This document shows positions 1 to 64,000 of a stretch of DNA of 64,000 bases, one piece after another (the first letter of the stretch is position 1; each line of letters starts with the position of its first letter). Position numbers and translations under genes: made by a program. The notes beneath the pieces were generated by a model. It worked only from the letters and a program-made list of their open reading frames with translations. It was not told the DNA's origin and did not search any database. Source of the DNA: Vulcanococcus limneticus LL (GTDB lineage Bacteria > Cyanobacteriota > Cyanobacteriia > PCC-6307 > Cyanobiaceae); NCBI RefSeq assembly GCF_002252705.1, contig NZ_NQLA01000001.1:1-64000 (forward strand), in the 5' to 3' direction.

Positions 1-1
1 C

Positions 2-241
2 GGCGAGCACTGGTGGCATCACGCCAACGCCCCGCACGTGCTGGAGCCGGGCTCCGCCGCCGACACCCATCCCTACCCGGTGGAACTCGATCTGCCCCCC
101 TGGACCGTGGAGCGCGACATCGACCTGCGCAACTGGCTGTTCGGCTTTGGCGCCGGCATCCGCATCGAGAACCCGGCGGCCCTGCGGGAGGAGCACCGGC
201 AGAAGCTGGAGGCTGCTCTGGGGGTGTATCAGGGGGTCTGA
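2..241 (+). CDS. C-terminal fragment of a WYL-domain transcriptional regulator
   Basis: The gene enters from the left edge, and only the last 79 or so codons are visible before the TGA. The reading frame is open from base 2 and ends in a fold typical of the C-terminal extension of WYL-domain (HTH-type) regulators: a paired Glu-His-Trp-Trp start, a run with Trp and Arg-Asp-Ile-Asp, the Phe-Gly-Phe-Gly-Ala-Gly segment, and a final helix rich in Arg, Glu and Leu. WYL proteins usually bind DNA through an N-terminal winged helix and sense a ligand through the WYL module. The DNA-binding part lies outside the window, so the target cannot be inferred. Confidence 0.6.
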   Translation, partial: GEHWWHHANAPHVLEPGSAADTHPYPVELDLPPWTVERDIDLRNWLFGFGAGIRIENPAALREEHRQKLEAALGVYQGV

Positions 242-434
242 GGGGGACGCATTACAACGTCCCCCGCCATCCCCAACGCGGCCCACGCCAAGGCTGACCC
301 CAACATCAAGCGGTCCTGGAGGAAGGCGGCGCCATCACCGCGTGCGGCTCCTGCCGACCGACGACCGCCTCGACGCGACTTCCTCCCGGGTACGGGCTTT
401 TGCCGTAGCATTGACTAACTGAGCGGGGCGGGCA

Positions 435-707
435 GTGGCTGTCGACGAGCGGCTGGATCTCAAGCTCAGCGCTGCAGACAAGCAGCTGCTCGCGCAGGCT
501 GCCGCCATCGAAGGGCTGAGCATGGCGGCGTTCGTGCGGCTGGCGGCCAAGCAGCGCGCCGCAGAAGCCATCCAGCGCGAGCAGCAGATCAGCCTGTCGC
601 AGCGCGACTTCACGGCGTTTCATGCCGCCATCGCCCAACCCTTCACGGCCAATCCCGCGCTGCAGGAGGCGATGGAGCAGGCCCGCACACGCGTGAGCCG
701 TGTTTGA
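435..707 (+). CDS. DUF1778 (TacA-like) antitoxin
   Basis: This 90-residue protein has the ribbon-helix-helix N-terminus of DUF1778 antitoxins: a short strand (Arg-Leu-Asp-Leu-Lys-Leu) followed by two helices and the Ser-Met-Ala-Ala-Phe-Val pattern. The C-terminal half is a flexible tail expected to wrap around and neutralise the toxin. The start is a GTG. The gene overlaps the following acetyltransferase gene by 8 bp, the usual antitoxin-first arrangement of TacA/TacT modules. In this family the antitoxin also represses its own promoter, which would lie in the roughly 190 bp upstream. Family assignment is from motif and gene order. Cognate pairing is inferred. Confidence 0.8.
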   Translation: MAVDERLDLKLSAADKQLLAQAAAIEGLSMAAFVRLAAKQRAAEAIQREQQISLSQRDFTAFHAAIAQPFTANPALQEAMEQARTRVSRV

Positions 708-1185
708 AGAGCAGCTGCTCGACCCCTCACGGCACAACCGCAAGGCGTTCCGCTGCGGTGTTCCTGCCCTCGATCGCTTCCTGCAACAGCAGGCCCACCA
801 AAACATGCGCCGCGGCGTGAGTCAGACCTTTGTGCTGGTGCCAGCGGATGCGCCAGCAGAGATCGCCGGCTTCTACACCCTGGCGCCAGCGGAAGTCAGG
901 CTGGCCGATCTGCAGCCCGCCGACGCCAGGCCACTGCCTCCCTATCCCGTGCCTTGCTTTCGGATGGGGCGCCTGGCCCGCGATCAACGCTGGCAGGGTC
1001 AGGGCCTCGGCCCCCTGCTGCTGGGCCTGGCCGTGCAGCGCTGCCTTGAGGCCAAACGATCCGTTGGGGGCTATGCGCTGCTCGTTGACGCCAAAGGGGC
1101 AGAGGTCAAGGCCTTCTACGAGCGCCATGGCTTCCGCTCTTTTCAGGACACACCGCTCAGCCTCTATCTGCCACTGGGTCGCTGA
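700..1185 (+). CDS. GNAT-fold acetyltransferase toxin (TacT-like)
   Basis: A 161-residue GNAT protein beginning with GTG inside the end of the antitoxin gene. It shows the features of TacT/AtaT-type toxins: the N-terminal 'F.CG...LD.FL..QA' segment, a strand with FYTL, the acetyl-CoA binding loop RDQRWQGQGLG near residue 95-105, and the final YERHGFR motif near residue 145. Toxins of this family acetylate aminoacyl-tRNA and block translation until the antitoxin is resynthesised. Coupled translation with the DUF1778 gene supports a type II toxin-antitoxin module. Whether it is active cannot be read from sequence, but no obvious lesion is present. Confidence 0.8.
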   Translation: MFEEQLLDPSRHNRKAFRCGVPALDRFLQQQAHQNMRRGVSQTFVLVPADAPAEIAGFYTLAPAEVRLADLQPADARPLPPYPVPCFRMGRLARDQRWQGQGLGPLLLGLAVQRCLEAKRSVGGYALLVDAKGAEVKAFYERHGFRSFQDTPLSLYLPLGR

Positions 1186-1226
1186 CGGCACTGGTCGGGG
1201 TGTAGGTAGCCAAAGCGGCCAAACCG

Positions 1227-1667
1227 TCAGTTGAGCGAACGGGCCCGGCGCTGCTTGCGGGAGGTCTGCTCGATCGCCTTCAGCGCCTCGGCCTCCTGCT
1301 GCAGCTCACCGGAGAGGGCCTCCAGCTCATCGGCGGCCTGACGCAGCTGGCCGCTGAGCTTCAGGCCCTGATCAATCGAGGCGCCGTAGGCCGCAGCCGC
1401 CTGGTCGATCTCGGCGAACAGCTCCTTGTACTCCTCGGGTGGGTTGCTGTCCCAGTCGGGATAGGCCGCTGCAGCCTGCTGCAGCACCTCCAGGGCAGAG
1501 CGCCAGCTGGCCTTGAGCCGGAAATCGAGATGGCGCAGATCCACGTGCGTTCGCTTCAGCTCCTGGGTGCTGGAGACCTGGGCCAGGGCGAGGACCTGCC
1601 GCTTCAGGTCGGCCAGCGTTGGTTCCTGTTGCCGCTTGGATCGGGCCTGGCGCGCCATGCTGCTCAC
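1227..1667 (-). CDS. Unrecognised small coiled-coil protein
   Basis: A 146-residue soluble protein with a basic N-terminus and a long C-terminal stretch of Leu, Ala, Glu and Gln heptads ending in a basic tail (Arg-Lys-Gln-Arg-Arg-Ala-Arg), consistent with a coiled coil. The middle contains Trp and Pro-Asp-Trp-Asp-Ser-Asn-Pro-Pro. Its start overlaps the stop of the longer coiled-coil gene upstream by 4 bp, so the two are almost certainly cotranscribed and translationally coupled. I do not recognise the family. A structural partner of the upstream protein is the simplest reading, but that is an inference. Confidence 0.6.
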   Translation of the reverse strand: MSSMARQARSKRQQEPTLADLKRQVLALAQVSSTQELKRTHVDLRHLDFRLKASWRSALEVLQQAAAAYPDWDSNPPEEYKELFAEIDQAAAAYGASIDQGLKLSGQLRQAADELEALSGELQQEAEALKAIEQTSRKQRRARSLN

Positions 1668-2359
1668 TCCGCGAGGCCCAGGCCCAGCTGCTCGCCGCCG
1701 CGCAGCTGTTGCAGCTCCTGTCGCAGCGCCTGGCTGGTCTGCCGTTCGATCCTGAGGGCCTCACGCAGTTCATCGCGCTCGCGCCGGTAGCGGTTGGTGT
1801 GGGCGACGCGCCCACCGAGGCTCTGGTTGTTCCTGGCCAGTTGCTTGCGGCGCTCCACTTCGGCGTCAAGGGCGCGCTGCAGAGCTTCCAGCTCCTTCTG
1901 GACTTGCAGCTCCGCCTTGGATTGCTGCTGCTCGGAGCGGAGTGCCGCGTTCTCGGCTTCCAGGGCCTGGATGCGTCTGCCCAGGCGATCGACCTCCACC
2001 TGCTTGCCCCGGAGGGCTTCCTTCAGCTTCTGGAGGAGCGCACCAAGCCGTGAGCGTGCTTGCTTCTGGGCGAGGGCATTCTCTTCGCAGAGGCGGGCGA
2101 ATTCCCGCAGCAGGCCGGTGCGCCGCTGCAGCGCCTTGGCGGTGCACTGATACTTGATGATCGTGATGACACGGGAGCGCTCGAGTTCATCGAGCTCCTG
2201 AACCAGTGGCAGCTGCCTGAGTTGGTCGTAATTGGTGCACTCATGCCGCAACTCCTGGGTGGTGACGTGCTCCTGGGCACCAATCCGCTTCAGGTTCCTG
2301 AGCTGAACCCGGTCATACCAGTAGTCGAACAGAGCTTTCTGGTCTGCACCCCCGTTCAT
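1664..2359 (-). CDS. Unrecognised long coiled-coil protein
   Basis: A 231-residue protein. Residues 1-85 form a distinct aromatic and charged N-terminal domain (Phe-Asp-Tyr-Trp-Tyr-Asp, then a helix-rich part with a Cys-Thr-Asn-Tyr-Asp stretch). Residues 85-225 are a nearly continuous coiled coil full of Glu, Gln, Arg and Leu. The gene is followed by a 4-bp-overlapping second coiled-coil gene. It lies beside a divergent pair that also encodes helical proteins, suggesting one functional cluster. The N-terminal domain has no motif I can name. Candidates include a scaffold, a partition-like protein or a defence component; none can be preferred from sequence alone. Confidence 0.6.
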   Translation of the reverse strand: MNGGADQKALFDYWYDRVQLRNLKRIGAQEHVTTQELRHECTNYDQLRQLPLVQELDELERSRVITIIKYQCTAKALQRRTGLLREFARLCEENALAQKQARSRLGALLQKLKEALRGKQVEVDRLGRRIQALEAENAALRSEQQQSKAELQVQKELEALQRALDAEVERRKQLARNNQSLGGRVAHTNRYRRERDELREALRIERQTSQALRQELQQLRGGEQLGLGLAE

Positions 2360-2483
2360 CCAGGTGGCCTCCAGTCCATGTTCGCCGGCTTACCAATCTT
2401 AAGTAGCCCCAGGGCGCCCTCCCAACCAGGCCACCAGGGCCCGGGCTCCGTGGATGCCCGGTCCTGCCGGATAACATCGGGTT

Positions 2484-2678
2484 TCACTGGCCGGCTCGGC
2501 GCTCCAACCGCAGGATCCGCTGGGCGTGGAGATCGGTCTCGGCGCTCCAGCCAGGGTCCGCCTGATCCGGAGCTGGCGTGGTGTTCTTCGGCGTCTCGAC
2601 CGGGCGACGAGGCCGATCGAGCGTGGCCACGATCAGCAGGGCTAGCACCAGCTCAGCCATCAGCAGGGGGTCGACCAT
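2484..2678 (-). CDS. Small one-helix membrane protein, unknown
   Basis: A 64-residue reading frame with one hydrophobic segment at residues 8-20 (Ala-Glu-Leu-Val-Leu-Ala-Leu-Leu-Ile-Val-Ala) followed by a basic, Pro-rich and then charged tail. A longer version starting at 2903 exists, but its extra residues look non-coding and would overlap the divergent gene. The ATG at 2678 gives a compact membrane-anchored peptide. It is the promoter-proximal gene of the leftward coiled-coil set. Function is unknown, and whether it is a real gene is moderately uncertain. Confidence 0.4.
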   Translation of the reverse strand: MVDPLLMAELVLALLIVATLDRPRRPVETPKNTTPAPDQADPGWSAETDLHAQRILRLERRAGQ

Positions 2679-2881
2679 CGGAGCAACCGCAGTGCGGTGT
2701 GGGTAACGCTGCCCGCAGCCTGGGCCGAGTAGATGGATGGTGTTCCAGATCTCCTGCGAAAGACCAGCAGAGCCTCCGGTGCTGTCGCGAAGGCTATGCG
2801 TTGATTGCATACCCCCGGATGGCTCTGACAGGCCCAGCCAGGCCTGTCTGCAGGCAGGATTGACCCAGACGAACGAACGGC

Positions 2882-3448
2882 GTGGTCTATCTGCCGCCCA
2901 CAACCGACTTTCCCCCGGATCCCAAGCCGCTGGATCGGGACACCCTGGAGAGCACTTACCTCGAACTGCGCAACTGCTACAAGAGCTTGATGCGCAGCCG
3001 CGGGCAGCACCGCAGTCTCGCCGCCAAGGCCAAGGGAGAAACGGCTCAGCTCAGGCAGAGCCTCCTCGACCTTGCCGCCAGAGAGGCCTCCGTACGCAAG
3101 GACGTCTACGAAATGCTGGAGATCGTCACAGCCCTGGCCGGCGACATTGAGGACGCTGGCGATGACCTGGTGAATGAATTCGGCCGCTACAAACTGGGCC
3201 GCAGGTCCTATCAGGGTGGTTCGTTCATCGGTGGCCTGATTCAGGCCGTGATCCGCTTCATCAACCGCTGGACCCAGACCAAGGAGCGGGTTGTGGAACT
3301 GGATCGCAAGCGCCAGGAGTTCCTGGAAAAGAGCCAGGAGTCTCCACCCCTCACCATGGGAGGCAATGGCCACCCGAATCCGGCTCCACAGGACAGGGTG
3401 GACGACGACGTCAATCCAGCGGAGGCCGAGCATGGGCCAGATCGCTGA
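2882..3448 (+). CDS. Unrecognised helical protein with hydrophobic patch
   Basis: A 188-residue protein starting with GTG. After a proline-rich N-terminus it is predominantly alpha-helical with a coiled-coil-like run at residues 40-90. A glycine-flanked hydrophobic/amphipathic segment (Gly-Gly-Ser-Phe-Ile-Gly-Gly-Leu-Ile-Gln-Ala-Val-Ile) around residues 112-124 could touch a membrane. The tail is charged. The gene overlaps the next one (SAP-like) by 17 bp, so they form an operon transcribed divergently from the coiled-coil genes. No family is recognised. Codon use looks like the rest of the genome, which argues for a real gene. Confidence 0.6.
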   Translation: MVYLPPTTDFPPDPKPLDRDTLESTYLELRNCYKSLMRSRGQHRSLAAKAKGETAQLRQSLLDLAAREASVRKDVYEMLEIVTALAGDIEDAGDDLVNEFGRYKLGRRSYQGGSFIGGLIQAVIRFINRWTQTKERVVELDRKRQEFLEKSQESPPLTMGGNGHPNPAPQDRVDDDVNPAEAEHGPDR

Positions 3449-3932
3449 CACGCTGCGGGCAACCTTGCGGGATCTGGCCCAGTCCGACGGTCGGCTCTAT
3501 CGCGGTCTGCAGCAGGAGCTGGCTGACCCCACACCCGTCCGCAGTGGGCCTGGAGAGCTGCTGGAGGGTGCTGAACTGGCCAGCCGGGAGGATCTGGAGG
3601 GGCTCTCGATCAAGGCGCTCTGGGAGTTGTGCAAGGCCAGGGGGATCAAGGGTCTGAGCAGTGGCCCAAAACCCCGGCAAGTGAATGCTTTGCTCACCCA
3701 CCCCGATGGCCCACCCCTGCGTCGGTCACTGCCGGGCAAGCCCCTCAAGGGCAAGGCCGCTGCAGGCAGTCTGACGGCCCCTGCCCGAGGCCAGCAGGCC
3801 GATCTTGAGGCCTTGGAGCGTCGACTCAGTCGCCTCGAGCAGCTGGTGGTGCTCATCGCCCAGCAGGTGGGAGTTGCTCAGCCGGCGATCGATCAGCTGG
3901 TGCCGCCTATTGCTGAGCCGCCCATCAGCTGA
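3432..3932 (+). CDS. SAP-like domain protein, unknown
   Basis: This 166-residue protein starts at an ATG inside the end of the preceding gene. Around residues 57-90 it has a helix-extended-helix pattern (Leu-Ser-Ile-Lys-Ala-Leu-Trp-Glu-Leu-Cys-Lys, then Gly-Ile-Lys-Gly-Leu, then Arg-Gln-Val-Asn-Ala-Leu-Leu) that closely resembles a SAP domain. SAP domains are usually a DNA- or chromatin-binding module. The C-terminus (residues 128-155) is a short leucine-rich coiled coil followed by a Pro/Ile-rich end. The domain call rests on pattern only. In context it could be the nucleic-acid-binding member of the coiled-coil cluster. Confidence 0.55.
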   Translation: MGQIADTLRATLRDLAQSDGRLYRGLQQELADPTPVRSGPGELLEGAELASREDLEGLSIKALWELCKARGIKGLSSGPKPRQVNALLTHPDGPPLRRSLPGKPLKGKAAAGSLTAPARGQQADLEALERRLSRLEQLVVLIAQQVGVAQPAIDQLVPPIAEPPIS

Positions 3933-3972
3933 GCCCCGGGCGGCAGGGGTGAACCGTCTGCGCTGGATGGCG

Positions 3973-4728
3973 TCAGGACGATCGTCCCGGCCTGCGGCAA
4001 TCCCGCTGCACCGATACCCAGTAGGTGTACCAACCATCGCTGTCCTCCAAGGGGGCGATGTCGATCTCCACCCAGAAGCTGGAGCCGTCCTTGCGGTAGT
4101 TCAGCAGCTTCTGCCGGGCCGGCTGCCAGTGCCGCATGGCCTCGCGGAGGGTTCGCAGGGCCGCGGGATCGGTGTCGGGCCCCTGGAAGATCCTCGGGCT
4201 CCGCCCCAGCACCTCTCCCAGTCGATAGCCGGTTTGGCGCAGGGCGGCCGGGTTGGCGTAGATGATCACCGGACCCGGGGCCGCCATCGGCTCGGCGGTC
4301 GTCACGATCACGGCATCGCGCACATGCTGCAGGATGCGCTGGTGCATCAACAGCTGCTGGTGGAAGGTGCCATTGGCATCGCAGCGATCCGCCAGCAGCA
4401 CGATCCCGATGCCGCAATCGGATCGGAACAGGTTGACCGTCCGCAGCCGATCCCCGATGCCCACCCGCGTCACCACCGGGCCTGAGCGGCCAGCCACGAG
4501 CGCGTGTTCCTCCAGCACTTCCGCCAGCTCCGGCCAGATCTCATCGAGCCGATCGCCGCAGCGGCAGCCTGGCTCACGGCCCATGAGCTGACGAGCCCTC
4601 AGGTCGAAGTAGGTGATCACCCCATCGCCATTGGCGAGGATCAGGCCATCACCGGGCAGCAGCAGGAAGTCCGCGCTGTGATCCCAGGTGCAGCGTGGGG
4701 CGACAGTGGCTGTGTCTGCAGGTGCCAT
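3973..4728 (-). CDS. PAS-domain protein with LOV-like second PAS
   Basis: A 251-residue protein made of two PAS-like modules. The first (about residues 20-120) is divergent. The second (about 125-240) has the LOV/PAS signature: an Ile-Tyr-Ala-Asn-Pro-Ala segment, Gly-Tyr-Arg-Leu-Gly-Glu-Val-Leu-Gly-Arg, the Arg-Ile-Phe-Gln-Gly helix, and the Tyr-Arg-Lys-Asp-Gly-Ser-Ser-Phe-Trp-Val-Glu strand. The position of the flavin-reactive cysteine in true LOV domains (Asn-Cys-Arg-Phe-Leu-Gln) is Ser-Pro-Arg-Ile-Phe-Gln here, so a cysteinyl-flavin photocycle is not expected. No kinase, GGDEF or HTH output domain is attached, so it would have to act through a partner. Confidence 0.75.
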   Translation of the reverse strand: MAPADTATVAPRCTWDHSADFLLLPGDGLILANGDGVITYFDLRARQLMGREPGCRCGDRLDEIWPELAEVLEEHALVAGRSGPVVTRVGIGDRLRTVNLFRSDCGIGIVLLADRCDANGTFHQQLLMHQRILQHVRDAVIVTTAEPMAAPGPVIIYANPAALRQTGYRLGEVLGRSPRIFQGPDTDPAALRTLREAMRHWQPARQKLLNYRKDGSSFWVEIDIAPLEDSDGWYTYWVSVQRDCRRPGRSS

Positions 4729-4804
4729 CCCTGCCCTGGGTCCTGTCCATTGCTAGCTGCTGACTGGCCGGGACGCAGCTGTTCCACCCCAATCCTTCCT
4801 GACC

Positions 4805-5560
4805 ATGGCCCTGCCGCTGCAGCCCCATCTGTTCGCCGAGGCCCAGCGCTCGGACCCCTCCACCAGCGAGCCGGCCACGCCCTTTGCGGAGGCCCAGCGG
4901 CCCCATCTGGAGGCCGCCCTGCCGGCCCTGCTGCAGCTGATCGAGAAGCCCGACCGGGTTCCCAGCGCCCTGGCGATCCTCAACACCAGCTACGCCAGCC
5001 CCCTGGCGGCGCTGGCCCGTGATCGGCTCCGCCAGGACCCCGCCATCGCCGCCCTGGCCAGCGAGCGCTACTGGGGGCCCTGGCCGGGGGTCGAGGCCCT
5101 GGCCGCCATGCCGACAGGCAGCCTGGGCCAGGCCTTCGCGGGCCTGTTGCGGCAGGAGGGTCTGCAGCTGATCGACCGGCCGGAGGGGCTGGAGTCCCTC
5201 GGCGACGATGACCAGTATCTGCAGCTGCGGGCCCGCGCCTGCCACGACATCTGGCACCTGATCACCGGGTTTCCCAACACCCTGCCCGGCGAGGTGGCCC
5301 TCAATGGCTTCGGGGCGCGCCAACTGCGCCAGCCGGGACCCGTGCTGCTGTTGGCCGCTGATCTGATGGCCCGCTCCCATGCCGCCGACACCGTGCCGGA
5401 TCTCGCCGATGCGGTGTCCTTCGGGCTCCGGCTCGGTGGGGTCTGCGCGCCGCTGCTGGCGCAGCGCTGGGAGGAGGGCTGGACCCGTCCCCTGGCCGAC
5501 TGGCGGCAGCAGCTGGGCATCGCCGAGGAACTCCGCCTGAGCCCCTTTGTCGAGTCCTGA
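4805..5560 (+). CDS. Coq4-like quinone-biosynthesis family protein
   Basis: A 251-residue protein with the Coq4 hallmark His-Asp-x-x-His followed by eleven residues and Glu (CHDIWHLITGF then Gly-Glu at about residues 140-157), which binds zinc in characterised Coq4 proteins. Eukaryotic Coq4 acts in the C1 decarboxylation/hydroxylation step and organises the ubiquinone-synthesis complex. Cyanobacteria make plastoquinone rather than ubiquinone, so the substrate here is open. The MFS gene begins 5 bp after its stop, implying an operon. Family membership is well supported by the motif; the role is unknown. Confidence 0.75.
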   Translation: MALPLQPHLFAEAQRSDPSTSEPATPFAEAQRPHLEAALPALLQLIEKPDRVPSALAILNTSYASPLAALARDRLRQDPAIAALASERYWGPWPGVEALAAMPTGSLGQAFAGLLRQEGLQLIDRPEGLESLGDDDQYLQLRARACHDIWHLITGFPNTLPGEVALNGFGARQLRQPGPVLLLAADLMARSHAADTVPDLADAVSFGLRLGGVCAPLLAQRWEEGWTRPLADWRQQLGIAEELRLSPFVES

Positions 5561-5564
5561 ACCC

Positions 5565-6761
5565 ATGGCCCAGCCGCAGTCCGGCGCCGAACCCCAGGCG
5601 GCTCTGCCCTCCCTCGGCCTGATGGCCCTGGTGGTGGGGCTGAGCGTGGCCAATCCCTTCTATGCCCAGGCCCTGCTGCCGGCGGTGGAGCGTGCCTTTG
5701 CGGTGCCGCCAGGCACTGTGCTGCTCGGTCCGATGGCCACCCAGCTGGGGATGGCGCTCGGCTTCCTGTTCCTGCTGCCCCTCGGCGACATCCGGGAACG
5801 CCGGCGGCTGCTCATCCTGCTGGCCCTCGGCATGGCCCTGGCCTGCCTGGCGGTGGTTCTGGCACCGTCGTTCCCTGTGGTGCTGGGCAGCTGGTTCCTG
5901 CTCGGGGTCGTGGCCCTGATCCCCTCCCTGCTGCCCCCGTTCCTCACGGCCTTCGTCCCACCAGCCCAGCACGGCCGCATGTTGGGGATCGTGTTGAGCG
6001 GCCAGTTCAGCGGCATCCTGCTCTCGCGAAGTGTGAGCGGTGTGGCGGCCCAGCTGTGGGGCTGGCGCTCGATCTATGGCCTCTCGGCCCTGGCGATGGT
6101 GGCGGTCGCCCTGTTGTTTCACAGCCGACTACCGACCCTGGCTCCCGTCGAGACGCGGTCGTACTGGCGGTTGCTGGCCTCCCAGGTGCAGCTCTGGCGT
6201 CAGCACCCACGGCTGCGCCGCTCCTGCCTCACCCAGGCCCTGCTCTTCGGCAGCTTCATGGCCCTCTGGAGTGCGGTGGCCCTGCACCTGGCCGCACCGC
6301 CCTGGCGCTTCGGGCCGGCCCTGATCGGCAGCTTCGGACTGGTGGGCCTGGCCAGCATCCTCGCCGCTCCTGCCATCGGCCGCCTGGTGGATCGCCTCGG
6401 TCCCGATCGGATCGTGGCGGCCGGTGTGGCCTGCGCGGGCCTGGGGGTGCTGGTGCTCGGCCTGCGGCCCACCTCCCTGGTGGGCCTGGCCCTGGGCTTG
6501 ATGGCCGTGGATCTGGGGGTGCAGGGCAGCTTCGTGGCCAATCAGGCCCGCATCTATGCCCTCGACCCTGCCGCCCGCAGCCGCATGAGCGGCCAGCTGT
6601 TTCTCACGGCCTACCTGGGGGCAGCCCTCTGCTCCGCCGTGATCGCGATGCACTGGAGCAGCTGGCAGTGGCCCGGCACCTGCGGCTTTGCCCTGGTGTT
6701 GGCCGCGATCGCGCTCGTGCTGGAGCGCACCACCTGGTGGCCGCCCACCCGCAGGGGCTGA
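5565..6761 (+). CDS. Major facilitator superfamily transporter
   Basis: A 398-residue polytopic membrane protein with about twelve hydrophobic segments and the MFS loop 2-3 motif (Gly-Asp-Ile-Arg-Glu-Arg-Arg-Arg near residue 80) and its repeat later (Gly-Arg-Leu-Val-Asp-Arg-Leu-Gly near residue 275). The overall pattern resembles YnfM/arabinose-efflux-like MFS carriers. I chose the ATG 5 bp after the Coq4-like stop over an in-frame start six codons upstream that would overlap that gene. Substrate is not inferable. Operon position suggests a link with the Coq4-like product, or simple cotranscription. Confidence 0.85.
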   Translation: MAQPQSGAEPQAALPSLGLMALVVGLSVANPFYAQALLPAVERAFAVPPGTVLLGPMATQLGMALGFLFLLPLGDIRERRRLLILLALGMALACLAVVLAPSFPVVLGSWFLLGVVALIPSLLPPFLTAFVPPAQHGRMLGIVLSGQFSGILLSRSVSGVAAQLWGWRSIYGLSALAMVAVALLFHSRLPTLAPVETRSYWRLLASQVQLWRQHPRLRRSCLTQALLFGSFMALWSAVALHLAAPPWRFGPALIGSFGLVGLASILAAPAIGRLVDRLGPDRIVAAGVACAGLGVLVLGLRPTSLVGLALGLMAVDLGVQGSFVANQARIYALDPAARSRMSGQLFLTAYLGAALCSAVIAMHWSSWQWPGTCGFALVLAAIALVLERTTWWPPTRRG

Positions 6762-6821
6762 ACGGTGACGAGCCTCGGCGGCCAGCACCTCAGTACGGTT
6801 TGAGCCCCCCTGGCTGCAGCC

Positions 6822-7508
6822 ATGAAGGCCCCTGACCCGCTGCTGCAACGCCTGGCCCAGCTGCCCGCCATGGGACCCGGCCACCGGCGGCTGGTGCTGC
6901 TGCTCTCCCAGCTGGGGGACTTCGACAGCCTCGAGTACGCCCAGGCCCTGGTGCCGCTGCTCCCACGCCTCCAGAGCGCCGGCATCGAGGTCGTCGCCAT
7001 CGGCATCGGCGCCGAGGCGGGCCGCCAGCGCTTCTGCGCGTTCACGGGTTTTCCCGCCGAGCGGCTGCAGGTGGATGCCACCCCGGAGCTGCACCGGGCC
7101 CTGGGCCTCTACCCAGGACTGAGCACCCCCGCTGGCGCCTGGCCTGCGTTGCTGTTGATGTGTGCGGGCATCGGCTCGCCCGGCACCCTCGCCGAAGTGC
7201 TGCGCGGCTACACCGGCGATCGCCGTGCTCCCCAGCGCCTGGCCTCGCCCCTGTTTGCCCTGGCCGGTGGCGAGGGCTTCCAGCGACCCTTTGAACTGGC
7301 CACGGTGCGGCTGCGCAACATGGTGGAGGTGCTGGGCAACTGGCGCACCTATGTGCCCCGCGACCACTTCATCACCCAGCGCGGCGGCACCTACCTGCTC
7401 GAGAGCGACGACACCCTGCTCTACAGCTACCGCGACCGTGGCATTCTCGGCTTTTCCGAGACGATGGCGCAGCCGTTGCGCTTTCTCGATCCCTACCTGG
7501 AGGCCTAG
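6822..7508 (+). CDS. Peroxiredoxin-like (AhpC/TSA, PRXL2-type) family protein
   Basis: A 228-residue soluble protein with a thioredoxin-like layout: a strand (Leu-Val-Leu-Leu-Leu-Ser-Gln-Leu-Gly-Asp-Phe) followed by the Glu-Tyr-Ala-Gln-Ala helix, the Val-Val-Ala-Ile-Gly-Ile-Gly strand, and the Phe-Arg/Arg-Asp-Arg-Gly-Ile-Leu-Gly-Phe-Ser-Glu end typical of the AhpC/TSA-like family common in cyanobacteria. No CxxC or canonical peroxidatic Thr-x-x-Cys motif is visible in the expected place, so peroxidase activity is doubtful. It may serve a structural or regulatory redox role. The following small gene starts 4 bp after its stop. Confidence 0.65.
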   Translation: MKAPDPLLQRLAQLPAMGPGHRRLVLLLSQLGDFDSLEYAQALVPLLPRLQSAGIEVVAIGIGAEAGRQRFCAFTGFPAERLQVDATPELHRALGLYPGLSTPAGAWPALLLMCAGIGSPGTLAEVLRGYTGDRRAPQRLASPLFALAGGEGFQRPFELATVRLRNMVEVLGNWRTYVPRDHFITQRGGTYLLESDDTLLYSYRDRGILGFSETMAQPLRFLDPYLEA

Positions 7509-7512
7509 CGCC

Positions 7513-7680
7513 ATGGATCGCCGTCATGTGGGCCTGCTGCTGGCGGCCCTGGCCTGCATCGCGGGCCTCGGGCTCTGGATCGGGGAGATCGATCTGGGCA
7601 TGGAGGAGTCGATCACCGCCCCTCCGGCTCCCACTGCCCCGACCAAGCCCCCGACCAAGCCCCCGACCACCAAGCCATAG
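7513..7680 (+). CDS. Small single-helix membrane protein with Pro/Thr tail
   Basis: A 55-residue protein: basic N-terminus (Met-Asp-Arg-Arg-His), one hydrophobic helix at residues 6-23, then an acidic stretch and a Pro-Thr-Lys-rich tail with the repeat Pro-Thr-Lys-Pro. It begins 4 bp after the peroxiredoxin-like gene and is presumably cotranscribed. It would be inserted in the plasma or thylakoid membrane with a flexible extracytoplasmic or cytoplasmic tail. No family recognised. Confidence 0.5.
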   Translation: MDRRHVGLLLAALACIAGLGLWIGEIDLGMEESITAPPAPTAPTKPPTKPPTTKP

Positions 7681-7702
7681 CCGCCCAGAGCCATCCGGCT
7701 TG

Positions 7703-8026
7703 CTACGCAGGTTGGTAATCAGTCCCTGGCCAGATGGCATTGATTTCGTCTGCTTGTTGCTGAGCCGTGAACCGTTCCCACGTCACGCCGTTGACATCAG
7801 TGTCGCTGCAGAACGCCTGCGCAGCTGGGTCTTCCCAGCCCAGATGACGCAGCTCGCCTGGCTTGCATGAAGGGTCCTGGCGCACTGAGAGGTTCAGCGT
7901 TTCAGTGCGCCAGAGTGCGTATTCTGCTTCGACGATCACACAGGGCTTGGCTCCGAGCCGCTTGCTGTAATCCGTAACTGTGTCTTCAAGCTTTGCTGTA
8001 GAGATGGCGATGTGTAGTTTGTTCAT
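7703..8026 (-). CDS. VOC/glyoxalase-fold small protein
   Basis: A 107-residue protein with one babbb-type half of the VOC fold: Leu-His-Ile-Ala-Ile-Ser-Thr at the start, Asp-Tyr-Ser-Lys-Arg-Leu-Gly-Ala-Lys-Pro, then Leu-Asn-Leu-Ser-Val-Arg and a Leu-Gly-Trp-Glu-Asp segment. The arrangement matches small cyanobacterial and proteobacterial VOC proteins related to CadI/glyoxalase. The ATG at 8026 gives the natural VOC start. A longer in-frame version begins 27 codons earlier with unlikely sequence. Local base composition is less GC-rich than the backbone, consistent with acquisition by transfer. Substrate is unknown. Confidence 0.65.
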   Translation of the reverse strand: MNKLHIAISTAKLEDTVTDYSKRLGAKPCVIVEAEYALWRTETLNLSVRQDPSCKPGELRHLGWEDPAAQAFCSDTDVNGVTWERFTAQQQADEINAIWPGTDYQPA

Positions 8027-8149
8027 GGCTTGTCCATGGATTGTCTGGCGCTGGGCTTCGCGGGCGGCCTTGCGAAGGGTGGGTGGTTCGCCCGTCGCGG
8101 CGAGCAAGGTTGACAGCTGAGGGGATGGTGTCTGAGCTGCCCGTGCTGA

Positions 8150-8488
8150 TTACAGCAGCTTGGTGCCGAGTGGAACCTCATGCTGGGGGATGCATAGGGA
8201 CACCTGATTGCTGGCGTTGTGGAAGCCAGTGACAAGGCACTCGGACAGAACGGGACCAATCTGTTTGGCAGGCAGGTTGATCACCGCCACAACCAATTGG
8301 CCCAAGAGATCCATCGGTTGGTAGAGATCGGTGATCTGTGCGCTCGATCTGCGTACGCCAATCTCTGGGCCGAAGTCGACCTGCAGCTTGAAAGCTGGCT
8401 TGTGAGCTTCAGGGAAAGCTTCGGCGCTGATGATGCGACCCACGCGCAGCTCTACTTTGGCGAAATCGGCCCAGCTGATCTGCTCCAT
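8150..8488 (-). CDS. csaA: CsaA-type tRNA-binding (EMAP/OB-fold) protein
   Basis: A 112-residue protein with the complete EMAP II-like tRNA-binding fold: Lys-Val-Glu-Leu-Arg-Val-Gly-Arg-Ile at residues 10-20, the Pro-Ala-Phe-Lys-Leu-Gln-Val-Asp-Phe-Gly strand, the Ser-Ser-Ala-Gln-Ile-Thr segment, Gly-Gln-Leu-Val-Val-Ala-Val-Ile-Asn-Leu-Pro, and the C-terminal Val-Pro-Leu-Gly. This matches CsaA in length and order. CsaA is a dimer that binds the tRNA elbow and has been proposed to have chaperone-like activity. The ATG at 8488 is preferred over one 24 codons upstream because it gives the usual CsaA N-terminus. Confidence 0.85.
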   Translation of the reverse strand: MEQISWADFAKVELRVGRIISAEAFPEAHKPAFKLQVDFGPEIGVRRSSAQITDLYQPMDLLGQLVVAVINLPAKQIGPVLSECLVTGFHNASNQVSLCIPQHEVPLGTKLL

Positions 8489-8577
8489 CTTTCCCTTTGG
8501 CTGCTTAACATTTAAGGCATGGTCCTGCGTGGCTTTTCGCGCAGTGGACTGAGGCATCATCGGTGGGGCGGCATTGG

Positions 8578-8943
8578 CTAGCCAGCACGGTTGGGAAAGG
8601 ATAGTTCCAGTACGACGCAGCCACTATCAGTTCTGAACGGTCCGTGAAGTTCCCCCGGAGGCCGACTGGCATAGTGGCCCGCCTCCAGCCAGAGATCAAA
8701 CGCTTCGTCATAGAGACGACCGCTGACGATGAAGACTTCTTCGGGATAGGGATGGGTTTTGCCCCCGAAGCTGGCCGTATCCGCGCCAGGTAGAAAGCGG
8801 GTCAATTTCGTGTAGGCGCCAGATTCTTCATCTATGCTCAGAGTCAGCTCCTCGGCCATGGTCTCCAGTCCCTGGACCGGTGCCCACTGCTCCTGGGCCT
8901 GTGGACTGAACACGTTCCAGTAGGTGGCAGTGGTCTTGGCCAT
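8578..8943 (-). CDS. Cupin-domain protein
   Basis: A 121-residue single-domain cupin related to the ChrR C-terminal/anti-sigma-like cupins. The metal-binding pattern is partly visible: His-Pro-Tyr-Pro-Glu-Glu-Val-Phe-Ile-Val-Ser-Gly (cupin motif 1, about residues 64-76) and Pro-Pro-Gly-Glu-Leu-His-Gly-Pro (cupin motif 2, about residues 96-104). The start at 8943 gives a normal N-terminus. The gene lies alone between csaA and the DUF1254 gene on the same strand. Function could be a small-molecule dioxygenase or a metal sensor; nothing nearby decides it. Confidence 0.7.
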   Translation of the reverse strand: MAKTTATYWNVFSPQAQEQWAPVQGLETMAEELTLSIDEESGAYTKLTRFLPGADTASFGGKTHPYPEEVFIVSGRLYDEAFDLWLEAGHYASRPPGELHGPFRTDSGCVVLELSFPNRAG

Positions 8944-9063
8944 GAATGACACTGGCGGGTTTGGAGAACGTACCGATCGGCCTGCTAAGGCGTGCGATGG
9001 CCAGGCCGCGGCAAGAATCGGCACCTTTCCTTATCTGTATGGAAGGCTGTTACGCAGGCTGCA

Positions 9064-10578
9064 TCATTGTTGCTGCAATTCGATTGGACCTGGACGCCAG
9101 GTTTTATTGAACCAGGGCTCCAAGGGGCCATAGAGGCGCAGCAGCGTGAACCAGCCCTTGCCAGGAATCGTCTGGACCCAGTTCTGCTCAAATCCAACAG
9201 GGGCCTTAGGTCCAAACCAAACATCAACAGAACCGTCGGCATTGGTCTTGATGCCCTTGTTCTGGCTGCTGACACTCGGGGCTTTCTGGTCTGTCTGCAG
9301 CATGGAGCGGGTCTGGGTGTCATACACGATCACAGACCAGAAATCGGCCACCGGGATATTGGGGGGTAGGCGGAGCCTGTAGGTTTTGCTGCCATCCAAG
9401 CGATCGCCCTTGGCATCCAGCGAGGCCCATGGATACTGGGATCCCTTGCCTACAATCTTTTCTTCCATGGCCGGCGTGACGCCGGTGGCGAAGTAATAAT
9501 AGAAAATGGCGCCATCAAGGTTGGCTACGCCTGGGGATGCCTGGAACTTGTAACCACCAAAAAACGGCAACCGCCACGAGCTGTTGGGATAGAAGTAGGC
9601 TTCAGGTTCGCGAATCTTCAGGGCAAGGGTGCGTGCAGTCACTGCCCCGATGTTGGCGGCGTCGGTGAGGATCTTCTTCCAGCGCTCATCGGGATTGAAG
9701 GGCTTGCCTTTTTCAATGCCGATGGAGGCGAAAAGCCCCAATGTCGTCGGGTCAGAGCCGGAGGGAGGTTCCTCCTGAATCACCTGATTGAGGAGTGCCC
9801 AGAAGGAATAGTCGCCAGGGGCCACGAAATTGGCCGGCACACCTGAGGCGTTGGCAAACTTGATCGCTGGTGGGTTGGCAGCATCCGCGAGTTGGTAGAT
9901 CTTCAGATTTGCCTTAACCGACTTCACGCCTGGCTTGGTGGAACCATCCACAAGAAAGGAGCGAAAGAAGAGCCAGTTGCCATAGGTCTTGGGTTTGACA
10001 ACGACGTAGCCTTGCGGGATGGTGCCCTGATAGCCGGGTGGCAGGAACAGGTACTTGCCTCCCGCGCCCTTGTCGGCCCCCGTGATGCCGATGTCGGCCA
10101 CCCAGCGATACCAGAAGTCGTTGACAGCACCCAGCACCTTGGGGGGTACTTCGACCACCAGGGGCCCCTTCTTGGTGTCGAGCCAGATGAAGCTGTAAAC
10201 CGTGTTGTCGTTGGCCGTGAGTTCTACTGTTCTGGGATCTACCAGGTTTTCCCAGATCACGTTGGTCGTGTTGACCGGGCCGAACTTGCGCAATGATTCA
10301 CGCATGCCGGCCTGATTCACGATCGGGATCGCCAGCAGGTAGGCCTGCAGGGCACGGGAGCGATCCAGGTTGTCGTAGATCTTCTCGACAGTGTCTGGCT
10401 TCGGGAAACCATCGATGAGATTCAACGGACCGATCGATGTCTCGAGCCGGTCTGGAGTGGCTACTCCAGGCGCAATGGCCGTTGTCATCTTGAAGGGCTG
10501 GGCTGAGGCCGCACTGGCAACAGTCGCAACAAGGGCGGCAACGGCCAGGCCCGTGCGGAATTGGCTTGTCGTCCCCAT
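9064..10578 (-). CDS. Secreted DUF1254/DUF1214 protein
   Basis: A 504-residue exported protein. The first 26 residues form a signal peptide (charged start, Leu-Ala-Val-Ala-Ala-Leu core, cleavage after Ala-Ser-Ala). The mature protein has the DUF1254 domain (residues ~60-190, including Asn-Thr-Asn-Val-Ile-Trp and Val-Glu-Leu-Thr-Ala-Asn-Asp-Asn-Thr-Val-Tyr) and the C-terminal DUF1214 domain (residues ~370-500, with Trp-Ser-Val-Ile-Val-Tyr-Asp and Asn-Trp-Val-Gln-Thr-Ile-Pro-Gly-Lys-Gly-Trp-Phe). This two-domain family is widespread in bacteria and its biochemical role is not established. The gene appears monocistronic and has lower GC than the island to the right. Confidence 0.85.
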   Translation of the reverse strand: MGTTSQFRTGLAVAALVATVASAASAQPFKMTTAIAPGVATPDRLETSIGPLNLIDGFPKPDTVEKIYDNLDRSRALQAYLLAIPIVNQAGMRESLRKFGPVNTTNVIWENLVDPRTVELTANDNTVYSFIWLDTKKGPLVVEVPPKVLGAVNDFWYRWVADIGITGADKGAGGKYLFLPPGYQGTIPQGYVVVKPKTYGNWLFFRSFLVDGSTKPGVKSVKANLKIYQLADAANPPAIKFANASGVPANFVAPGDYSFWALLNQVIQEEPPSGSDPTTLGLFASIGIEKGKPFNPDERWKKILTDAANIGAVTARTLALKIREPEAYFYPNSSWRLPFFGGYKFQASPGVANLDGAIFYYYFATGVTPAMEEKIVGKGSQYPWASLDAKGDRLDGSKTYRLRLPPNIPVADFWSVIVYDTQTRSMLQTDQKAPSVSSQNKGIKTNADGSVDVWFGPKAPVGFEQNWVQTIPGKGWFTLLRLYGPLEPWFNKTWRPGPIELQQQ

Positions 10579-10749
10579 CTCAACGGCTCCAGATCGGAAG
10601 TGGGTAAGACCCCTCAGCCATGGATGATACTCAACATTCCTGCCTTCGGTATCTGAATGTTAAGTAGGTAGTCTCTCGGTCTGAAGATGCCCTTCCTGCC
10701 AGGTAGAGGCTGATGGGATACAGGCCTGGATGGTCAGCTCTGTGGATGC

Positions 10750-11208
10750 TCAGTCCTGAGGGTGCTCACTGCAGGGCATCCAGAGAGTTCCCATGGCATG
10801 CACCCCGTCGCAGCCGAGTTCTTTGGCTTTCCTCAGTGCAGTCTCTCGGCTTGGGTAGGCAAAGAGGTTCTTGTCACTCCGCTCATGGTGGCGATGAACA
10901 TGGGCGCCATTGCTCCCCAAGCGGAAGGGGCCCATGCCATCCATGCCAACCCACCACACTCCCATCACATTCACGCCAGCAATCAGGATGCCCATTCCCA
11001 CCACAGAGGCATTGATCATTCCCATGGCAACGGCGCCGATGCTCAACACCCCCATCGGTACGACGCCAATGCTGACCACTCCCATGGGGACGATGCCGAT
11101 CGAAATGATGCCCAGGGGGGCGATGCCGATGGCAAGGATCTTCGGCCGTCCACCGCATGCTGGTTGCGAGGACCTGGAGAGGAGATCCGATTCCGCTGGA
11201 GTCGGCAT
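10750..11208 (-). CDS. Membrane protein with decapeptide Ile/Gly/Met repeat and DUF3721 tail
   Basis: A 152-residue protein with two parts. Residues 22-95 are a hydrophobic array built on a ten-residue period (Gly-x-x-Ser-Ile-Gly-x-Val-x-Met), repeated three times clearly and more loosely on both sides, and forming about two or three membrane passes or a stacked sheet. Residues 110-150 are a DUF3721 domain: Ala-Tyr-Pro-Ser-Arg, Ala-Lys-Glu-Leu-Gly-Cys, Gly-Val-His-Ala-Met-Gly and Trp-Met-Pro-Cys. The start overlaps the stop of the upstream DUF3721 gene by one base, so the two are translationally coupled. The invariant Cys/His/Met/Cys set suggests a metal or redox site, but that is an inference. 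Confidence 0.7.
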   Translation of the reverse strand: MPTPAESDLLSRSSQPACGGRPKILAIGIAPLGIISIGIVPMGVVSIGVVPMGVLSIGAVAMGMINASVVGMGILIAGVNVMGVWWVGMDGMGPFRLGSNGAHVHRHHERSDKNLFAYPSRETALRKAKELGCDGVHAMGTLWMPCSEHPQD

Positions 11209-11489
11209 CAGTGCGCAGATGGGGTGGACTGGCTACCGGAGGCCTCGCCATGGCTGGCACAGGGCATCCATTGGTTACCCATCTTGTGGGCACCCTGGCA
11301 GTTGAACGACTTGGCGGCGGCCTCGGCCTCGGCCTTCGTCTTGAACATTGCTATTTTCGCCCCTTGCTCGCTGTGCTGAGCGGAGCCGGGTCCAGCGCAG
11401 AGCCCAACCATGAGACCGCCAACAGCTGTGAGCAGCGCTAGGGCCTGCTGGTGACGAGGTGCACGGAGTGGACGCGTTCGTTTCAGCAT
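11208..11489 (-). CDS. Secreted small DUF3721 protein
   Basis: A 93-residue exported protein with a basic N-terminus and hydrophobic signal segment (Ala-Leu-Ala-Leu-Leu-Thr-Ala-Val-Gly-Gly-Leu) and a likely cleavage after Gly-Ser-Ala. The mature part is a single DUF3721 domain: a short helix rich in Ala and Glu, Ser-Phe-Asn-Cys-Gln-Gly-Ala-His-Lys-Met-Gly, and Gln-Trp-Met-Pro-Cys. It is first in a two-gene operon with a larger DUF3721 protein whose tail is paralogous to it. DUF3721 proteins are common in marine and freshwater picocyanobacteria and uncharacterised. Confidence 0.7.
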   Translation of the reverse strand: MLKRTRPLRAPRHQQALALLTAVGGLMVGLCAGPGSAQHSEQGAKIAMFKTKAEAEAAAKSFNCQGAHKMGNQWMPCASHGEASGSQSTPSAH

Positions 11490-12279
11490 TGCAGAAAGGA
11501 GGGGCTGATTCAAATCGACGAAAGCCTCGTGATGGCTGTTAGGCACTGCTCCCTTGGTCCGCCCAACGTTGCCATCACTGACGCCAATCAAGCTTAGCGG
11601 AATTCCTGTTCGCGTGCATGGCGTGGTTTGGTCGATACGATGCCCTTGCTGATCCATCAAGGCGGCTGAAGCAGTCGAGCAGGTCGCCCTTCTTGTGTCT
11701 GGCTCGTTGCGGCATGGGATGAATGCTCGGGCCCCTGAATCCCTGCCGATCCTTGTTGCCAACTTCTCTATGAAAGGGCGAGAGGCACGGTTGTTCGATC
11801 GATCTTGTCATTGGATCTGCGGGGGCGCTCCATTCCCTCGGCTCCTCTCGCGTCGGACTAGCCTCGATGGGGCTCTCGACAAGCATTGATTCGTAGGTGT
11901 CCATTGTCGATCTAGGCCATACCCATGGCACGTCCTCGTCCTATTGCGCAGCTGCCATTGTTTCAGAGACGGCGTCAATCCATGGCTGTTTGCCATTCGT
12001 GATGGCCAGTGCTTGATCCCCATGCTCCTACTGCAGTGGCCTCGGTTTCCCTATTGGCCGCAGCCCACCGGCTCCTGTTCCGTAGGGATCGGCCCCGCTT
12101 GCGGCAGAAGCTGCTCAACCGGCTGCTGGATGCCGGGGTTGATGGCTTCGATGGCGCCAGGTTGTGGCAAGGCCATCGCTGAGCTGGTGCCCAGGCGGTT
12201 CGTGCGCGATCTCCTGCCGCAGCTCCAGGCACTGCGCGACGCCCTGCCGGCTGAGCTCAAGCCGCGACGTTGATCGGCT
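11490..12279. other. 790-bp region without a confident gene
   Basis: No intact gene could be supported here. Base composition is noticeably lower in GC than the flanks. Several short frames exist on both strands but none shows a recognisable domain, and the codon pattern breaks repeatedly. The last 240 bp on the plus strand may be a decayed gene (listed separately). The region lies between the DUF3721 operon promoter and a hydrolase gene and looks like gene debris. Confidence 0.4.
12036..12273 (+). pseudogene. Possible frameshifted remnant of a small helical protein
   Basis: Two overlapping plus-strand frames look like halves of one gene. The first runs from the GTG at 12036 and encodes Arg-Pro-Arg-Leu-Arg-Gln-Lys-Leu-Leu-Asn-Arg-Leu-Leu-Asp-Ala-Gly-Val-Asp-Gly-Phe. 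It stops at a TGA near 12180. The second frame continues in protein-like sequence (Phe-Val-Arg-Asp-Leu-Leu-Pro-Gln-Leu-Gln-Ala-Leu-Arg) to the TGA at 12271-12273. A single indel near 12170 would join them. I do not recognise the family. Chance juxtaposition cannot be excluded. Confidence 0.3.
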
Positions 12280-12942
12280 CTACAGCAGCTCGCCCAGAAA
12301 CCCATGGCTGAAGACCACTGCCGCCGTCAGGTTCTGCTCTTCGCTGAGGCCGGAGCTGCGGGTGGGCTTGAAGCTGTGGTCGCCGCAGGGGATCCACTGC
12401 AGCTGCACCTGGGACGAGAGTGTGTAGCTCTCCACCTCCTGTCGCTTCCCGAAGCTGTCGCGCTCCCCCTGCACGATCAGGGTGGGGGTCTGCAGGGCGG
12501 CCAGGTGCTCGGTGCGCAGCTGCAGCGGCTTGCCGGGCGGGTGGAAGGGATAGCCCAGGCACAGGCAGCCCCGCACCCCATCCCTGGCGGCCAGCCCATC
12601 CACCAGCAGGCTGGCGACGCGCCCACCCATCGACTTGCCCCCGATCACGAGGGGCCGCTCGGGGTTGGCGGCCCGCTCGATCCGCACCTGCTCGCGAAAC
12701 GTCTCCTGGAGCACCGCCATGCGATCGGGCCCGTGCTGGCGGCCTGTCTCGCGGCTGCGGGCCATGTAGGGGAATTCAAAGCGCACCACCCGCCAGCCCC
12801 GCTGGGCCAGGCCGCCGGCGATCGCCGCCATGAACGGGCTGTCCATCGGCGCCCCGGCCCCATGGGCCAGCAGCACGCTGGCCGGTGCCTCCAGCGGGCC
12901 ATCGATCAGACGCGGCCCGTTGGTTGCGATCTCAGCCTTCAT
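12280..12942 (-). CDS. Alpha/beta hydrolase (KANL3/Tex30-like dienelactone-hydrolase type)
   Basis: A 220-residue cytoplasmic hydrolase. It shows the oxyanion region His-Gly-Ala-Gly-Ala-Pro near residue 26, the nucleophile elbow Gly-Gly-Lys-Ser-Met-Gly-Gly at about residues 95-101 (Ser nucleophile), the late acid strand Val-Gln-Gly-Glu-Arg-Asp near residue 164, and the histidine in Cys-Gly-Asp-His-Ser-Phe near residue 190. This order is typical of the KANL3/Tex30 hydrolase family. The ATG at 12942 gives a normal start and lies 11 bp inside the end of the upstream HD-domain gene, so the two are cotranscribed. Substrate is unknown. Confidence 0.8.
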   Translation of the reverse strand: MKAEIATNGPRLIDGPLEAPASVLLAHGAGAPMDSPFMAAIAGGLAQRGWRVVRFEFPYMARSRETGRQHGPDRMAVLQETFREQVRIERAANPERPLVIGGKSMGGRVASLLVDGLAARDGVRGCLCLGYPFHPPGKPLQLRTEHLAALQTPTLIVQGERDSFGKRQEVESYTLSSQVQLQWIPCGDHSFKPTRSSGLSEEQNLTAAVVFSHGFLGELL

Positions 12943-13606
12943 GGGCTTCCGGCCGCTCCAGATAGCCCGCCGCCCACACTGCTGGGGCGATGCCCCGCGG
13001 CACGATGCGCCGGTAGGCGTCGCTGGCGAGGATCTCCTGGACGGCTTCTCCCAGCAGGGCGGTGGAGCGGCTCTGGGGGATGCGGTGGCTGAGGGTCTGG
13101 TGGATCCGCAGCAAATACCAGGCGCTGCCCTCCAGGCCAGCCGTGAAGCGGGTCCAGCTGTGGGGATCCCTGCGGGCATCGAGCACCAGGTCGCGGGCGT
13201 TGTGGGCCTTGTCGGCCGCCGTCACCAGCAGGGATCCCTCGGCCTTGTGCTCCAGGCTCGCCAGATAGCGGGTCTTGCGCAGCAGCCAGGGTTCCTTCTC
13301 ACCCCCCGGCTCCGTGGGGCCCTGGGTGTCGGTGCAGTCCACCACGATTCCCGCCACCTCCTCCCCGAAGCGGGCGGCGATCGAGCCATGGCTCTGGCCG
13401 GCGTCCTCGATGGCGTCGTGCAGCAGGCCGGCGATGGCCTGGTTCTCACTGCCGCCGTCCTCCCACACCAGCGCGCTCACGGCGATCAGGTGGGAGATGT
13501 AGGGCACGGCTTTGCCCTTGCGCCGCTGCCCCCGGTGCAGCTCAGCGCTCCAGCCGAGGGCGTCGCTGTAGCGCTGGCTGTGGGCGAGGTCGGGGGACGT
13601 CATCAA
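12932..13606 (-). CDS. MESH1/SpoT-like HD-domain phosphohydrolase
   Basis: A 224-residue protein with the metal-binding HD signature of the RelA/SpoT hydrolase fold: an N-terminal helix with His-Arg-Gly-Gln-Arg-Arg-Lys-Gly (residue ~25), Tyr-Ile-Ser-His-Leu (~38), the core Gly-Leu-Leu-His-Asp-Ala-Ile-Glu-Asp (~60-68), and Ala-Asp-Lys-Ala-His-Asn (~131-136). It has no synthetase or TGS domain, so it is a stand-alone hydrolase like MESH1 or small alarmone hydrolases, which cleave (p)ppGpp or NADPH phosphate. It overlaps the following alpha/beta-hydrolase gene by 11 bp. The exact substrate is not shown by sequence. Confidence 0.8.
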   Translation of the reverse strand: MMTSPDLAHSQRYSDALGWSAELHRGQRRKGKAVPYISHLIAVSALVWEDGGSENQAIAGLLHDAIEDAGQSHGSIAARFGEEVAGIVVDCTDTQGPTEPGGEKEPWLLRKTRYLASLEHKAEGSLLVTAADKAHNARDLVLDARRDPHSWTRFTAGLEGSAWYLLRIHQTLSHRIPQSRSTALLGEAVQEILASDAYRRIVPRGIAPAVWAAGYLERPEAHEG

Positions 13607-13778
13607 CTCAGTTCAGGGCCGACTGGCCTGAGGCCCTTGCCAGGCGGCATTGACGCCATCCTGGGCCATCTCCAGGTGCTGCAGCAGCTGGCCCCCGGGG
13701 CGCCAAACTTAAAGAATGATCAGCCGCGCACGATCCTGATCACTTCTCTCCCATTCTGGTGACAGATGCGGTGGGGCG

Positions 13779-14066
13779 ATGGGATCGAGGTCACCAGGGC
13801 TGGCATCACGGCTGTTGGGGGCGCCCGGTGGGCATCGCCACCGGGTCTATCGGCTCATTGATGCCTGGTGCCAGCCCCACGGCCACCTGGACACCCTCTA
13901 TGGATCCCTGGAGGAGGCCCTGGGTGACGCCATCGCCTGGTGCCAGGAGCATGGGCTTGATCCGCTGCTCCGGGAGATCGGGGTGGAGGTCCGTACCGCC
14001 ACGGGCGACTGGCGCACCGTGCGGCTGCCCCACCCCTTGCTCTGTCCGCTGTTGTGCCCCCTGTGA
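13779..14066 (+). CDS. Small unknown protein
   Basis: A 95-residue soluble protein beginning with a basic Ser-Pro-Gly-rich start followed by a folded-looking part: Val-Tyr-Arg-Leu-Ile-Asp-Ala-Trp, Leu-Tyr-Gly-Ser-Leu-Glu-Glu-Ala-Leu-Gly-Asp-Ala, Trp-Cys-Gln-Glu-His, and an Ile-Gly-Val-Glu-Val-Arg-Thr strand. The layout (query strand, helix, strand) resembles small cyanobacterial hypothetical proteins, but I cannot name the family. It faces the frp gene and its stop lies 22 bp from frp's, so the two converge. Confidence 0.5.
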   Translation: MGSRSPGLASRLLGAPGGHRHRVYRLIDAWCQPHGHLDTLYGSLEEALGDAIAWCQEHGLDPLLREIGVEVRTATGDWRTVRLPHPLLCPLLCPL

Positions 14067-14087
14067 GCTCCCGCGCCTGACGGCGGG

Positions 14088-14435
14088 CTAGAAGCGGGAC
14101 ATAGCCCCGATCTTGGCCAGCTTCTCGGCATCCAGACCGGTCAATTCCTTGATCGTGAGCAGCTCGTCTTTCACCAGGCTGGCGAACACAAACAGAATGC
14201 CATCGAGGCGGAAGTCGAAGCGGCCTTCCATCGTGTGCCGCTCGATGCTGAGGTAGTCGTGCAGCTGCCACACGCTCTCCGCTGAGTTCAGTGCAGCCGT
14301 TCTGTCGCGCACGGTGGCCACCAACCGCTCCACTGCCCGGCCATAGGCGCGCTCAAAGGCCTCCTTGGCGATGGCCTGCTCAGTTTCGGTCCACCCGTCG
14401 AGCTCCGTCCATCCTTCGCGCATCGTGTCCACCAT
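14088..14435 (-). CDS. frp: Fluorescence recovery protein (FRP)
   Basis: A 115-residue helical protein matching FRP in length and pattern: a first helix with Trp-Thr-Glu-Thr-Glu-Gln-Ala-Ile-Ala, the long helix Val-Glu-Arg-Leu-Val-Ala-Thr-Val, the conserved Ser-Val-Trp-Gln-Leu-His-Asp-Tyr-Leu-Ser (about residues 54-63), and the C-terminal Phe-Val-Phe-Ala-Ser-Leu-Val-Lys-Asp-Glu-Leu and Leu-Ala-Lys-Ile. FRP dimers bind the C-terminal domain of the activated orange carotenoid protein and speed its return to the inactive state, releasing the phycobilisome. It is third in the ocp-crtW-frp cluster. Presence of FRP indicates that the neighbouring OCP is of the OCP1 type. Confidence 0.9.
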   Translation of the reverse strand: MVDTMREGWTELDGWTETEQAIAKEAFERAYGRAVERLVATVRDRTAALNSAESVWQLHDYLSIERHTMEGRFDFRLDGILFVFASLVKDELLTIKELTGLDAEKLAKIGAMSRF

Positions 14436-14473
14436 CGGTTGAGAGCTCCCAACCCGCGACCCTAGTCAGGTCA

Positions 14474-15244
14474 TCAGGCGAGCGTGAGCGGCGCTGCCCC
14501 TTGGGCCTCACGGCTGCGCCGTCGTTCTGCCGGCAGCTGGAACCAGGCCAGGACAGGGCTGTCGTGGTGCTCCCGGTGATAGCCGAAGTGGAAACAGGCC
14601 AGCAGCGACAGCCAGGGGGGCAGGTCCAGGCTGTCGGACTTGGGGCGGTAGAACGGCGCGCGCTGGCCACGGTGCGGCAGATAGGTGCCGAACACAAACA
14701 GCTGCACCGAGCTCAACAGCAAGGGGAGGGTGCAGAACAGCAGCACATTCAGCCAGCCCGTAGCACTGAGCTGGCAGGCCACCAGGGCCAGCAGAGCCCA
14801 GCTGCCCAGCAGCCGCGCCATCTGCCACGCCGTCAGGTAGCCGCCCATGAAGTGCAGGTACCAGCCCAGGGCCCCGCTCCGGGGGTCGCCATGGAAGTCA
14901 GGATCCTTGGCCGTGGCCTGGAAGCGGTGGTGGTACTGGTGATTGCGGCGGCAATCCCGATAGGGCAGGGCGGCGTAGAGGGCCAGAACGAGAGCACCGA
15001 GGCGATCGTTCCAGCGAACCCGCTCGGGCAGCAGCACCCGGTGCATGGCGTCGTGGCCGACGATGAACAGACCGGTCTGCAGCAGGGCACGCACCGCCAC
15101 GGCGATCACGATCACCAGAGCGGGAAGTCTGGCCAGGTCAACGCTGAGCAGGCTGACCAGAGTGATCAGCCAGCCCAGCAGGATCAGCGCAGCCAGGAGC
15201 AATCCCGTGCGGGTGGGATTGCTCAGTCGGCTGGTGCCACTCAA
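14474..15244 (-). CDS. crtW: Beta-carotene ketolase CrtW
   Basis: A 256-residue integral membrane di-iron oxygenase of the fatty-acid-hydroxylase/desaturase type. The three histidine boxes are intact: Gly-His-Asp-Ala-Met-His (about residue 63-68), His-Gln-Tyr-His-His (about 102-106), and His-Arg-Glu-His-His (about 224-228). CrtW adds keto groups to beta-carotene and supplies echinenone/canthaxanthin, the ligand of the adjacent OCP. The start is a TTG (15244) sharing four bases with the OCP stop region, so translation is probably coupled. No nearby alternative ATG gives a better N-terminus. Confidence 0.9.
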   Translation of the reverse strand: MSGTSRLSNPTRTGLLLAALILLGWLITLVSLLSVDLARLPALVIVIAVAVRALLQTGLFIVGHDAMHRVLLPERVRWNDRLGALVLALYAALPYRDCRRNHQYHHRFQATAKDPDFHGDPRSGALGWYLHFMGGYLTAWQMARLLGSWALLALVACQLSATGWLNVLLFCTLPLLLSSVQLFVFGTYLPHRGQRAPFYRPKSDSLDLPPWLSLLACFHFGYHREHHDSPVLAWFQLPAERRRSREAQGAAPLTLA

Positions 15245-16194
15245 CGGGCGAACTTCAGCAGCTCCGCCGGCGAAGCGAGCAGATCGATGGCCACGAAGTA
15301 GATCTTGCCCTCGGGGTTGAGCAGGAAACGCCAGGCCACGTTCATGCCGATGCCGGCACCGAACCAGGGCGTCTGCACCTTGCCGGTCACCTTGATCTGG
15401 GTGAAATCGCCCTCGGTGGGCTCGGCGTAGCCACGTTCGGGCAGCAGGCGCAGGTTCTGGCAGTCCTCCCGGAAGAAGCGCAGGATGGCTTCGCGGCCCA
15501 CGATCGGCTTCTGGAAGGGTGCCTGCAGGGCGCCGTCAGGCAGAAACAGCTCGATCAGATTGTCGAAATCGTTGGCGTTCAGCAGATCCATGTAGCTGTT
15601 CACCGTGGAGTTGATCACCCCTTCGATGAACACTTTCTTGCGCTGCTCCTCCGGCGTGGGCGCAGTGATGGGCTCCATCACCCGCTGGCCTTCGCCCTTC
15701 TGGGGGTCATAGCCCATGTCCACCACGAAGTTGCGCAGCAGGGTGATCTGCTGGCCCTGATCCACCTCCTTGACGGAACTCAGCACGGCCGACGCGTTGG
15801 CGGAGAGCTGATAGCCCTCGGGAATCGGTGCCACGATCCCAGCAGCCATCCACTCACCCAGCTGATACCAGAAGCCCAGCTTGATGTTGACCGACCAGTA
15901 GGCATAGGTCCGGGCGATGGGGGTGTCGGTGCGGTTGGCGAGATCGCACATCACCTGGCTCTGATCCGCAAAGGACATGGCCTTGATCTGGTTCAGCACC
16001 GGCTCGGCGAACTGCATCCGGGCGGCACCGGGAGCGGCCACGGTGATGGTGTTGCCCATCTCCAGATAGGCGTACCAGATCAGGGCGAGCTGGTCTTCGG
16101 CACTCAGCAGGCGAAAGCGTGCCGTAATGGCGGGGACAACATCCGCCGACAGCGTTTCCGGGAAGATCTGCGCAGCCCTTTCAAGTGTGAACAT
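15241..16194 (-). CDS. ocp: Orange carotenoid protein (OCP, OCP1-type)
   Basis: The ATG at 16194 gives 317 residues, the standard OCP length. A GAGGAG ribosome-binding site six bases upstream supports it over an ATG seven codons earlier. The N-terminal helical carotenoid-binding domain (about 1-160) carries Leu-Ile-Trp-Tyr-Ala-Tyr-Leu-Glu-Met-Gly and Phe-Trp-Tyr-Gln-Leu-Gly-Glu-Trp. The linker follows. The NTF2-like C-terminal domain (about 190-317) carries the keto-group-binding Tyr (Asn-Ser-Tyr-Met-Asp) and Trp (Val-Ala-Trp-Arg-Phe). Strong blue light activates OCP to quench the phycobilisome. It leads an operon with crtW and frp, so ligand supply and recovery are encoded together. Confidence 0.95.
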   Translation of the reverse strand: MFTLERAAQIFPETLSADVVPAITARFRLLSAEDQLALIWYAYLEMGNTITVAAPGAARMQFAEPVLNQIKAMSFADQSQVMCDLANRTDTPIARTYAYWSVNIKLGFWYQLGEWMAAGIVAPIPEGYQLSANASAVLSSVKEVDQGQQITLLRNFVVDMGYDPQKGEGQRVMEPITAPTPEEQRKKVFIEGVINSTVNSYMDLLNANDFDNLIELFLPDGALQAPFQKPIVGREAILRFFREDCQNLRLLPERGYAEPTEGDFTQIKVTGKVQTPWFGAGIGMNVAWRFLLNPEGKIYFVAIDLLASPAELLKFAR

Positions 16195-16639
16195 CACTGT
16201 CTCCTCATTTGTCACAAACTGTAGCAGGCTGGTTCTGGATCTCGGTATGGGGTTGGTGGGCGGTTATCCCGCCACCACCTGTGTCGCTTGAAGCGGGGAG
16301 AATGTGCTTGTTAGTGATAGGAGCCGCAGGAGCCGGCAACGGCGCACGGCATTGACGGTTGGTCGGGCTGCTGTTGTACGGGCTGCCAGGGCTGGGAGGG
16401 TGCGGCTGCTCGGGAATCAGTTGACGTCCTGGGCTCGGACTAGGGCGGCTTTTGAGGGTTTATGGGCCTAAGTTTAAGGCTGCTCGTTGTTACTCTTCCG
16501 AGAATCCATCGTTCTGCTTGTCGCTCGCGGTTGCTGGGGCGCTGCGTCGGCTGCCTGCGCTGAATCCCAGCTGGTTGGCCCGTCCAGCGGTCCTGGCCCT
16601 TGAGCATGCTGCTGCTGTGCCGTACGCCCACTCCTGCCC
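16195..16639. other. Divergent intergenic region between ocp and a lipase-like gene
   Basis: The 445 bp must hold the ocp promoter on the minus strand and the lipase-like gene's promoter on the plus strand. A TACAGT hexamer about 30 bp upstream of the ocp start is a possible -10 element, but no convincing -35 partner is seen. A low-GC patch around 16440-16500 is the likeliest plus-strand promoter area. No gene, repeat or structured RNA was recognised. Confidence 0.35.
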
Positions 16640-17320
16640 ATGGCTCCGCAGCCGATCGTGATCCTCGGTGGCTTTCTGATCAGCCCGGAGGCCTATGCCC
16701 CGATGGCCGAGCGGCTGGAGCAGCTTGCTGGCCAGCCGGTGCGGCTGGTGGCGGTGAGCAAGCTCGACTGGCTGCTCACCGTCTTCGCCTTCGGTTGGGC
16801 GCGGATTCTGGATCGGGTCCAGCAAGTGGCGCTGGATCTGGCCCGGGATTCGCCCACGGGTCGGGTGACGCTGATCGGCCACAGCTCCGGTGGCATCATG
16901 CTGCGGCTGTTTCTGGATGACGCCCCGTTCGAGGGTCGTCGCTACGACGGCAAAGCCCTTGCCGATGGGCTGGTGATGCTGGGCAGCCCCCACACGGCCC
17001 TCAAGGCCACGGTGCTGCGCCAGATGGTGCAGCGGCGGCTGCCGGGAGCGGCCTTCGCCGATCGGGTCCGCTACGTGTCGGTGGCGGGAGATCTGGAGCT
17101 GGCAGCGGCGACGCCCCTGGCCCGGCGCCTGGCGCCGACGGCCTATCGCAACAGCACCGGCGATGCCAACGACCGGGGCGACGGCCTTGTGCCGGTGGCC
17201 TCGGCCCTGCTGGAGGGTTCCACCCCCGTGGTGCTTCCGGGGGTGGCCCATGGGGGCGCTTTCGGGCCCGTCTGGTATGGCAGCCCGGAGGTGGTCGAGC
17301 GCTGGTGGGGCGTGTTGTGA
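16640..17320 (+). CDS. Lipase/esterase-like alpha/beta hydrolase
   Basis: A 226-residue protein with an N-terminal strand and oxyanion loop (Val-Ile-Leu-Gly-Gly-Phe-Leu-Ile) and the nucleophile motif Gly-His-Ser-Ser-Gly-Gly near residues 80-85. Later come Leu-Gly-Ser-Pro-His, an Asp in Asn-Asp-Arg-Gly-Asp-Gly-Leu-Val-Pro near residue 180, and the C-terminal His in Gly-Val-Ala-His-Gly-Gly near residue 205. Together these make a plausible Ser-Asp-His triad of the triacylglycerol-lipase/PGAP1-like class found in cyanobacteria and chloroplasts. No signal peptide. Substrate could be a membrane lipid or an acyl ester. It converges with the small membrane genes downstream. Confidence 0.8.
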   Translation: MAPQPIVILGGFLISPEAYAPMAERLEQLAGQPVRLVAVSKLDWLLTVFAFGWARILDRVQQVALDLARDSPTGRVTLIGHSSGGIMLRLFLDDAPFEGRRYDGKALADGLVMLGSPHTALKATVLRQMVQRRLPGAAFADRVRYVSVAGDLELAAATPLARRLAPTAYRNSTGDANDRGDGLVPVASALLEGSTPVVLPGVAHGGAFGPVWYGSPEVVERWWGVL

Positions 17321-17324
17321 GTGC

Positions 17325-17402
17325 TCAGTCGGCCAGATCGGGTTGGAGCAGCGCCCCAACGATCCAGGCGCCGAACAGCAGCACGGCGAGGGTGGCGATC
17401 AT
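17325..17402 (-). CDS. 25-residue membrane peptide
   Basis: A tiny reading frame encoding a single hydrophobic helix (Ile-Ala-Thr-Leu-Ala-Val-Leu-Leu-Phe-Gly-Ala-Trp-Ile-Val-Gly-Ala-Leu-Leu) followed by Gln-Pro-Asp-Leu-Ala-Asp. Its ATG overlaps the stop of the preceding 39-residue gene by four bases (ATGA), strong evidence that it is translated. The size is in the range of small photosystem or cytochrome b6f subunits, but the sequence matches none I know. It is the last of three tiny genes led by an HLIP. Confidence 0.45.
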   Translation of the reverse strand: MIATLAVLLFGAWIVGALLQPDLAD

Positions 17403-17518
17403 CGGGGGTTGGTTGACGAGAGGTCGCTGGGGCGGCTCAGCACAAAGACGACCATGCCAGTGAGCACAACGATGAGGCCCACGACGGCGCCGATGGCGGC
17501 GGTGTAGTTGGTGTCCAT
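17399..17518 (-). CDS. 39-residue single-helix membrane protein
   Basis: The protein has a short polar N-terminus (Asp-Thr-Asn-Tyr-Thr), a hydrophobic helix at residues 7-27 (Ala-Ile-Gly-Ala-Val-Val-Gly-Leu-Ile-Val-Val-Leu) and a polar Ser/Pro-rich C-terminus. Topology and size are like small photosynthetic-complex subunits, but it does not match PsbM, PsbN, PsbX, PsbY, PsaM, PetM or PetN as I remember them. It starts 5 bp after the HLIP stop and overlaps the next tiny gene by four bases, so it is part of one transcript. Confidence 0.5.
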   Translation of the reverse strand: MDTNYTAAIGAVVGLIVVLTGMVVFVLSRPSDLSSTNPR

Positions 17519-17523
17519 CGCGA

Positions 17524-17667
17524 TCAGCCCAGACCGATCTGGGAGAGGATGCCCTGGCCGGTGAGCAGCTCGGTGCTGAGGCCGATCACGAAGCCGAGCA
17601 TGGCGAGGCGGCCGTTCCAGGTTTCTGCGAATTCGACGAAACCGAAGCGGGAGGAGGTGTCAGCCAT
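17524..17667 (-). CDS. hli: High-light-inducible protein (HLIP, one-helix LHC-like)
   Basis: A 47-residue protein with the chlorophyll-binding core of the LHC superfamily: Phe-Ala-Glu-Thr-Trp-Asn-Gly-Arg-Leu-Ala-Met-Leu-Gly-Phe (about residues 13-26), the pattern ExxNxRxAMxGF, followed by Ile-Gly-Leu-Ser-Thr-Glu-Leu and a polar end. Hlips sit in thylakoids, bind chlorophyll and carotenoid, and protect photosystem assembly intermediates under high light and other stress. It leads a three-gene cluster of tiny membrane proteins on the minus strand. Confidence 0.9.
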   Translation of the reverse strand: MADTSSRFGFVEFAETWNGRLAMLGFVIGLSTELLTGQGILSQIGLG

Positions 17668-17801
17668 GGACCGTTACGAAGTGTTGCTCCTACTGTAACG
17701 GAGTGTGACGGCTTCTGGTCGGTGGGGTTCTCCGCCCTGTTCGGGGCTGCGCGGCGTCGGCTCCAGGCCCTGGCTAGCCATGGGGCAGTTCGGCCGCCGC
17801 C

Positions 17802-18311
17802 ATGGGCAGCGCACTGGCCTTGCTCCTGGGCCATCTGGATCTCTGGACCCTGGTGATCGCCCTGATCGGCGCTGGCTTCGCGGTTCGCCGCAGCCCCAGC
17901 CTGGCGCGCTGGTCGGAGGCGACCCTGCTGTGGATCGCCTTCTGGGTGCTGGGGGTCAACGGCCTGGCCGGCTTCCTGATGCACCTGCTGCTGGGGCCCT
18001 TCATCGCGGCCCAGATCGGCTGGCCCGACAGCCCGTTTCAGAACGAAGTCGCCTACGCCAATCTCACCATCGCGATCCTGGGTTTCTCCTCCTGCTGGCT
18101 GCGCCGGCGCGACTACCTGCTGGCGGCGATGGTGGCCTACGGCTCCTGGATCTTTGCCGATGGGGTGGGCCATGGGGTGTCGCTGGTTGCCACGGGCAAT
18201 TGGGCCCCATCCAATGTGGGCACGATCCTCTACACCGACCTGTTCACCCCGATCCTGGTGGCGGTGCTGCTCTGGCTCAGTCGCGCCGAGCGCACCCGCC
18301 TGAAGGGCTGA
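17802..18311 (+). CDS. DUF6790 family membrane protein
   Basis: A 169-residue integral membrane protein with about four or five hydrophobic helices and short loops. The Asn-Gly-Leu-Ala-Gly-Phe, Gln-Asn-Glu-Val-Ala-Tyr-Ala-Asn-Leu, Gly-Asp/Ala-Asp-Gly-Val-Gly-His and Thr-Asp-Leu-Phe-Thr-Pro segments match the DUF6790 pattern. Buried acidic and His residues suggest a channel, transporter or enzyme inside the membrane; no function is known. It is monocistronic as far as can be seen. The ATG at 17802 is preferred because the protein starts directly with the first helix. Confidence 0.65.
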   Translation: MGSALALLLGHLDLWTLVIALIGAGFAVRRSPSLARWSEATLLWIAFWVLGVNGLAGFLMHLLLGPFIAAQIGWPDSPFQNEVAYANLTIAILGFSSCWLRRRDYLLAAMVAYGSWIFADGVGHGVSLVATGNWAPSNVGTILYTDLFTPILVAVLLWLSRAERTRLKG

Positions 18312-18351
18312 GCTGGCCCTTGCCTGGTTTGGGTTGGTGTCAGTTGTTGTG

Positions 18352-18606
18352 TCAGTCGTTGAGCAGATCAAAGATCGCTTTCTGTAGATCCTTGGACTGC
18401 TCGAGTTGATCGAATACCCAGGCCATGGCGGTGGCGGGATTCTGGAAACCCAGTTCCTTGCAGAGGCGCTGGATCACGTCAGAGTGCTGCTCATAGAGGG
18501 AGAGATCGGCCACACTCTGCACCCGGAGATGGCGGCTGATCAGCTGGCTTGTGGCGAGATCTGCAGGCTCCATGGCAATGCATCGCATGGGTAGAAGTGT
18601 AGGCAT
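18352..18606 (-). CDS. Small unknown helical protein
   Basis: An 84-residue protein, or 77 or 73 residues if the Met codons at 18588 or 18573 are used. It is mostly alpha-helical, with Ser-Arg-His-Leu-Arg-Val-Gln, Ile-Gln-Arg-Leu-Cys-Lys-Glu-Leu-Gly-Phe and Trp-Val-Phe-Asp-Gln-Leu-Glu. The last helix ends in Ala-Ile-Phe-Asp-Leu-Leu-Asn-Asp. Its coding bias is less strong than the neighbours'. I do not recognise it. It lies downstream of cbpM on the same strand with a gap of 36 bp. Confidence 0.45.
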   Translation of the reverse strand: MPTLLPMRCIAMEPADLATSQLISRHLRVQSVADLSLYEQHSDVIQRLCKELGFQNPATAMAWVFDQLEQSKDLQKAIFDLLND

Positions 18607-18642
18607 CCGTTTCCCTGGAAGACCTTCTGCAGGAGTACTCCT

Positions 18643-18951
18643 TCAGCGGGGCAACAGGCATTGCAGTTCCCGCAGGCGCTGCTCCAGGGCCTCGATGCGC
18701 TCCAGGTAGGTGAGGGCGAGAGCCATGCCGGGCGTGTTGAGACCGAAGGTGTCGCGCAGGGTCGCGGCTCGCCTGGCCTGATGCACCACCCGGGCCTGGA
18801 AGCTCCAGCCCGAAACGCTTCCGTGGCTTTCCAGGACCCCGAACTCCACCAGTTCCAGCACCTCCGCCTCGGCCAGACCCGAAGCGGCCAGCAACTCGGC
18901 CAGGTCCACCCGGCTCTCCGCATCGGCTGGAATCAGCACGTCGTCAGTCAT
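18643..18951 (-). CDS. cbpM: CbpM-like chaperone modulator
   Basis: A 102-residue MerR-like small protein of the CbpM family: an N-terminal [11 protein letters not shown] helix, [11 protein letters not shown] (about residues 28-40), and a C-terminal coiled coil ([11 protein letters not shown]). CbpM binds the J domain of CbpA and inhibits it. The start overlaps the end of cbpA by 8 bp, matching the known cbpA-cbpM operon order. The ATG at 18951 is chosen over a longer in-frame start inside cbpA. Confidence 0.75.
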
Positions 18952-19888
18952 GGGAGGCACCTGCGAAGAAGGATTGGCGTGGGTCGAAGCTGGAGGCGGA
19001 GGCAAGCTCACGATAGAGCTCCTGTTCGCGCTCGCCGATCTGCTTGGGCGTCACGATCTGCAGCACGCCGTAGAGATCCCCCGCGCCCTCTTTGCGCCTG
19101 GGCAGTCCTTTCCCGGCCAGCCGTAGTTTCTGCCCCGTCTGGGCACCGGCCTGCACGGTCAGCCGTACGCGGCCATCGAGGGTGGGCACCTCGATCTCAC
19201 CGCCGAGCGCGGCCTCCCACGGCGTCACGGGCAGCTGCAGGTACAGGTCATGGCCCACCGCCTGGAACAGGCGATGGGGCTTGAGATGGATGTCGAGATA
19301 CACGTCTCCCGGTGGGCCGCCGCCGCTGCCCGGGCCGCCGCGGGCCGGAATGCGCAGCCGCTCGCCTTCGGTCACGCCCTTTGGGACGCGGATGCGCACG
19401 ATCTGGTTCTGGCGCCCGAGGCTGCCGTCGGGGCGCCGCTGCGGCACCTGGCGCTCCAGGCTCACTTCGGTGCCGCGTGCCACCTCCTCCAGGCTGAGCT
19501 GGGCCACGGCCTCGATGTCCTGGCCGCGCATGGGGAAATCGGGCCGGGCCTGGCGCTGGGAGGCATGGAACCCCATCTGTTCGAACAGGTCGGCCAGATC
19601 CACCTCGCCATGGCTCTGGCCCTGCCAGAAGCGGCTGTCCCAGCCCGGTGGTGGACGGAAATCCTCGCCAGCCTGGTGGCGGCCCAGTTCGTTGTAGGCC
19701 TGGCGCTTGTCGGGATCTGAGAGGGTCCCGTAGGCCTCACTGATCTCCTTGAAGCGCTCCTCAGCTCCGGCTTCCTTGGAGATGTCGGGGTGAAATTTGC
19801 GGGCCAGCCGGCGGTAGGCCTTCTTGATCTCCTCTTCGCTGGCGTCACGGCCAACGCCGAGGGCCTCGTAGTAGTCCTTGAACTTCAT
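18944..19888 (-). CDS. cbpA: CbpA-type DnaJ chaperone (J domain plus C-terminal substrate-binding domains)
   Basis: A 314-residue J protein. Residues 3-68 are the J domain with Arg-Lys-Phe-His-Pro-Asp near residue 30-35 (the HPD needed to stimulate DnaK ATPase). A linker with Gly, Phe and Pro-rich sequence follows without a zinc finger. Residues ~120-300 are the two beta-sandwich substrate-binding domains, including Val-Arg-Ile-Arg-Val-Pro-Lys-Gly-Val and Gly-Gly-Pro-Pro-Gly-Asp-Val-Tyr-Leu. The lack of a zinc finger and the partner cbpM identify CbpA rather than DnaJ. It is the first gene of the pair. Confidence 0.9.
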
Positions 19889-20108
19889 CGCCCCGCACCA
19901 GCGGCATCGTCACCATCGCCATGCCGCGGAGGCTGCGTCAACGGTCGGGCGTTTCTAGCTTGCGGCCATCAGGGGTCTGGGCCGTTGGCGTGACGCGATC
20001 CCGACAGCGCGTGGATCCACGGACCCGCAGTGATGCGGAGCTGGTGCGCTGATCCTGGCCCCCAGGTTGGGTCCCCCGTGTTGGCAACCCATTCCAGCCC
20101 CGTCCGCC

Positions 20109-20792
20109 ATGCGTCCGCCGATGCCGATCGCCACCGATCCGCGGGGAGCCCCGGGTTTCGACTACCGCCTGCTGCACCGGGTGCCCGCTACGGCGGTGCC
20201 CCAGTTCCTCGCCCTGGAGAGGCGGCTGCAGGCGGCGGTTCAGGACTTCCCCGGCTACCTGGGTGAGAGCGGACCCCGCTACGTGGGTCGGATCCGGGGC
20301 CAGGCGGGGCAGCGAACCGTGCACCTCTATGAATCGATCCTGCGGTTTGACGGATTGCAGGGCTTCCTGCAGTGGATGGACAGCCCCATCCGCCGCGCCA
20401 TGCTCCAACCCGCCGAGCAGCAGGGCTATGGCTTCGAGGGCTCCGCCGACTGGGAGGGCTATTCCCGATGGCTGGCCCTGTCGGTGCCGGGCCCGGTGCC
20501 GCTCTGGAAGACCAACCTGCTGGTGCTGCTCGTTCTTTACCCCACGGTGATGGGGTTGACCATGGCCCTGCACGGTCTGCCCTGGGATTTCCCCGCCAAG
20601 TTGCTGCTCGGCAATGTCTGCAGCGTCGCCATCACCGGTTGGCTCCTGGTGCCCTGGGCCAGCCGCCTCTATGGCCCCTGGGCCGAGGGTCGGGGTCCCC
20701 GGTGGCAACGGGCCCTCGCCCTGGCCTCGATTGTGGGGGTCTTGGTCGCCCTGCTGCAGCTGTTTCGCAGCCTGCCCTCCACGCTCTGGTGA
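20109..20792 (+). CDS. Membrane-anchored antibiotic-biosynthesis-monooxygenase (ABM) fold protein
   Basis: A 227-residue protein. Residues 15-115 have the ferredoxin-like ABM pattern (Tyr-Arg-Leu-Leu-His-Arg-Val-Pro, Phe-Leu-Ala-Leu-Glu-Arg-Arg-Leu, Phe-Pro-Gly-Tyr-Leu-Gly, and Ile-Leu-Arg-Phe-Asp-Gly-Leu). Residues 140-227 have three hydrophobic helices. ABM domains include heme and quinone monooxygenases; a related cyanobacterial group is fused to a membrane part as here. Substrate is unknown. The start at 20109 is chosen because it gives the normal ABM beginning. Confidence 0.6.
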   Translation: MRPPMPIATDPRGAPGFDYRLLHRVPATAVPQFLALERRLQAAVQDFPGYLGESGPRYVGRIRGQAGQRTVHLYESILRFDGLQGFLQWMDSPIRRAMLQPAEQQGYGFEGSADWEGYSRWLALSVPGPVPLWKTNLLVLLVLYPTVMGLTMALHGLPWDFPAKLLLGNVCSVAITGWLLVPWASRLYGPWAEGRGPRWQRALALASIVGVLVALLQLFRSLPSTLW

Positions 20793-20829
20793 GGGACTGG
20801 CCCGATCGCTCCAGGCCGCCAGGGGCTGC

Positions 20830-21495
20830 TCAGCAGTCCCAGGCCCTCAGCAGGTTGCTGTAGCTGCGGCTGATCAGGTCGAAGATCTCGTCCTTGCCGC
20901 TGCGGGCGAACAGGGCCCGCCGTGCCGAATCCAGCTCGAACAGCAGTTCCCGCTGTTCGGCCTGGCGGATCCTGCTTTCGATCCAGCCCACCGCCACGAG
21001 CCGTTCCCCCGAGGTCACCGGCTCCACGCGATGCAGCAGGGTGCTCGGATACACCAGCGCGTGGCCCGCCGGCAGCCGGAACGGCTCCTCGCCGCTCGGC
21101 GATTCCAGCACCAGGGCTCCACCGCTGTAGGCGTCGGGCTCGCTCAGGAACACGGTGAAGGAGAGATCCGTGCGGCCGCCCGCCATCCAGGCGTTGTCGA
21201 CATGGCGCCCATAGCCCTCCCCCACGCCGCTGCGGCTGAACAGGATGCCGTGGATGTGGCGGGGGAAGGCCGCCGCCTGAACCAGGGGATGGCGAAGCAG
21301 ATGATCCTGCAGCTCCGAGGCCAGCCGCTGATGCAGCGCGCCGCTTCGGTCGAGCTGCTGGTTGTGCTTCACGGCGCGGGCGTGCCAGCCGGCCGTCTCC
21401 GCTCCCGGCCGCCAGTCGGCGTTGGCGTTCTGCAGCGGCTCGGCCATCGCCTGCCACTGCTGCGGGTCGAGCAGCGGCTCCAGGGGGAAACGCAT
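20830..21495 (-). CDS. PKHD-type 2-oxoglutarate/Fe(II) dioxygenase (PiuC-like)
   Basis: A 221-residue protein with the double-stranded beta-helix dioxygenase core: Gly-Arg-His-Val-Asp-Asn-Ala-Trp (the HxD iron ligands near residue 95-99) and Thr-Leu-Leu-His-Arg-Val-Glu-Pro-Val (the second His and the Arg site near 157-165). The C-terminal half follows PKHD hydroxylases of the PiuC/YbiX family. They oxidise an unidentified substrate using 2-oxoglutarate and are often iron-regulated. The ATG at 21495 is preferred. A longer frame upstream is GC-rich and low-complexity. The gene converges with the ABM gene. Confidence 0.85.
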   Translation of the reverse strand: MRFPLEPLLDPQQWQAMAEPLQNANADWRPGAETAGWHARAVKHNQQLDRSGALHQRLASELQDHLLRHPLVQAAAFPRHIHGILFSRSGVGEGYGRHVDNAWMAGGRTDLSFTVFLSEPDAYSGGALVLESPSGEEPFRLPAGHALVYPSTLLHRVEPVTSGERLVAVGWIESRIRQAEQRELLFELDSARRALFARSGKDEIFDLISRSYSNLLRAWDC

Positions 21496-21599
21496 GGATG
21501 TGACGGTTGTTACCGCGGCGTGTTGTGTCTGTTGATGGATCCCGCTGGCGACTGGTCCATCCAGCAGGATCGAAGCACCGTCAAGCCGATAGCGCCCCG

Positions 21600-21791
21600 A
21601 TGAAACGCCACAGCATTGCCCTGTTTCTGAGCAGCCTGGCCCTGGCGGGCGGAACCGTGGCCTGCGGTCGCACCCCGGAAGCCGGGGAGAACGGTGGAGA
21701 CCGGGACCGCCAGGAGAAGCCCAGCCAACCGGCCAAGCCCGCGCCCGCCAGCGACGACGGTGGTGAAGGTGGCGAGGGCGGCGAGGGCTGA
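21600..21791 (+). CDS. Small lipoprotein-like secreted protein
   Basis: A 63-residue protein. Residues 1-22 are a basic start and hydrophobic core (Ile-Ala-Leu-Phe-Leu-Ser-Ser-Leu-Ala-Leu-Ala) ending at Gly-Thr-Val-Ala-Cys, a slightly weak lipobox. The mature part is low complexity: Asp, Glu, Gly and Pro/Ala/Lys repeats including Gly-Gly-Glu-Gly. It may be a small acidic lipoprotein, or a spurious ORF in low-complexity DNA. Transcription direction and position upstream of the DUF305 genes are compatible with a real gene. Confidence 0.45.
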   Translation: MKRHSIALFLSSLALAGGTVACGRTPEAGENGGDRDRQEKPSQPAKPAPASDDGGEGGEGGEG

Positions 21792-21905
21792 GGTCGCAGC
21801 GCGTGGGGCCTGCTGCGCGGGGGAGCCTCCGAGCGCCAGCGGCCCCAGTCCCGCTTGGTGGAATCGTGATCAAGCTGGAGATGTTCCCTTGAGCACGAGG
21901 CCGCC

Positions 21906-22568
21906 ATGGCCATCAGGCCCATTCCTGGTTGGACCTGGGGGGCGGCCATCACTGCCGGGTTGCTGGCCAGTTCAGGCCTGGTGCCGCCGGGCACGGGGGC
22001 GGCTCCAGCGCCGCCGGTTGGCGCGGGCCCGGGGGCCATGGGCATGCCGATGGGGATGCGGCCGGCTGATCAGCGCTTCATCGTGATGATGATTCCCCAT
22101 CACGATGGGGCGATCGCGATGGCCGATCTGGCGCTCACCAGGGCCAGGCGGCCGGAGATCCAGGCCCTGGCGCAGCGGATCAAGGCCAGTCAGAGCGAGG
22201 AAAACGCCCAGATGCGCCGCTGGTATCGCCAGTGGTATGGCGCCGACGTGCCGGCCTGGACGCTGGGCGGCCCGGGCTCAGGCATGGGCATGGCTGGCCC
22301 CATGGGGATGGGCATGGGCATGGGCATGGGCGGGGCAATGCCGGGCCTGGCCACCAGCTTGGAGGCGCTCAAGGCTGCGCCCGATTTCGATCGCGCCTTC
22401 ATCGAGCAGATGATTCCCCACCACCGCATGGGCGTGATGATGGCCTCCCACGCCCAGTGGAACAGCCTGCATCCCGAGCTGCGCAGCCTGCAGGCCGCCA
22501 TGGTGCGGGTGCAGAGCCAGGAGATTGCCCAGATGGAGCAGTGGTATCGCCAGTGGTATGGCTCCTGA
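21906..22568 (+). CDS. DUF305 protein with duplicated domain (copper-binding candidate)
   Basis: A 220-residue secreted protein with signal peptide (Ala-Ala-Ile-Thr-Ala-Gly-Leu-Leu-Ala-Ser). Two DUF305 halves follow, each with the Met-Ile-Pro-His-His signature (about residues 62-73 and 169-180) and a Met-rich helix ending in Tyr-Arg-Gln-Trp-Tyr-Gly. Between them is a low-complexity Gly-Met run at about residues 125-143. DUF305 proteins include the copper-binding CopM of cyanobacteria, so Met and His may bind Cu(I). It is next to another DUF305 gene downstream on the same strand. Metal binding is inferred. Confidence 0.8.
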   Translation: MAIRPIPGWTWGAAITAGLLASSGLVPPGTGAAPAPPVGAGPGAMGMPMGMRPADQRFIVMMIPHHDGAIAMADLALTRARRPEIQALAQRIKASQSEENAQMRRWYRQWYGADVPAWTLGGPGSGMGMAGPMGMGMGMGMGGAMPGLATSLEALKAAPDFDRAFIEQMIPHHRMGVMMASHAQWNSLHPELRSLQAAMVRVQSQEIAQMEQWYRQWYGS

Positions 22569-22657
22569 GGGCGTTGCGCAGCGGCAGACGCCACCCCTTG
22601 ACTCTCCATCTACGGGAGGCTGCACGGTGGGGCTGGTCTCCCCTCCAGCCGCCCGCG

Positions 22658-23383
22658 ATGCGTCCTCTCCTGGTGACTCTCGCCCTGTTGGGTCTGCTGG
22701 TGCCGATGGCCCAGGCCCAGATGCCCTCCCCTGCGCACCACCAGCACCACAGCCAGCCGCAACCGGCGCCGGCGCCGGCTACTTCAGCGCCGCGGCCGGT
22801 CGCTGGATCCATGGATCACGGTGCCCATGGCCATGACGTGGGTGCCGCCGGTGCCACCTACGACCTGCGCTGGATCGACGCGATGGTGCAGCACCACACC
22901 GGTGCGCTGCGGATGGGCGAGGTTGTGTTCGACATCGGCCAGCCGGGGGTGGGGGCACTGGCCAAGACGATCTGGCGGGACCAGGCCCAGGAGATCAAGG
23001 CCATGGGGCAATGGCGCAGGGCCTGGTATCCGGAGGCGCCCGTCTACCCCGTCGCCTTGAAAGCCGGCGGTGATCCCAACAGCCTGGCCGGCCTGGAGCG
23101 CATGGGCCCCGCCCAGATCGAGGCCATGCGCATGACCGGCAGCACGCCCACCAAGGCCAACCGCGTCCGCTGGTTCCTGGAGGGGATGATCGCCCACCAC
23201 GGCGGCGCGCTGGAGATGGCCCACGATGCGCTGCAGAAGTCCACCAACACCACCATTCGGCGGCTGGCACGGCAGATCATCGTGGCCCAGCGCCGCGAGA
23301 TTCTCGAGCTGCGGCACATGCTCCAACGCGACGGCCTCGATCGGCCGGAGTACTACCGCTACGACGCCCTCTTCTCCAACTGA
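22658..23383 (+). CDS. DUF305 protein, His-rich
   Basis: A 241-residue secreted protein: signal peptide (Leu-Val-Thr-Leu-Ala-Leu-Leu-Gly-Leu-Leu, cleavage after Ala-Gln-Ala), a His/Gln/Pro-rich linker with His-His-Gln-His-His, and two DUF305 halves. These have Met-Val-Gln-His-His-Thr (about residue 74-79) and Met-Ile-Ala-His-His-Gly-Gly-Ala (about residue 175-182). It may bind copper or another soft metal in the periplasm. It lies 90 bp after the preceding DUF305 gene and could share a transcript with it. Confidence 0.8.
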   Translation: MRPLLVTLALLGLLVPMAQAQMPSPAHHQHHSQPQPAPAPATSAPRPVAGSMDHGAHGHDVGAAGATYDLRWIDAMVQHHTGALRMGEVVFDIGQPGVGALAKTIWRDQAQEIKAMGQWRRAWYPEAPVYPVALKAGGDPNSLAGLERMGPAQIEAMRMTGSTPTKANRVRWFLEGMIAHHGGALEMAHDALQKSTNTTIRRLARQIIVAQRREILELRHMLQRDGLDRPEYYRYDALFSN

Positions 23384-23522
23384 GGGGAACCATGACGGCG
23401 ATCCGCGCTCTGGACGAGCGGGCTGGACTGCTGTGCTGGGCTGCTGTGCTGGGCCGTGCCCTGCTGCTCCCATCGCCCCACTCCTGCGCCATTCTCATAC
23501 GGACTGCCTGGACGGAAGCGGC

Positions 23523-25250
23523 GTGTGGATCAACGTGGCCGTGCTGCTCGCCGGCGTGCTCCTGCTGTTGGGGATTGCCTCCAGCAAGTTCTCCGCCCGC
23601 GTTGGGGTGCCGGTGTTGGTGCTGTTCCTCTCGGTGGGGATGGCGGCCGGCTCCGAGGGGCTGGGCCGCATTCCGTTTGAGAACTATCCCCTGGCCAACA
23701 GCATCGGCAGCGTGGCCCTGGCCCTGATCCTGTTCGATGGCGGTCTGCGCACCTCCCTGGCTTCGGTGCGGCGGGTGTGGCGGCCGGCCCTGGCACTCTC
23801 CACCGTGGGCGTGCTCATTACCTCCCTGCTCACGGGGGTCGCGGCCGCCTGGGTGCTGGGGCTTCCGCTCCTTCAGGGCTTGCTCCTGGGCAGCATTGTG
23901 GGTTCCACCGATGCGGCGGCGGTGTTTTCGGTGCTGCGCACCAGCGGCCTGAAGCTGCCGGAGCGGCTCACGGCCACCCTCGAGGTGGAGAGCGGTTCGA
24001 ACGATCCGATGGCGATCTTCCTCACGCTCGGCCTGATCGGCGTGATCACCGGCGGCATTGGCTCTGCCCAGCAATTGGCATTGCTCTTCTTCAGTCAGTT
24101 CGGGGTGGGCGGCCTGGTGGGCCTTGCCGTGGGCTGGCTGGCCATCCGGGCGGTGAATCGGATCAACCTCGACTATCCGGGCCTCTACCCCCTGTTGGCC
24201 CTCGCCTTTGGCCTGGTGGCCTTCGGGCTGGCGGCGGTGTTGGGGGGCAGTGGCTTTCTGGCCGTCTACATCGCCGGCATCGTGCTGGGCAGCGGTTCGA
24301 TCGTGTTCCGGCGGGGGATCTTCTCCTTCCACGACGCCGTGGCCTGGCTGGGTCAGATCGTGCTGTTTGTGATGCTGGGGCTCCTGAGTTTCCCCAGCCG
24401 TCTGCTGGCCGTGGCGGGGCAGGGGTTGCTGATCGCCCTGGTGTTGATCCTGGTGGCGCGGCCGATCGCGGTTGCGGTGTCGGCCTTCCCGTTCCGCTTC
24501 CGGCGCCGGGAGCTCACTTTCCTTTCCTGGGTGGGCCTGAAGGGGGCGGTGCCGATCACCCTGGCCACCTTTCCGTTGATGGCCGGCGTGCCCGGCAGCG
24601 CGCTGATCTTCAACGCGGTGTTCTTCGTGGTGCTGATCTCGGCGATCACCCAGGGCTGGTCGCTGCCGCTGGTGGCCCGCTGGCTGCACATCGGCCGGCC
24701 GGCCGATCCCACCCCAGCGCTGTCGGTGGAGCTCCATACCCTGCGCCAGGTCGATGGCGAGATCGTCGACTACACCCTCCAACCCCAGGCCCAGGTGGCC
24801 GGCCTGCAGCTGCGCGATCTGGCCCTGCCCGATGGCGTGCTGGTCACTTTGATCCTGCGCGGCAAGCAGGTGGTGATGCCGCGAGGCCAAACGGCCCTTG
24901 AGCCCGGGGACCATGTCTTTGTGGCCATGCGCAGCCGTCTCCAGCCCCTGATCGATCGGCTGTTTGCGGTGGATCCCGAGCCGATTGCAGCGCAGGCCAA
25001 CCAGCCGCTCGTCTTCAATGCGACGGTCACCGTGCAGCAGCTCCATCAGTTTTTCGGGCTGCCCCTGAGCGCCGCGATCAGTCGGGAGAAGGCGGCCCAG
25101 AGCCTTCGATCCCTCCTGGCTGAGGCCGCTCCGCGTCAGCAGCCGACCTGCCTGGAGGGCTTTGCCATCCAGACAGGGGTCGATGACGACCATGTGGTGG
25201 TTCAGTACGTCAGCGATGGGGAATCGGCATCACCCAGTGGTGGCAGGTGA
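23523..25250 (+). CDS. nhaP2: Potassium/proton antiporter, CPA1-type (NhaP2-like) with C-terminal TrkA-type domain
   Basis: A 575-residue membrane protein starting with GTG. It has about twelve or thirteen helices, including the transport-core segment Gly-Ser-Thr-Asp-Ala-Ala-Ala-Val-Phe (about residue 130) and Glu-Val-Glu-Ser-Gly-Ser-Asn-Asp-Pro-Met (about residues 156-165), the pattern of the Asn-Asp/Asp ion site. A TrkA-C-like cytoplasmic domain follows (about residues 400-480, including Val-Asp-Tyr-Thr-Leu and Pro-Asp-Gly-Val-Leu-Val-Thr-Leu-Ile-Leu-Arg), then a CorC_HlyC-like end. Family proteins export K+ or Na+ for H+. Start chosen by length (NhaP2 is about 578). Confidence 0.85.
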   Translation: MWINVAVLLAGVLLLLGIASSKFSARVGVPVLVLFLSVGMAAGSEGLGRIPFENYPLANSIGSVALALILFDGGLRTSLASVRRVWRPALALSTVGVLITSLLTGVAAAWVLGLPLLQGLLLGSIVGSTDAAAVFSVLRTSGLKLPERLTATLEVESGSNDPMAIFLTLGLIGVITGGIGSAQQLALLFFSQFGVGGLVGLAVGWLAIRAVNRINLDYPGLYPLLALAFGLVAFGLAAVLGGSGFLAVYIAGIVLGSGSIVFRRGIFSFHDAVAWLGQIVLFVMLGLLSFPSRLLAVAGQGLLIALVLILVARPIAVAVSAFPFRFRRRELTFLSWVGLKGAVPITLATFPLMAGVPGSALIFNAVFFVVLISAITQGWSLPLVARWLHIGRPADPTPALSVELHTLRQVDGEIVDYTLQPQAQVAGLQLRDLALPDGVLVTLILRGKQVVMPRGQTALEPGDHVFVAMRSRLQPLIDRLFAVDPEPIAAQANQPLVFNATVTVQQLHQFFGLPLSAAISREKAAQSLRSLLAEAAPRQQPTCLEGFAIQTGVDDDHVVVQYVSDGESASPSGGR

Positions 25251-25518
25251 GCCTGGCCTGCTCCAATCGCCCATCTCGAACCTGGCGAATCCGCTGGTGG
25301 CACCACTACCCCAGCGTGTGGCCGCTGTTACTGCCGCCGCGACATCGGCTCTGAAGCCGGGTCCTTTGACTCTGCCACCAGGGTCTTACCACATCCGAGG
25401 CCCGAGGAGATGGCGGGGCCTTCGCAAGTCTGCTGCGCTGAGGTGACGGCAAACCACACCTCCGCTGCTTGCGGTTGGCCATTTCCTGTGTAGGTTGTGT
25501 GCACTTCCATTCCCAAGC

Positions 25519-25890
25519 ATGGCTCTCACTGGATCTGATCTGCTGGCCAAGGTCAAGGAGCTCGGCGATGCCTCCAAATCCGATTTGGTGCGGGCCGCCG
25601 GCTACGTGAGCACCAAGAAGGACGGCAGCGAGCGCCTGAACTTCACCGCCTTCTATGAGGCGCTGCTGGAGGCCAAGGGCGTCAGCCTCGGCGAGACCGG
25701 AGGCCGTGGCAAGGGCAAAGGTGGCCGTTCCCTGAGCTACGTGGCCAAGGTGCAGTTCAACGGCAACCTGCTGGTGGGCAAGGCCTACACCGCCCTGCTG
25801 GACCTCAAGCCCGGCGACGAGTTTGAGATCAAGCTGGGCAAGAAGCAGATCCGCCTGGTGCCCGCCGGCGGCAGCGACGAGGAGGAGTGA
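25519..25890 (+). CDS. cyAbrB-family transcriptional regulator
   Basis: A 123-residue protein of the cyanobacterial AbrB family: N-terminal helix with Gly-Ser-Asp-Leu-Leu-Ala-Lys-Val, Leu-Val-Arg-Ala-Ala-Gly-Tyr, a basic Gly-Arg-Gly-Lys-Gly-Lys-Gly-Gly-Arg linker, and a C-terminal AbrB-like domain (Ser-Tyr-Val-Ala-Lys-Val-Gln-Phe-Asn-Gly-Asn through Glu-Ile-Lys-Leu-Gly-Lys). The acidic tail is Asp-Glu-Glu-Glu. cyAbrB proteins are DNA-binding regulators of carbon and nitrogen metabolism, reported to influence sbtA and ndh CO2-uptake genes in Synechocystis. The gene is monocistronic with its own upstream AT-richer region. Confidence 0.85.
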   Translation: MALTGSDLLAKVKELGDASKSDLVRAAGYVSTKKDGSERLNFTAFYEALLEAKGVSLGETGGRGKGKGGRSLSYVAKVQFNGNLLVGKAYTALLDLKPGDEFEIKLGKKQIRLVPAGGSDEEE

Positions 25891-25905
25891 GGCCGGGAAC
25901 GGGCG

Positions 25906-26213
25906 AATTGGGCCCTGGGGCTGATTCGCCCCGAAAGCTTCCTCTCGATCGTGGCCATCAAGGCTGAGGAGAGCGGCCCCGCCTCCCTGGTGTGGGCACG
26001 GGTGGCAGGTCCCATTGAGGCCTGCTTCCCGACCAGCGGGGTAATCACCACCCCAAGCGCTGACGTGTACAACCGGGCCTGCGTGCCACGCGAGCAGGCG
26101 ATGGCAGCTGAGGTGGCTCAGGTGCGGCGGCTCTCCTACATGACCTTCAAGCAGCCATTCCCCCCAGCGACTATCCAATCGCCGCGCTGAAGCGCTGGGC
26201 GGGGATGCATTGA
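25906..26213 (+). pseudogene. Frameshifted remnant of a small conserved protein
   Basis: A reading frame from about 25906 encodes Trp-Ala-Leu-Gly-Leu-Ile-Arg-Pro-Glu-Ser-Phe-Leu-Ser-Ile-Val-Ala, a middle with Leu-Val-Trp-Ala-Arg-Val-Ala-Gly-Pro-Ile-Glu, and Tyr-Asn-Arg-Ala-Cys-Val-Pro-Arg-Glu-Gln. It continues to Tyr-Met-Thr-Phe-Lys-Gln-Pro-Phe. At a run of C (about 26160-26165) the protein-like sequence switches to the +1 frame (Ser-Asp-Tyr-Pro-Ile-Ala-Ala-Leu-Lys-Arg-Trp-Ala-Gly-Met-His) and ends at a TGA at 26211. No usable start codon is visible at the front, so both ends look damaged. It resembles small bacterial 'Trp-Leu-Phe-Thr..Phe-Val-Ser..' hypothetical proteins, from memory only. 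Confidence 0.55.
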
Positions 26214-26432
26214 TTCCAGGGCCGATCCCCCAGTTCGGCCTGCAGTCCCTCAACGTCGCGACCGCGGAAGTCGGCCGCCAGGTTGCAGTCCCTCGGCCGG
26301 CCAATGGTTCAGGGCGATGCCGTTGGACAGCAACGCAGGCTGATGGTGCCGATCCCGCGGTGCTCGGGGCCGCCCATGCAGGAGCGGTTGAGGCCAGTTG
26401 CTGCGCGATCAGCGGTTTCTGACGCCATGAAA

Positions 26433-26461
26433 AAGGGTCCCCGGAATCCCCGAGAACCCTT
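26433..26461 (-). terminator. Intrinsic terminator downstream of tRNA-Pro
   Basis: Read on the minus strand, the RNA folds to a 12-bp stem (left arm AAGGGTTCTCGG, right arm CCGGGGACCCTT, two G-U pairs) around a five-base loop, followed by several T residues. The stem is 14 bp beyond the 3' end of the tRNA-Pro gene, as expected for its terminator. This is a sequence-shape reading, not a computed fold. Confidence 0.75.
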
Positions 26462-26474
26462 GCTGTAACTGGAA

Positions 26475-26548
26475 TCGGGGTGACAGGATTCGAACCTGCG
26501 ACCTAATGCTCCCAAAGCATCCGCGCTACCAAGCTGCGCTACACCCCG
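26475..26548 (-). tRNA. trnP: tRNA-Pro (anticodon TGG)
   Basis: The 74-nt minus-strand sequence folds as a cloverleaf: acceptor CGGGGTG/CACCCCG with discriminator A, D-arm with GCGCAG and GGTAGCGC, anticodon arm GATGC-TTTGGGA-GCATT with anticodon TGG, and T-arm with GGTTCGAATCC. The anticodon reads proline codons, mainly CCA, with wobble to others. It lacks an encoded CCA. An intrinsic terminator follows. The flanking region to the right is a short gap before the AlkB-like gene. Confidence 0.95.
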
Positions 26549-26624
26549 CTGTGAGCGAACTTAGCTGGCCGCGGTGCAGGGTTCCGCCCCAACACGGCGA
26601 TCCGGCCTGGCTCCTGCCGAGGCA

Positions 26625-27341
26625 ATGGCCCATCCTGCTCCAGTCTCCAGCCGCGCCGCCGCCGTGAGGTCAGCGCTTCAGCTTCAGTGCGCCCCGGGTC
26701 TGCAGCTGCGCCATGGACCGGCCTGGTTGCAGGGCCAGGGGCTGGACCTGCGCCAGCTCCAACGCGCCTTGACGGCCTCGCTGGCCTGGCAGCAGCCCCT
26801 GGTCACGGTGTACGGGCGCCAGCACCCCACGCCGCGGCTGGTGTGCTGGGTGGCGGACCCGGGCTGCAGCTACCGCTACAGCGGCCTGGAGCAGGTGATC
26901 ACGCCCTGGACCCCCGAACTCAGCCAGCTGCGCGAGCTGCTGCAGCTGGAGCTGGGGGTGCGCTTCAACAGCCTGCTGCTCAATCGCTACCGCAACGGAG
27001 CCGATCGCATGGGCTGGCATGCCGACGATGAGCCCGAGCTCGATCCCGTCGCGCCGATCGCCTCCCTGAGCCTGGGGGCGTCCCGCAGCCTGCGCTTCCG
27101 GCCGAAGCCGCGCCGCAGCAGCAGATCAGGACCCGCCTCGGGCCAACGTGGGCTGGGTGCGCCCAGTGGGGAGCTGGCCACCAGCGACGCCCAGCCCCCC
27201 TTCGCCGTGGACCTCGCCGATGGCGACCTGTTGGTGATGGATCCCCCCACCCAGCGCCACTGGCAGCACGCTCTGCCGGTGCGCGCGCGGGTCTCAAGCG
27301 AGCGGATCAACCTCACCTTCCGGCTGATCCGCCCGCGCTGA
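26625..27341 (+). CDS. AlkB-like 2-oxoglutarate/Fe(II) dioxygenase
   Basis: A 238-residue protein (start ATG 26625; a GTG at 26574 is an alternative). It has the AlkB core: Pro-Arg-Leu-Val-Cys-Trp substrate lid, Arg-Phe-Asn-Ser-Leu-Leu-Leu-Asn-Arg-Tyr-Arg, Gly-Trp-His-Ala-Asp-Asp-Glu (HxD iron ligands, about residue 144-150), Ser-Leu-Gly-Ala-Ser-Arg-Ser-Leu-Arg-Phe, His-Trp-Gln-His-Ala-Leu-Pro (second His, about 222), and Arg-Ile-Asn-Leu-Thr-Phe-Arg near the end. AlkB proteins remove alkyl groups from nucleic-acid bases or, in other members, proteins. A Ser/Arg/Gly-rich insert near residues 165-180 is unusual. Confidence 0.85.
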   Translation: MAHPAPVSSRAAAVRSALQLQCAPGLQLRHGPAWLQGQGLDLRQLQRALTASLAWQQPLVTVYGRQHPTPRLVCWVADPGCSYRYSGLEQVITPWTPELSQLRELLQLELGVRFNSLLLNRYRNGADRMGWHADDEPELDPVAPIASLSLGASRSLRFRPKPRRSSRSGPASGQRGLGAPSGELATSDAQPPFAVDLADGDLLVMDPPTQRHWQHALPVRARVSSERINLTFRLIRPR

Positions 27342-27345
27342 TCCC

Positions 27346-27744
27346 TCAGCCCAGGACGGCGATGCAGTCGATCTCGACCCGGGCCCCCTTGGGCAGCGCC
27401 GCCACCTCGACGCAGGCCCGGGCGGGCGAGACACCGGCGCCGAAGGTCTCGGCGTAGATGGCGTTGACCAGGGCGAAGTCGCCCAGGTCGGCCAGGAACA
27501 CGGTGGTGCGCACCACCTGCTGGGGGGTGGCGCCGGCCTCGGCCAGCACCGCCTTGAGGTTCGCGAGCACCTGGCGGGTTTCGGCCTCCACGTCGCCGCC
27601 GCCCACCATGGCGCCGCTGCTGGGATCGAGGGCGATCTGGCCGGAGCAGAACAGCAGCCCGCCGGCCTTCACCGCCTGGTTGTAGGGGCCCACAGGGGCG
27701 GGGGCGCCGGCGGTGGTGACGGCCTCGATCGCTGCGGCGGACAT
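27346..27744 (-). CDS. ridA: RidA family enamine/imine deaminase
   Basis: A 132-residue protein of the YjgF/YER057c/UK114 family with Gly-Pro-Tyr-Asn-Gln-Ala-Val at the start, Ser-Gly-Gln-Ile-Ala-Leu-Asp-Pro, Thr-Thr-Val-Phe-Leu-Ala-Asp-Leu, and the active-site Arg in Ser-Pro-Ala-Arg-Ala-Cys-Val-Glu-Val with Glu-Ile-Asp-Cys-Ile-Ala. It hydrolyses reactive 2-aminoacrylate and related enamines that would damage PLP enzymes. It forms trimers. The start at 27744 shares bases with the start of the divergent ABC gene. A longer frame upstream adds unlikely sequence. Confidence 0.9.
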   Translation of the reverse strand: MSAAAIEAVTTAGAPAPVGPYNQAVKAGGLLFCSGQIALDPSSGAMVGGGDVEAETRQVLANLKAVLAEAGATPQQVVRTTVFLADLGDFALVNAIYAETFGAGVSPARACVEVAALPKGARVEIDCIAVLG

Positions 27745-28936
27745 GGCGGGGGAAGATGGGGCGCTGAGCCTATGGCCTCCGGGCCCGCCCGCCATCGCCA
27801 GCGCCGATCTGCCGCGTCCTGAGCCATCGCCCCAGGTGGAGCTCGCGGGCCTCTGGCACCGCTACCGCGGCCATGCCGCCAGCGGCGACTGGACCCTGCG
27901 GGGCATCGACTTCCAGCTGCAGCCCGGCGAGCTGGTGGGCCTGCTGGGCCCATCCGGCTGCGGCAAGACCACCCTGCTGCGCCTGATCGCGGGCTTCGAG
28001 CGGCCCGATCGGGGTCTGGTGCGCATCGGCGGCCAGGAGGTGGCGGGGCCCCACCGCTGGCTGCCGCCGGAGCGGCGCGGGGTGGGCATGGTGTTCCAGG
28101 ACTACGCCCTCTTCCCCCACCTCGACGCCTGGCGCAACACCTGCTTCGGTCTGCGCCGCGGCCAGGACACCAGCCGGGCCGCCTGGCTGCTGGAGTTGCT
28201 GGGCCTCCAGGGCCTGGAGCAGCGCTACCCCCACGAGCTCTCGGGCGGTCAGCGCCAGCGCCTGGCCCTGGCCCGGGCCCTGGCGCCCGGCTCCTCGCTG
28301 GTGCTGCTGGATGAGCCCTTCTCCAACCTGGATGTGGAGGTGCGGCTGCGGCTGCGCAGCGAACTGCCGGCGGTACTGGCCCAGTGCGGCGCCAGCGGCG
28401 TGATCGTGACCCACGACCCCGAGGAGGCCCTGGCGATCTGCGATCGAGTGGCGGTGCTGGAGGCGGGGCGGCTGCACCAGTGCGCCCGGCCCCGGGAGCT
28501 GGTGCGCCATCCCGCCACGGGCTTCGTCGGTCGCTTCGTGCTGCAGGGCAACCTGCTGCCGGCCCAGTGGCAGGCCGGCCGGCTGCGCACCGCCCTGGGG
28601 GAGCTGGAGCCGTCCCTGCCCGCCACCGGACCCGCGGCCGCCGTGCCCCGGCCCGAGCCCGGCGAGACCCTTGAGGTGCTGGTGAGCCCCCTGGGGCTCA
28701 GCTTCCAGCCCGATCCCAGCGGTGAGGCCTGCGTGATGGGCCGGGAGTTCCTGGGCCGCGAGTGGCTCTATCAGGTGCAGCAGGGGAGCCTCAAGCTGCG
28801 GCTGCGGCTGCCCCTTGAGGCCGACTACCAGCGGGGGCAGCGCGGGCGGCTGGGGCTGCGGGCCGGGGAGGGGGCGCGGCTGTTCCCCGGGGGGCTGGAG
28901 CTGGTGGCGGCGCCGGTGTCGCCGGCGGTGCTCTGA
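27743..28936 (+). CDS. futC: ABC transporter ATPase, iron-type (FutC/FbpC-like)
   Basis: A 397-residue ATPase with Walker A Gly-Pro-Ser-Gly-Cys-Gly-Lys-Thr-Thr (about residue 73-81), Q-loop Val-Phe-Gln-Asp-Tyr-Ala-Leu-Phe-Pro, signature Leu-Ser-Gly-Gly-Gln-Arg-Gln-Arg (about 170-177), Walker B Leu-Val-Leu-Leu-Asp-Glu-Pro, and a His-Asp loop. The C-terminal third is a regulatory TOBE-like region. The pattern matches FutC/FbpC/PotA ATPases of iron and polyamine ABC importers. No permease or binding-protein gene is next to it, which is usual for cyanobacterial FutC. The start is uncertain: the ATG at 27743 overlaps the ridA start. Confidence 0.75.
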   Translation: MAGEDGALSLWPPGPPAIASADLPRPEPSPQVELAGLWHRYRGHAASGDWTLRGIDFQLQPGELVGLLGPSGCGKTTLLRLIAGFERPDRGLVRIGGQEVAGPHRWLPPERRGVGMVFQDYALFPHLDAWRNTCFGLRRGQDTSRAAWLLELLGLQGLEQRYPHELSGGQRQRLALARALAPGSSLVLLDEPFSNLDVEVRLRLRSELPAVLAQCGASGVIVTHDPEEALAICDRVAVLEAGRLHQCARPRELVRHPATGFVGRFVLQGNLLPAQWQAGRLRTALGELEPSLPATGPAAAVPRPEPGETLEVLVSPLGLSFQPDPSGEACVMGREFLGREWLYQVQQGSLKLRLRLPLEADYQRGQRGRLGLRAGEGARLFPGGLELVAAPVSPAVL

Positions 28937-28976
28937 GGCGACTGGACCCACTCGCCTGACTGCAGGGCGGCTGACG

Positions 28977-29825
28977 TCAGCCGCGCCAGTGGTCCTTGCT
29001 GTGGCGCCGCTCGGCCAAGGCCTCCACCGTGGCGGCCCGCAGGAACAGGTTGGTGGCCCGTTCCGCGCCGATCGTGCTGGGGATCGTGGGCTGGCCTGCG
29101 GCACGGCTGGTGCCCACGGCGGCGAGCCGTTCGGCGATGGCGCCATCGCCTGGTTCCTGGGCGGCCGCCCAGCGCAGGTTGGCCTCGGTGTACTCGTGGG
29201 CGCACCACACCCGCGTGGACGGCGGCAGGGCAGCCAGCCGCTGCAGGGCGGCATGCATCTGGGCCGGGGTGCCCTCGAAGATCCGCCCGCAGCCCCCGGC
29301 GAACAGCGTGTCGCCGCAGAAGAGCTCGCCGCCGCCGGCCCGGGCGCCCCCGGCTGCAGCCCCCTCCAGCGGCGGCAGGAAGAAGGCGATGTGCTCGGAG
29401 GTATGGCCTGGAACAGCGAGCACCTGGATCTCGCGGCCCAGCAGCGTGAGCCGATCGCCGTCGGCGACCCCGCGGGTCTGCAGGGGGATGCGCATGCGAT
29501 CGGCCGCGCTGGCGATCACCTCGGCCCGGGGCCAGCGGCGCAGCAGGCCGGGGCTGCCGCCGATGTGGTCGCTGTGGTGGTGGGTGTGCAGGATCGCCGC
29601 CAGCTCCAGGCCGCGGGCCTCCAGCCAGGCGATCACGGGCGGGGCGACGGCCGGGTCCACCACCACGGCCGGCCCCGGCCCGTCGCCGTGGAGCACGAAC
29701 ACATAGTTGTCTTCGAGCACCGGGATCAGCGACACCCGCTGGGCCGCGCCCGTTGGGCTGGCGGCGTGGCCGGCCGCGGCGGAGCCAGGGGGCGGCTCGG
29801 GACTCGGGGCGGACGGGTGGCTCAC
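28977..29825 (-). CDS. gloB: Hydroxyacylglutathione hydrolase-like metallo-hydrolase (GloB)
   Basis: A metallo-beta-lactamase-fold hydrolase. It shows Pro-Val-Leu-Glu-Asp-Asn-Tyr-Val-Phe, the zinc motif [10 protein letters not shown], Val-Pro-Gly-His-Thr-Ser-Glu-His, Phe-Cys-Gly-Asp-Thr-Leu-Phe, and the Ala-His-Glu-Tyr-Thr second domain motif, matching glyoxalase II. It hydrolyses S-lactoylglutathione in methylglyoxal detoxification. Two GTG starts are possible (29825, 282 residues; 29735, 252 residues). The shorter one has the length typical of GloB. Both are marked by no clear ribosome-binding site. Confidence 0.85.
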
Positions 29826-29922
29826 TACAGTCGCAGCTGATGCGCAGCTCCATGATCGCCGCTGCTCAACAGCCCGGGGCCACCGCTCTCCCGGGCGTGC
29901 TGACCACCCGACGGAGCGCGCG

Positions 29923-30573
29923 ATGATCACCGTCGCCCTGGCCAAAGGCGCCCTGCTCAAGGACTCGGTGCGCCGCTTCGCGGCCGCCGGCCTCGACTTC
30001 GCCGCCGTGCTCGAGCCCGGCAACCGCCAGCTGATGGTGCCCAGCGCCTGCGGCGCCGCCCGGGCCCTGCTGGTGCGCAACGCCGATGTGCCGGTGTATG
30101 TGGCCTATGGCCAGGCCCAGTTGGGCGTGGTGGGCTACGACGTGCTGCGCGAGCACCAGCTGCCCGTGGCCCAGCTGCTCGATCTGGGCTTCGGCGGCTG
30201 CCGCATGAGCGTGGCGGTGAAGGCCAGCAGTCCCTACCGCCGCTCCGCCGACCTGCCCGCCCACTGCCGCATCGCCAGCAAGTTCACCCGCTGCGCCCAG
30301 GAGTACTTCGACGCCCTGGATCTGCCCGTGGAGCTGATCCACCTGGCCGGCTCGGTGGAGCTGGGGCCGATCACCGGCATGAGCGAGGCGATCGTGGACC
30401 TGGTGGCCACCGGCCGCACCCTCGAGGAGAACGGCCTGATCGCCATTGAGGACCTGTTCCAGTCCACTGCCCGGCTGGTGGGTCACCCCCTGGCACTGCG
30501 CCTCGATGACGGGCCCTTGCAGGCGATCGTTGATCGCCTCGCCGCCGCCGCACCGGCCCCCCTCCCCGCCTGA
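29923..30573 (+). CDS. hisG: ATP phosphoribosyltransferase, short form (HisG)
   Basis: A 216-residue enzyme of the short-form HisG family: Ile-Thr-Val-Ala-Leu-Ala-Lys-Gly at the start, [15 protein letters not shown], [11 protein letters not shown], Arg-Ile-Ala-Ser-Lys-Phe, and Leu-Ala-Gly-Ser-Val-Glu-Leu-Gly-Pro. It catalyses the first step of histidine synthesis. The short form needs HisZ as a regulatory partner, which is not in this window. Its stop overlaps the following ABC gene by one base. Confidence 0.95.
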
Positions 30574-32372
30574 TGGCCCGTCTTGATCGCCAGCGGCTGC
30601 TGCGGCTGCTCCCCTACCTGGGCCGCGACCGCAGGCGCCTGCTGTTCACCCTGGTGCTGCTGATCCCGGTGGCGGGCGCCGCCGCGGTGCAGCCGCTGCT
30701 CGTGGGTCAGGCGATCTCGGCCCTGCGCCACGAGCCGGTGATGCCCTGGCTGGCGGGCATGGCCGTGCCCCAGCAGCTGCGCACCCTGGTGGGGCTGCTG
30801 CTGGCGGCCGTGCTGGTGCGGCTCGGGCTCCAGGGCCTGCAGAGCTACAACGTGCAGGCGGTGGGCCAGCGGCTCACGGCCCGCATCCGCGACGACCTGT
30901 TCGCCCATGCCCTCGACCTCTCGCTGCGCTTCCACGACCGCACGCCGGTGGGCAAGTTGCTCACCCGCCTCACCAGCGACGTGGACGCCCTGGCCGAGGT
31001 GTTCGGCAGCGGCGCCGTGGGGGTGCTCGCCGACCTGGTGACCCTGCTGGTGATCGCGGTCACGATGATCTCGATCGAGCCGCGCCTCGGGGTGTTGCTG
31101 CTGGCCACCCAGGTGCCGGTGACCCTGGCGATCGTCTGGTTGCAGGGCCGCTACCGCAAGGCCAACTACCGGGTGCGCGAGGAGCTCAGCCAGCTCAACG
31201 CCGACCTGCAGGAGAACCTGCAGGGCCTGGAGGTGGTGCAGATGTTCCGGCGCGAGGCGTTCAACTCCCAGCGCTTCGGCCGCACCACCGACGCCTACCG
31301 CCAGGCTGTGACTGGCACGATCTTCTACGACTCGGCCATCTCCGCCCTGATCGAGTGGGTGGCCCTCACTGCCATCGCCGTGGTGCTCGGGCTGGGCGGC
31401 TGGATGGTGACGGCCGGCGCCATGGGCCTGGGCACCCTCACCACGTTCATCCTGTTCTCCCAGCGCCTGTTTGATCCCCTGCGCCAGCTGGCGGAGCGCT
31501 TCACCCAGATCCAGGGCGGCCTCACCGCCGTGGAGCGCATCGGCGAACTGCTGGAGCAGCCGATCGAGATCCAGGAGATGCCGGTGGAGCAGCGCTCCGC
31601 CGCCGCCGTGCGCAGCGGCGTCGAGCGCGCCAGCGCCGGTGAGGTGATCTTCGAGGAGGTGTCCTTCGCCTACCGCGACGACGATCCGATCCTGACGGAC
31701 CTCTCCTTCCGCATCGCCCCCGGCGAGCACGTGGCCCTGGTGGGCCCCACCGGCTCCGGCAAGACCACGGTGATCCGCCTGCTCTGCCGGCTGTATGAGC
31801 CCCAGCGGGGCCGCATCCTGCTCGATGGGGTGGATATCCGTGAGCTGCCGATCCCGACGCTGCGCCAGCGGCTGGGGGTCGTGCTGCAGGACACCTTCCT
31901 GTTCAGCGGCAACGTGGCCGACAACCTGCGCCTCGATGCCCCCATCGCCGACGCCGAGCTGGAGCGCCTCTGCGCCGAGCTCGGCCTGGCGCCCCTGCTC
32001 AACCGCCTGCCCCAGGGCCTGGCCACTGAACTGCGTGAGCGGGGCGGCAACCTCTCCTCGGGCGAGCGCCAGCTGCTGTCGGTGGCGCGGGTGGCGCTGC
32101 GCAACCCCTCGGTGCTGGTGATGGATGAGGCCACCGCCTTCCTGGATCCCTCCACCGAGGCCACCCTGCAGCGCGACCTCGACCGGCTGCTGCGCCAGCG
32201 CACGGCCATCGTGATCGCCCACCGTCTGGCCACCGTGGAGGCCTCCGATCGCATCCTGGTGCTCAAGCGCGGCCGGCTGGTGGAGGAGGGCAACCACCGT
32301 GAGCTGCGGGCCGCCGGCGGCCTCTATGCCCAGCTGGCCGAACTTCAGGAGCGGGGGCTGGCCACGCTCTGA
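30573..32372 (+). CDS. ABC-type exporter (half-transporter, permease plus ATPase)
   Basis: A 599-residue fused protein with six transmembrane helices in residues ~20-320 and an ATPase in ~340-590: Walker A Gly-Pro-Thr-Gly-Ser-Gly-Lys-Thr-Thr (about residue 390), signature Leu-Ser-Ser-Gly-Glu-Arg-Gln (about 495), Walker B Val-Leu-Val-Met-Asp-Glu-Ala-Thr, His switch in Ile-Val-Ile-Ala-His-Arg-Leu. It resembles MdlB/SmdB-like exporters. Substrate could be a lipid, peptide or drug. It overlaps hisG by one base, so the two are translationally coupled, although a functional link with histidine synthesis is not expected. Confidence 0.9.
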   Translation: MARLDRQRLLRLLPYLGRDRRRLLFTLVLLIPVAGAAAVQPLLVGQAISALRHEPVMPWLAGMAVPQQLRTLVGLLLAAVLVRLGLQGLQSYNVQAVGQRLTARIRDDLFAHALDLSLRFHDRTPVGKLLTRLTSDVDALAEVFGSGAVGVLADLVTLLVIAVTMISIEPRLGVLLLATQVPVTLAIVWLQGRYRKANYRVREELSQLNADLQENLQGLEVVQMFRREAFNSQRFGRTTDAYRQAVTGTIFYDSAISALIEWVALTAIAVVLGLGGWMVTAGAMGLGTLTTFILFSQRLFDPLRQLAERFTQIQGGLTAVERIGELLEQPIEIQEMPVEQRSAAAVRSGVERASAGEVIFEEVSFAYRDDDPILTDLSFRIAPGEHVALVGPTGSGKTTVIRLLCRLYEPQRGRILLDGVDIRELPIPTLRQRLGVVLQDTFLFSGNVADNLRLDAPIADAELERLCAELGLAPLLNRLPQGLATELRERGGNLSSGERQLLSVARVALRNPSVLVMDEATAFLDPSTEATLQRDLDRLLRQRTAIVIAHRLATVEASDRILVLKRGRLVEEGNHRELRAAGGLYAQLAELQERGLATL

Positions 32373-33163
32373 GCGGCCGGCGACGGGTCGCCCAGGCCCG
32401 CCGCCCCCAGGCCCACCGCCCCCGAGGCGCCGGCTTCGCTCCCGCCGATGCCCTCGTCCGCCAGCCAGGTCCTGATCAGGGCCGCCAGCGGCGCCGTGTT
32501 CCTCCCCACCGGCAGGTGTCCAGCCCCGGCCAGCAGCTCGAAGCGGTGGCCGGGGCTGTAGGCCGCCAGGTGGCGCACGTAGCGGGGCTCCATCACCTGG
32601 TCGCGCTCGCCGGCGATCCACAGGCTCGGCACCTGGAGCTGGGCCGTGAGGGCCGGCAGCTGCTGCACGGCGCCGCGGGTCATGCTGCAGGCCAACAGGC
32701 CGCGCGCGGCCCGCAGCTCCGCCGTCAGGGGGCTGCGGAGTGCCTCGGCGCCGGGCAGCCCCGCCAGCCAGCGGGGCCGCCAGCGCAGGAAGGCGGCCCC
32801 ACCGCGCCGAACGGTCCGGAAGGGCCGAGGCTGGTAGACCCCGCCGCCGGCGGCGATCTGCACCAGCCCCACCAGCTGCCCCTCCAGGTGGCCGGCGGCG
32901 TGCAGGGCCAGGCTGCCCCCCAGGGAATGGCCCACGAGCACCAGCGGCCGTCCGCTGGCCTGCCGCCGGGCCTCGTCGGCCACCCAGCGGCCGTAGCTGG
33001 CCAGGCTGGGCTGCAGGCCCCGGGGCCGCTCCGCCAGGCCGAAACCTGGCAGGTCGGGGCTCCAGAGTTGCCACTGCGGCTCGAGCTCCGCGCGCAGCGG
33101 CTGCCACAGCCGGCCCGAGAGCAGCCAGCCGTGCAGGCAGACCAGCAGGGGGGAGTCGCTCAG
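32345..33163 (-). CDS. Alpha/beta-fold hydrolase with unclear start
   Basis: The last 212 codons (from a GTG at 32983) carry Leu-Val-Leu-Val-Gly-His-Ser-Leu-Gly-Gly (the nucleophile elbow), the acid strand Gly-Glu-Arg-Asp, and a His in Gly-Ala-Gly-His-Leu-Pro. The protein-like sequence extends further upstream with Val-Cys-Leu-His-Gly-Trp-Leu-Leu-Ser-Gly (the oxyanion loop) and Asp-Leu-Pro-Gly-Phe-Gly, up to about 33163. There is no ATG, GTG or TTG at the right place, so the start may be a CTG near 33163, or the sequence has lost its start. The end overlaps the ABC exporter by 28 bp. Substrate unknown. Confidence 0.75.
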   Translation of the reverse strand: MSDSPLLVCLHGWLLSGRLWQPLRAELEPQWQLWSPDLPGFGLAERPRGLQPSLASYGRWVADEARRQASGRPLVLVGHSLGGSLALHAAGHLEGQLVGLVQIAAGGGVYQPRPFRTVRRGGAAFLRWRPRWLAGLPGAEALRSPLTAELRAARGLLACSMTRGAVQQLPALTAQLQVPSLWIAGERDQVMEPRYVRHLAAYSPGHRFELLAGAGHLPVGRNTAPLAALIRTWLADEGIGGSEAGASGAVGLGAAGLGDPSPAAQSVASPRS

Positions 33164-33223
33164 GGGCCCGGTGGCGGAACGGGCTCCAGCCTGCCCCAGG
33201 GGGGTGCCGCTTCGGGCAGGATC

Positions 33224-33790
33224 ATGCCAATGCTTAGCCGCCCGCCCAACCAGGAGCCCGCGCCGTCCGCCGCCGCTCCCTCACCCACGCCGGAGGCCTG
33301 CGCCGGCGTGGATCCGGTGCTGGCGCGCCTCTACGGCGGCGGCCACCGCCGCTGCCCGGTGCCCAACCCTGAGCTCACCCTGGTGCTGAGCCGCGAGCGG
33401 GAGATCGACCTCTACGACCTGGAGCAGCTTTGCGATGCGGTGGGCTGGAGCCGCCGGCCGCTGCGGCGGGTGCGCAAGGCCCTGGAGCACAGCCTGCTGG
33501 TGGTGGGCCTGTGGCGCCACGACGAGCGCCTGCCCCGGCTGGTGGGCTTTGCCCGCTGTACCGGCGACGGCGTGATCGAGGCCACCGTCTGGGACGTGGC
33601 GGTGCACCCCCACTACCAGGGCGCCGGCCTGGGGCGGGCGTTGATGGACTACGTGCTCGAGCTGCTGCAGGTCATGGGCACCGAGCGGGTGAGCCTCTAC
33701 GCCGATCCGGGCGTAGTGGGGTTCTACAGCGCCCAGGGCTGGGCACTGGAGCCCCAGCAGAAGCGCTGTGTGTTCTGGTACTCGCCCTGA
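33224..33790 (+). CDS. GNAT-family N-acetyltransferase (plastid SNAT-like)
   Basis: A 188-residue GNAT protein. Residues 1-25 are a Pro/Ala-rich leader, then Leu-Ser-Arg-Glu-Arg-Glu-Ile-Asp and the GNAT core: Phe-Ala-Arg-Cys-Thr-Gly-Asp, Trp-Asp-Val-Ala-Val-His-Pro-His-Tyr-Gln-Gly-Ala-Gly-Leu-Gly (acetyl-CoA loop, about residue 125-139) and Val-Val-Gly-Phe-Tyr-Ser-Ala-Gln-Gly-Trp near residue 165. The order resembles cyanobacterial homologues of the plastid GNAT/SNAT acetyltransferases, which acetylate amines or protein N-termini. The ATG at 33224 gives the normal start. Confidence 0.8.
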   Translation: MPMLSRPPNQEPAPSAAAPSPTPEACAGVDPVLARLYGGGHRRCPVPNPELTLVLSREREIDLYDLEQLCDAVGWSRRPLRRVRKALEHSLLVVGLWRHDERLPRLVGFARCTGDGVIEATVWDVAVHPHYQGAGLGRALMDYVLELLQVMGTERVSLYADPGVVGFYSAQGWALEPQQKRCVFWYSP

Positions 33791-33834
33791 GGGGGGTGGC
33801 GGCACGTCCCCCCAGCACAGCCGGCAGGGTCCGA

Positions 33835-35010
33835 TCAGTTGGCGCGGGGCAGTTCGGCGGGCCGCAGCTCCAGGCTCAGGTTGCGGCCGCCACGCTGCAC
33901 CTGCAGGCTGAGGGGCTCGCCCACCTGGCCCTGGTCCACCGCCACCTGCACCTCTGAGGGGTTGTCCACGGCGGTGCCGCCCACCCGCTCGATCAGGTCG
34001 CAAGCGCGCAGGCCGCCGCGGGCCGCCGGACTGCCGGGCACCACGTCCACCACCACCACGCCATTGGTTTCCGGCAGGCGGCACTCGGCCTGGGTGGCGT
34101 TCACCTCCCGGGCCAGCTGGGGCGTGAGCGCCTGCAGGCGCACGCCGATGTAGGGGTGCGAGGCCCGGCCCCGCTCCAGGATCTGGGCGGCGATCGACTT
34201 GGCCAGGTTGATCGGCAGGGCGAAGCTCAGCCCGGCGCCGGGGGCCTGGCGGATGGCGGTGTTGATGCCGATCACCTGGCCCCGGTCGTTGATCAGGGGG
34301 CCGCCGCTGTTGCCGGGGTTCACGGCCGCGTCGGTCTGGATGTAGGGAACCCGCTGGCCCTCGCCCACGGCATTGGTGCGCTGCACGGCGCTGATGATCC
34401 CGGCGGTCACGGTGTTGTCGAGGCCGAGGGGGTTGCCGATGGCGATGGCCCATTCGCCGGGCCGCACCTTGGCGGAATCTCCCAGGGAGGCAACGGGTAG
34501 CCCGGAAGCCGCCACCTTGAGCACGGCCACGTCCGTGAGCGGATCCACGCCCAGCACCTTGCCGCGGTAGCTGCGGCCATTGGGCAGGGTCACCCCCACC
34601 TCATTGACCCCATCGACCACGTGGGCGTTGGTGAGGATCACCCCGTCGGAGCGGGTGATGAAGCCCGAGCCCTGGCCCTGCTGCTGCTGCACCGAGGGGC
34701 CGCCGCCGAACAGGCCGCCCAGGGGGTTGATCACCTGCTTGACCGTATCGATCCGCACCACCGCCGGGCCCACCTTGTCGACGGCGCTGACGATGAAGTT
34801 GTTGCCAGCCTGCAGGGGCGCCGGTGGCGGTGCATCGCTCACGCGCGCCCGTGGCTCGCCGCCAGGGCGCCCGCCACCGCCGGGCAGGCCGGGCAGCCGC
34901 GGCAGCGAGAAGGGGGTCCCGCAGCCCGAGAGCAGGCCGGCGAGCACCAGGCTTCCGGCCGTTCCCGCCAGGGCCAGGCGACGGGGCGGCTGGGGCATCA
35001 GAGGGGCCAT
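33835..35010 (-). CDS. degQ: HtrA/Deg-type serine protease, lipoprotein-like
   Basis: A 391-residue protease with signal peptide and lipobox Leu-Leu-Ser-Gly-Cys (Cys30). A Gly/Pro-rich linker follows. The trypsin-like domain has the triad His130 (Thr-Asn-Ala-His-Val-Val), Asp160 (Leu-Thr-Asp-Val-Ala) and Ser235 (Gly-Asn-Ser-Gly-Gly-Pro). One PDZ domain is at the end (about residue 300-385). It is anchored in the membrane facing the periplasm or thylakoid lumen, and would degrade damaged proteins under light and heat stress. The start at 35010 is used; a Met at 34998 is an alternative. It is divergent from dnaA. Confidence 0.9.
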
Positions 35011-35109
35011 GGCAGTGGGCCGGGGAGCCAGGTGGGCATGCGCATCATTAAAGACCGCCAGCTCTGGCCTGCGCCCCTATATTCCGGTGTTCGGCGCAGG
35101 GGGCTGACG

Positions 35110-36546
<1,437 letters not shown>

Positions 36547-36604
36547 TCCGACGCGCCGCCGCCGCTGCCCTTCCAGGTTCAGGCAGTGCCTCCAGGGGCT
36601 CTGG

Positions 36605-37579
36605 CTATTGGGTGATCGGCTGGCTGGGATCGAGCCCCTCCACTTCGCCCTCAAAGACGCGGCTGGCGGTGATGTCCTCGGCCTCCAGGGTCATCAGGTC
36701 GCGCTTGGTGATCGGCAGGCTGCTGATGCGGTTGAACAGGCGGTTGGCCTGACGCATGCGGGCCCGGTCGATGGCGTTGCGGATCGAGCGGGCATTGGCG
36801 AAGAAGGGCAGCTGCATGCGCCGCACGATGTACTCGGCAAAGGCGGCGCCGGCCTCCTCGCTAAGGCGGTAGTTCTCCTCCGCCAGAATCAGCTTGGCGA
36901 TCGCCAGCAACTCCTCCGCCGTGTAATCGGGGAAGTCGATGTGGTTGGCCACCCGCGAGGAGAGGCCGGGATTGGACTGGTAGAACACATCCATCCGGTC
37001 CTTGTAGCCCGCGAAGATCACCACCAGATCGTCGCGGTTGGCCTCCATCACCTGCAGCAGGATCTCGATCGCCTCGGCGCCGTAATCCCGCTCGTTCTCC
37101 GGGCGGTAGAGGTAGTAGGCCTCATCGATGAACAGCACGCCCCCCAGTGCCTTCTTGAGCATCTCGCGGGTCTTGGGGGCCGTGTGGCCGATGTACTGGC
37201 CCACCAGATCGTCGCGGGTGGCCGTCACCACGTGGCCCTTGCGCACATAGCCGAGGCGATGCAGGATCTGGCTCATCCGTTCGGCCACGGTGGTCTTGCC
37301 CGTGCCGGGCCGCCCGGTGAACGACATGTGCAGGCTGGGGGCCGTGGTGCTCAGCCCCACCTGCTTGCGGGCCCGGTCCACCACCAGCAGAGCGGCGATC
37401 TCGCGAATGCGCGTCTTCACCGGCCGCAGGCCGATCAGTTCGCGGTCGAGCTGCTCCAGCACCTCCTGAACCTGGGCGCCCTCGTAGGCGGCCTGCAGAT
37501 TCACCGGGGTGTCGTCGGGTGTGGGGGCCAGGGAGGGCGGCGACCCTGCGGCGTCGAGCGGCTGCTCAGAGGAGGCCAT
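36605..37579 (-). CDS. cbbX: Rubisco activase CbbX (red-type AAA+)
   Basis: A 324-residue AAA+ protein with Walker A Gly-Arg-Pro-Gly-Thr-Gly-Lys-Thr-Thr (about residue 87-95), pore-loop region Gly-Gln-Tyr-Ile-Gly-His-Thr, Walker B Gly-Val-Leu-Phe-Ile-Asp-Glu-Ala-Tyr (about 145-153), and arginine finger/sensor Phe-Ala-Asn-Ala-Arg-Ser-Ile-Arg-Asn near residue 260. CbbX removes inhibitory sugar phosphates from Rubisco by acting on the large-subunit C-terminus. In alpha-cyanobacteria it accompanies the carboxysome. Start at 37579 gives 14 bp overlap with the preceding acRAF gene. An upstream in-frame Met gives seven extra residues. Confidence 0.92.
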
Positions 37580-37820
37580 CGATGGCCGCGGCGAAGGCAT
37601 GGTCAGCCTCGCCGATCGGCGTGTCGGCGCCCTCGGCCCGCAGGGTGATGTTCACGTAGGTGCGCCCGAAGCTGATGTCGGGGAAGCGGCCCTCCTGCTC
37701 GGAGAGGTCGTTGAGCTTCTCGAGGAAGTGGCGGTTGCTCTCGTAGTCGGGGAATTCGATGCGGCGCTCCAGGCGCTCGGGGTTCTCCGGCTTGGGCCGT
37801 GGGGTCCAGGGCTGATCCAT
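37566..37820 (-). CDS. acrAF: Pterin-4a-carbinolamine dehydratase-like Rubisco assembly factor (acRAF)
   Basis: An 84-residue single-domain protein of the pterin-dehydratase fold: [17 protein letters not shown], Asp-Leu-Ser-Glu-Gln-Glu-Gly-Arg, [13 protein letters not shown], and a final helix Asp-His-Ala-Phe-Ala-Ala-Ala-Ile-Asp. The paired catalytic histidines of true dehydratases are absent. This matches acRAF, the alpha-carboxysomal Rubisco-assembly protein. It is the promoter-proximal partner of cbbX and overlaps it. Confidence 0.85.
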
Positions 37821-37867
37821 CCGCTGAACTTAGGGCGTCGCGGGAACGGCCATGAACCCGCCAGGCC

Positions 37868-37927
37868 TCAAGCGGCGAGGCACCTAGCGGCTAGGCATCA
37901 AGCGGCTAGGCATCAGCCGGCTAGGCA
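37868..37927. repeat. Four tandem 15-bp units over the cupB stop
   Basis: Four adjacent 15-bp units (37868-37882, 37883-37897, 37898-37912, 37913-37927) share the plus-strand core GCGGCTAGGCA with small changes. On the minus strand the first transcribed unit contains the last coding codons and stop of cupB, and the next three repeat that end (Cys-Leu-Ala-Ala then stop, in two of them). The repeat is likely a slippage or duplication product at the end of the gene. Confidence 0.8.
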
Positions 37928-39136
37928 ATCCGTGCGGCCGGCGGCCAGGCGTGTGGCCCAGGCCTCGGCGTAGGCGCGGTTGGCGGCCTGCTCGGCCGGG
38001 TCGCCGCTGGCCAGGGGATGGGGCAGGGTGCCGGCGATGGCGGCGTTGGTGACGCAGAACATCGACTTCTGGAAGCTGCCGCAGATCTTGACCCGCACGT
38101 CCCCCTCGCCGCGGGTGCGCTCCAGGTACCACCGGTGCAGCGGCTCGGGCAGGTTCCGGTACATGTCCTGCATCAGCAGGCTGGGGGGGATGCCGGCGCC
38201 CATCGTGGGCAGCGGATCGGCATAGAGGGCGCCGTAGGCGAACTGGGCCTGGTCGTGGGAGATCTGCTGGGCCTGGGCGTTGAAGCTCACCGTGCCCAGG
38301 AACGGCATGCCCCGCAGGAACACCGCCTCCACGTAGGGCACGGCCACATCCGCCAGGAAGGTGAGGCCCGCTTCGGGAGGCAGCACCCAGAAGTGGCTGT
38401 CACCCAGGTTGACGCCGTAGTGAATCGGCAGACCGGCGGCCGCCACCAGGCCCTGCTTCAGAAACTCCACCACCGCTGGGATCGAGCGCACCCGGCCGTC
38501 GCGCTCGGCCTCGGCCAGGTCCAGGAACAGATCGCTCATCACACGCCAGAACTGGCCCAGGGCATGGGTTGTGGCGGCCGAGCGGATCAGCTCGGGCAGG
38601 AAGGCAGGAAACAGCGGGGCGAGCACGGCCAGCAGCGGATCCCGCCGCTTGTGACGGATGATCGCGGCGCAGTTGGCGATGAAGGCCTCGCTGTCGAAAT
38701 AGGCATCCATGCCGCCGGTGCCGTGCCAGAGCATCGCCTTCTGGCAATACTCGGCGTATTCGAAGTTGATCCGGTCGTGGATCAGGTGACGCCAGATCTT
38801 GGCGGGGCTGAGGTCGCCATCAAAGAACCGGAACACCGGGAACGGCTTCAGGAACTGGCGTTCGGCCTGGAAGATCAGGTTGCGGCTGTAGGCATCGAGC
38901 ACGATCCCGTAGCTCTCGAGCACCCCCACCACCTCCAGCAGGTGATCGGGCGTGTCGGCCAGCAGGGTCTGTCCCCGCAGTAGCCGATCGGCCAGCTCGG
39001 CCGCCGTGGGCATCAGGGCGGCGGCCTCGGCTGCACCCGGGCCCCGGGGGGCCGTGGTGGTGGCAGCAGTCTGTGCGCTGCCGGTGGCCTGGACCAGCTC
39101 TGGGGATGCGGCGGTTGGGAGATCCTGCTGGGTCAT
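37913..39136 (-). CDS. cupB: CO2 hydration protein CupB (ChpX)
   Basis: A 407-residue soluble protein of the ChpX/ChpY (CO2 hydration) family. It has a low-complexity N-terminus (about 40 residues), then conserved segments Leu-Glu-Val-Val-Gly-Val-Leu-Glu-Ser-Tyr-Gly, Trp-Arg-His-Leu-Ile-His-Asp-Arg-Ile-Asn-Phe-Glu-Tyr-Ala-Glu, Ala-Met-Leu-Trp-His-Gly, Glu-Ala-Val-Phe-Leu-Arg, and Ser-Phe-Asn-Ala-Gln-Ala. It binds the NDH-1MS' complex and converts CO2 to bicarbonate with a zinc site. Position downstream of ndhF4-ndhD4 identifies it as CupB; its start overlaps ndhD4 by one base. The second paralogue is at 61649. Confidence 0.9.
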   Translation of the reverse strand: MTQQDLPTAASPELVQATGSAQTAATTTAPRGPGAAEAAALMPTAAELADRLLRGQTLLADTPDHLLEVVGVLESYGIVLDAYSRNLIFQAERQFLKPFPVFRFFDGDLSPAKIWRHLIHDRINFEYAEYCQKAMLWHGTGGMDAYFDSEAFIANCAAIIRHKRRDPLLAVLAPLFPAFLPELIRSAATTHALGQFWRVMSDLFLDLAEAERDGRVRSIPAVVEFLKQGLVAAAGLPIHYGVNLGDSHFWVLPPEAGLTFLADVAVPYVEAVFLRGMPFLGTVSFNAQAQQISHDQAQFAYGALYADPLPTMGAGIPPSLLMQDMYRNLPEPLHRWYLERTRGEGDVRVKICGSFQKSMFCVTNAAIAGTLPHPLASGDPAEQAANRAYAEAWATRLAAGRTDCLAG

Positions 39137-40692
39137 CAGCTCAGTGCACCTCCGCTGGCTGGGCCGGCCGCCATCGCTGCCACCAGGGCCGGCAGCTGGG
39201 CCATGGCTGTGGTGGTGGCTTCACCCAGGTGGGCAAGTCCGCCAGGCACCAGGCCGATCACGATCACCAGGCCCGTGAGGGCCAGGGCCGGCAGCTGGTC
39301 CTGCCAGGGCACCACGGCGAGCCGCACATCCACAGGCGCCAGCCGCTGGCCCGCGGCGTTCGCTTCGGGCTGGGGCGGCGCGACCGCCAGGCGGCCGAAG
39401 AAGGCCCGGTTCACCAGCAAGAGGAAATACACGGCCGTCAGGCCACTGCCCACCATGCACAGCAACGTGGGCAGGGGATAGGCCGTGAGACTGCCGCGGA
39501 ACACCAGGAACTCGGAGATGAAGCCGGCCATGCCGGGTAGCCCCGCGCTGGCCATCACCCCGGCAATCATGAGGGCACCGGTGAGGGGCAGGCCCCGCTC
39601 CGGGTTGAGCAGGCCGCGCAGCACCTCCAGGTCCCGGGTGCCGGTGACCCGGTACACCACCCCCACGAGCAGGAACAGCAGGGCCGAGATCAGGCCGTGG
39701 CTGACCATCTGGAAGACGGCTCCCAGCAGGCTCACGGGACTGGCGGCGGCCGCCGCCAGCAACACGTAGCCCATGTGGCCCACGGAGCTGTAGGCCACCA
39801 TCCGCTTCATATCCCGCTGGGCGATGGCGGCCAGGGAGCCGAACAGCACCGACACCGCCGCCCACAGGGCCAGGGCTGGCGCCAGCTGCGCCCAGGCCTC
39901 CGGGAACAGCCCCAGGCAGAAGCGCAGCAGACCGTAGGTGCCCAGCTTGAGCAGAACCCCGGCCAGCAGCACCGACACCGGCGTGGACGCCTCGGTGTGG
40001 GCATCGGGCAGCCAGGTGTGGAACGGGAACAGGGGGATCTTGATGCCGAACCCCACCAGCAGCGCCCCCATCAACAGCAACTGGGTGCCCATGCCCAGCT
40101 GCTGGGTGAGCACGGGAGTGAGGCTGAAATCGGCCTGGCCGGTCACCAGAGCGATGCCGAGGAAGGCCCCCAGGATCAAGATGCCGGAGACGGCCGTGAA
40201 GATCAGGAACTTGGTGGCCGCATAGGCCCGGTTGGCCCCGCCCCACACCGCGATCAGCAGCCAGAGCGGAATCAGTTCCAGCTCGTAGAAGAGGAAGAAC
40301 AGCAGCAGGTTCTGGGCCAGGAAGGCACCGTTCACGGCCCCACTGATCACCAGCAGCAGGGCGAAGTAGAGGCGGGGGCGCTGCACCACGGCGGTGGAGG
40401 CCCAGGCCGAGACCAGCGTGAGGCCCGCATTCACCAGCAGCAGGGGCATCGACAGGCCATCGACCCCGAGGCTGTAGTCGAGGCCGAGGCTGCCCACCCA
40501 GCCCAGGGCCTCGTTGAGCTGCATGCCGCCGAAGTCGGCCTGGAACGTGAGCAGGACCTTGACGCTCCAGGCCAGTTGCAGCAGCAACAGAGCGAGGGCG
40601 GCGCGGCGCACGGCCTCGGGGCTCGGGTTGCCGGGCCAGAGCACCAGGCCCAGGGCACCGAGCAGGGGGATCAGCAGGAGGGCGCTCAACAT
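39136..40692 (-). CDS. ndhD4: NAD(P)H dehydrogenase-like subunit NdhD4
   Basis: A 518-residue proton-translocating antiporter-like subunit with about 14 transmembrane helices. It carries a conserved Glu in Leu-Phe-Phe-Leu-Phe-Tyr-Glu-Leu-Glu-Leu-Ile-Pro (about residue 130), the Lys-Ile-Pro-Leu-Phe-Pro-Phe-His-Thr-Trp-Leu-Pro-Asp-Ala-His segment and Asp-Met-Lys-Arg-Met-Val-Ala-Tyr-Ser-Ser-Val-Gly-His-Met-Gly (about residue 295). NdhD4 pairs with NdhF4 and CupB in the low-affinity, constitutive CO2-uptake complex NDH-1MS'. It begins 10 bp after ndhF4 and overlaps cupB. Confidence 0.92.
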   Translation of the reverse strand: MLSALLLIPLLGALGLVLWPGNPSPEAVRRAALALLLLQLAWSVKVLLTFQADFGGMQLNEALGWVGSLGLDYSLGVDGLSMPLLLVNAGLTLVSAWASTAVVQRPRLYFALLLVISGAVNGAFLAQNLLLFFLFYELELIPLWLLIAVWGGANRAYAATKFLIFTAVSGILILGAFLGIALVTGQADFSLTPVLTQQLGMGTQLLLMGALLVGFGIKIPLFPFHTWLPDAHTEASTPVSVLLAGVLLKLGTYGLLRFCLGLFPEAWAQLAPALALWAAVSVLFGSLAAIAQRDMKRMVAYSSVGHMGYVLLAAAAASPVSLLGAVFQMVSHGLISALLFLLVGVVYRVTGTRDLEVLRGLLNPERGLPLTGALMIAGVMASAGLPGMAGFISEFLVFRGSLTAYPLPTLLCMVGSGLTAVYFLLLVNRAFFGRLAVAPPQPEANAAGQRLAPVDVRLAVVPWQDQLPALALTGLVIVIGLVPGGLAHLGEATTTAMAQLPALVAAMAAGPASGGALS

Positions 40693-40702
40693 AAGACCAG
40701 CC

Positions 40703-42559
40703 TCACCCGAACACCCAGCTGAGCGAGGCGAGCAGCAGCACGATCGCCACCACGGCCGTCAGCACGTAGGACTGGCTCTGGCCGCTGACGCTCAGCTTCA
40801 GGCCATCGGCCGACACCAAGGACAGGCGGCCCAGCTGATTGACGAAGCCATTCACCACGATCCGATCGAACCAGTCGGAGAGGCGCGCCAGGCTGGCCAC
40901 CAGGGCCACGATCGTGGCGCGGTAGAAGCGATCGGTGTAGAAGTCGTAGGCCAGGAAATCCTGCAACACCCGCACCGGCTGAAGGATCGAGCGGGCGTAG
41001 CTCTTGTGGATCGGCAGCAGGGCTCCCACCAGAACCCCAGCGGCGCTGGAACCAAGCACCGCCACGGCGACCGCAGGCGAGAAGGAGGCGATGCCGGGTA
41101 CCGGATCGAGCTGACTCAACAGCTGCGGCGTCAGCAGGACCACCACGCCGAGGGCCACCATCGGAAGAGCCATCTGCCAGTTCACCTCCGGAGCCCGGCG
41201 GGTCTTGGGCTGGGCTGCCCCCAGGAACACCTGGCGGAACACGCGCGTGAGGTTCAGGGCCATCAGTGCGTTGGTGGCCAGCAGCAGCAGGGCGAACAGC
41301 GGAGCCTGCTGCACGAGCACCTCCGCCGCCAGCCCGAAACTCCAGAAACAGCCCAGGGGCACCAGGCCAGTGAGGCCAGCGCCAGCCACCAGGTAGGCGC
41401 TCGTGGTGGCTGGCATGCGGCCGCCCAGCCCGCCCAGCTCGGTGATGTCCTGGCAGTTGGTGGTGGCGATCACGCTGCCCACGCTCATCATCAGCAGGGC
41501 CTTGGCCACGGCGTGGGCGAAGAGCAGCAGCAGGGCGATCGAGGGCAGCTGCAGGGCGATGGCGATGAACACCAGGCCCAGATAGGCGGTGGTGGTGTAC
41601 GAGAAGGCGCGCTTGATGTCCACCTGGGCGATCGCCACCAGGGAGCCGCCGATGGCGCTCACGGCCCCGATCAGCAGCAGCACCGTGGTGGCCACCGGCG
41701 AGTACTGCAGGATCGGCATCACCTTGATCAGCACGAGAGCGCCGCAGGTCACCACCACCGAGTTGCGCAGGATCGAGGCCGGGTTCGGCCCCTCCATCGC
41801 CTCATCCAGCCAGAGGTGCATGGGCACCTGGGCGCATTTGCCCGTGGGCCCGGCAATCAGCCCCAGCCCCAGCAGGGTGGCGGCCAGGGGCGAGAGGCTG
41901 CCGCTGGCCGCAGCCTCGGCCGACCAGTGGTAGAGGCTGGGGAAGTCCATGGCGCCGGCCCAGGCCGAGAGGGCCACCACCCCCATCAGCAGCAGCACGT
42001 CGCCGACGCGCTTGGTGAGGAAGGCGTCGCGGGCGGCGGTGACCACCAGCGGCTGGGCGTACCAGAAGCCCACCAGCAGGTAGGTGGAGAGGGTGAGCAT
42101 CTCCAGCAGGAAATAGCTCAGGAACAGCGAGCCGCTGATCACCACGCCGCTCATCGCCCCCTCGAAGAAGCCCACCAGGGCGTAGAAGCGCGCCAACGAC
42201 CACTCCTTATCCAGATAGCCCAGGCCGAAGAACTGGGCTATGAGGCTCATGGCGGTGACCAGTTCCAGGGCCACCAGGTTGGTGGGTGAGAGGTCAAATT
42301 GGATCGCCAGGTGCAGGTCCGCCACCTGCAGCCACTCGAAGCTGAGGCTGGCGGGCCCGTGCTCGAACACCGCCCGCATGGCCAGGCTGCCGTGCAGGAA
42401 GGCCACCAGGGTGGCCAGCAGGTTGAGGTAGGCGGCCGGCCGCGGTCCGGTGCGCCGGATCCAGCCCGCGGCCCAGGGCAGCGACAGCAGGACACCTGCG
42501 AACCCGTAGAGCGGGATCAGCCAGGCGGTCTGCAGTGGCAGGGGAAGGGCGGCGGTCAA
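40703..42559 (-). CDS. ndhF4: NAD(P)H dehydrogenase-like subunit NdhF4
   Basis: A 618-residue NuoL/NdhF-type membrane subunit with about 15-16 helices. Characteristic segments are Phe-Leu-Ser-Tyr-Phe-Leu-Leu-Glu-Met-Leu-Thr-Leu-Ser-Thr-Tyr-Leu, Phe-Leu-Thr-Lys-Arg-Val-Gly-Asp, Gly-Pro-Thr-Gly-Lys-Cys-Ala-Gln-Val-Pro (about residue 237) and Val-Asp-Ile-Lys-Arg-Ala-Phe-Ser-Tyr. NdhF4 is part of the CupB-bearing CO2-uptake complex. It leads the ndhF4-ndhD4-cupB operon, which starts just downstream of the carboxysome cluster. Confidence 0.92.
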   Translation of the reverse strand: MTAALPLPLQTAWLIPLYGFAGVLLSLPWAAGWIRRTGPRPAAYLNLLATLVAFLHGSLAMRAVFEHGPASLSFEWLQVADLHLAIQFDLSPTNLVALELVTAMSLIAQFFGLGYLDKEWSLARFYALVGFFEGAMSGVVISGSLFLSYFLLEMLTLSTYLLVGFWYAQPLVVTAARDAFLTKRVGDVLLLMGVVALSAWAGAMDFPSLYHWSAEAAASGSLSPLAATLLGLGLIAGPTGKCAQVPMHLWLDEAMEGPNPASILRNSVVVTCGALVLIKVMPILQYSPVATTVLLLIGAVSAIGGSLVAIAQVDIKRAFSYTTTAYLGLVFIAIALQLPSIALLLLFAHAVAKALLMMSVGSVIATTNCQDITELGGLGGRMPATTSAYLVAGAGLTGLVPLGCFWSFGLAAEVLVQQAPLFALLLLATNALMALNLTRVFRQVFLGAAQPKTRRAPEVNWQMALPMVALGVVVLLTPQLLSQLDPVPGIASFSPAVAVAVLGSSAAGVLVGALLPIHKSYARSILQPVRVLQDFLAYDFYTDRFYRATIVALVASLARLSDWFDRIVVNGFVNQLGRLSLVSADGLKLSVSGQSQSYVLTAVVAIVLLLASLSWVFG

Positions 42560-42685
42560 GGGGACGGGGGAGGGAATCCGGAGGTGGAAACGCGGATCAG
42601 CGGCGGAATCTAGGAGAGAAAGCCCCCGGACGGCCTGGCCGATCCGGGGGCTGGAAGGGGCCGAGCCGGGCCGCCTTCGGGCCCG

Positions 42686-43234
42686 TCAGAAGCGGGCCCG
42701 ATCACTAGGGGCCGCAGGCGCGGCGCGCAAGCCGGTGGCGTTGCGGGCCTGGGGCGCTCGGCGGCCGTAGGCCTGGTAGCCGGGGCGGCGACGTGGCCCC
42801 CCGAGCTCCTGCAGCCAGGCGGCCAGCTCCTCGCCGTGGTGGGTCTCCTCCTCCCACAGGGCCCGGAAGAAGGCGCCATTGGCCCCATCACCGATCAGTT
42901 CGCAGAAGCGGGTGGCCTCGTCGTAGTGGGCCACGAGGGCGGCCTCCAGCTCGGTGTTCTGCTCCAGCAGCCCGATCAGGTCGGGCGCATGGCTCACCGG
43001 CTGCAACTGGGAGGCGGCGGGGGCCACACCCAGCGAGAGCATCTGCTGCACGATCCGCTCTCCGTGCTGCATCTCCTCCACGGTTTCGGCGCGGAAGCGC
43101 TCGGCCGAGGCCGCATCGCCCCAGAGGTCCACGAGGGACGCCTGGGTCATGTACTGCTGGACGGCGGAGAGCTCGAGGCTGAGGGCGCGTCCCAGATAGC
43201 CCAGGACGCGCGGATGGACGGCGTCCATGGCCAT
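42686..43234 (-). CDS. Ferritin-like (bacterioferritin-type) protein of the alpha-carboxysome cluster
   Basis: A 182-residue protein with a four-helix ferritin-like body (about 1-145): Leu-Ser-Leu-Glu-Leu-Ser-Ala-Val-Gln-Gln-Tyr, Glu-Glu-Met-Gln-His-Gly-Glu-Arg (an ExxH ligand set), Leu-Glu-Ala-Ala-Leu-Val-Ala-His-Tyr-Asp and Glu-Glu-Glu-Thr-His-His-Gly-Glu-Glu-Leu. The two Glu-x-x-His patterns fit a di-iron site. The C-terminus is a basic, Arg/Ala/Gly-rich tail (about 145-182). It follows csoS1E directly (start shares one base with its stop) and is commonly found in cso operons, but its role is not established. Confidence 0.85.
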   Translation of the reverse strand: MAMDAVHPRVLGYLGRALSLELSAVQQYMTQASLVDLWGDAASAERFRAETVEEMQHGERIVQQMLSLGVAPAASQLQPVSHAPDLIGLLEQNTELEAALVAHYDEATRFCELIGDGANGAFFRALWEEETHHGEELAAWLQELGGPRRRPGYQAYGRRAPQARNATGLRAAPAAPSDRARF

Positions 43235-43968
43235 CAGAGACGACGGGCGGTATCGGTGCTGCCGACCAGGGCAGGCTCCACTTCGCTGTGGGGACGGGCA
43301 ATGATGTGGGCCGCCACCAGGCCATCGCCCACCCGCTCACAGGCATCGGCGCCGGCGCGCACGGCGGCGTTCACGGCGCCGGTCTCGCCGCGCACCATCA
43401 CGGTCACGTAGCCGCCGCCGACGAATTCGCGGGCGATGAGGGTCACTTCGGCGGCCTTGGTCATGGCGTCAGCGGCCTCGATGGCCGGCACCAGTCCGCG
43501 GGTTTCGATCAGACCGAGGGCGATGCCGTGCACGGAAGGAGCCATGGCGTTGGAAGAGCGGTTGGAGGAGGTGGGTGGGGTGCTGGCACCCCCGCCCGAA
43601 CGGGCGGGGGTGGAGCTGGCCTTAGCGGCCGGGCGGGAGGAGCTGGTGGAGCGGCCGCTGGAGGCGGCCCGGGCCGGAGCCGAGCGGCTCACCGTGGTGG
43701 CGGTGGTGGTCACCACGGGGCTTGGGGTGGCCGCCGCGGGCGGGGCCTTGGCGGCATGGGCAGGGGCGGGGTTGGCCACCTCAGGCGTCACCACCGGTGG
43801 TTCGGCGGGCTTGGCCCCAGGCGCCGCCGCAGTGGAGGGCTGGGCCCCGGCGGGCTGGGCAGCAGCTGTGGGCTGGGCCGCGGAAGTGGGCTGTGCAGAA
43901 GCAGTGGGTTTGGCGCCGCTGGCCCGGCTTGCGCTGGTCTTGCTGGGTCGGGAGCGGGGGGTGGCCAT
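43234..43968 (-). CDS. csoS1E: Carboxysome shell protein CsoS1E, with long N-terminal extension
   Basis: A 244-residue protein. Residues 1-145 are an Ala/Pro/Ser/Thr-rich, low-complexity extension with basic residues and many short Ala-Gln-Pro units. Residues 146-240 are a BMC hexamer-forming domain almost identical to CsoS1 (Ile-Ala-Leu-Gly-Leu-Ile-Glu-Thr-Arg-Gly, Val-Gly-Gly-Gly-Tyr-Val-Thr-Val-Met-Val, Ala-Val-Arg-Ala-Gly-Ala-Asp-Ala-Cys). The extension makes it CsoS1E-like. It is likely a minor shell component, with the extension exposed on one face. Confidence 0.8.
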   Translation of the reverse strand: MATPRSRPSKTSASRASGAKPTASAQPTSAAQPTAAAQPAGAQPSTAAAPGAKPAEPPVVTPEVANPAPAHAAKAPPAAATPSPVVTTTATTVSRSAPARAASSGRSTSSSRPAAKASSTPARSGGGASTPPTSSNRSSNAMAPSVHGIALGLIETRGLVPAIEAADAMTKAAEVTLIAREFVGGGYVTVMVRGETGAVNAAVRAGADACERVGDGLVAAHIIARPHSEVEPALVGSTDTARRL

Positions 43969-44036
43969 GGCGGGGAAGAATGCAGGCGAGGGAGGGCGAA
44001 GACCTGGAGGATTGATCGGGGGTGGTGATCCGGGCC

Positions 44037-44288
44037 TCAGCCGTCCGGCGACCAGTGGTCAATGATGCCGGCGATGGTGAGGTCGGTGAACAGATCCGGG
44101 TTGCCGGTGGCGAAGCGGGCGGCGGATCCGCTGGCCGTGAACACCCAGTTGCCGGGGGCGGCGCCCACCGGGTCGCAGGCGACGCTGAGCTTGCCCTTGG
44201 GAGTGCGCAGCACCCGCAGGTTCAGGTGGGCAAAGCCCGCCACCCGCTGTGTGCAGACGAGGGAGCCCATCACCTGCATGATCTCCAT
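44037..44288 (-). CDS. csoS4B: Carboxysome vertex protein CsoS4B
   Basis: An 83-residue BMC-P (CcmL-type) pentamer protein with Met-Gly-Ser-Leu-Val-Cys-Thr-Gln-Arg, Asp-Pro-Val-Gly-Ala-Ala-Pro-Gly-Asn-Trp-Val, and a C-terminal Ala-Gly-Ile-Ile-Asp-His-Trp. It caps vertices of the icosahedral shell. Its start shares one base with the csoS4A stop, so the two are coupled. Confidence 0.93.
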   Translation of the reverse strand: MEIMQVMGSLVCTQRVAGFAHLNLRVLRTPKGKLSVACDPVGAAPGNWVFTASGSAARFATGNPDLFTDLTIAGIIDHWSPDG

Positions 44289-44581
44289 TACTTGCCGCCT
44301 CCTGCCGGCGGGTTGCCAGCCGCCATGGCCTTGGCGGCGTCGGGATCCCAGTGGTCGATGATCCCCACGATTGTCAGATCGCTGGGATAGGACTTGCTGC
44401 CGGCGGCCTCGCGGGCCGCCGAGCTGCCTACACAGATCACCCAGTCCCCGGGAATGCAGCCCACGGCATCGACGGCCACCTTCTGGGTGCTGCCATCGAG
44501 CACCACTTGCAGGTGTTTGTGCTGAAAATCGGCGATGCGATTGGTCGAGACCAGCGGCTTGACGACTTTGCAGATCAACAT
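44288..44581 (-). CDS. csoS4A: Carboxysome vertex protein CsoS4A
   Basis: A 97-residue BMC-P protein: Ile-Cys-Lys-Val-Val-Lys-Pro-Leu-Val-Ser-Thr-Asn-Arg, Val-Asp-Ala-Val-Gly-Cys-Ile-Pro-Gly-Asp-Trp-Val, and Ile-Val-Gly-Ile-Ile-Asp-His-Trp, followed by a short Gly/Ala/Lys tail. It forms the main pentamer at shell vertices with CsoS4B as a minor paralogue. Start overlaps csoSCA's stop by one base. Confidence 0.94.
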   Translation of the reverse strand: MLICKVVKPLVSTNRIADFQHKHLQVVLDGSTQKVAVDAVGCIPGDWVICVGSSAAREAAGSKSYPSDLTIVGIIDHWDPDAAKAMAAGNPPAGGGK

Positions 44582-46401
44582 CAGTGTCCCCCTCCGGTGT
44601 TGAACGTGATGGACGAGCTCACTGTCTCGGCCGGAACCGGCCGATCACGGTCACGCACGGTGAGCAGGGTGTGCAGTAATCCCTGGCCGCAGAGGTCCGC
44701 GTAGCGGCTCTCGATCGCGGACTTGACCCGTTCGCAGTGGCGGACCGCCCGCTCCCGCGCCCCGGGGACGGCCCCGTGGTAGTCGAAGCGGAGCACCACC
44801 GGGATCGGCAGGCCGCGCGAGACATTCAGACCCTTGAAGATCTTGACACCCACGTCGAGATCGGGCGCGCCCTCCTCGACCGTGTCCATGTGGGCGAAGT
44901 AGGTGAGGTTGCGCAGGTGGATCTCCTTGAAACCGATGCCCACGCCGATGAAGCGCTCGGCATGGCCGGCGTCCGCGTAGTGGCCGCCGTGGTACTGGAG
45001 CACGTAGTCGATCTGGGACAGGTTGTGCTCAATCAGGCGCGCGATCAGCCGCACCATGCCCGGATCGGGGCTGGCGGCGGCGGCCTGGAGCACCAGCTGC
45101 TCGATCTGCTCGCGACCCGCCTCGGGACTGAGCTGGCGCGTGGCCTCATAGACCTGGCGGGCATCGAGCCAGCGGCCCAGATCGGTCTGGCCTTCGCGGC
45201 CCGGCACATGCACCCGGATCGCGTCGGTGTCGGTGTCCATGCCGATCAGCAGCAGATCCACCGAGGCGCCGCAGCAGAAGCTGTTCTCCACGGCCTGTTG
45301 GAAGTCCTGGAGGCGTTGCAGGCCCTGGGCCGCCGCCGCCTTGTCGTCGCTGCCGTGGGCGGCGCAGCCCTCGTGGCAGGGATCCACCGAGCTGAAGTGG
45401 TAGACGACGGTCTTGAGGTAGCGGGTGTCGGCGTGGGCGGGGTTGGGGATCGCCTCGCGGTAGCGGCGGTGCTCGGTCTTCACCCAGCGGTCCACCGTGT
45501 TCTCCACATCGAACATCGCGCCGGCGTGGGGCCGCCGCCGCACCGCGCTGAAGGGGAGCCGCAGGGCGTAGGCGATGGCGTGGGCCAGGCGCCCATCGGC
45601 GCAGGGGGTCACATCCAGCAGGTGAAAGCCGCAGTCGAGCAGGAAGGCCTCGAAGACCTCGGCCTCCGGACTGCCGGCCTCGGCTCCCAGGGGGTCGGCC
45701 TCAAAGAAGCCGATGCTGGTCTGCTCATAGGCCTCGAACACGCACCAGGCATAGAGGGTGCGCATGTCCAGCTGGCTGGTCCAGGCGGTCTCGAGGATCG
45801 GCAGCGGCAGGTCGTAGCCCAGTTCGGCCCGGGCCAGGCGTTGGGCCTGGGCTACGAAGTCTGGCTCGTGCTGCAGGGCCGACAGTCGCTTCAGCACGGG
45901 CACGATCCGATCGAAGGCGCCCATGGTGCGCTCCTCGTAGGCCCGCAGGGCCGTGTTTGCCGCGGGATTGCTGAGCGGGTGCAGGGCCCCCGCGACGGCT
46001 GCGCCGGAACGGACCTGGGTGCGGATCACCTGAGCAGCCACGGGCCGTACGCGACGGCCTGCCGGAGCACTGGCGGCGGGGCGGCTGGGCACCGCGGCCG
46101 AGGCTGATGCAGCGGCGTCGACCGGGGTGGCCGGGCGACCACTAGCCCGGATCTCGGCAACGCTCGAGCGCAGGGCCTCGGCGGCCGGATTCCGGCGCTG
46201 GCGGGGGCGGCTGGCCCCCTGGCGGGCGGCCTGGGCCAGTTCCCGTTGGCGCAGCACTTTGCTGAAGGCACGCACCGGGGACAGGCCCGGGTCGGCCTCT
46301 GTGGCGGATTGAACCACTGGAGTTCCAGGACGCCGGCGCGGGGCCGTGGGCCCGAGCTGGGTCGGACGGGTCTGGTTGGAATTGGTGGGTCGCCGGGGCA
46401 T
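44581..46401 (-). CDS. csoSCA: Carboxysomal carbonic anhydrase CsoSCA
   Basis: A 606-residue protein with a variable N-terminus (about 1-130, Arg/Ala/Pro-rich; this part binds Rubisco in related proteins). The catalytic and degenerate beta-carbonic-anhydrase-like domains follow. Features are Phe-Asp-Val-Glu-Asn-Thr-Val-Asp-Arg, Tyr-His-Phe-Ser-Ser-Val-Asp-Pro-Cys-His-Glu-Gly-Cys, and Asn-Ser-Phe-Cys-Cys-Gly-Ala-Ser-Val-Asp, the zinc-binding Cys/His set of this family. It dehydrates bicarbonate to CO2 at Rubisco inside the shell. It lies 12 bp from csoS2. Confidence 0.95.
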   Translation of the reverse strand: MPRRPTNSNQTRPTQLGPTAPRRRPGTPVVQSATEADPGLSPVRAFSKVLRQRELAQAARQGASRPRQRRNPAAEALRSSVAEIRASGRPATPVDAAASASAAVPSRPAASAPAGRRVRPVAAQVIRTQVRSGAAVAGALHPLSNPAANTALRAYEERTMGAFDRIVPVLKRLSALQHEPDFVAQAQRLARAELGYDLPLPILETAWTSQLDMRTLYAWCVFEAYEQTSIGFFEADPLGAEAGSPEAEVFEAFLLDCGFHLLDVTPCADGRLAHAIAYALRLPFSAVRRRPHAGAMFDVENTVDRWVKTEHRRYREAIPNPAHADTRYLKTVVYHFSSVDPCHEGCAAHGSDDKAAAAQGLQRLQDFQQAVENSFCCGASVDLLLIGMDTDTDAIRVHVPGREGQTDLGRWLDARQVYEATRQLSPEAGREQIEQLVLQAAAASPDPGMVRLIARLIEHNLSQIDYVLQYHGGHYADAGHAERFIGVGIGFKEIHLRNLTYFAHMDTVEEGAPDLDVGVKIFKGLNVSRGLPIPVVLRFDYHGAVPGARERAVRHCERVKSAIESRYADLCGQGLLHTLLTVRDRDRPVPAETVSSSITFNTGGGH

Positions 46402-46413
46402 GGGTTAGCTCGC

Positions 46414-48879
46414 TCAGCCGCGGGCGCCGCCAGACACCGTGATCAGGGAGCCCTGATCGGTGCTGCCGCTTGATCCGGTGACGCGGCTCACAGGGACCGC
46501 CACTTCGACATTGCGCTTGGGCTGGGCGGCAGGCATGGCGCTCATCGGACCGACGCGGGTGGGGTTGCGCCGGCGGGCGGAGCTGCCCTCGGTGCCGGTG
46601 ACGCGATCACCGCGGTCCCAGTCGTCGCCGGTGATCTTGTTGCCGGAGCCCTCCCCGGTGACCCGGGAGGCGGGGCGCAGATCCTCATCGGCGGTCACCA
46701 CAGCGGCGACGGCGGGGCGGACGGCCAGGGGCTGGGGTGCCTGGCGGTCGAAGCGGAACTGTTCGGTGCCGGTCACCTTGCCACCGGCCATGTCAAAAGG
46801 GCCGGTGATGCGCCCACCCTGCTCGTAGGTGCTGCCGGTCACGGCGCCGGTGCGTTCGCGCTCCAGCTGGGCCTCACGGGCCGGGGACTGGACGCTGAAC
46901 TGCTGCCAGGCGGCGGCGTTCAGGGGCTGGGGAAAATCCGGGGCGACGGAGCCGGTGGAGTGGCCGCAGGCCTCGGCCTGCTGGTCGGCGCCGATGTAAG
47001 GGGTGCCGGTCACCTCTTCGCAGGCACCGCGTTCATCGCCGGTCATCACGCCGCCGACGCCGGGCTTGATGCCGGTCATGCGGCGGTTGGCCATGGCCAT
47101 GGCCATCGGCAGGCGCTCGCGCACGGCCTGGACCTGCTGGCTGGAGCACCACTGGCCGGTCTGCTCGAGGCCGGCGTAGGGGGTGCCTGTGACGGCCTTG
47201 CAGGTGCCGGGCTCATCGCCGGTCACCTTCTCGCTGCGGCCGGTGCGGGTGCCGCTCACCACCAGGTTCTTGTTGGTGACGCTGAAGCCCACCTTGGGGG
47301 CTTCAGGGGCGGGGCGGTTGCCGCAGAAGGTGTCGAACTGCTGGGAGCCCAGGTATTCGTCGCCGGTCACGTTGCGGCAGCTGCCGGGCTCATCACCGGT
47401 GACGCGCTCGCTGCGGCCCACGGAGGTGCCGGTGACGCCGGTGCCGCGCAGGGTGTTGAAGCTGGCCACCTTGGCGGGAGCCTGGCCAGGGGTGGGAGCC
47501 TCCCGCCCGAGGTACTGGTCGCCGGTGAGCTGCAGGCCGGAACCGGGCTCGTCGCCGGTCACCTTCTCAGAGCGGCCCACCAGGACCCCGGAGATGGCCT
47601 GGCCACCCTGGGTCTGGCTGCGGCCCACCTTGCGCACGGCGGCGGCGGGGCTGGAGCCGCACCAGGTTGCGGCCTGGTTGGCGGAGATGTACTCGGTGCC
47701 CGTGATGCTCTTGCAGGTGCCGGGCTCATCGCCGGTCACCTTTTCGCTGCGGCCCACCTCGTTGCCGGTGACCCGGTTGCCGTGGCTGGTGCTGCTGACG
47801 CGCACCTTGGCGGGCTGGGCTGGGCTGGGCTGGGACTGGCAGAAGGTCTGGAACACCTCAGCGCCGAGGTACTCGGTGCCGGTGATCGTGCGGCAGGTGG
47901 CCGCCTCGTTGCCGGTGGTCTTGACCGAGCGGTTGGCCTGGGTGCCGGTGACCACCTGGCCGCTCAGGGTCTCGCTCACGCCCACCTTGAGGCTGGTCTC
48001 GGCAGCCTGCTTGGCGCCCTTGCGGTTTGGGCCGCTGGGGCGGGTGGTGCCGCTGCCGCTGCCGGTGCGCACGATGCCGGCGCTGCCGCTCTTGTTCTTC
48101 AGCTCCCGCAGCTTCTGGGCCAGTTCACGGGTGCTCAGATCGGGGTTGCCCTGGCGCACCACGGCGGCACTGCCGGAGGAGGCGCTGGTGCTGGCGGACT
48201 TGCCCTTCTTGGCCAGGGCATCGCGGCGGGCCAGCACCAGGGCGCGGCTGGGGTTGTGCTGGGCGGTGATTTTCTTGGTGGCGGCGCGGCCGGTGCCGCC
48301 GTTGCTGCTGGCGGCGCGGCCGCTGCCCAGCGACAGGCTGGCGGTGCGGGCACTGCTGCGCCGATCCGTGGCGGTGGGTTCGCCGGACTTCTCCTGGCAC
48401 TTGCAGGTGTGGCTGCCGGCCTCCTTGCGGGAGGGATCGCTGGCCGAAGGGGAGCTTCCGGCCACCAGGGCGGCCTTGGCGGCATCGGTGCGGCTGCGGT
48501 CCTTGGAGCGATCGGCCCGCTTGCCGCCCCGGCTGAGGGCTTCGCGACGGGCCAGCACCAGCTCCCGGCTGGGATTGGCGACAGGCTTGGCTGCACTGCG
48601 ATGGCCGCCGGCCTGAGCGGAGCTCAGCTCGACGCTGCGGCGCGGCACGCGCTCGGGTTGCCCGGCCCGTCGGCGCGAGGGATCAGTGGCACTCGGCGCG
48701 CTGGCGGCGATCACCTCGGCCTGGCTGGGCACCGGCGAGTTGGTGCGGGTGGGGCGGGCGTCAGCAGCGCTGCGCACACGGCTGGGGGACGAGGTGAAGC
48801 GGCCCGTGGCTTTTTTGCCACCATTGGTCAGGGCCTTGCGGCGCTCCAGAGCTGCTTCACGACTCGATGTGCTGGCCAT
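46414..48879 (-). CDS. csoS2: Carboxysome assembly scaffold CsoS2
   Basis: An 821-residue disordered scaffold. The N-region has three basic repeats of the form Leu-x-x-Arg-Arg-x-Ala-Leu (about residues 10, 155 and 265), which bind Rubisco. The M-region has repeated Val-Thr-Gly and Lys-Val-Thr-Gly-Asp-Glu-Pro-Gly with paired Cys, roughly residues 360-660. The C-region (about 660-821) has further Thr-Gly repeats and links to shell proteins. M-repeats bind CsoS1 hexamers. The start at 48879 gives a normal CsoS2 N-terminus; an upstream frame extends into the rbcS intergenic hairpin. No frameshift signal for a short form was identified. Confidence 0.95.
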   Translation of the reverse strand: MASTSSREAALERRKALTNGGKKATGRFTSSPSRVRSAADARPTRTNSPVPSQAEVIAASAPSATDPSRRRAGQPERVPRRSVELSSAQAGGHRSAAKPVANPSRELVLARREALSRGGKRADRSKDRSRTDAAKAALVAGSSPSASDPSRKEAGSHTCKCQEKSGEPTATDRRSSARTASLSLGSGRAASSNGGTGRAATKKITAQHNPSRALVLARRDALAKKGKSASTSASSGSAAVVRQGNPDLSTRELAQKLRELKNKSGSAGIVRTGSGSGTTRPSGPNRKGAKQAAETSLKVGVSETLSGQVVTGTQANRSVKTTGNEAATCRTITGTEYLGAEVFQTFCQSQPSPAQPAKVRVSSTSHGNRVTGNEVGRSEKVTGDEPGTCKSITGTEYISANQAATWCGSSPAAAVRKVGRSQTQGGQAISGVLVGRSEKVTGDEPGSGLQLTGDQYLGREAPTPGQAPAKVASFNTLRGTGVTGTSVGRSERVTGDEPGSCRNVTGDEYLGSQQFDTFCGNRPAPEAPKVGFSVTNKNLVVSGTRTGRSEKVTGDEPGTCKAVTGTPYAGLEQTGQWCSSQQVQAVRERLPMAMAMANRRMTGIKPGVGGVMTGDERGACEEVTGTPYIGADQQAEACGHSTGSVAPDFPQPLNAAAWQQFSVQSPAREAQLERERTGAVTGSTYEQGGRITGPFDMAGGKVTGTEQFRFDRQAPQPLAVRPAVAAVVTADEDLRPASRVTGEGSGNKITGDDWDRGDRVTGTEGSSARRRNPTRVGPMSAMPAAQPKRNVEVAVPVSRVTGSSGSTDQGSLITVSGGARG

Positions 48880-48935
48880 GTCCGCCCGGCGAATGGAATG
48901 ACTGAAAAAATGCAGGAAACCTGCGGATGAAGAAG

Positions 48936-48961
48936 GTGGTCCCGATGGTGATCGGGACCAC
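48936..48961. promoter_or_regulatory. Perfect 11-bp hairpin between cbbS and csoS2
   Basis: The sequence GTGGTCCCGAT, four bases, then its exact complement ATCGGGACCAC lies between the cbbS stop and the csoS2 start on the transcribed strand. No T-run follows, so it is not a strong terminator. In cso operons a stem-loop here could stabilise the upstream Rubisco message or attenuate downstream transcription, giving more Rubisco than scaffold. That effect is inferred. Confidence 0.7.
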
Positions 48962-48982
48962 GGCTGATGAAGTCCGCTGAAC

Positions 48983-49324
48983 TCAGCGGCCTTCGAACAC
49001 CACGAAGCAGGAGCCCTGGCTCTGGGTGTAAGCGTCGTAGCCAACCAGACGCACGTGGTGGTCGGGGTAGGCGCGGTGGGCGGCTTCGAGCTCGCTCACG
49101 ATCACGTTGAGGTCCTTCTCACCGAAGAAGGGCAGCTTCCAGTAGGACCAGTAGGTGGCCATGGAGTTGCTGGGGTGGACGTGCTCAATGAGCGGGCTCC
49201 AACCCTGGGCAATGATGTAAGCGATCTGGTCGTAGATCTCGTCCTGGGTGAAGGGCGGCAGGAAGCCGAACGTCTCCAGGGTGGCGACTGTTTGGTAGTC
49301 ACCCACGGTGCTCTTGAAGGGCAT
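48983..49324 (-). CDS. cbbS: Rubisco small subunit, form IA
   Basis: A 113-residue small subunit with Val-Gly-Asp-Tyr-Gln-Thr-Val, Phe-Leu-Pro-Pro-Phe-Thr, Pro-Ser-Asn-Ser-Met-Ala-Thr-Tyr-Trp-Ser-Tyr-Trp-Lys-Leu-Pro-Phe-Phe (the typical YWKLP region) and the C-terminal Val-Arg-Leu-Val-Gly-Tyr-Asp. Length and motif mark it as the cyanobacterial/proteobacterial form IA. An AAGGA sequence upstream supports the ATG at 49324. It follows cbbL and precedes the hairpin before csoS2. Confidence 0.96.
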   Translation of the reverse strand: MPFKSTVGDYQTVATLETFGFLPPFTQDEIYDQIAYIIAQGWSPLIEHVHPSNSMATYWSYWKLPFFGEKDLNVIVSELEAAHRAYPDHHVRLVGYDAYTQSQGSCFVVFEGR

Positions 49325-49479
49325 GGGGATCCTTGGTGAAGGGATGGAATGAACCCGGTACCTTGGGGGCTCGGGTTATGTCGCGTTCAGACGGCCCGCT
49401 GAATCGGGGCTGGGGATCGGTTGGCAGCAGGGCAGGGAGAGGGCCGTAGCACCTCTCCGCCACCACGCAGCTGGGGCGA

Positions 49480-50892
49480 TCAGTTGACGTCGAGCTTGTC
49501 GACGGTGTCGAACTCGAACTTGATTTCCTTCCAGGTCTCGAGGGCGATGGCCAGCTCGGGGCTGTGCTTCGCGGCTTCCAGAAGGATGTCGCGACCTTCG
49601 CGCTCGATTTCGCGGCCGGCGTTGCGGGCCTTGACGCAGGCTTCGAGAGCCACGCGGTTGGCGGCAGCACCAGCGGCAGAACCCCAGGGGTGACCGTGGG
49701 TACCACCACCGAACTGCAGCACCGAGTCGTCACCGAAGATGGCCACGAGGGCAGGCATGTGCCACACGTGGATACCGCCGGAGGCCACAGCGAACACGCC
49801 GCCGAGGGAGCCCCAATCCTGGTCGAAGAAGTTACCGCGGCTGCGATCTTCGGGAACGAAGGATTCACGCAGCTGGTCGATGTAGCCCAGGGTGGACTGA
49901 CGATCGCCTTCCAGCTTGCCCACCACGGTGCCGGTGTGGAGCTGGTCACCGCCGGAGAGACGCAGGCACTTGGCCAGCACACGGAAGTGGATGCCGTGCT
50001 TGGGGTGACGGTCGATCACCGCGTGCATGGCGCGGTGAATGTGCAGGAGCATGCCGTTCTTACGGCACCACTTGGCCAGACCGGTGTTCGCGGTGAAGCC
50101 GCCGGTGATGTAGTCGTGCATGATGATGGGCTGGCCCAGTTCCTTGGCGAACTCGGCGCGCTCATACATCTCCTCAGGAGTGGCGGCGGTGCAGTTGAGG
50201 TAGTGCCCCTTCTTCTCGCCGGTTTCCTGTTCGGACAGCTTCACAGCCTCGGCAACGAACTCGAAGCGGTTCTGCCAGCGCTGGAAGGGCTGCGAGTTGA
50301 TGTTCTCGTCGTCCTTGGTGAAGTCCAGACCGCCACGCAGGCACTCATACACCACACGGCCGTAGTTCTTGCCGCTCAGGCCGAGCTTCGGCTTGATCGT
50401 GCAACCCAGCAGGGGACGGCCGTACTTGTTCATCCGGTCGCGCTCGACCTGGATGCCGTTCGGCGGACCCATGCAGGTCTTGATGAAGGCCAGCGGGAAG
50501 CGGATGTCTTCCAGGCGCAGGTGGCGCAGGGCCTTGAAGCCGAACACGTTGCCGACCAGGGAGGTCAGCACGTTGGTGATGGAGCCTTCCTCGAACAGGT
50601 CGAGGGGATAGGCGATGAACGCGTAGAAGGCTTCCTTGTCGCCAGGGACGTCTTCGATGCGGTAGCAGCGGCCCTTGTAGAAGTCGAGGTCGGTGAGGAG
50701 CTCGGACCACACAGTGGACCAGGTGCCGGTGGAGGATTCAGCGGCCACAGCGGCAGCCACTTCCTCACGGGGCACACCTTCCTGGCCGGTGCACTTAAAG
50801 CACGCGAGCAGGTCGGAATCGAGGGGAACGTAGTCAGGAGTCCAATACGTGTCGCGGTACTCCTTAACCCCAGCGTCGTACTTCTTTGCCAT
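49480..50892 (-). CDS. cbbL: Rubisco large subunit, form IA
   Basis: A 470-residue large subunit. The active-site Lys lies in [10 protein letters not shown] (the carbamylated Lys201 region). Catalytic loop 6 is Gly-Thr-Val-Val-Gly-Lys-Leu-Glu-Gly. His in Ile-His-Arg-Ala-Met-His-Ala and the Cys-rich Asn-Cys-Thr-Ala follow form I. It pairs with CbbS into a hexadecamer and is packed in the carboxysome by CsoS2. It carries the strong codon bias of a highly expressed gene. GGAG lies about 11 bases upstream of the ATG. Confidence 0.98.
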
Positions 50893-50963
50893 GGAGAATC
50901 TCCGGGTGGGTTCAGGGAAAAAGGTCAGAGGGATGAGCGGGCGTCAGCGGCGCGCGTCAGGCC

Positions 50964-51278
50964 TCAGTCCTTGGAACCCACGAAGCCGGCGCTGCTGTTC
51001 AGGGCAGGTTCCACTTCGCGGTGGGGGCGGGCAATGATGTGGGCGGCCACCAGGCCGTCGCCCACGCGCTCACAGGCATCGGCGCCGGCACGAACGGCAG
51101 CGTTCACAGCGCCGGTTTCGCCACGGACGAGGACGGTGACGTAACCGCCGCCCACGAACTCACGACCGATCAGGCGCACCTCGGCGGCCTTGGTCATGGC
51201 GTCTGCGGCCTCGATCGCGGGGACCAGACCCCGGGTCTCGATCATGCCGAGGGCGATGCCCATGGTTTCGTTAGCCAT
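50964..51278 (-). CDS. csoS1: Major shell hexamer protein CsoS1
   Basis: A 104-residue single-BMC-domain shell protein with Met-Gly-Ile-Ala-Leu-Gly-Met-Ile-Glu-Thr-Arg-Gly, Val-Gly-Gly-Gly-Tyr-Val-Thr-Val-Leu-Val, Ala-Ala-Val-Arg-Ala-Gly-Ala-Asp-Ala-Cys, and Ala-Ala-His-Ile-Ile-Ala-Arg-Pro-His. It forms hexamers tiling the shell facets. An AGGAG sequence at a good distance supports the ATG at 51278 over one 13 codons upstream. It begins the leftward cso operon; all downstream genes through cbbX may share its transcript. Confidence 0.97.
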   Translation of the reverse strand: MANETMGIALGMIETRGLVPAIEAADAMTKAAEVRLIGREFVGGGYVTVLVRGETGAVNAAVRAGADACERVGDGLVAAHIIARPHREVEPALNSSAGFVGSKD

Positions 51279-51601
51279 TACCTGCTCCTGGAGGAGGGGT
51301 GGAATGTTCGCCAGCAACCATGGTCGGCGGCGGTTCCCCCCGTCAAGCCGTTTGGAGGGTTGGGGCCATCAGGGTCGACGCTGCCTCGCATAAGGGAGAC
51401 TGATCTAAGCGCCACAAAACGTCTTGAATGCTTGTGGTCCGTGCGTCAGTGGACGCCGACATCCTGCCCCAGAACTGGGTTTATCGGTCTACGGCCTCGT
51501 TCGCCCATCGGGTCGCTGCCGCGGAGACGCCTCCATGCCAGGCCCCTCCAGCTCGTTTGGCCTTGCTGGGCAACTCTCGCGTTTCGAGGCTGCGGTGCCG
51601 C
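51279..51601. other. Intergenic region upstream of the cso operon
   Basis: The 323 bp between sbtB and csoS1 hold no gene that can be supported. They must contain the cso promoter unless it reads through from sbtA-sbtB. A minus-strand TTGTGG...18 bp...TTATGC pair around 51380-51400 is a possible promoter, but fits the consensus poorly. No terminator with a T-run was seen after sbtB. Confidence 0.35.
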
Positions 51602-51883
51602 TCAGAGGGGCGTGGCTTCCGACACGAAGGCCACGCCGCCGTAGTAGCGCAGCAGGGGCTGGATGCCGTCCCGCAGCTTGACCAGCGTCTCCTGCTCACA
51701 GAAGACGATGACGTGGGCGTTGGCGCCCAGGCTGCTGAAGTCCATCGATTCGGACACGGCGCCGTGGGGCCCTTTGCCCGTGACGTGGCGCATCACCGAG
51801 TAGCCGGGCGCTCCGGCCGCATCGATCACCTGGAGCACCTTCTGCAGTTCCCGTTCGCTGAGGATCAGATCGAGGCGTTTCAT
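51602..51883 (-). CDS. sbtB: PII-like regulator SbtB of the bicarbonate transporter
   Basis: A 93-residue PII-fold protein: Lys-Arg-Leu-Asp-Leu-Ile-Leu-Ser-Glu-Arg-Glu, Gly-Tyr-Ser-Val-Met-Arg-His-Val-Thr-Gly-Lys-Gly-Pro (T-loop region about residues 28-45), Ala-His-Val-Ile-Val-Phe-Cys, and a C-terminus ending at Ala-Thr-Pro-Leu. It binds adenyl nucleotides and inhibits SbtA. The Cys-Gly-Pro-Glu-Gly-Cys redox tail known in Synechocystis SbtB is absent. It starts 3 bp after sbtA. Confidence 0.93.
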   Translation of the reverse strand: MKRLDLILSERELQKVLQVIDAAGAPGYSVMRHVTGKGPHGAVSESMDFSSLGANAHVIVFCEQETLVKLRDGIQPLLRYYGGVAFVSEATPL

Positions 51884-51886
51884 GGT

Positions 51887-52879
51887 TCAGCCAGCAGGAA
51901 TGAGTTGCTTCACCAGGAGCATGTAGATCGGAATCCCCACGATGATGTTGAAGGGGAAGGTGACCCCAAGGGAGGTGGAGATGTAGAGGCTTGGATTGGC
52001 CTCCGGCACCGTCATTCGCATCGCGGCGGGCACGGCGATGTAGGAGGCGCTGGCACACAACACCATGAATAGCAGGGCATCGCCCTGGTTCAGGCCAAGC
52101 CCGCGGGCAATCGTGACGCCGATCAGGGCATTGAGCACTGGCATCAGCACCGCAAAGGCGATCAGCAGCGGGCCGGCGCGGCGCAGATCCCCCAGCCGCT
52201 GGGCCGCCACGATGCCCATGTCCAACAGGAAGAAGCTCAGGGCCCCGTAGAAGAGCTTGTCGGTGAAGGGCAGCATCTTCTCCACCCCTTGGGGGCTGAA
52301 GCTGGCCACCAGCACGCCGATTACCAGGCTTCCCACCAGCAGGAACACCGAGCTGTTGAGAAAGGCCTCCCGCAGCACGGAACCCCAGCCCATGGCGCCG
52401 CTGTCCGGGCGCTTCTGGGGCCCCGCCAGTTTCACCAGCAGCAGGCCGATGATGATCGCCGGCGATTCCATCAGCGCCAGGGCCGCCACCATGAAGCCAT
52501 CGAACGGCAGCCCCACCACCCCGAGAAAACTCTGGGCCGTGATGAAGGTCACGGCACTGATCGAGCCGTAGGTGGCCGCGATCGCGGCGGCGTTGAAGAG
52601 ATCGAGCCGGGTGCGCAGCAGCAGGAAGCTATAGAGCGGTACCACCAGCGACATCGCCACGGCCGCCAGGATCGTGGGCAGCACCTGGCCGCCGAGTCCG
52701 CTGTGGGCCAGCTCCACCCCGCCCTTGAAGCCGATGGCCAGCAGGAGATAGAGGGAAAAGAGCTTGGGTAGCGGCGAGGGAATCTCCAGGTCGGAGCCCA
52801 GCAGCACCGCCAGCACGCCCAGAAAGAAGAACAGAACCGGTGGGGAGAGCAGGTTCTGCAGCACCAGGCTGGTCTCCAT
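51887..52879 (-). CDS. sbtA: Sodium-dependent bicarbonate transporter SbtA
   Basis: A 330-residue membrane protein with about ten helices arranged as two five-helix repeats. Conserved segments are Gly-Ser-Asp-Leu-Glu-Ile-Pro, Ala-Ile-Gly-Phe-Lys-Gly-Gly-Val-Glu, Thr-Tyr-Gly-Ser-Ile-Ser-Ala-Val-Thr-Phe, Glu-Ser-Pro-Ala-Ile-Ile, and the second-repeat Ser-Ala-Ser-Tyr-Ile-Ala-Val-Pro-Ala-Ala-Met-Arg. It imports bicarbonate with Na+ at high affinity. Transcribed first in an sbtA-sbtB pair, divergent from rdgB. Confidence 0.96.
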   Translation of the reverse strand: METSLVLQNLLSPPVLFFFLGVLAVLLGSDLEIPSPLPKLFSLYLLLAIGFKGGVELAHSGLGGQVLPTILAAVAMSLVVPLYSFLLLRTRLDLFNAAAIAATYGSISAVTFITAQSFLGVVGLPFDGFMVAALALMESPAIIIGLLLVKLAGPQKRPDSGAMGWGSVLREAFLNSSVFLLVGSLVIGVLVASFSPQGVEKMLPFTDKLFYGALSFFLLDMGIVAAQRLGDLRRAGPLLIAFAVLMPVLNALIGVTIARGLGLNQGDALLFMVLCASASYIAVPAAMRMTVPEANPSLYISTSLGVTFPFNIIVGIPIYMLLVKQLIPAG

Positions 52880-53019
52880 GGGCGCCCGGCTCTCTCATCA
52901 GTGGCTCCAACCTAGGGGTGGGATTCGGCGCCATCTGGGGGCCGTAGCCAATTGCAAACGCCCTGTGCGGCCGAGTTGCCCCCACCCCCGTACCGGGGCA
53001 GGGTCCGCCGTTGGCCACA

Positions 53020-53640
53020 ATGGCGGACCCTGCGAGGCATCCCGTGAGGCCAGCGGCGCCCCATCCCGTGCTGGTGATCGCCAGCAGCAACCGCTGGAAG
53101 GTGGTGGAAATCGGCGCCATGCTCGATGCCGTGGCCATCGAGGTACGCCCGCAGCCCGATGGGCTGGAGATCGAGGAGACCGGCCTCACCTATCTGGAGA
53201 ACGCGCGCCTCAAGGCCGAAACCGTGGCCCGGCTCACCGGCCATTGGGCCCTGGGGGACGACTCCGGTCTGGAGGTGGATGCCCTGGGCGGCGCCCCCGG
53301 CCTCTATTCCGCCCGCTACGCCCCCACCGACCACGAGCGCATCCATCGGCTGCTGCACGAACTGGGTCCCACGCCCTACCGCAGCGCCAGCTTCAACAGC
53401 GCCATGGCCCTGGCCGATCCCAGCGGTACCACGGTGCTCGAGGCCGAGGGGATCTGCCGCGGCGAGATCCTCACGGCCTCCCAGGGCCATGGCGGCGGCT
53501 ACGACCCGATCTTCTGGGTGCGGGAGGCGGGCCTGAGCTACGCCCAGCTCCCCGACCACTTGCGCCACAAGCTGGGCAGCCGGGGCAAGGCGGCGCGGGC
53601 TCTGGCCCCCGGACTCAAGCACTGGCTGGGGGTGGACTGA
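53020..53640 (+). CDS. rdgB: Non-canonical purine NTP pyrophosphatase (RdgB/Ham1)
   Basis: A 206-residue Maf/Ham1-fold enzyme with Ala-Ser-Ser-Asn-Arg-Trp-Lys-Val-Val-Glu-Ile-Gly near the N-terminus, Gly-Leu-Thr-Tyr-Leu-Glu-Asn-Ala-Arg, Gly-Asp-Asp-Ser-Gly-Leu-Glu-Val-Asp, and Gly-Gly-Gly-Tyr-Asp-Pro-Ile-Phe-Trp. It hydrolyses ITP, XTP and dITP. In many alpha-cyanobacteria a Ham1 gene is the neighbour of csoS1 and the carboxysome genes. Here sbtA-sbtB separates the two. ATG 53020 is preferred over a TTG three codons upstream. Confidence 0.9.
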   Translation: MADPARHPVRPAAPHPVLVIASSNRWKVVEIGAMLDAVAIEVRPQPDGLEIEETGLTYLENARLKAETVARLTGHWALGDDSGLEVDALGGAPGLYSARYAPTDHERIHRLLHELGPTPYRSASFNSAMALADPSGTTVLEAEGICRGEILTASQGHGGGYDPIFWVREAGLSYAQLPDHLRHKLGSRGKAARALAPGLKHWLGVD

Positions 53641-54304
53641 ACCGGGACAGGCGTGGGCTCAGGCCGCGGGCCCCGTCCGCCCAGTACGGTTCAGTATGTT
53701 CATCTTGAACGACCCTATCCGTGCTCACTGAGTGTCTTGGAAGATCCCTTGATTCCTGCCGATGGACTCGATCGCTTGAGTGACTTCTACGGCGATGATG
53801 TCTTGGATGCGGAGGCGGATCCCGGTATTGATGTCATCAGGGAGTTGGCATGGCAAGTTGGTACGGCATACCGCCTGGGTCGGCATCCATGGGGTGAGCC
53901 TGGTCATGTCCAACGCACTGGAGGATCTTCACTTCACAGGCAATCCTTCGTTGATCGGTGATTCCCAGGGAGGCCAAGGTGAGCCTCCTTGCCGATGTCG
54001 ACTTGGGGTGCTCTTGCGGTTTGAGCAGGAGAAGGCCCGGGTGGACGCATCGCTGCGCGCAGCATCAGCCTGACAAGCCAGATGTGACGCAATGGCGTCC
54101 TGTCCATGGCCATGGGCTTCCCGATCGGCACCGCCATGGGCCGCCACACTGGCCAGAGCTCCCAGGCCAACCTGGCTAAAACCAGCCTGACTGCGCGGGC
54201 GACGCGTGGCAGTGCCAGCGGCAACTTCCGCTTCGTGGATCGGCACCGGAGGAGCCCAGTGACATCCCAATCTCGCGCCCCTGACCGCTGGCCCGGCGCC
54301 TGGG
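53641..54304. other. 664-bp region without a confident gene
   Basis: Several short plus-strand frames exist (for example 53653-53961, encoding Leu-Asp-Arg-Leu-Ser-Asp-Phe-Tyr-Gly-Asp-Asp-Val-Leu-Asp), but they overlap each other and lack a recognisable family. The segment around 53690-53830 is richer in AT than the flanks. The stretch may hold a small gene, a remnant, or the promoter region for the rightward part of the island. No repeat or terminator was recognised. Confidence 0.35.
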
Positions 54305-55123
54305 TTAGTCGCGGGCGCGGCGGTTGATGCCGTCCACGGCGCGCATGGCGGCGGCGGCGGCCTCCTCCACGTCGCCCTCGCGGCCCGCCAGGGTGAGCCG
54401 GCCGAAGGCCCCCACCCCCTTCACGTCCACGATCGTGATGTTGGAGGACTTCTCGGCCTCATTGGCGGCGATCAGCACGTAGCCGGCGGGCTCGGTTTCG
54501 AGGATGAACATGCTCATGCCGGCCTGGATCATCGAGCCGCGGCGGTTCTGGCGGTTGATCAGCACCGCGTGGTCGGGTGTGATGGCGCGGATGATCTCGG
54601 TCCAGCTCACCTCGCAGCGGCTGCGCTGCTCCACGGTGCTGCCGATGGCCTCGAGCACCACCTCGCCCGAGTGGAGCACGTTGCTCTGGTCGCGGTGGTA
54701 GAGCGCCAGCGAGCCGAAGGCCCGCTCCACGATCATCTGGCCCAGGCGCACGGTGCTGGCCTTGAGGGCGATGTCGGTGACGCGGTGCACGGCCATGCCG
54801 GGCGAGACCTCGAGCCACAGGCAGGCATCGCCCGGGATCGGCAGGAAGCCCTGGCTCACCGTGCCCATGTAGGCGGCGAGCTGGGGCTGGAGCGAATCAA
54901 GGAAGACGTAGGTGCGCAGCTCGATCGACTGCACATGGCTCGACTGCCGGCTCAGCCGGGCGCCCTCGGCGTCGGTGGTGATGACACAGCTGGCGGCCGA
55001 TGGTGTCGGGCCCGGACCCCCACCCAGACCGCTGCCGCTGCCGAGACTGCCACCACTGAAGCCAAGGTCGGTTCCGGTGATCTGCACCGACCGCGCTCTG
55101 GCCCTGGGGATGCGGTTCGGCAA
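54305..55123 (-). CDS. csoS1D: Tandem-BMC shell protein CsoS1D
   Basis: A roughly 272-residue protein with a low-complexity Gly/Ser-rich N-terminus (about 50 residues) and two BMC domains. These include [16 protein letters not shown], Gly-Met-Ala-Val-His-Arg-Val-Thr-Asp, Val-Glu-Arg-Ala-Phe-Gly-Ser-Leu, [12 protein letters not shown], and [10 protein letters not shown]. CsoS1D trimers stack into hexamer-like units with a large gated pore, thought to pass RuBP and 3-PGA. The start is uncertain: a TTG at 55123, or a GTG at 55087. Confidence 0.92.
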
Positions 55124-55411
55124 GGGGAAGACGTCGCTCCGGGGACTGCATCGCCCCTGGATGGGCGAGACCAGAGGGAGGACCGACGCGACGACCAGGA
55201 CGACCTGACCGCTGCCCCACCTCTGAAGTGTTGGGGGGATCTTACCGTCCGCCCCGGGCCCTACCCGCCCCCGCCTCGCGCCGCCAACTCCTGCCGGACC
55301 ATCCTGCAGGTCGTGGATTGGCGTCCACTGACGCCAGGCCCGCCATGGTGGCGACGCCTACATCGCGCCACGCTGGGCCCGCTATCACGGGGCCACTCCG
55401 GGTTCGACGCC

Positions 55412-55723
55412 ATGCTCTCCCCCCCCGCCACCCGCCTGCGGCTGCAGGAGATCCTGGATCGCCTCTCGGCGGGCCGGGCCGTGGCACTCGAGGAGCGGAT
55501 CTACCTCCAGAAGTTCGCCGACCGGGATCCGCGGGTGGGCACCTGGCTGCGGCGCGCGCGCCGCCAGCAGCAGGCGGCCACGGGCGATGGCCTCGACCGC
55601 CTGCTCGCCGGCCTGGACCTTGGGGATCCGGATCCAGCCCCTCCCTTTCGACCCGACCCGGAGGATCCCGGCGACTTGGGTGACTGGTTCGGCAGCGCCC
55701 CGGGCTGGCTCAGGCGCAGCTGA
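55412..55723 (+). CDS. Small unknown protein in the CCM island
   Basis: A 103-residue soluble protein starting Leu-Ser-Pro-Pro-Ala-Thr-Arg-Leu-Arg-Leu-Gln-Glu-Ile-Leu-Asp-Arg-Leu-Ser. A helical part contains Arg-Ile-Tyr-Leu-Gln-Lys-Phe-Ala-Asp-Arg-Asp-Pro-Arg-Val. The rest is Asp/Pro/Gly-rich and ends in Gly-Trp-Leu-Arg-Arg-Ser. I do not recognise the family. It lies between csoS1D (divergent) and the ODP-GGDEF gene (convergent, overlapping by 14 bp), so it may be a carboxysome or carbon-uptake accessory. Confidence 0.6.
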   Translation: MLSPPATRLRLQEILDRLSAGRAVALEERIYLQKFADRDPRVGTWLRRARRQQQAATGDGLDRLLAGLDLGDPDPAPPFRPDPEDPGDLGDWFGSAPGWLRRS

Positions 55724-57383
55724 TCCGATCGCGGCCCTCCCGCTTGGAGCGGTAGAGGGCTCCATCGGCGCGCTCCAGCACCGTGGCGAAGTCCTCGGTG
55801 CCCGAGGCGGCGGCGCCAGTCCCCGCCTGGGCGATGCCCAGGCTCAGGCTGATGTGGCCCTCGGGGGCGAGCCCCTCCAGGTCGAGCCTGGCCGTGCTGG
55901 TGCGGATGCGCTCGGCCACGGTGAGGGCCGAGGGCTGATCCGCGGCGGGCAGGACCAGCAGGAACTCCTCACCCCCCAGTCGGTAGACGGCATCCTGCGG
56001 ACGCACCGAGCGGGATAGCAGCGAGGCCAGGCGCTGGAGCACCAGATCGCCGGCGCCATGGCCGTAGCTGTCGTTCACAGCCTTGAAGTGGTCGATGTCG
56101 ATCGAGATCAGGGCGTAGGGCGTCGACGGAACCTGCTGCTCCAGGGCGCGGCGGTTGGCCAGGCCCGTGAGGGCGTCGCTGTAGGCCGCCTCCCGCAGGG
56201 CGGCGGTGTTCCGCTGCTGGCGCACGCCGTGGAGGTAGTGCTGTAGCCAGGGCCGCATCGTCGTCGCCACCTCCCGCAGCATCGCCAGCAGTTCCGGGTC
56301 TCCCTCGTCCTGGCCCTCGCTCCAGCGCAGGGCCAGCAGGGCGGCGGGCTCGCCAGGCAGCGCCACCCGCACCCAGTCCGCCGGGGGAAGGCGGCGCTCC
56401 GCCGCACGCTGCCCCTCTCCCCAGCTGCACCAGCCGGAGCCGGGCAGGTCGATCGCCAGTTCGCAGTCGGCCACGGTGCCGGTCGACGCCAGGATCGTGC
56501 GCAGGCTGGCCACCAGGGCCGTGGGGCTGTCCTGGCTGATCAGGGCCTCCGTGATGCGGCCGCGGGCCTGGGAGATGCGCAGCAGTCGCTTCAGGTCCAG
56601 GTCGGCATCGGCCAGGCAGAACACGCCGCAGTCGATCTCCGTGAGCCGCTGAAACACCTCGGCAACGACCGGGCCAGGCACGATGTGGCCGTGCTGGGGG
56701 GCGATGCGCTGGATCCGGGGCCAGTGCAGCTGGATGCGGTTGAGGCCGGCCGTCAGCAGCTCCCGACTCGGCATGTAGTGCTGGTGGAAGGGCCGGGCGT
56801 TGTCGATCAGGTAGTCCACATCACTCGACTCCAGCACCGCCGCATCGGGCACGAAGCCGCCGAACAGGTCGGAGGAGAAGAGCGTGCCGGTGCCCGTGTC
56901 GAAGGAGACGAAGGCACCAGGAAAGTGCAGGTAGGGGGTGAGCTGGAACTCCAGACGCCGTTCCCCGGCCAGGGGCAGGCACCAGCCGTGCTCCTCCACC
57001 CGGTAGTAGCTGAAGCGGTGGCCGTAGTGGCGCAGCAGGGCCTGGGCGCGCCACTCGGTGACCACCTCCACGTCCGGGCGCTTCAGGCGCTCGGAGAGCA
57101 GCGGCAGGCTTGCGGCAATGTCGGGATCACAGTGGTGGCAGACGATGTAGCGGATCGCCTCCAGGTCGCGGATGCGGGCCACCTTGCGCAGGGTCGCCTC
57201 GATCGTGAGCGGTGAGCCGGGGTCGATCAGGACCCCCCTGCTACCGTTATCGAGGTAGTAGGCGTGGCACTGGAAGCGGTCGTCGGGCAGGCGCATGCCC
57301 ACCCACCAAATCTGCGGCGCGATCTGGATGGGCGCCTCTGGATCGAAGCCTTGCAGGCTGATGGGCAGCTCCGACAGGACCAT
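55710..57383 (-). CDS. ODP-type di-iron metallo-hydrolase fused to a GGDEF diguanylate cyclase
   Basis: A 557-residue fusion. Residues 1-265 are a metallo-beta-lactamase domain of the oxygen-binding di-iron protein (ODP/FDP) type: His-His-Cys-Asp-Pro-Asp (the ODP variant of HxExDH), Leu-His-Phe-Pro-Gly, Ser-Ser-Asp-Leu-Phe-Gly-Gly-Phe and Pro-Gln-His-Gly-His-Ile. Residues 270-390 are a middle helical region, possibly sensory. Residues 400-557 are a GGDEF domain with an active Arg-Leu-Gly-Gly-Glu-Glu-Phe and an intact inhibitory Arg-Pro-Gln-Asp five residues before it. It would make c-di-GMP, gated by O2 or redox state. The stop overlaps the convergent small gene. Confidence 0.88.
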   Translation of the reverse strand: MVLSELPISLQGFDPEAPIQIAPQIWWVGMRLPDDRFQCHAYYLDNGSRGVLIDPGSPLTIEATLRKVARIRDLEAIRYIVCHHCDPDIAASLPLLSERLKRPDVEVVTEWRAQALLRHYGHRFSYYRVEEHGWCLPLAGERRLEFQLTPYLHFPGAFVSFDTGTGTLFSSDLFGGFVPDAAVLESSDVDYLIDNARPFHQHYMPSRELLTAGLNRIQLHWPRIQRIAPQHGHIVPGPVVAEVFQRLTEIDCGVFCLADADLDLKRLLRISQARGRITEALISQDSPTALVASLRTILASTGTVADCELAIDLPGSGWCSWGEGQRAAERRLPPADWVRVALPGEPAALLALRWSEGQDEGDPELLAMLREVATTMRPWLQHYLHGVRQQRNTAALREAAYSDALTGLANRRALEQQVPSTPYALISIDIDHFKAVNDSYGHGAGDLVLQRLASLLSRSVRPQDAVYRLGGEEFLLVLPAADQPSALTVAERIRTSTARLDLEGLAPEGHISLSLGIAQAGTGAAASGTEDFATVLERADGALYRSKREGRDRISCA

Positions 57384-57546
57384 GGACCGAGTGGGCTCGC
57401 GGCGGCCGGGCCGCTCAGGCCGGTGGCCGAATCTGGGTCAGCCAGACCATAGACGCCCTGGCGGTCTGGTGGACATCGCTCTGCACACCCCCTTGCATGC
57501 CCGTTCGCAGGGGGTACCGTCCGGCCACCCCCCAGCCCGAAGCTCC

Positions 57547-57999
57547 GTGGCCCCCAAGCGCGCTGCCTCCAACGGTTCCACCGTCGCCCAGCCCCTGCCG
57601 GGCAGCGCCGATCCCCAGGGCCTCGGGGCCTGGATCGCCGAGGCCGTGGGCCCCGGCGTGAAGGCCGAGCAGGCCCTGGCGCTGGTGGGGCTGGGCCTGA
57701 TGCAGAAGCTGGCCGCCAGTGGTGAAGCGCCCTGGAGCTGGAGCGAGGCCGAGGATGGCGGCAGCTGCGATGTGGCCCAGCTGCGCCATCGCCTGGAGCT
57801 GATCGATCTGGCCCTGAAGACCGGCGCGCCCCTGAGCACCGCCGAGGTGACGTTCCTGCTGGGGGCCCGTCCCGGCGCCGCCCAGGTGGAACGGGGTGGT
57901 CTCAAGGCCCGCCGCCTCAGTCGCAACGTCTGGAAGCTGAGCCAGGCCAGCGAGTCCGACCGCGCCAGCGCGTTCAACGACGGGCGGCGGCGCTTCTGA
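57547..57999 (+). CDS. Unknown protein in the CCM island
   Basis: A 150-residue soluble protein starting with GTG. The N-terminus is basic. The centre has alternating helices (Leu-Gly-Ala-Trp-Ile-Ala-Glu-Ala-Val-Gly, Leu-Met-Gln-Lys-Leu-Ala-Ala, Leu-Glu-Leu-Ile-Asp-Leu-Ala-Leu-Lys). The C-terminus has Leu-Ser-Thr-Ala-Glu-Val-Thr-Phe-Leu-Leu-Gly-Ala-Arg-Pro-Gly and Arg-Asn-Val-Trp-Lys-Leu, which resembles a helix-turn-helix (Ala-Glu-Val-x-x-Leu-Leu-Gly-x-Arg-Pro). A small DNA-binding regulator of the next operon is plausible but unproven. The upstream start is uncertain. Confidence 0.6.
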   Translation: MAPKRAASNGSTVAQPLPGSADPQGLGAWIAEAVGPGVKAEQALALVGLGLMQKLAASGEAPWSWSEAEDGGSCDVAQLRHRLELIDLALKTGAPLSTAEVTFLLGARPGAAQVERGGLKARRLSRNVWKLSQASESDRASAFNDGRRRF

Positions 58000-58033
58000 T
58001 CGGGGGGCGATAACCCTCCCTTAGCCCCCCGAT
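57999..58033. promoter_or_regulatory. Perfect 10-bp inverted repeat upstream of ndhF3
   Basis: ATCGGGGGGC and its exact complement GCCCCCCGAT flank a 15-bp spacer that contains TAACCCTCCCTTA. The element sits at the stop of the preceding gene and 160 bp before ndhF3. It could be a terminator of the small upstream gene (but no T-run follows) or an operator. Regulators such as CcmR/NdhR and CmpR bind TNA-rich palindromes upstream of these operons. The spacer has an inverted TAA...TTA, suggestive only. Confidence 0.55.
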
Positions 58034-58194
58034 AGGCAACGCCTTTCGCCCGCTTCACCCAACGGCCGTCTGCGGTTTCTACCGTTCGCAGCACGCCAGC
58101 GCCCTGACCCTTCCGGTGGCCTGCCCGCCAGGCTCCCACCGCCGGGGTCGTCGCTGCGTTCGAGCTCCGTTGACCTCCGTTGCTGACATCGCCG

Positions 58195-60102
58195 ATGCCC
58201 ATCGCCCTGTTGGAAACGGCCTGGCTGGTTCCCGTCTATCCACTGCTGGCCGCTGTGGCGTCGCTGGCCTGGTCGCCCGGTCTGATCTCCCGCACCGGCC
58301 CACGCCCGTGCGGGTACATGAACCTGCTGATGGTCTCGCTGGCCTTCGTGCACAGCGTGGTTGCTCTCATCGCCCTGCACACCAATGCCAGCGCCGGCGC
58401 CGAGGCCCTCTATCGCCCCGTGAGCTTCGGCTGGACCTGGCTGAGCACCGCCGGTCTGCGCATCGGCTTCGACGGCCTGATCACGGAACCGGCCCTGGTG
58501 GCCATGACCGTGATCACCGGACTTCACGTGCTGGTGCAGCTCTATTCGATTGCCTACCTGGAGATGGACTGGGGCTGGCCTCGGTTCTTCGGTTCGCTCA
58601 GCTTCTTCGAGGCTGGCCTCTGCGCCCTGGTGCTCACCGATTCGCTGTTCTTCAGCTACGTGATCCTCGAGCTGCTCACGTTCGGCACCTATCTGATCGT
58701 GGGCACCTGGTACAACCAGTCGCTGGTGGTCAAGGGCGCCCGTGATGCCTTCCTCACCAAGCGCATCGGCGACCTGATTCTGCTGGCTGGCCTGATTGCG
58801 CTTCTGCCCATCACCGGCACCTGGAACTTCCATGGTCTCCAGGCCTGGGCCGCCGATCAGGTCAACAACGGCCATCCCCTGCCCCAGTTCCTGCCCGTGA
58901 TCCTGCTGGCCCTGATTGCCGGGCCCATGGGCAAGTGTGCCCAGATTCCCCTGCACCTCTGGCTCGATGAGGCGATGGAGAGCCCGCTTCCCTCCACCGT
59001 GCTGCGCAACTCGGTGGTGGTGGTGGGCGGCGCCTGGGTGCTGCTGCGGCTCGAGCCCCTGATCGAGCTGAGTCCGCTGGTGCAGGGCGTGCTGGTGATC
59101 GTGGGCGGGACCACCGCTGTGGTCGCCTCGCTGATCGCCCTGGCGCAGATCGATGTGAAGCGGGCGCTCTCCTTCCTCGTGAGCAGCTGGCTCGGCCTGC
59201 TGTTCGTGGCCGTGGGCCTGGGCGGAATCAGCGTCGCCGATCACCTGATGCTGGTGTATCCCCTGCCCATGGCGCTGATGCTGATGGCCATCGGCGCGAT
59301 CGTGCTCACCAACATCACCCAGGACTTGACCCAGCTCGGCGGTCTCTGGAACAAGCGACCGCTCATGGGTCTGGCTTTTCTCACCGGCGCCGCCGGCCTG
59401 ATGGCCCTGCCCCCCTTCGGCGGCTTTGCCGCCCTGCGCGAGCTGATGGAGCTCACCGCGGCCAGCTCCCATCCGCTGCTGCTCGGTGGCGTGGTGCTGC
59501 TCACCAATGCCCTGATCAGTGCCGGCCTGATCCGGGTGTTCGGCCTGATCTGGGGCGGTCGCCCCTCGGTGTTCACGGCCCGCTCCCCGGAAGTGCTGTG
59601 GCTGATGGCCCTGCCCACCTTCGTGCTGATGGGGTTGGTGCTGCATCAGCCCCAGCTGTTTGCGGTCAACGGCGTCTTCCCCCTCGCACCCCTGCCGGGC
59701 TGGGGACCCATGGCGGTGCCGCTGCTGTGCTCCACCCTCGTGGGGGGTGGGCTCTCGGCGATCTTCTACCTGCGCCCCCATCCGCTTGCCCATCTGCCCT
59801 CTGCCCTCGGTGGCCTCCAGGACTGGCTGGCCCACGACATGCAGACCGAGCGCTTCTACCACCGCACCGTGGTCTGGCTGGTGGTCTCCCTGGCCCGCCT
59901 GAGTGCCTGGTCCGATGACCGGCTGATCGATGGGTTCAGTGGCGCCTCCGGCGGCGCCGCCATGGCGGGCGCCCGTCGCCTCAGCCTCACCACCTCGGGC
60001 CGGTCCCAGGCCTATGCGCTGACCCTGATCCTCAGCGTGCTGCTGATGGCCGCCTGGCTCATCGCCTCCCCACCCACCGAACTCGTCCGCTCATTCCGCT
60101 GA
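58195..60102 (+). CDS. ndhF3: NAD(P)H dehydrogenase-like subunit NdhF3
   Basis: A 635-residue membrane subunit with about 15-16 helices. It includes Leu-Glu-Leu-Leu-Thr-Phe-Gly-Thr-Tyr-Leu-Ile-Val-Gly-Thr-Trp, Phe-Leu-Thr-Lys-Arg-Ile-Gly-Asp, Gly-Pro-Met-Gly-Lys-Cys-Ala-Gln-Ile-Pro (about residue 245) and Ile-Asp-Val-Lys-Arg-Ala-Leu-Ser-Phe. It is the paralogue of NdhF4 (leftward). In cyanobacteria ndhF3-ndhD3-cupA-cupS is the inducible, high-affinity CO2-uptake operon (NDH-1MS). Its stop shares one base with ndhD3. Confidence 0.93.
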   Translation: MPIALLETAWLVPVYPLLAAVASLAWSPGLISRTGPRPCGYMNLLMVSLAFVHSVVALIALHTNASAGAEALYRPVSFGWTWLSTAGLRIGFDGLITEPALVAMTVITGLHVLVQLYSIAYLEMDWGWPRFFGSLSFFEAGLCALVLTDSLFFSYVILELLTFGTYLIVGTWYNQSLVVKGARDAFLTKRIGDLILLAGLIALLPITGTWNFHGLQAWAADQVNNGHPLPQFLPVILLALIAGPMGKCAQIPLHLWLDEAMESPLPSTVLRNSVVVVGGAWVLLRLEPLIELSPLVQGVLVIVGGTTAVVASLIALAQIDVKRALSFLVSSWLGLLFVAVGLGGISVADHLMLVYPLPMALMLMAIGAIVLTNITQDLTQLGGLWNKRPLMGLAFLTGAAGLMALPPFGGFAALRELMELTAASSHPLLLGGVVLLTNALISAGLIRVFGLIWGGRPSVFTARSPEVLWLMALPTFVLMGLVLHQPQLFAVNGVFPLAPLPGWGPMAVPLLCSTLVGGGLSAIFYLRPHPLAHLPSALGGLQDWLAHDMQTERFYHRTVVWLVVSLARLSAWSDDRLIDGFSGASGGAAMAGARRLSLTTSGRSQAYALTLILSVLLMAAWLIASPPTELVRSFR

Positions 60103-61652
60103 TGGGACCGACTCCACTCGCTCTGCTGCTGGTCCTGCCCCTGGTGGGAACCCTGGTTCTGACCCTTCTGCCGGCGGGGTTCAGCTCCGCTCGCATCCGC
60201 AGCGTTGCCGCGCTCCCCGCTGCCCTGCAGGTTCTGCTTGCCCTGATCTGCTGGCAGCATCCGCCGGCCGATCTGCAGCTGTCCTGGCTTCCGACCCTGG
60301 GCCTCAGCCTGGATCTGGGCCTCGATGGGCTCTCCCTGCCGCTCGTGCTGCTCTGCGGCCTGCTCACCAGCCTGGCCATCCTCTCGGCGCCAGCGGATCA
60401 GAACCGACCACGGCTCTTCTTCTCCCTGATGCTGCTCACGAACCTGGGCGTGATGGGGGCGTTCCTGGCCCGCAATGCCCTGCTGTTCCTGCTGGCCTTT
60501 GAGCTGGTGCTGATCCCGCTCACGCTGCTGATTGCCACCTGGGGAGGGGAGCGCCGCGCCGGAGCCGCCATTCGCTATCTGCTTTACAGCGCTGTTTCAG
60601 GGCTGTGCATGCTCGCCGCAGTGCTCGCCTTCGCCTGGTTCAACGCGGCAGGCCCTGGATTCGATTTTGCCGATCTCGCCTCCGCTGAGCTCACGCCCGA
60701 GGCCCAGCGCTGGATCCTGGCCCTGCTGCTCCTGGCCTTCGGGCTGAAGCTGCCCGTGGTGCCCCTGCATGGCTGGCAGCCCTTCACCTACGGCCAGGCC
60801 TCCACCCCCGTGGTGATCCTGCTCGCCGGTGTCGTCTCCAAGCTGGGGGCCTATGGCCTGCTGCGTTTCGGCGTCGGCTTCCTGCCGGAGGCCTGGACCG
60901 CCTGGTCGCCCTGGATCGCCGCCGCCGGCGCCATCAGCGCGGTGTACGGGGCGCTCAACGCCATCGCCCAGACCGACATCCGTCGGCTGATGGCCTTCAG
61001 CTCCCTGGGGCACATGGGGCTGCTCGTGTTGGCACTCGCCGCGGCCACGCCGCTCAGCCTGCAGGGGGCGATCGCCCAGATGCTGGCCCACGGCCTGATC
61101 GTGGCCCTGCTGTTCGCCTGCGTCGGTTTGATCGAGCGCAAGACCGGCACCACCTCCATCCCCGAACTTTCGGGTCTGATGAATCCGCTGCGGGGCCTGC
61201 CGTTCACCATGGGCATGCTGCTGCTGGCCCTGATGGCCGCCGCCGGCATTCCCGGCCTGGCCGGCTTCCCCGCCGAGCTCGTGGTGTTCGAGGGCAGCTG
61301 GACCGCCTTCCCGGTGGCCACGCTGATCAGCCTGATTGCCTCGGGCTTCACCGCCGTGTATGCCATTCGCCTCTTCAACCGCGTCGGTTTCGGTCGACTG
61401 GACAACACGCATGCCGACTGGGCCCACACCCTCTGGAGTGAGCGGGCTCCGGCGATGGTCCTGACCGTGCTTGTGATCGCGGCGGGTCTCTGGCCCACGG
61501 CCCTCACCGGTTGGAGTGAGGCTGAGACGGCCGGTCTGGCTGTTCGGGCTCAGCCCTTCCTGCTCGGGGCTTCCGGCCCGACCATCGCCCGCTCCAGTAC
61601 CACCCTCGTTGCCGTCACCCTGCCTTCCGCTCCGGAGCTGCTGCCCTCATGA
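60102..61652 (+). CDS. ndhD3: NAD(P)H dehydrogenase-like subunit NdhD3
   Basis: A 516-residue antiporter-like subunit. Segments include Leu-Leu-Phe-Leu-Leu-Ala-Phe-Glu-Leu-Val-Leu-Ile-Pro (about residue 130), Leu-Lys-Leu-Pro-Val-Val-Pro-Leu-His-Gly-Trp, and Asp-Ile-Arg-Arg-Leu-Met-Ala-Phe-Ser-Ser-Leu-Gly-His-Met-Gly. It begins one base before the end of ndhF3 and overlaps cupA by four bases, so the operon is translationally coupled. It is part of the NDH-1MS CO2-uptake complex. Confidence 0.93.
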   Translation: MGPTPLALLLVLPLVGTLVLTLLPAGFSSARIRSVAALPAALQVLLALICWQHPPADLQLSWLPTLGLSLDLGLDGLSLPLVLLCGLLTSLAILSAPADQNRPRLFFSLMLLTNLGVMGAFLARNALLFLLAFELVLIPLTLLIATWGGERRAGAAIRYLLYSAVSGLCMLAAVLAFAWFNAAGPGFDFADLASAELTPEAQRWILALLLLAFGLKLPVVPLHGWQPFTYGQASTPVVILLAGVVSKLGAYGLLRFGVGFLPEAWTAWSPWIAAAGAISAVYGALNAIAQTDIRRLMAFSSLGHMGLLVLALAAATPLSLQGAIAQMLAHGLIVALLFACVGLIERKTGTTSIPELSGLMNPLRGLPFTMGMLLLALMAAAGIPGLAGFPAELVVFEGSWTAFPVATLISLIASGFTAVYAIRLFNRVGFGRLDNTHADWAHTLWSERAPAMVLTVLVIAAGLWPTALTGWSEAETAGLAVRAQPFLLGASGPTIARSSTTLVAVTLPSAPELLPS

Positions 61653-62959
61653 CCCCTCCCACCGCCGCGGTCACCGAGACGGTCCGCCAGCCCCTGATCC
61701 CCCCCTCCACCCATCCCTATGCGGATGTGATCCATCGGCTTGAGGCGGGCGGCTCGATGCTTCCGGATACGCCGGAAAACCTGATGCAGATCATCGGCAT
61801 CTACAAGGCCTATGCCGTGCCGATGGATTTCTACTGGCGCGATCTTCTCTATATCGCTGAGCGGGTTTTTCTCAATCCCCTGCCGGCGTTCAAGTACTTC
61901 ATCAGCCAGGACTATCTCGATCTTCCCAACTCCTACGCCGGTGAGCAGTCGAAGCTGCGCATCTGGCGCGGCGGCGAGAAGGCCCATCCTGAATTGCTGG
62001 AGTTCATGGCCAAGGGCGAAACCGGCAAGCTGCCCAAGCTGCTGCATCACCTCTGGCATGACCGGATCAACATGGAGTTTGCCGAGGCCTGCATGCAGGC
62101 CATGCTCTGGCACCAGAACATGGGCGGTCGCTTCAATGATTACCTAGCCAGCGACGCCTACCGGGCCAATGCCGACCGGGCCATCAAGGCCTATTTCCGC
62201 GGCAACCCCTTGATGTTGGGGCTCTACCGCCTGTTCCCTGAGATGTTCATGGAGCAGGTGAAGCAGATGAGCTACTACGCCAACCTGGGCCTGTTCTGGG
62301 AGGTGATGGCGCCCGTTTTCTTTGAGATGAGCGATATCTACGATGAGGGTGGCTTCAAGGGTGTGCCCGATGCCATGGACTTCCTGGTGAATGGCATCTT
62401 CGCCGTTGCTGGACGACCGATCTATCACCACGTCTACATCAATGGTGAATGCATCGAGATCATTCCCAAGAGTGAGGGCTTCACCTGGCTCTATGAAGCG
62501 GCTCTGCCCTATGTGGAAGCCGTGTTCTATCGCACAGCTCCCTTCCGCGGCACCAAGAGCTACAACGCCCAGGCCTATCAGGTGCCTGCCGAGCAGGCCG
62601 ACTTCCATTACGGCATCCTCTACGCCGATGTGTTCCCTGTGGGCTCTGCCGGCATCCCGCCCACCCTGCTGATGCAGGACATGCTCCATTTCCTGCCGCC
62701 CTATCTTGTGGATCTCTACAAGAATCACAAGCGCGGGGAGGCGGATCAGTTGATCCAGCTGGGTATTACCTTCCAGCGCTCGATGTACAACGTGACGTCG
62801 GCAGTGATCCAGGCCCTGCGCGGTGCCCTTCTGTATCCACTCGACGACACCGATCCCGAGCACCTGCTGGCCAACCGGCGCTTCTTCGAGGCCCAGATGG
62901 ATCGTTTCCTGCGGCCGGAGGCCCGTCTGCCCCAGGTCCAGACCCAGGACTACCGCTGA
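61649..62959 (+). CDS. cupA: CO2 hydration protein CupA (ChpY)
   Basis: A 436-residue soluble protein of the ChpX/ChpY family. It includes Asn-Leu-Met-Gln-Ile-Ile-Gly-Ile-Tyr-Lys, His-His-Leu-Trp-His-Asp-Arg-Ile-Asn-Met-Glu-Phe-Ala-Glu, Ala-Met-Leu-Trp-His-Gln, Glu-Ala-Val-Phe-Tyr-Arg, and Lys-Ser-Tyr-Asn-Ala-Gln-Ala-Tyr-Gln. His-Asp-Arg and nearby His/Glu are conserved with the CupB paralogue. It attaches to NdhD3/NdhF3 and catalyses vectorial CO2 hydration in the inducible complex. Start overlaps ndhD3 by four bases. Confidence 0.93.
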   Translation: MTPPTAAVTETVRQPLIPPSTHPYADVIHRLEAGGSMLPDTPENLMQIIGIYKAYAVPMDFYWRDLLYIAERVFLNPLPAFKYFISQDYLDLPNSYAGEQSKLRIWRGGEKAHPELLEFMAKGETGKLPKLLHHLWHDRINMEFAEACMQAMLWHQNMGGRFNDYLASDAYRANADRAIKAYFRGNPLMLGLYRLFPEMFMEQVKQMSYYANLGLFWEVMAPVFFEMSDIYDEGGFKGVPDAMDFLVNGIFAVAGRPIYHHVYINGECIEIIPKSEGFTWLYEAALPYVEAVFYRTAPFRGTKSYNAQAYQVPAEQADFHYGILYADVFPVGSAGIPPTLLMQDMLHFLPPYLVDLYKNHKRGEADQLIQLGITFQRSMYNVTSAVIQALRGALLYPLDDTDPEHLLANRRFFEAQMDRFLRPEARLPQVQTQDYR

Positions 62960-62981
62960 TTCCGCCGTTCCCTTCTATCCC

Positions 62982-63383
62982 ATGGCCAACATCATCGAGA
63001 CCGCCAAAGGTGCCGGTTGTTTCGGCACGCTTCTCACTGCGGTGGAGGTGGCCGGTCTCACCGGTGCCCTGGAGGGGCCTGGCCCGTTCACGGTGTTTGC
63101 CCCCGTGGACGACGCCTTTGCTGCCCTGCCACCGGGCACCGTGCAGACCCTGGTGGACAACCCTCCCCAGCTCGGTCGGATCCTCAAATTCCATGTGCTC
63201 AGCGGGGCCTACTCGCGTGAGGTGCTGGTGACCCAGCCGGAATGGGAGAGCCTGGAAGGCGCACCGGTGGCGATCCGCCGCGCCGATCCCTTCGAGGTGA
63301 AGAACGCCACCGTGGTGAGTGCCGACATCGTCTGCGACAACGGCATCGTTCACGTGATCGATCGGGTGATCCTGCCGGGTTGA
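62982..63383 (+). CDS. cupS: CupS, fasciclin-domain subunit of the CO2-uptake complex
   Basis: A 133-residue fasciclin (FAS1) domain protein: Ala-Gly-Cys-Phe-Gly-Thr-Leu-Leu-Thr-Ala-Val, Pro-Phe-Thr-Val-Phe-Ala-Pro-Val-Asp-Asp-Ala-Phe (FAS1 H1 box), Ile-Leu-Lys-Phe-His-Val-Leu-Ser-Gly, and Asp-Asn-Gly-Ile-Val-His-Val-Ile-Asp-Arg-Val (H2 box). No signal peptide, as in cyanobacterial CupS. CupS helps assemble the NDH-1MS complex. It follows cupA by 22 bp as the last gene of the operon. Confidence 0.94.
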   Translation: MANIIETAKGAGCFGTLLTAVEVAGLTGALEGPGPFTVFAPVDDAFAALPPGTVQTLVDNPPQLGRILKFHVLSGAYSREVLVTQPEWESLEGAPVAIRRADPFEVKNATVVSADIVCDNGIVHVIDRVILPG

Positions 63384-63643
63384 TTGCCGCCTTCAAGGGC
63401 TTCGGGGCTTCAGGAGTGGCTCGCCGACGTCTTCTCGTCGATCGAATAGCGGTTTATCACAAGCGACTTGTCATCCAGGGGATATGGGATTCCACGATTC
63501 CTGTATCTGCTTTCCGGGCTATACCAGTCCCCAGTCTTTGTGTGACAGCCCAGCTTGGGATGGGGCCCATGCGGATGGCTCCTCTTCAGGCTGGCCTTGT
63601 CACCCGTTCTGGATGGCTGTGATGCAAGCCTCCCGTTTTCTGG
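63384..63643. other. Region downstream of cupS without a clear gene
   Basis: No gene could be supported. The composition drops in GC toward 63450-63560. No terminator with a clear T-run was seen after cupS. Short frames on both strands have no family resemblance. The next signal is the broken gene that starts near 63644. Confidence 0.35.
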
Positions 63644-63925
63644 GTGCCGGCCGCCACGGCCCAGACCGCTGCAGGCCTCACCTCGGCCTAGGGGAAGACC
63701 TGCAAGCTGCGGGTGGTCGAGCAGTTTGATGTGCCCATGTCCGATGTCGCGGTGAAACTTGGTGCCACCGAGCCACAGGCCATGGATGATGGCAGCATTT
63801 CACTGGCTGACATCACAAAGAGTGGCCTCAGCTTCAATTGGAAGATCAGCGGCAAGCAGGTGGCGGGTTAGTGCAATGTCAATGGCAAAGGAACAATCAC
63901 GGAGTTCAAGCAGGGCCTGAACTGA
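63644..63925 (+). pseudogene. Secreted small protein broken by two in-frame TAG codons
   Basis: One reading frame runs from about 63644 to a TGA at 63923-63925. It begins with Val-Pro-Ala-Ala-Thr-Ala-Gln-Thr-Ala (like a signal-peptide end) and meets TAG at 63689. It then continues with Gly-Lys-Thr-Cys-Lys-Leu-Arg-Val-Val-Glu-Gln-Phe-Asp-Val-Pro, Ser-Leu-Ala-Asp-Ile-Thr-Lys and Phe-Asn-Trp-Lys-Ile-Ser-Gly, meets a second TAG at 63869, and resumes with Cys-Asn-Val-Asn-Gly-Lys-Gly-Thr-Ile-Thr. The family is unrecognised. Both stops preserve phase, so decay by point mutation fits. The likely start is lost. Confidence 0.5.
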
Positions 63926-64000
63926 TCGGGGTTGCCGCAGGCCCGTGACAAGCCCCCACGGTCAGTACTGATCGACCCGCACCGGTTTCAGCTGCCAGCT

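Follow-up and report, generated by a model that had tools for sequence, protein, structure and literature searches.

An ODP-GGDEF fusion in the CCM island of Vulcanococcus limneticus and its relatives, a candidate O2- or Fe(II)-gated diguanylate cyclase

Here we describe a gene of Vulcanococcus limneticus LL that couples an ODP-type sensor domain to a GGDEF diguanylate cyclase within an island of CCM genes, found in a 64,000-nucleotide stretch of contig NZ_NQLA01000001.1 (the window). Both the pairing of ODP with GGDEF and its place in the genome are real and common to relatives. The protein is probably an O2/Fe(II)-gated diguanylate cyclase that feeds a large, general c-di-GMP network, and its position in the CCM island would be inherited. 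Domains, ligands, cyclase motifs, predicted fold, purifying selection and synteny are read directly from sequences and structural models; metal and O2 binding, enzymatic activity, the sign of the response and the output of the cyclase we infer. The first-pass annotation of this DNA had located the gene and its ODP and GGDEF domains correctly, the ORF being intact and both domains recovered by Pfam (Table 1).

Table 1. Features of the ODP-GGDEF gene and its surroundings, in window coordinates
Feature	Position	Strand	Basis
ODP - GAF-like - helix - GGDEF gene, 557 aa	55710..57383	(-)	intact ORF
ODP di-iron metallo-beta-lactamase-fold domain, aa 37-232	56688..57275	(-)	PF19583 and Foldseek
First ligand motif, H84-C-D86-P-D88	57120..57134	(-)	aligned to PDB ODP chains and orthologues
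H153 ligand codon	56925..56927	(-)	invariant in alignment
D172 ligand codon	56868..56870	(-)	conserved except in L126 (G274)
Q230-H231, ODP-specific Gln and His ligands	56691..56696	(-)	alignment; Gln feature per PMC7785958
Small GAF-like domain, aa 262-362	56298..56600	(-)	AlphaFold2 pLDDT 89; Foldseek best matches GAF proteins
Long helix, aa 363-400, probable coiled-coil linker into cyclase	56184..56297	(-)	AlphaFold2 models
GGDEF diguanylate cyclase domain, aa 400-553	55725..56186	(-)	PF00990, E=6.9e-37
GGEEF active-site motif, aa 470-474	55962..55976	(-)	invariant
RxxD inhibitory site, R461-D464	55992..56003	(-)	R and D invariant
csoS1D (tandem BMC shell protein)	54305..55123	(-)	PF00936 9e-8; CcmP-related, below that model's cut-off; position
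small102, conserved ORF of ~103 aa between cyclase gene and csoS1D	55412..55723	(+)	convergent, 3' ends overlap
Divergent conserved neighbour, start uncertain	57451..57999	(+)	equivalent place in nearly all family loci
Degraded GAF-GGDEF-EAL gene remnant, ham1-csoS1D interval	53743..54220	(+)	three collinear DNA matches

By profile, ligand and predicted-fold tests alike, the sensor domain is an ODP in the strict sense and not a flavodiiron protein (FDP). PF19583 (ODP) matches at E=8.6e-48, scoring 163 bits where the cut-off is 27.2, over positions 1-194 of the 194 in the profile. Alignment with ODPs in the PDB and with orthologues recovers the ODP ligand set (H84, D86, D88, H153, D172, Q230 and H231), and Foldseek sets the predicted first unit on the ODP crystals 6qrq, 6qwo and 6r9n (the last a peroxo-diiron form) with TM of 0.78-0.84 by target length. 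A PDB sequence search finds that solved ODPs read H-Q-D-P-D at the first ligand motif; the "H-x-C-D-P-D-like" variant earlier assigned to the protein was thus off by one, and the motif is the ordinary ODP H84-x-D86-P-D88. Cysteine 85 was rejected as a ligand, as homologues carry C, S, P or Q at this position. The Gln beside the last His, in place of the superfamily's third motif-2 His, has been described as a peculiarity of the Thermotoga ODP (motif 5) (PMC7785958), and in Treponema the ODP serves chemotaxis by sensing oxygen (PMC7666581); ODP particulars throughout are taken from these two papers and PDB titles. FDPs (Flv) share a homologous di-iron metallo-beta-lactamase-fold core, but they carry H-x-E-x-D-H and a flavodoxin domain, whereas the window protein has Ile (I89) in place of the last His, an added Gln and no flavin domain. 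Indeed, FDP membership failed both in the alignment, at I89, and in Pfam, which gave no flavodoxin match, while the FDP that this genome does encode has H-x-E-P-D-H and no such Gln. A di-iron site is accordingly predicted from the ligand residues of the window protein, and it would bind metal and O2.

At the other end of the protein, the first-pass annotation's claim of intact catalytic and inhibitory motifs holds up: GGEEF and the R and D of RxxD are invariant in 15 of 15 aligned homologues, those from Desulfoprunum and Mariprofundus included, as are D429, N437 and D446, which belong to the metal- and nucleotide-binding set. Foldseek places the last globular unit on diguanylate cyclases, and diguanylate cyclase activity is predicted. 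Between sensor and cyclase lies a region that the earlier inventory had overlooked, comprising a GAF-like fold (aa ~262-362) and a helix of 38 residues. Modelled alone with AlphaFold2, this middle region forms a small alpha/beta domain (pLDDT 89) whose best Foldseek matches are GAF proteins at TM of about 0.5-0.6, none at E<0.001, for which reason we term it GAF-like only; Pfam gave no GAF match in the window protein; of the homologues, the Desulfoprunum one alone showed GAF_2, weakly and below the cut-off. The helix runs into the cyclase, a layout common to many sensor cyclases, and in the models is probably a coiled-coil linker. A full-length AlphaFold2 model built on 15 homologues resolves three globular units with a mean pLDDT of 87, and its pTM of 0.49 leaves the relative placing of the domains uncertain.

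Purifying selection falls most heavily on the sensor. In simple NG86 counts over nine g6 CCM copies with all metal ligands, dN/dS is 0.05-0.23 in the ODP domain, 0.17-0.55 in GGDEF and 0.17-0.57 in the middle region, the lowest values marking the sensor as the most constrained part of the protein; with orthologue dN/dS well below 1 and the Pfam E-values above, a chance origin is excluded. A copy in one g6 genome, G274 (L126 8711-10327), has lost five of the seven metal ligands (H84N, D88E, D172G, Q230R and H231Q), and its ODP dN against the other g6 copies is 0.16-0.21, about double theirs (at most 0.10). Its GGDEF domain is not relaxed and its cyclase motifs are intact. As far as sequence can tell, sensing and output are decoupled in G274, and cyclase output can outlive sensing.

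The G274 copy bears on the idea that the ODP domain is a structural or dimerisation scaffold, or a binder of another metal, with the GAF-like domain carrying the signal. That the cyclase was kept after five ligands were lost agrees with such a role, as do the crystallisation of a zinc-reconstituted ODP and the capacity of metallo-beta-lactamase folds to hold other metals. However, all other intact copies retain the complete ligand set, and it is the ODP domain that is most constrained and the GAF-like domain that is least conserved. We therefore regard this explanation as unlikely, and prefer an ODP domain that senses O2 or Fe(II).

The setting in the CCM island, as first annotated, is borne out by the flanking genes, with csoS1D, ham1, sbtA, sbtB, csoS1, cbbL, cbbS and csoS2 on one flank and ndhF4, ndhD4 and chpX on the other. 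In the window, the ODP cyclase gene is divergent from its 5' neighbour, for which neither Pfam nor NCBIfam gave a match, and convergent with small102, for which no family match was found and which has counterparts of 56-72% identity at the equivalent place in other family genomes. (small102 adjoins csoS1D in other family genomes and is deleted in G150, the nearest relative of the window genome.) An operon with csoS1D in the window was rejected, because small102 lies convergent between the two genes with overlapping 3' ends; a promoter and terminator scan found nothing. In g6 genomes, the ODP cyclase gene and csoS1D stand in tandem, about 200 bp apart.

The same neighbourhood also holds other c-di-GMP genes. 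In G150 and G286, which belong to different genera, a three-gene operon (Tll0287-like/PAS, GGDEF and GAF-GGDEF-EAL) lies between csoS1D and ham1 (L161 11936-16619; L174 371-5012), and its 88-92% identity across the two genera points to a recent transfer into the CCM island, as judged from sequence comparison. Homologues of its PAS protein occur at E<1e-100 in 15 of 400 genomes, and at the csoS1D-ham1 site were seen only in these two. Both carriers have lost the ODP gene, a coincidence that at n=2 proves nothing. The window itself holds a dead part-copy in this interval: the remnant gives DNA matches of 67-78% to the intact EAL gene of G150 (L161) at the equivalent site, and its best tblastn score is 33.5 bits, compared with 20.4 or less in every shuffled and other-window control.

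Across the family, the gene is patchy. In a sample of 400 family genomes, ODP matches at E<1e-20 turned up in 21, of which four hold only distantly similar proteins (about 25%). An intact copy lies 5' of csoS1D in 11 genomes, namely the window and ten g6 genomes (G132, G198, G208, G217, G235, G175, G257, G309, G334 and G274), so that the fusion beside csoS1D that the first-pass annotation had remarked on recurs at the equivalent site and the gene is present in the island of related g6 genomes. Three genomes, G298 (g6) and two of g23, carry copies away from CCM genes; in G023 (g23), a 317-aa transposase gene (L113 7853-8806) interrupts the ODP-GGDEF gene at the GAF-like/GGDEF junction. Frameshifted or deleted remnants mark the CCM site in six further g6 genomes (G292, G113, G148, G005, G090 and G286), and at least seven decays or deletions have occurred there; a gene lost this often is dispensable. 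Beyond the family, in a phylum-wide search of 386 genomes that scored up to four candidates per genome, nothing passed E<1e-40 apart from the window and one broken copy, and the fusion outside cyanobacteria is represented here by two loci, L010 (Desulfoprunum) and L011 (Mariprofundus erugo). In the gene tree the g6 CCM copies group together; the copies of the window, g23 and G298 are not placed, with long-branch warnings.

Despite this patchiness, the gene is old within the family. G150 retains a 54-bp stub that corresponds to the 3' end (91% DNA identity, the last 15 residues identical), fused to the upstream flank, which indicates that the gene predates the split between the window genome and G150 and was then deleted in the latter. 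A foreign origin by composition was rejected, since the GC of 70% and GC3 of 0.91, and likewise codon use, resemble those of neighbouring genes. The stub and the native composition together argue for long residence and repeated loss over recent arrival. That the gene is instead a recent passenger, transferred into the island and heading for loss, would fit its absence from the other examined members of the window's genus, the repeated decay at the site and the neighbouring operon's evidence that transfer into the site occurs, but is very improbable given the G150 stub, the 60% identity of the window protein to g6 copies, the neighbour-like composition and the low dN/dS.

A more pointed proposal is that the protein is a dedicated CCM regulator, in which O2 or redox state sets c-di-GMP and thereby CCM genes or the carboxysome shell through a receptor near csoS1D. 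The equivalent position of the 11 intact copies, the g6 tandem arrangement and the second c-di-GMP operon across csoS1D in two genomes, with its part-copy in the window, are all in keeping with this. So is a precedent from Synechocystis, where the c-di-GMP-responsive ComFB acts with SyCRP1, a regulator of some CCM genes (PMC13249358); ComFB-SyCRP1 is the only route from c-di-GMP to a CCM regulator that we found in the literature searched. However, ComFB (PF10719), a c-di-GMP receptor known from other cyanobacteria, was found in 0 of 42 family genomes, with S. elongatus positive as a control, and we reject it as the c-di-GMP receptor here. (Most of these 42 genomes have several to many GGDEF proteins.) Furthermore, genomes without the gene keep an identical gene order (divergent neighbour, csoS1D, ham1, sbtA, csoS1, cbbL), the site has decayed repeatedly, copies also exist outside the CCM island, and small102 precludes an operon with csoS1D in the window. 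Indeed, the flanks are collinear with or without the gene in almost all family members examined, so inheritance suffices to account for the common position. We hold a dedicated CCM regulator to be decidedly unlikely, although direct CCM control by the cyclase is possible. The more specific notion of a local c-di-GMP circuit around csoS1D, in which the ODP cyclase worked together with the formerly neighbouring EAL phosphodiesterase gene to relay O2/Fe(II) state to the carboxysome or Ci uptake through a novel receptor in alpha-cyanobacteria, is in our judgement very doubtful. Of the first-pass suggestion that O2 or redox state is linked to the CCM through c-di-GMP, what stands is the di-iron-type sensor fused to an intact GGDEF; support for a CCM role goes no further than location, and nothing was found for a role in buoyancy.

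The reading we favour, an ODP cyclase that feeds the general c-di-GMP network, finds such a network in the window genome, with 29 GGDEF, 17 EAL and 6 PilZ matches. Across the g6 genomes counted, all at least 88% complete, the median number of other GGDEF matches is 18 where the gene is intact and 7 where no trace of it is found (Mann-Whitney p=0.002, ignoring relatedness). This association is only suggestive: it is compatible with a sensor that supplies a general network, and may also reflect phylogeny.

Perhaps the protein works as follows. In darkness, dense aggregates or sediment, a drop in intracellular O2 would leave the site diferrous; in light, O2 would bind and oxidise it, giving an iron-peroxo or ferric form. 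The change at the site may then be relayed by the GAF-like domain and the helix that follows it, altering the geometry of the GGDEF dimer, with RxxD feedback capping the output of the cyclase. We guess that activity goes with the reduced state, by analogy with VcBhr-DGC, the nearest working precedent, whose activity is about 10-fold higher when diferrous (PMC9388753). The c-di-GMP produced would join the general network, most likely governing surface or aggregation behaviour, and the place beside csoS1D would be inherited, with no CCM output required.

Several known systems resemble parts of this arrangement. The ODPs of Treponema denticola (TDE2498) and Thermotoga maritima (6qrq, 6qwo, 6qnm and 6r9n) are alike in predicted fold and in the full ligand set including the Gln, but are stand-alone chemotaxis sensors; in the oxygenic phototroph considered here, the ODP domain is one part of a chain that also contains a GAF-like domain and a cyclase. 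The Vibrio cholerae hemerythrin-GGDEF protein VcBhr-DGC follows the same logic, its diguanylate cyclase being attached to an O2/redox sensor that is likewise of the non-heme di-iron kind; it differs in its hemerythrin fold and ligands, and has no GAF-like domain. Globin-coupled cyclases (DgcO/DosC, PccGCS and BpeGReg) share the O2-dependent synthesis of c-di-GMP that is predicted here, but do so with a heme sensor of another fold. Closest in layout are the Desulfoprunum and Mariprofundus erugo proteins, which share domain order, ligands and cyclase motifs at 34-35% identity; they differ in a longer GAF-type middle and in hosts of other phyla, in which a CCM context is not expected. No biochemistry on any ODP-GGDEF protein was found in the literature. 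A 2022 census of c-di-GMP sensory inputs gave no hit for ODP, lactamase or diiron, and a search by term of two reviews on CCM regulation showed no direct c-di-GMP input to carboxysomes.

Heme-globin, heme-PAS and hemerythrin sensors are known to place c-di-GMP under O2 control; beside them an ODP-gated cyclase, if true, would be a further route from O2 to c-di-GMP. Relatives of the window genome offer intact, metal-ligand-less and deleted versions of the gene at one site for comparison. For an oxygenic phototroph, an ODP cyclase would be a plausible way to sense whether it is day or night, or whether the cell is in open water or a dense aggregate.
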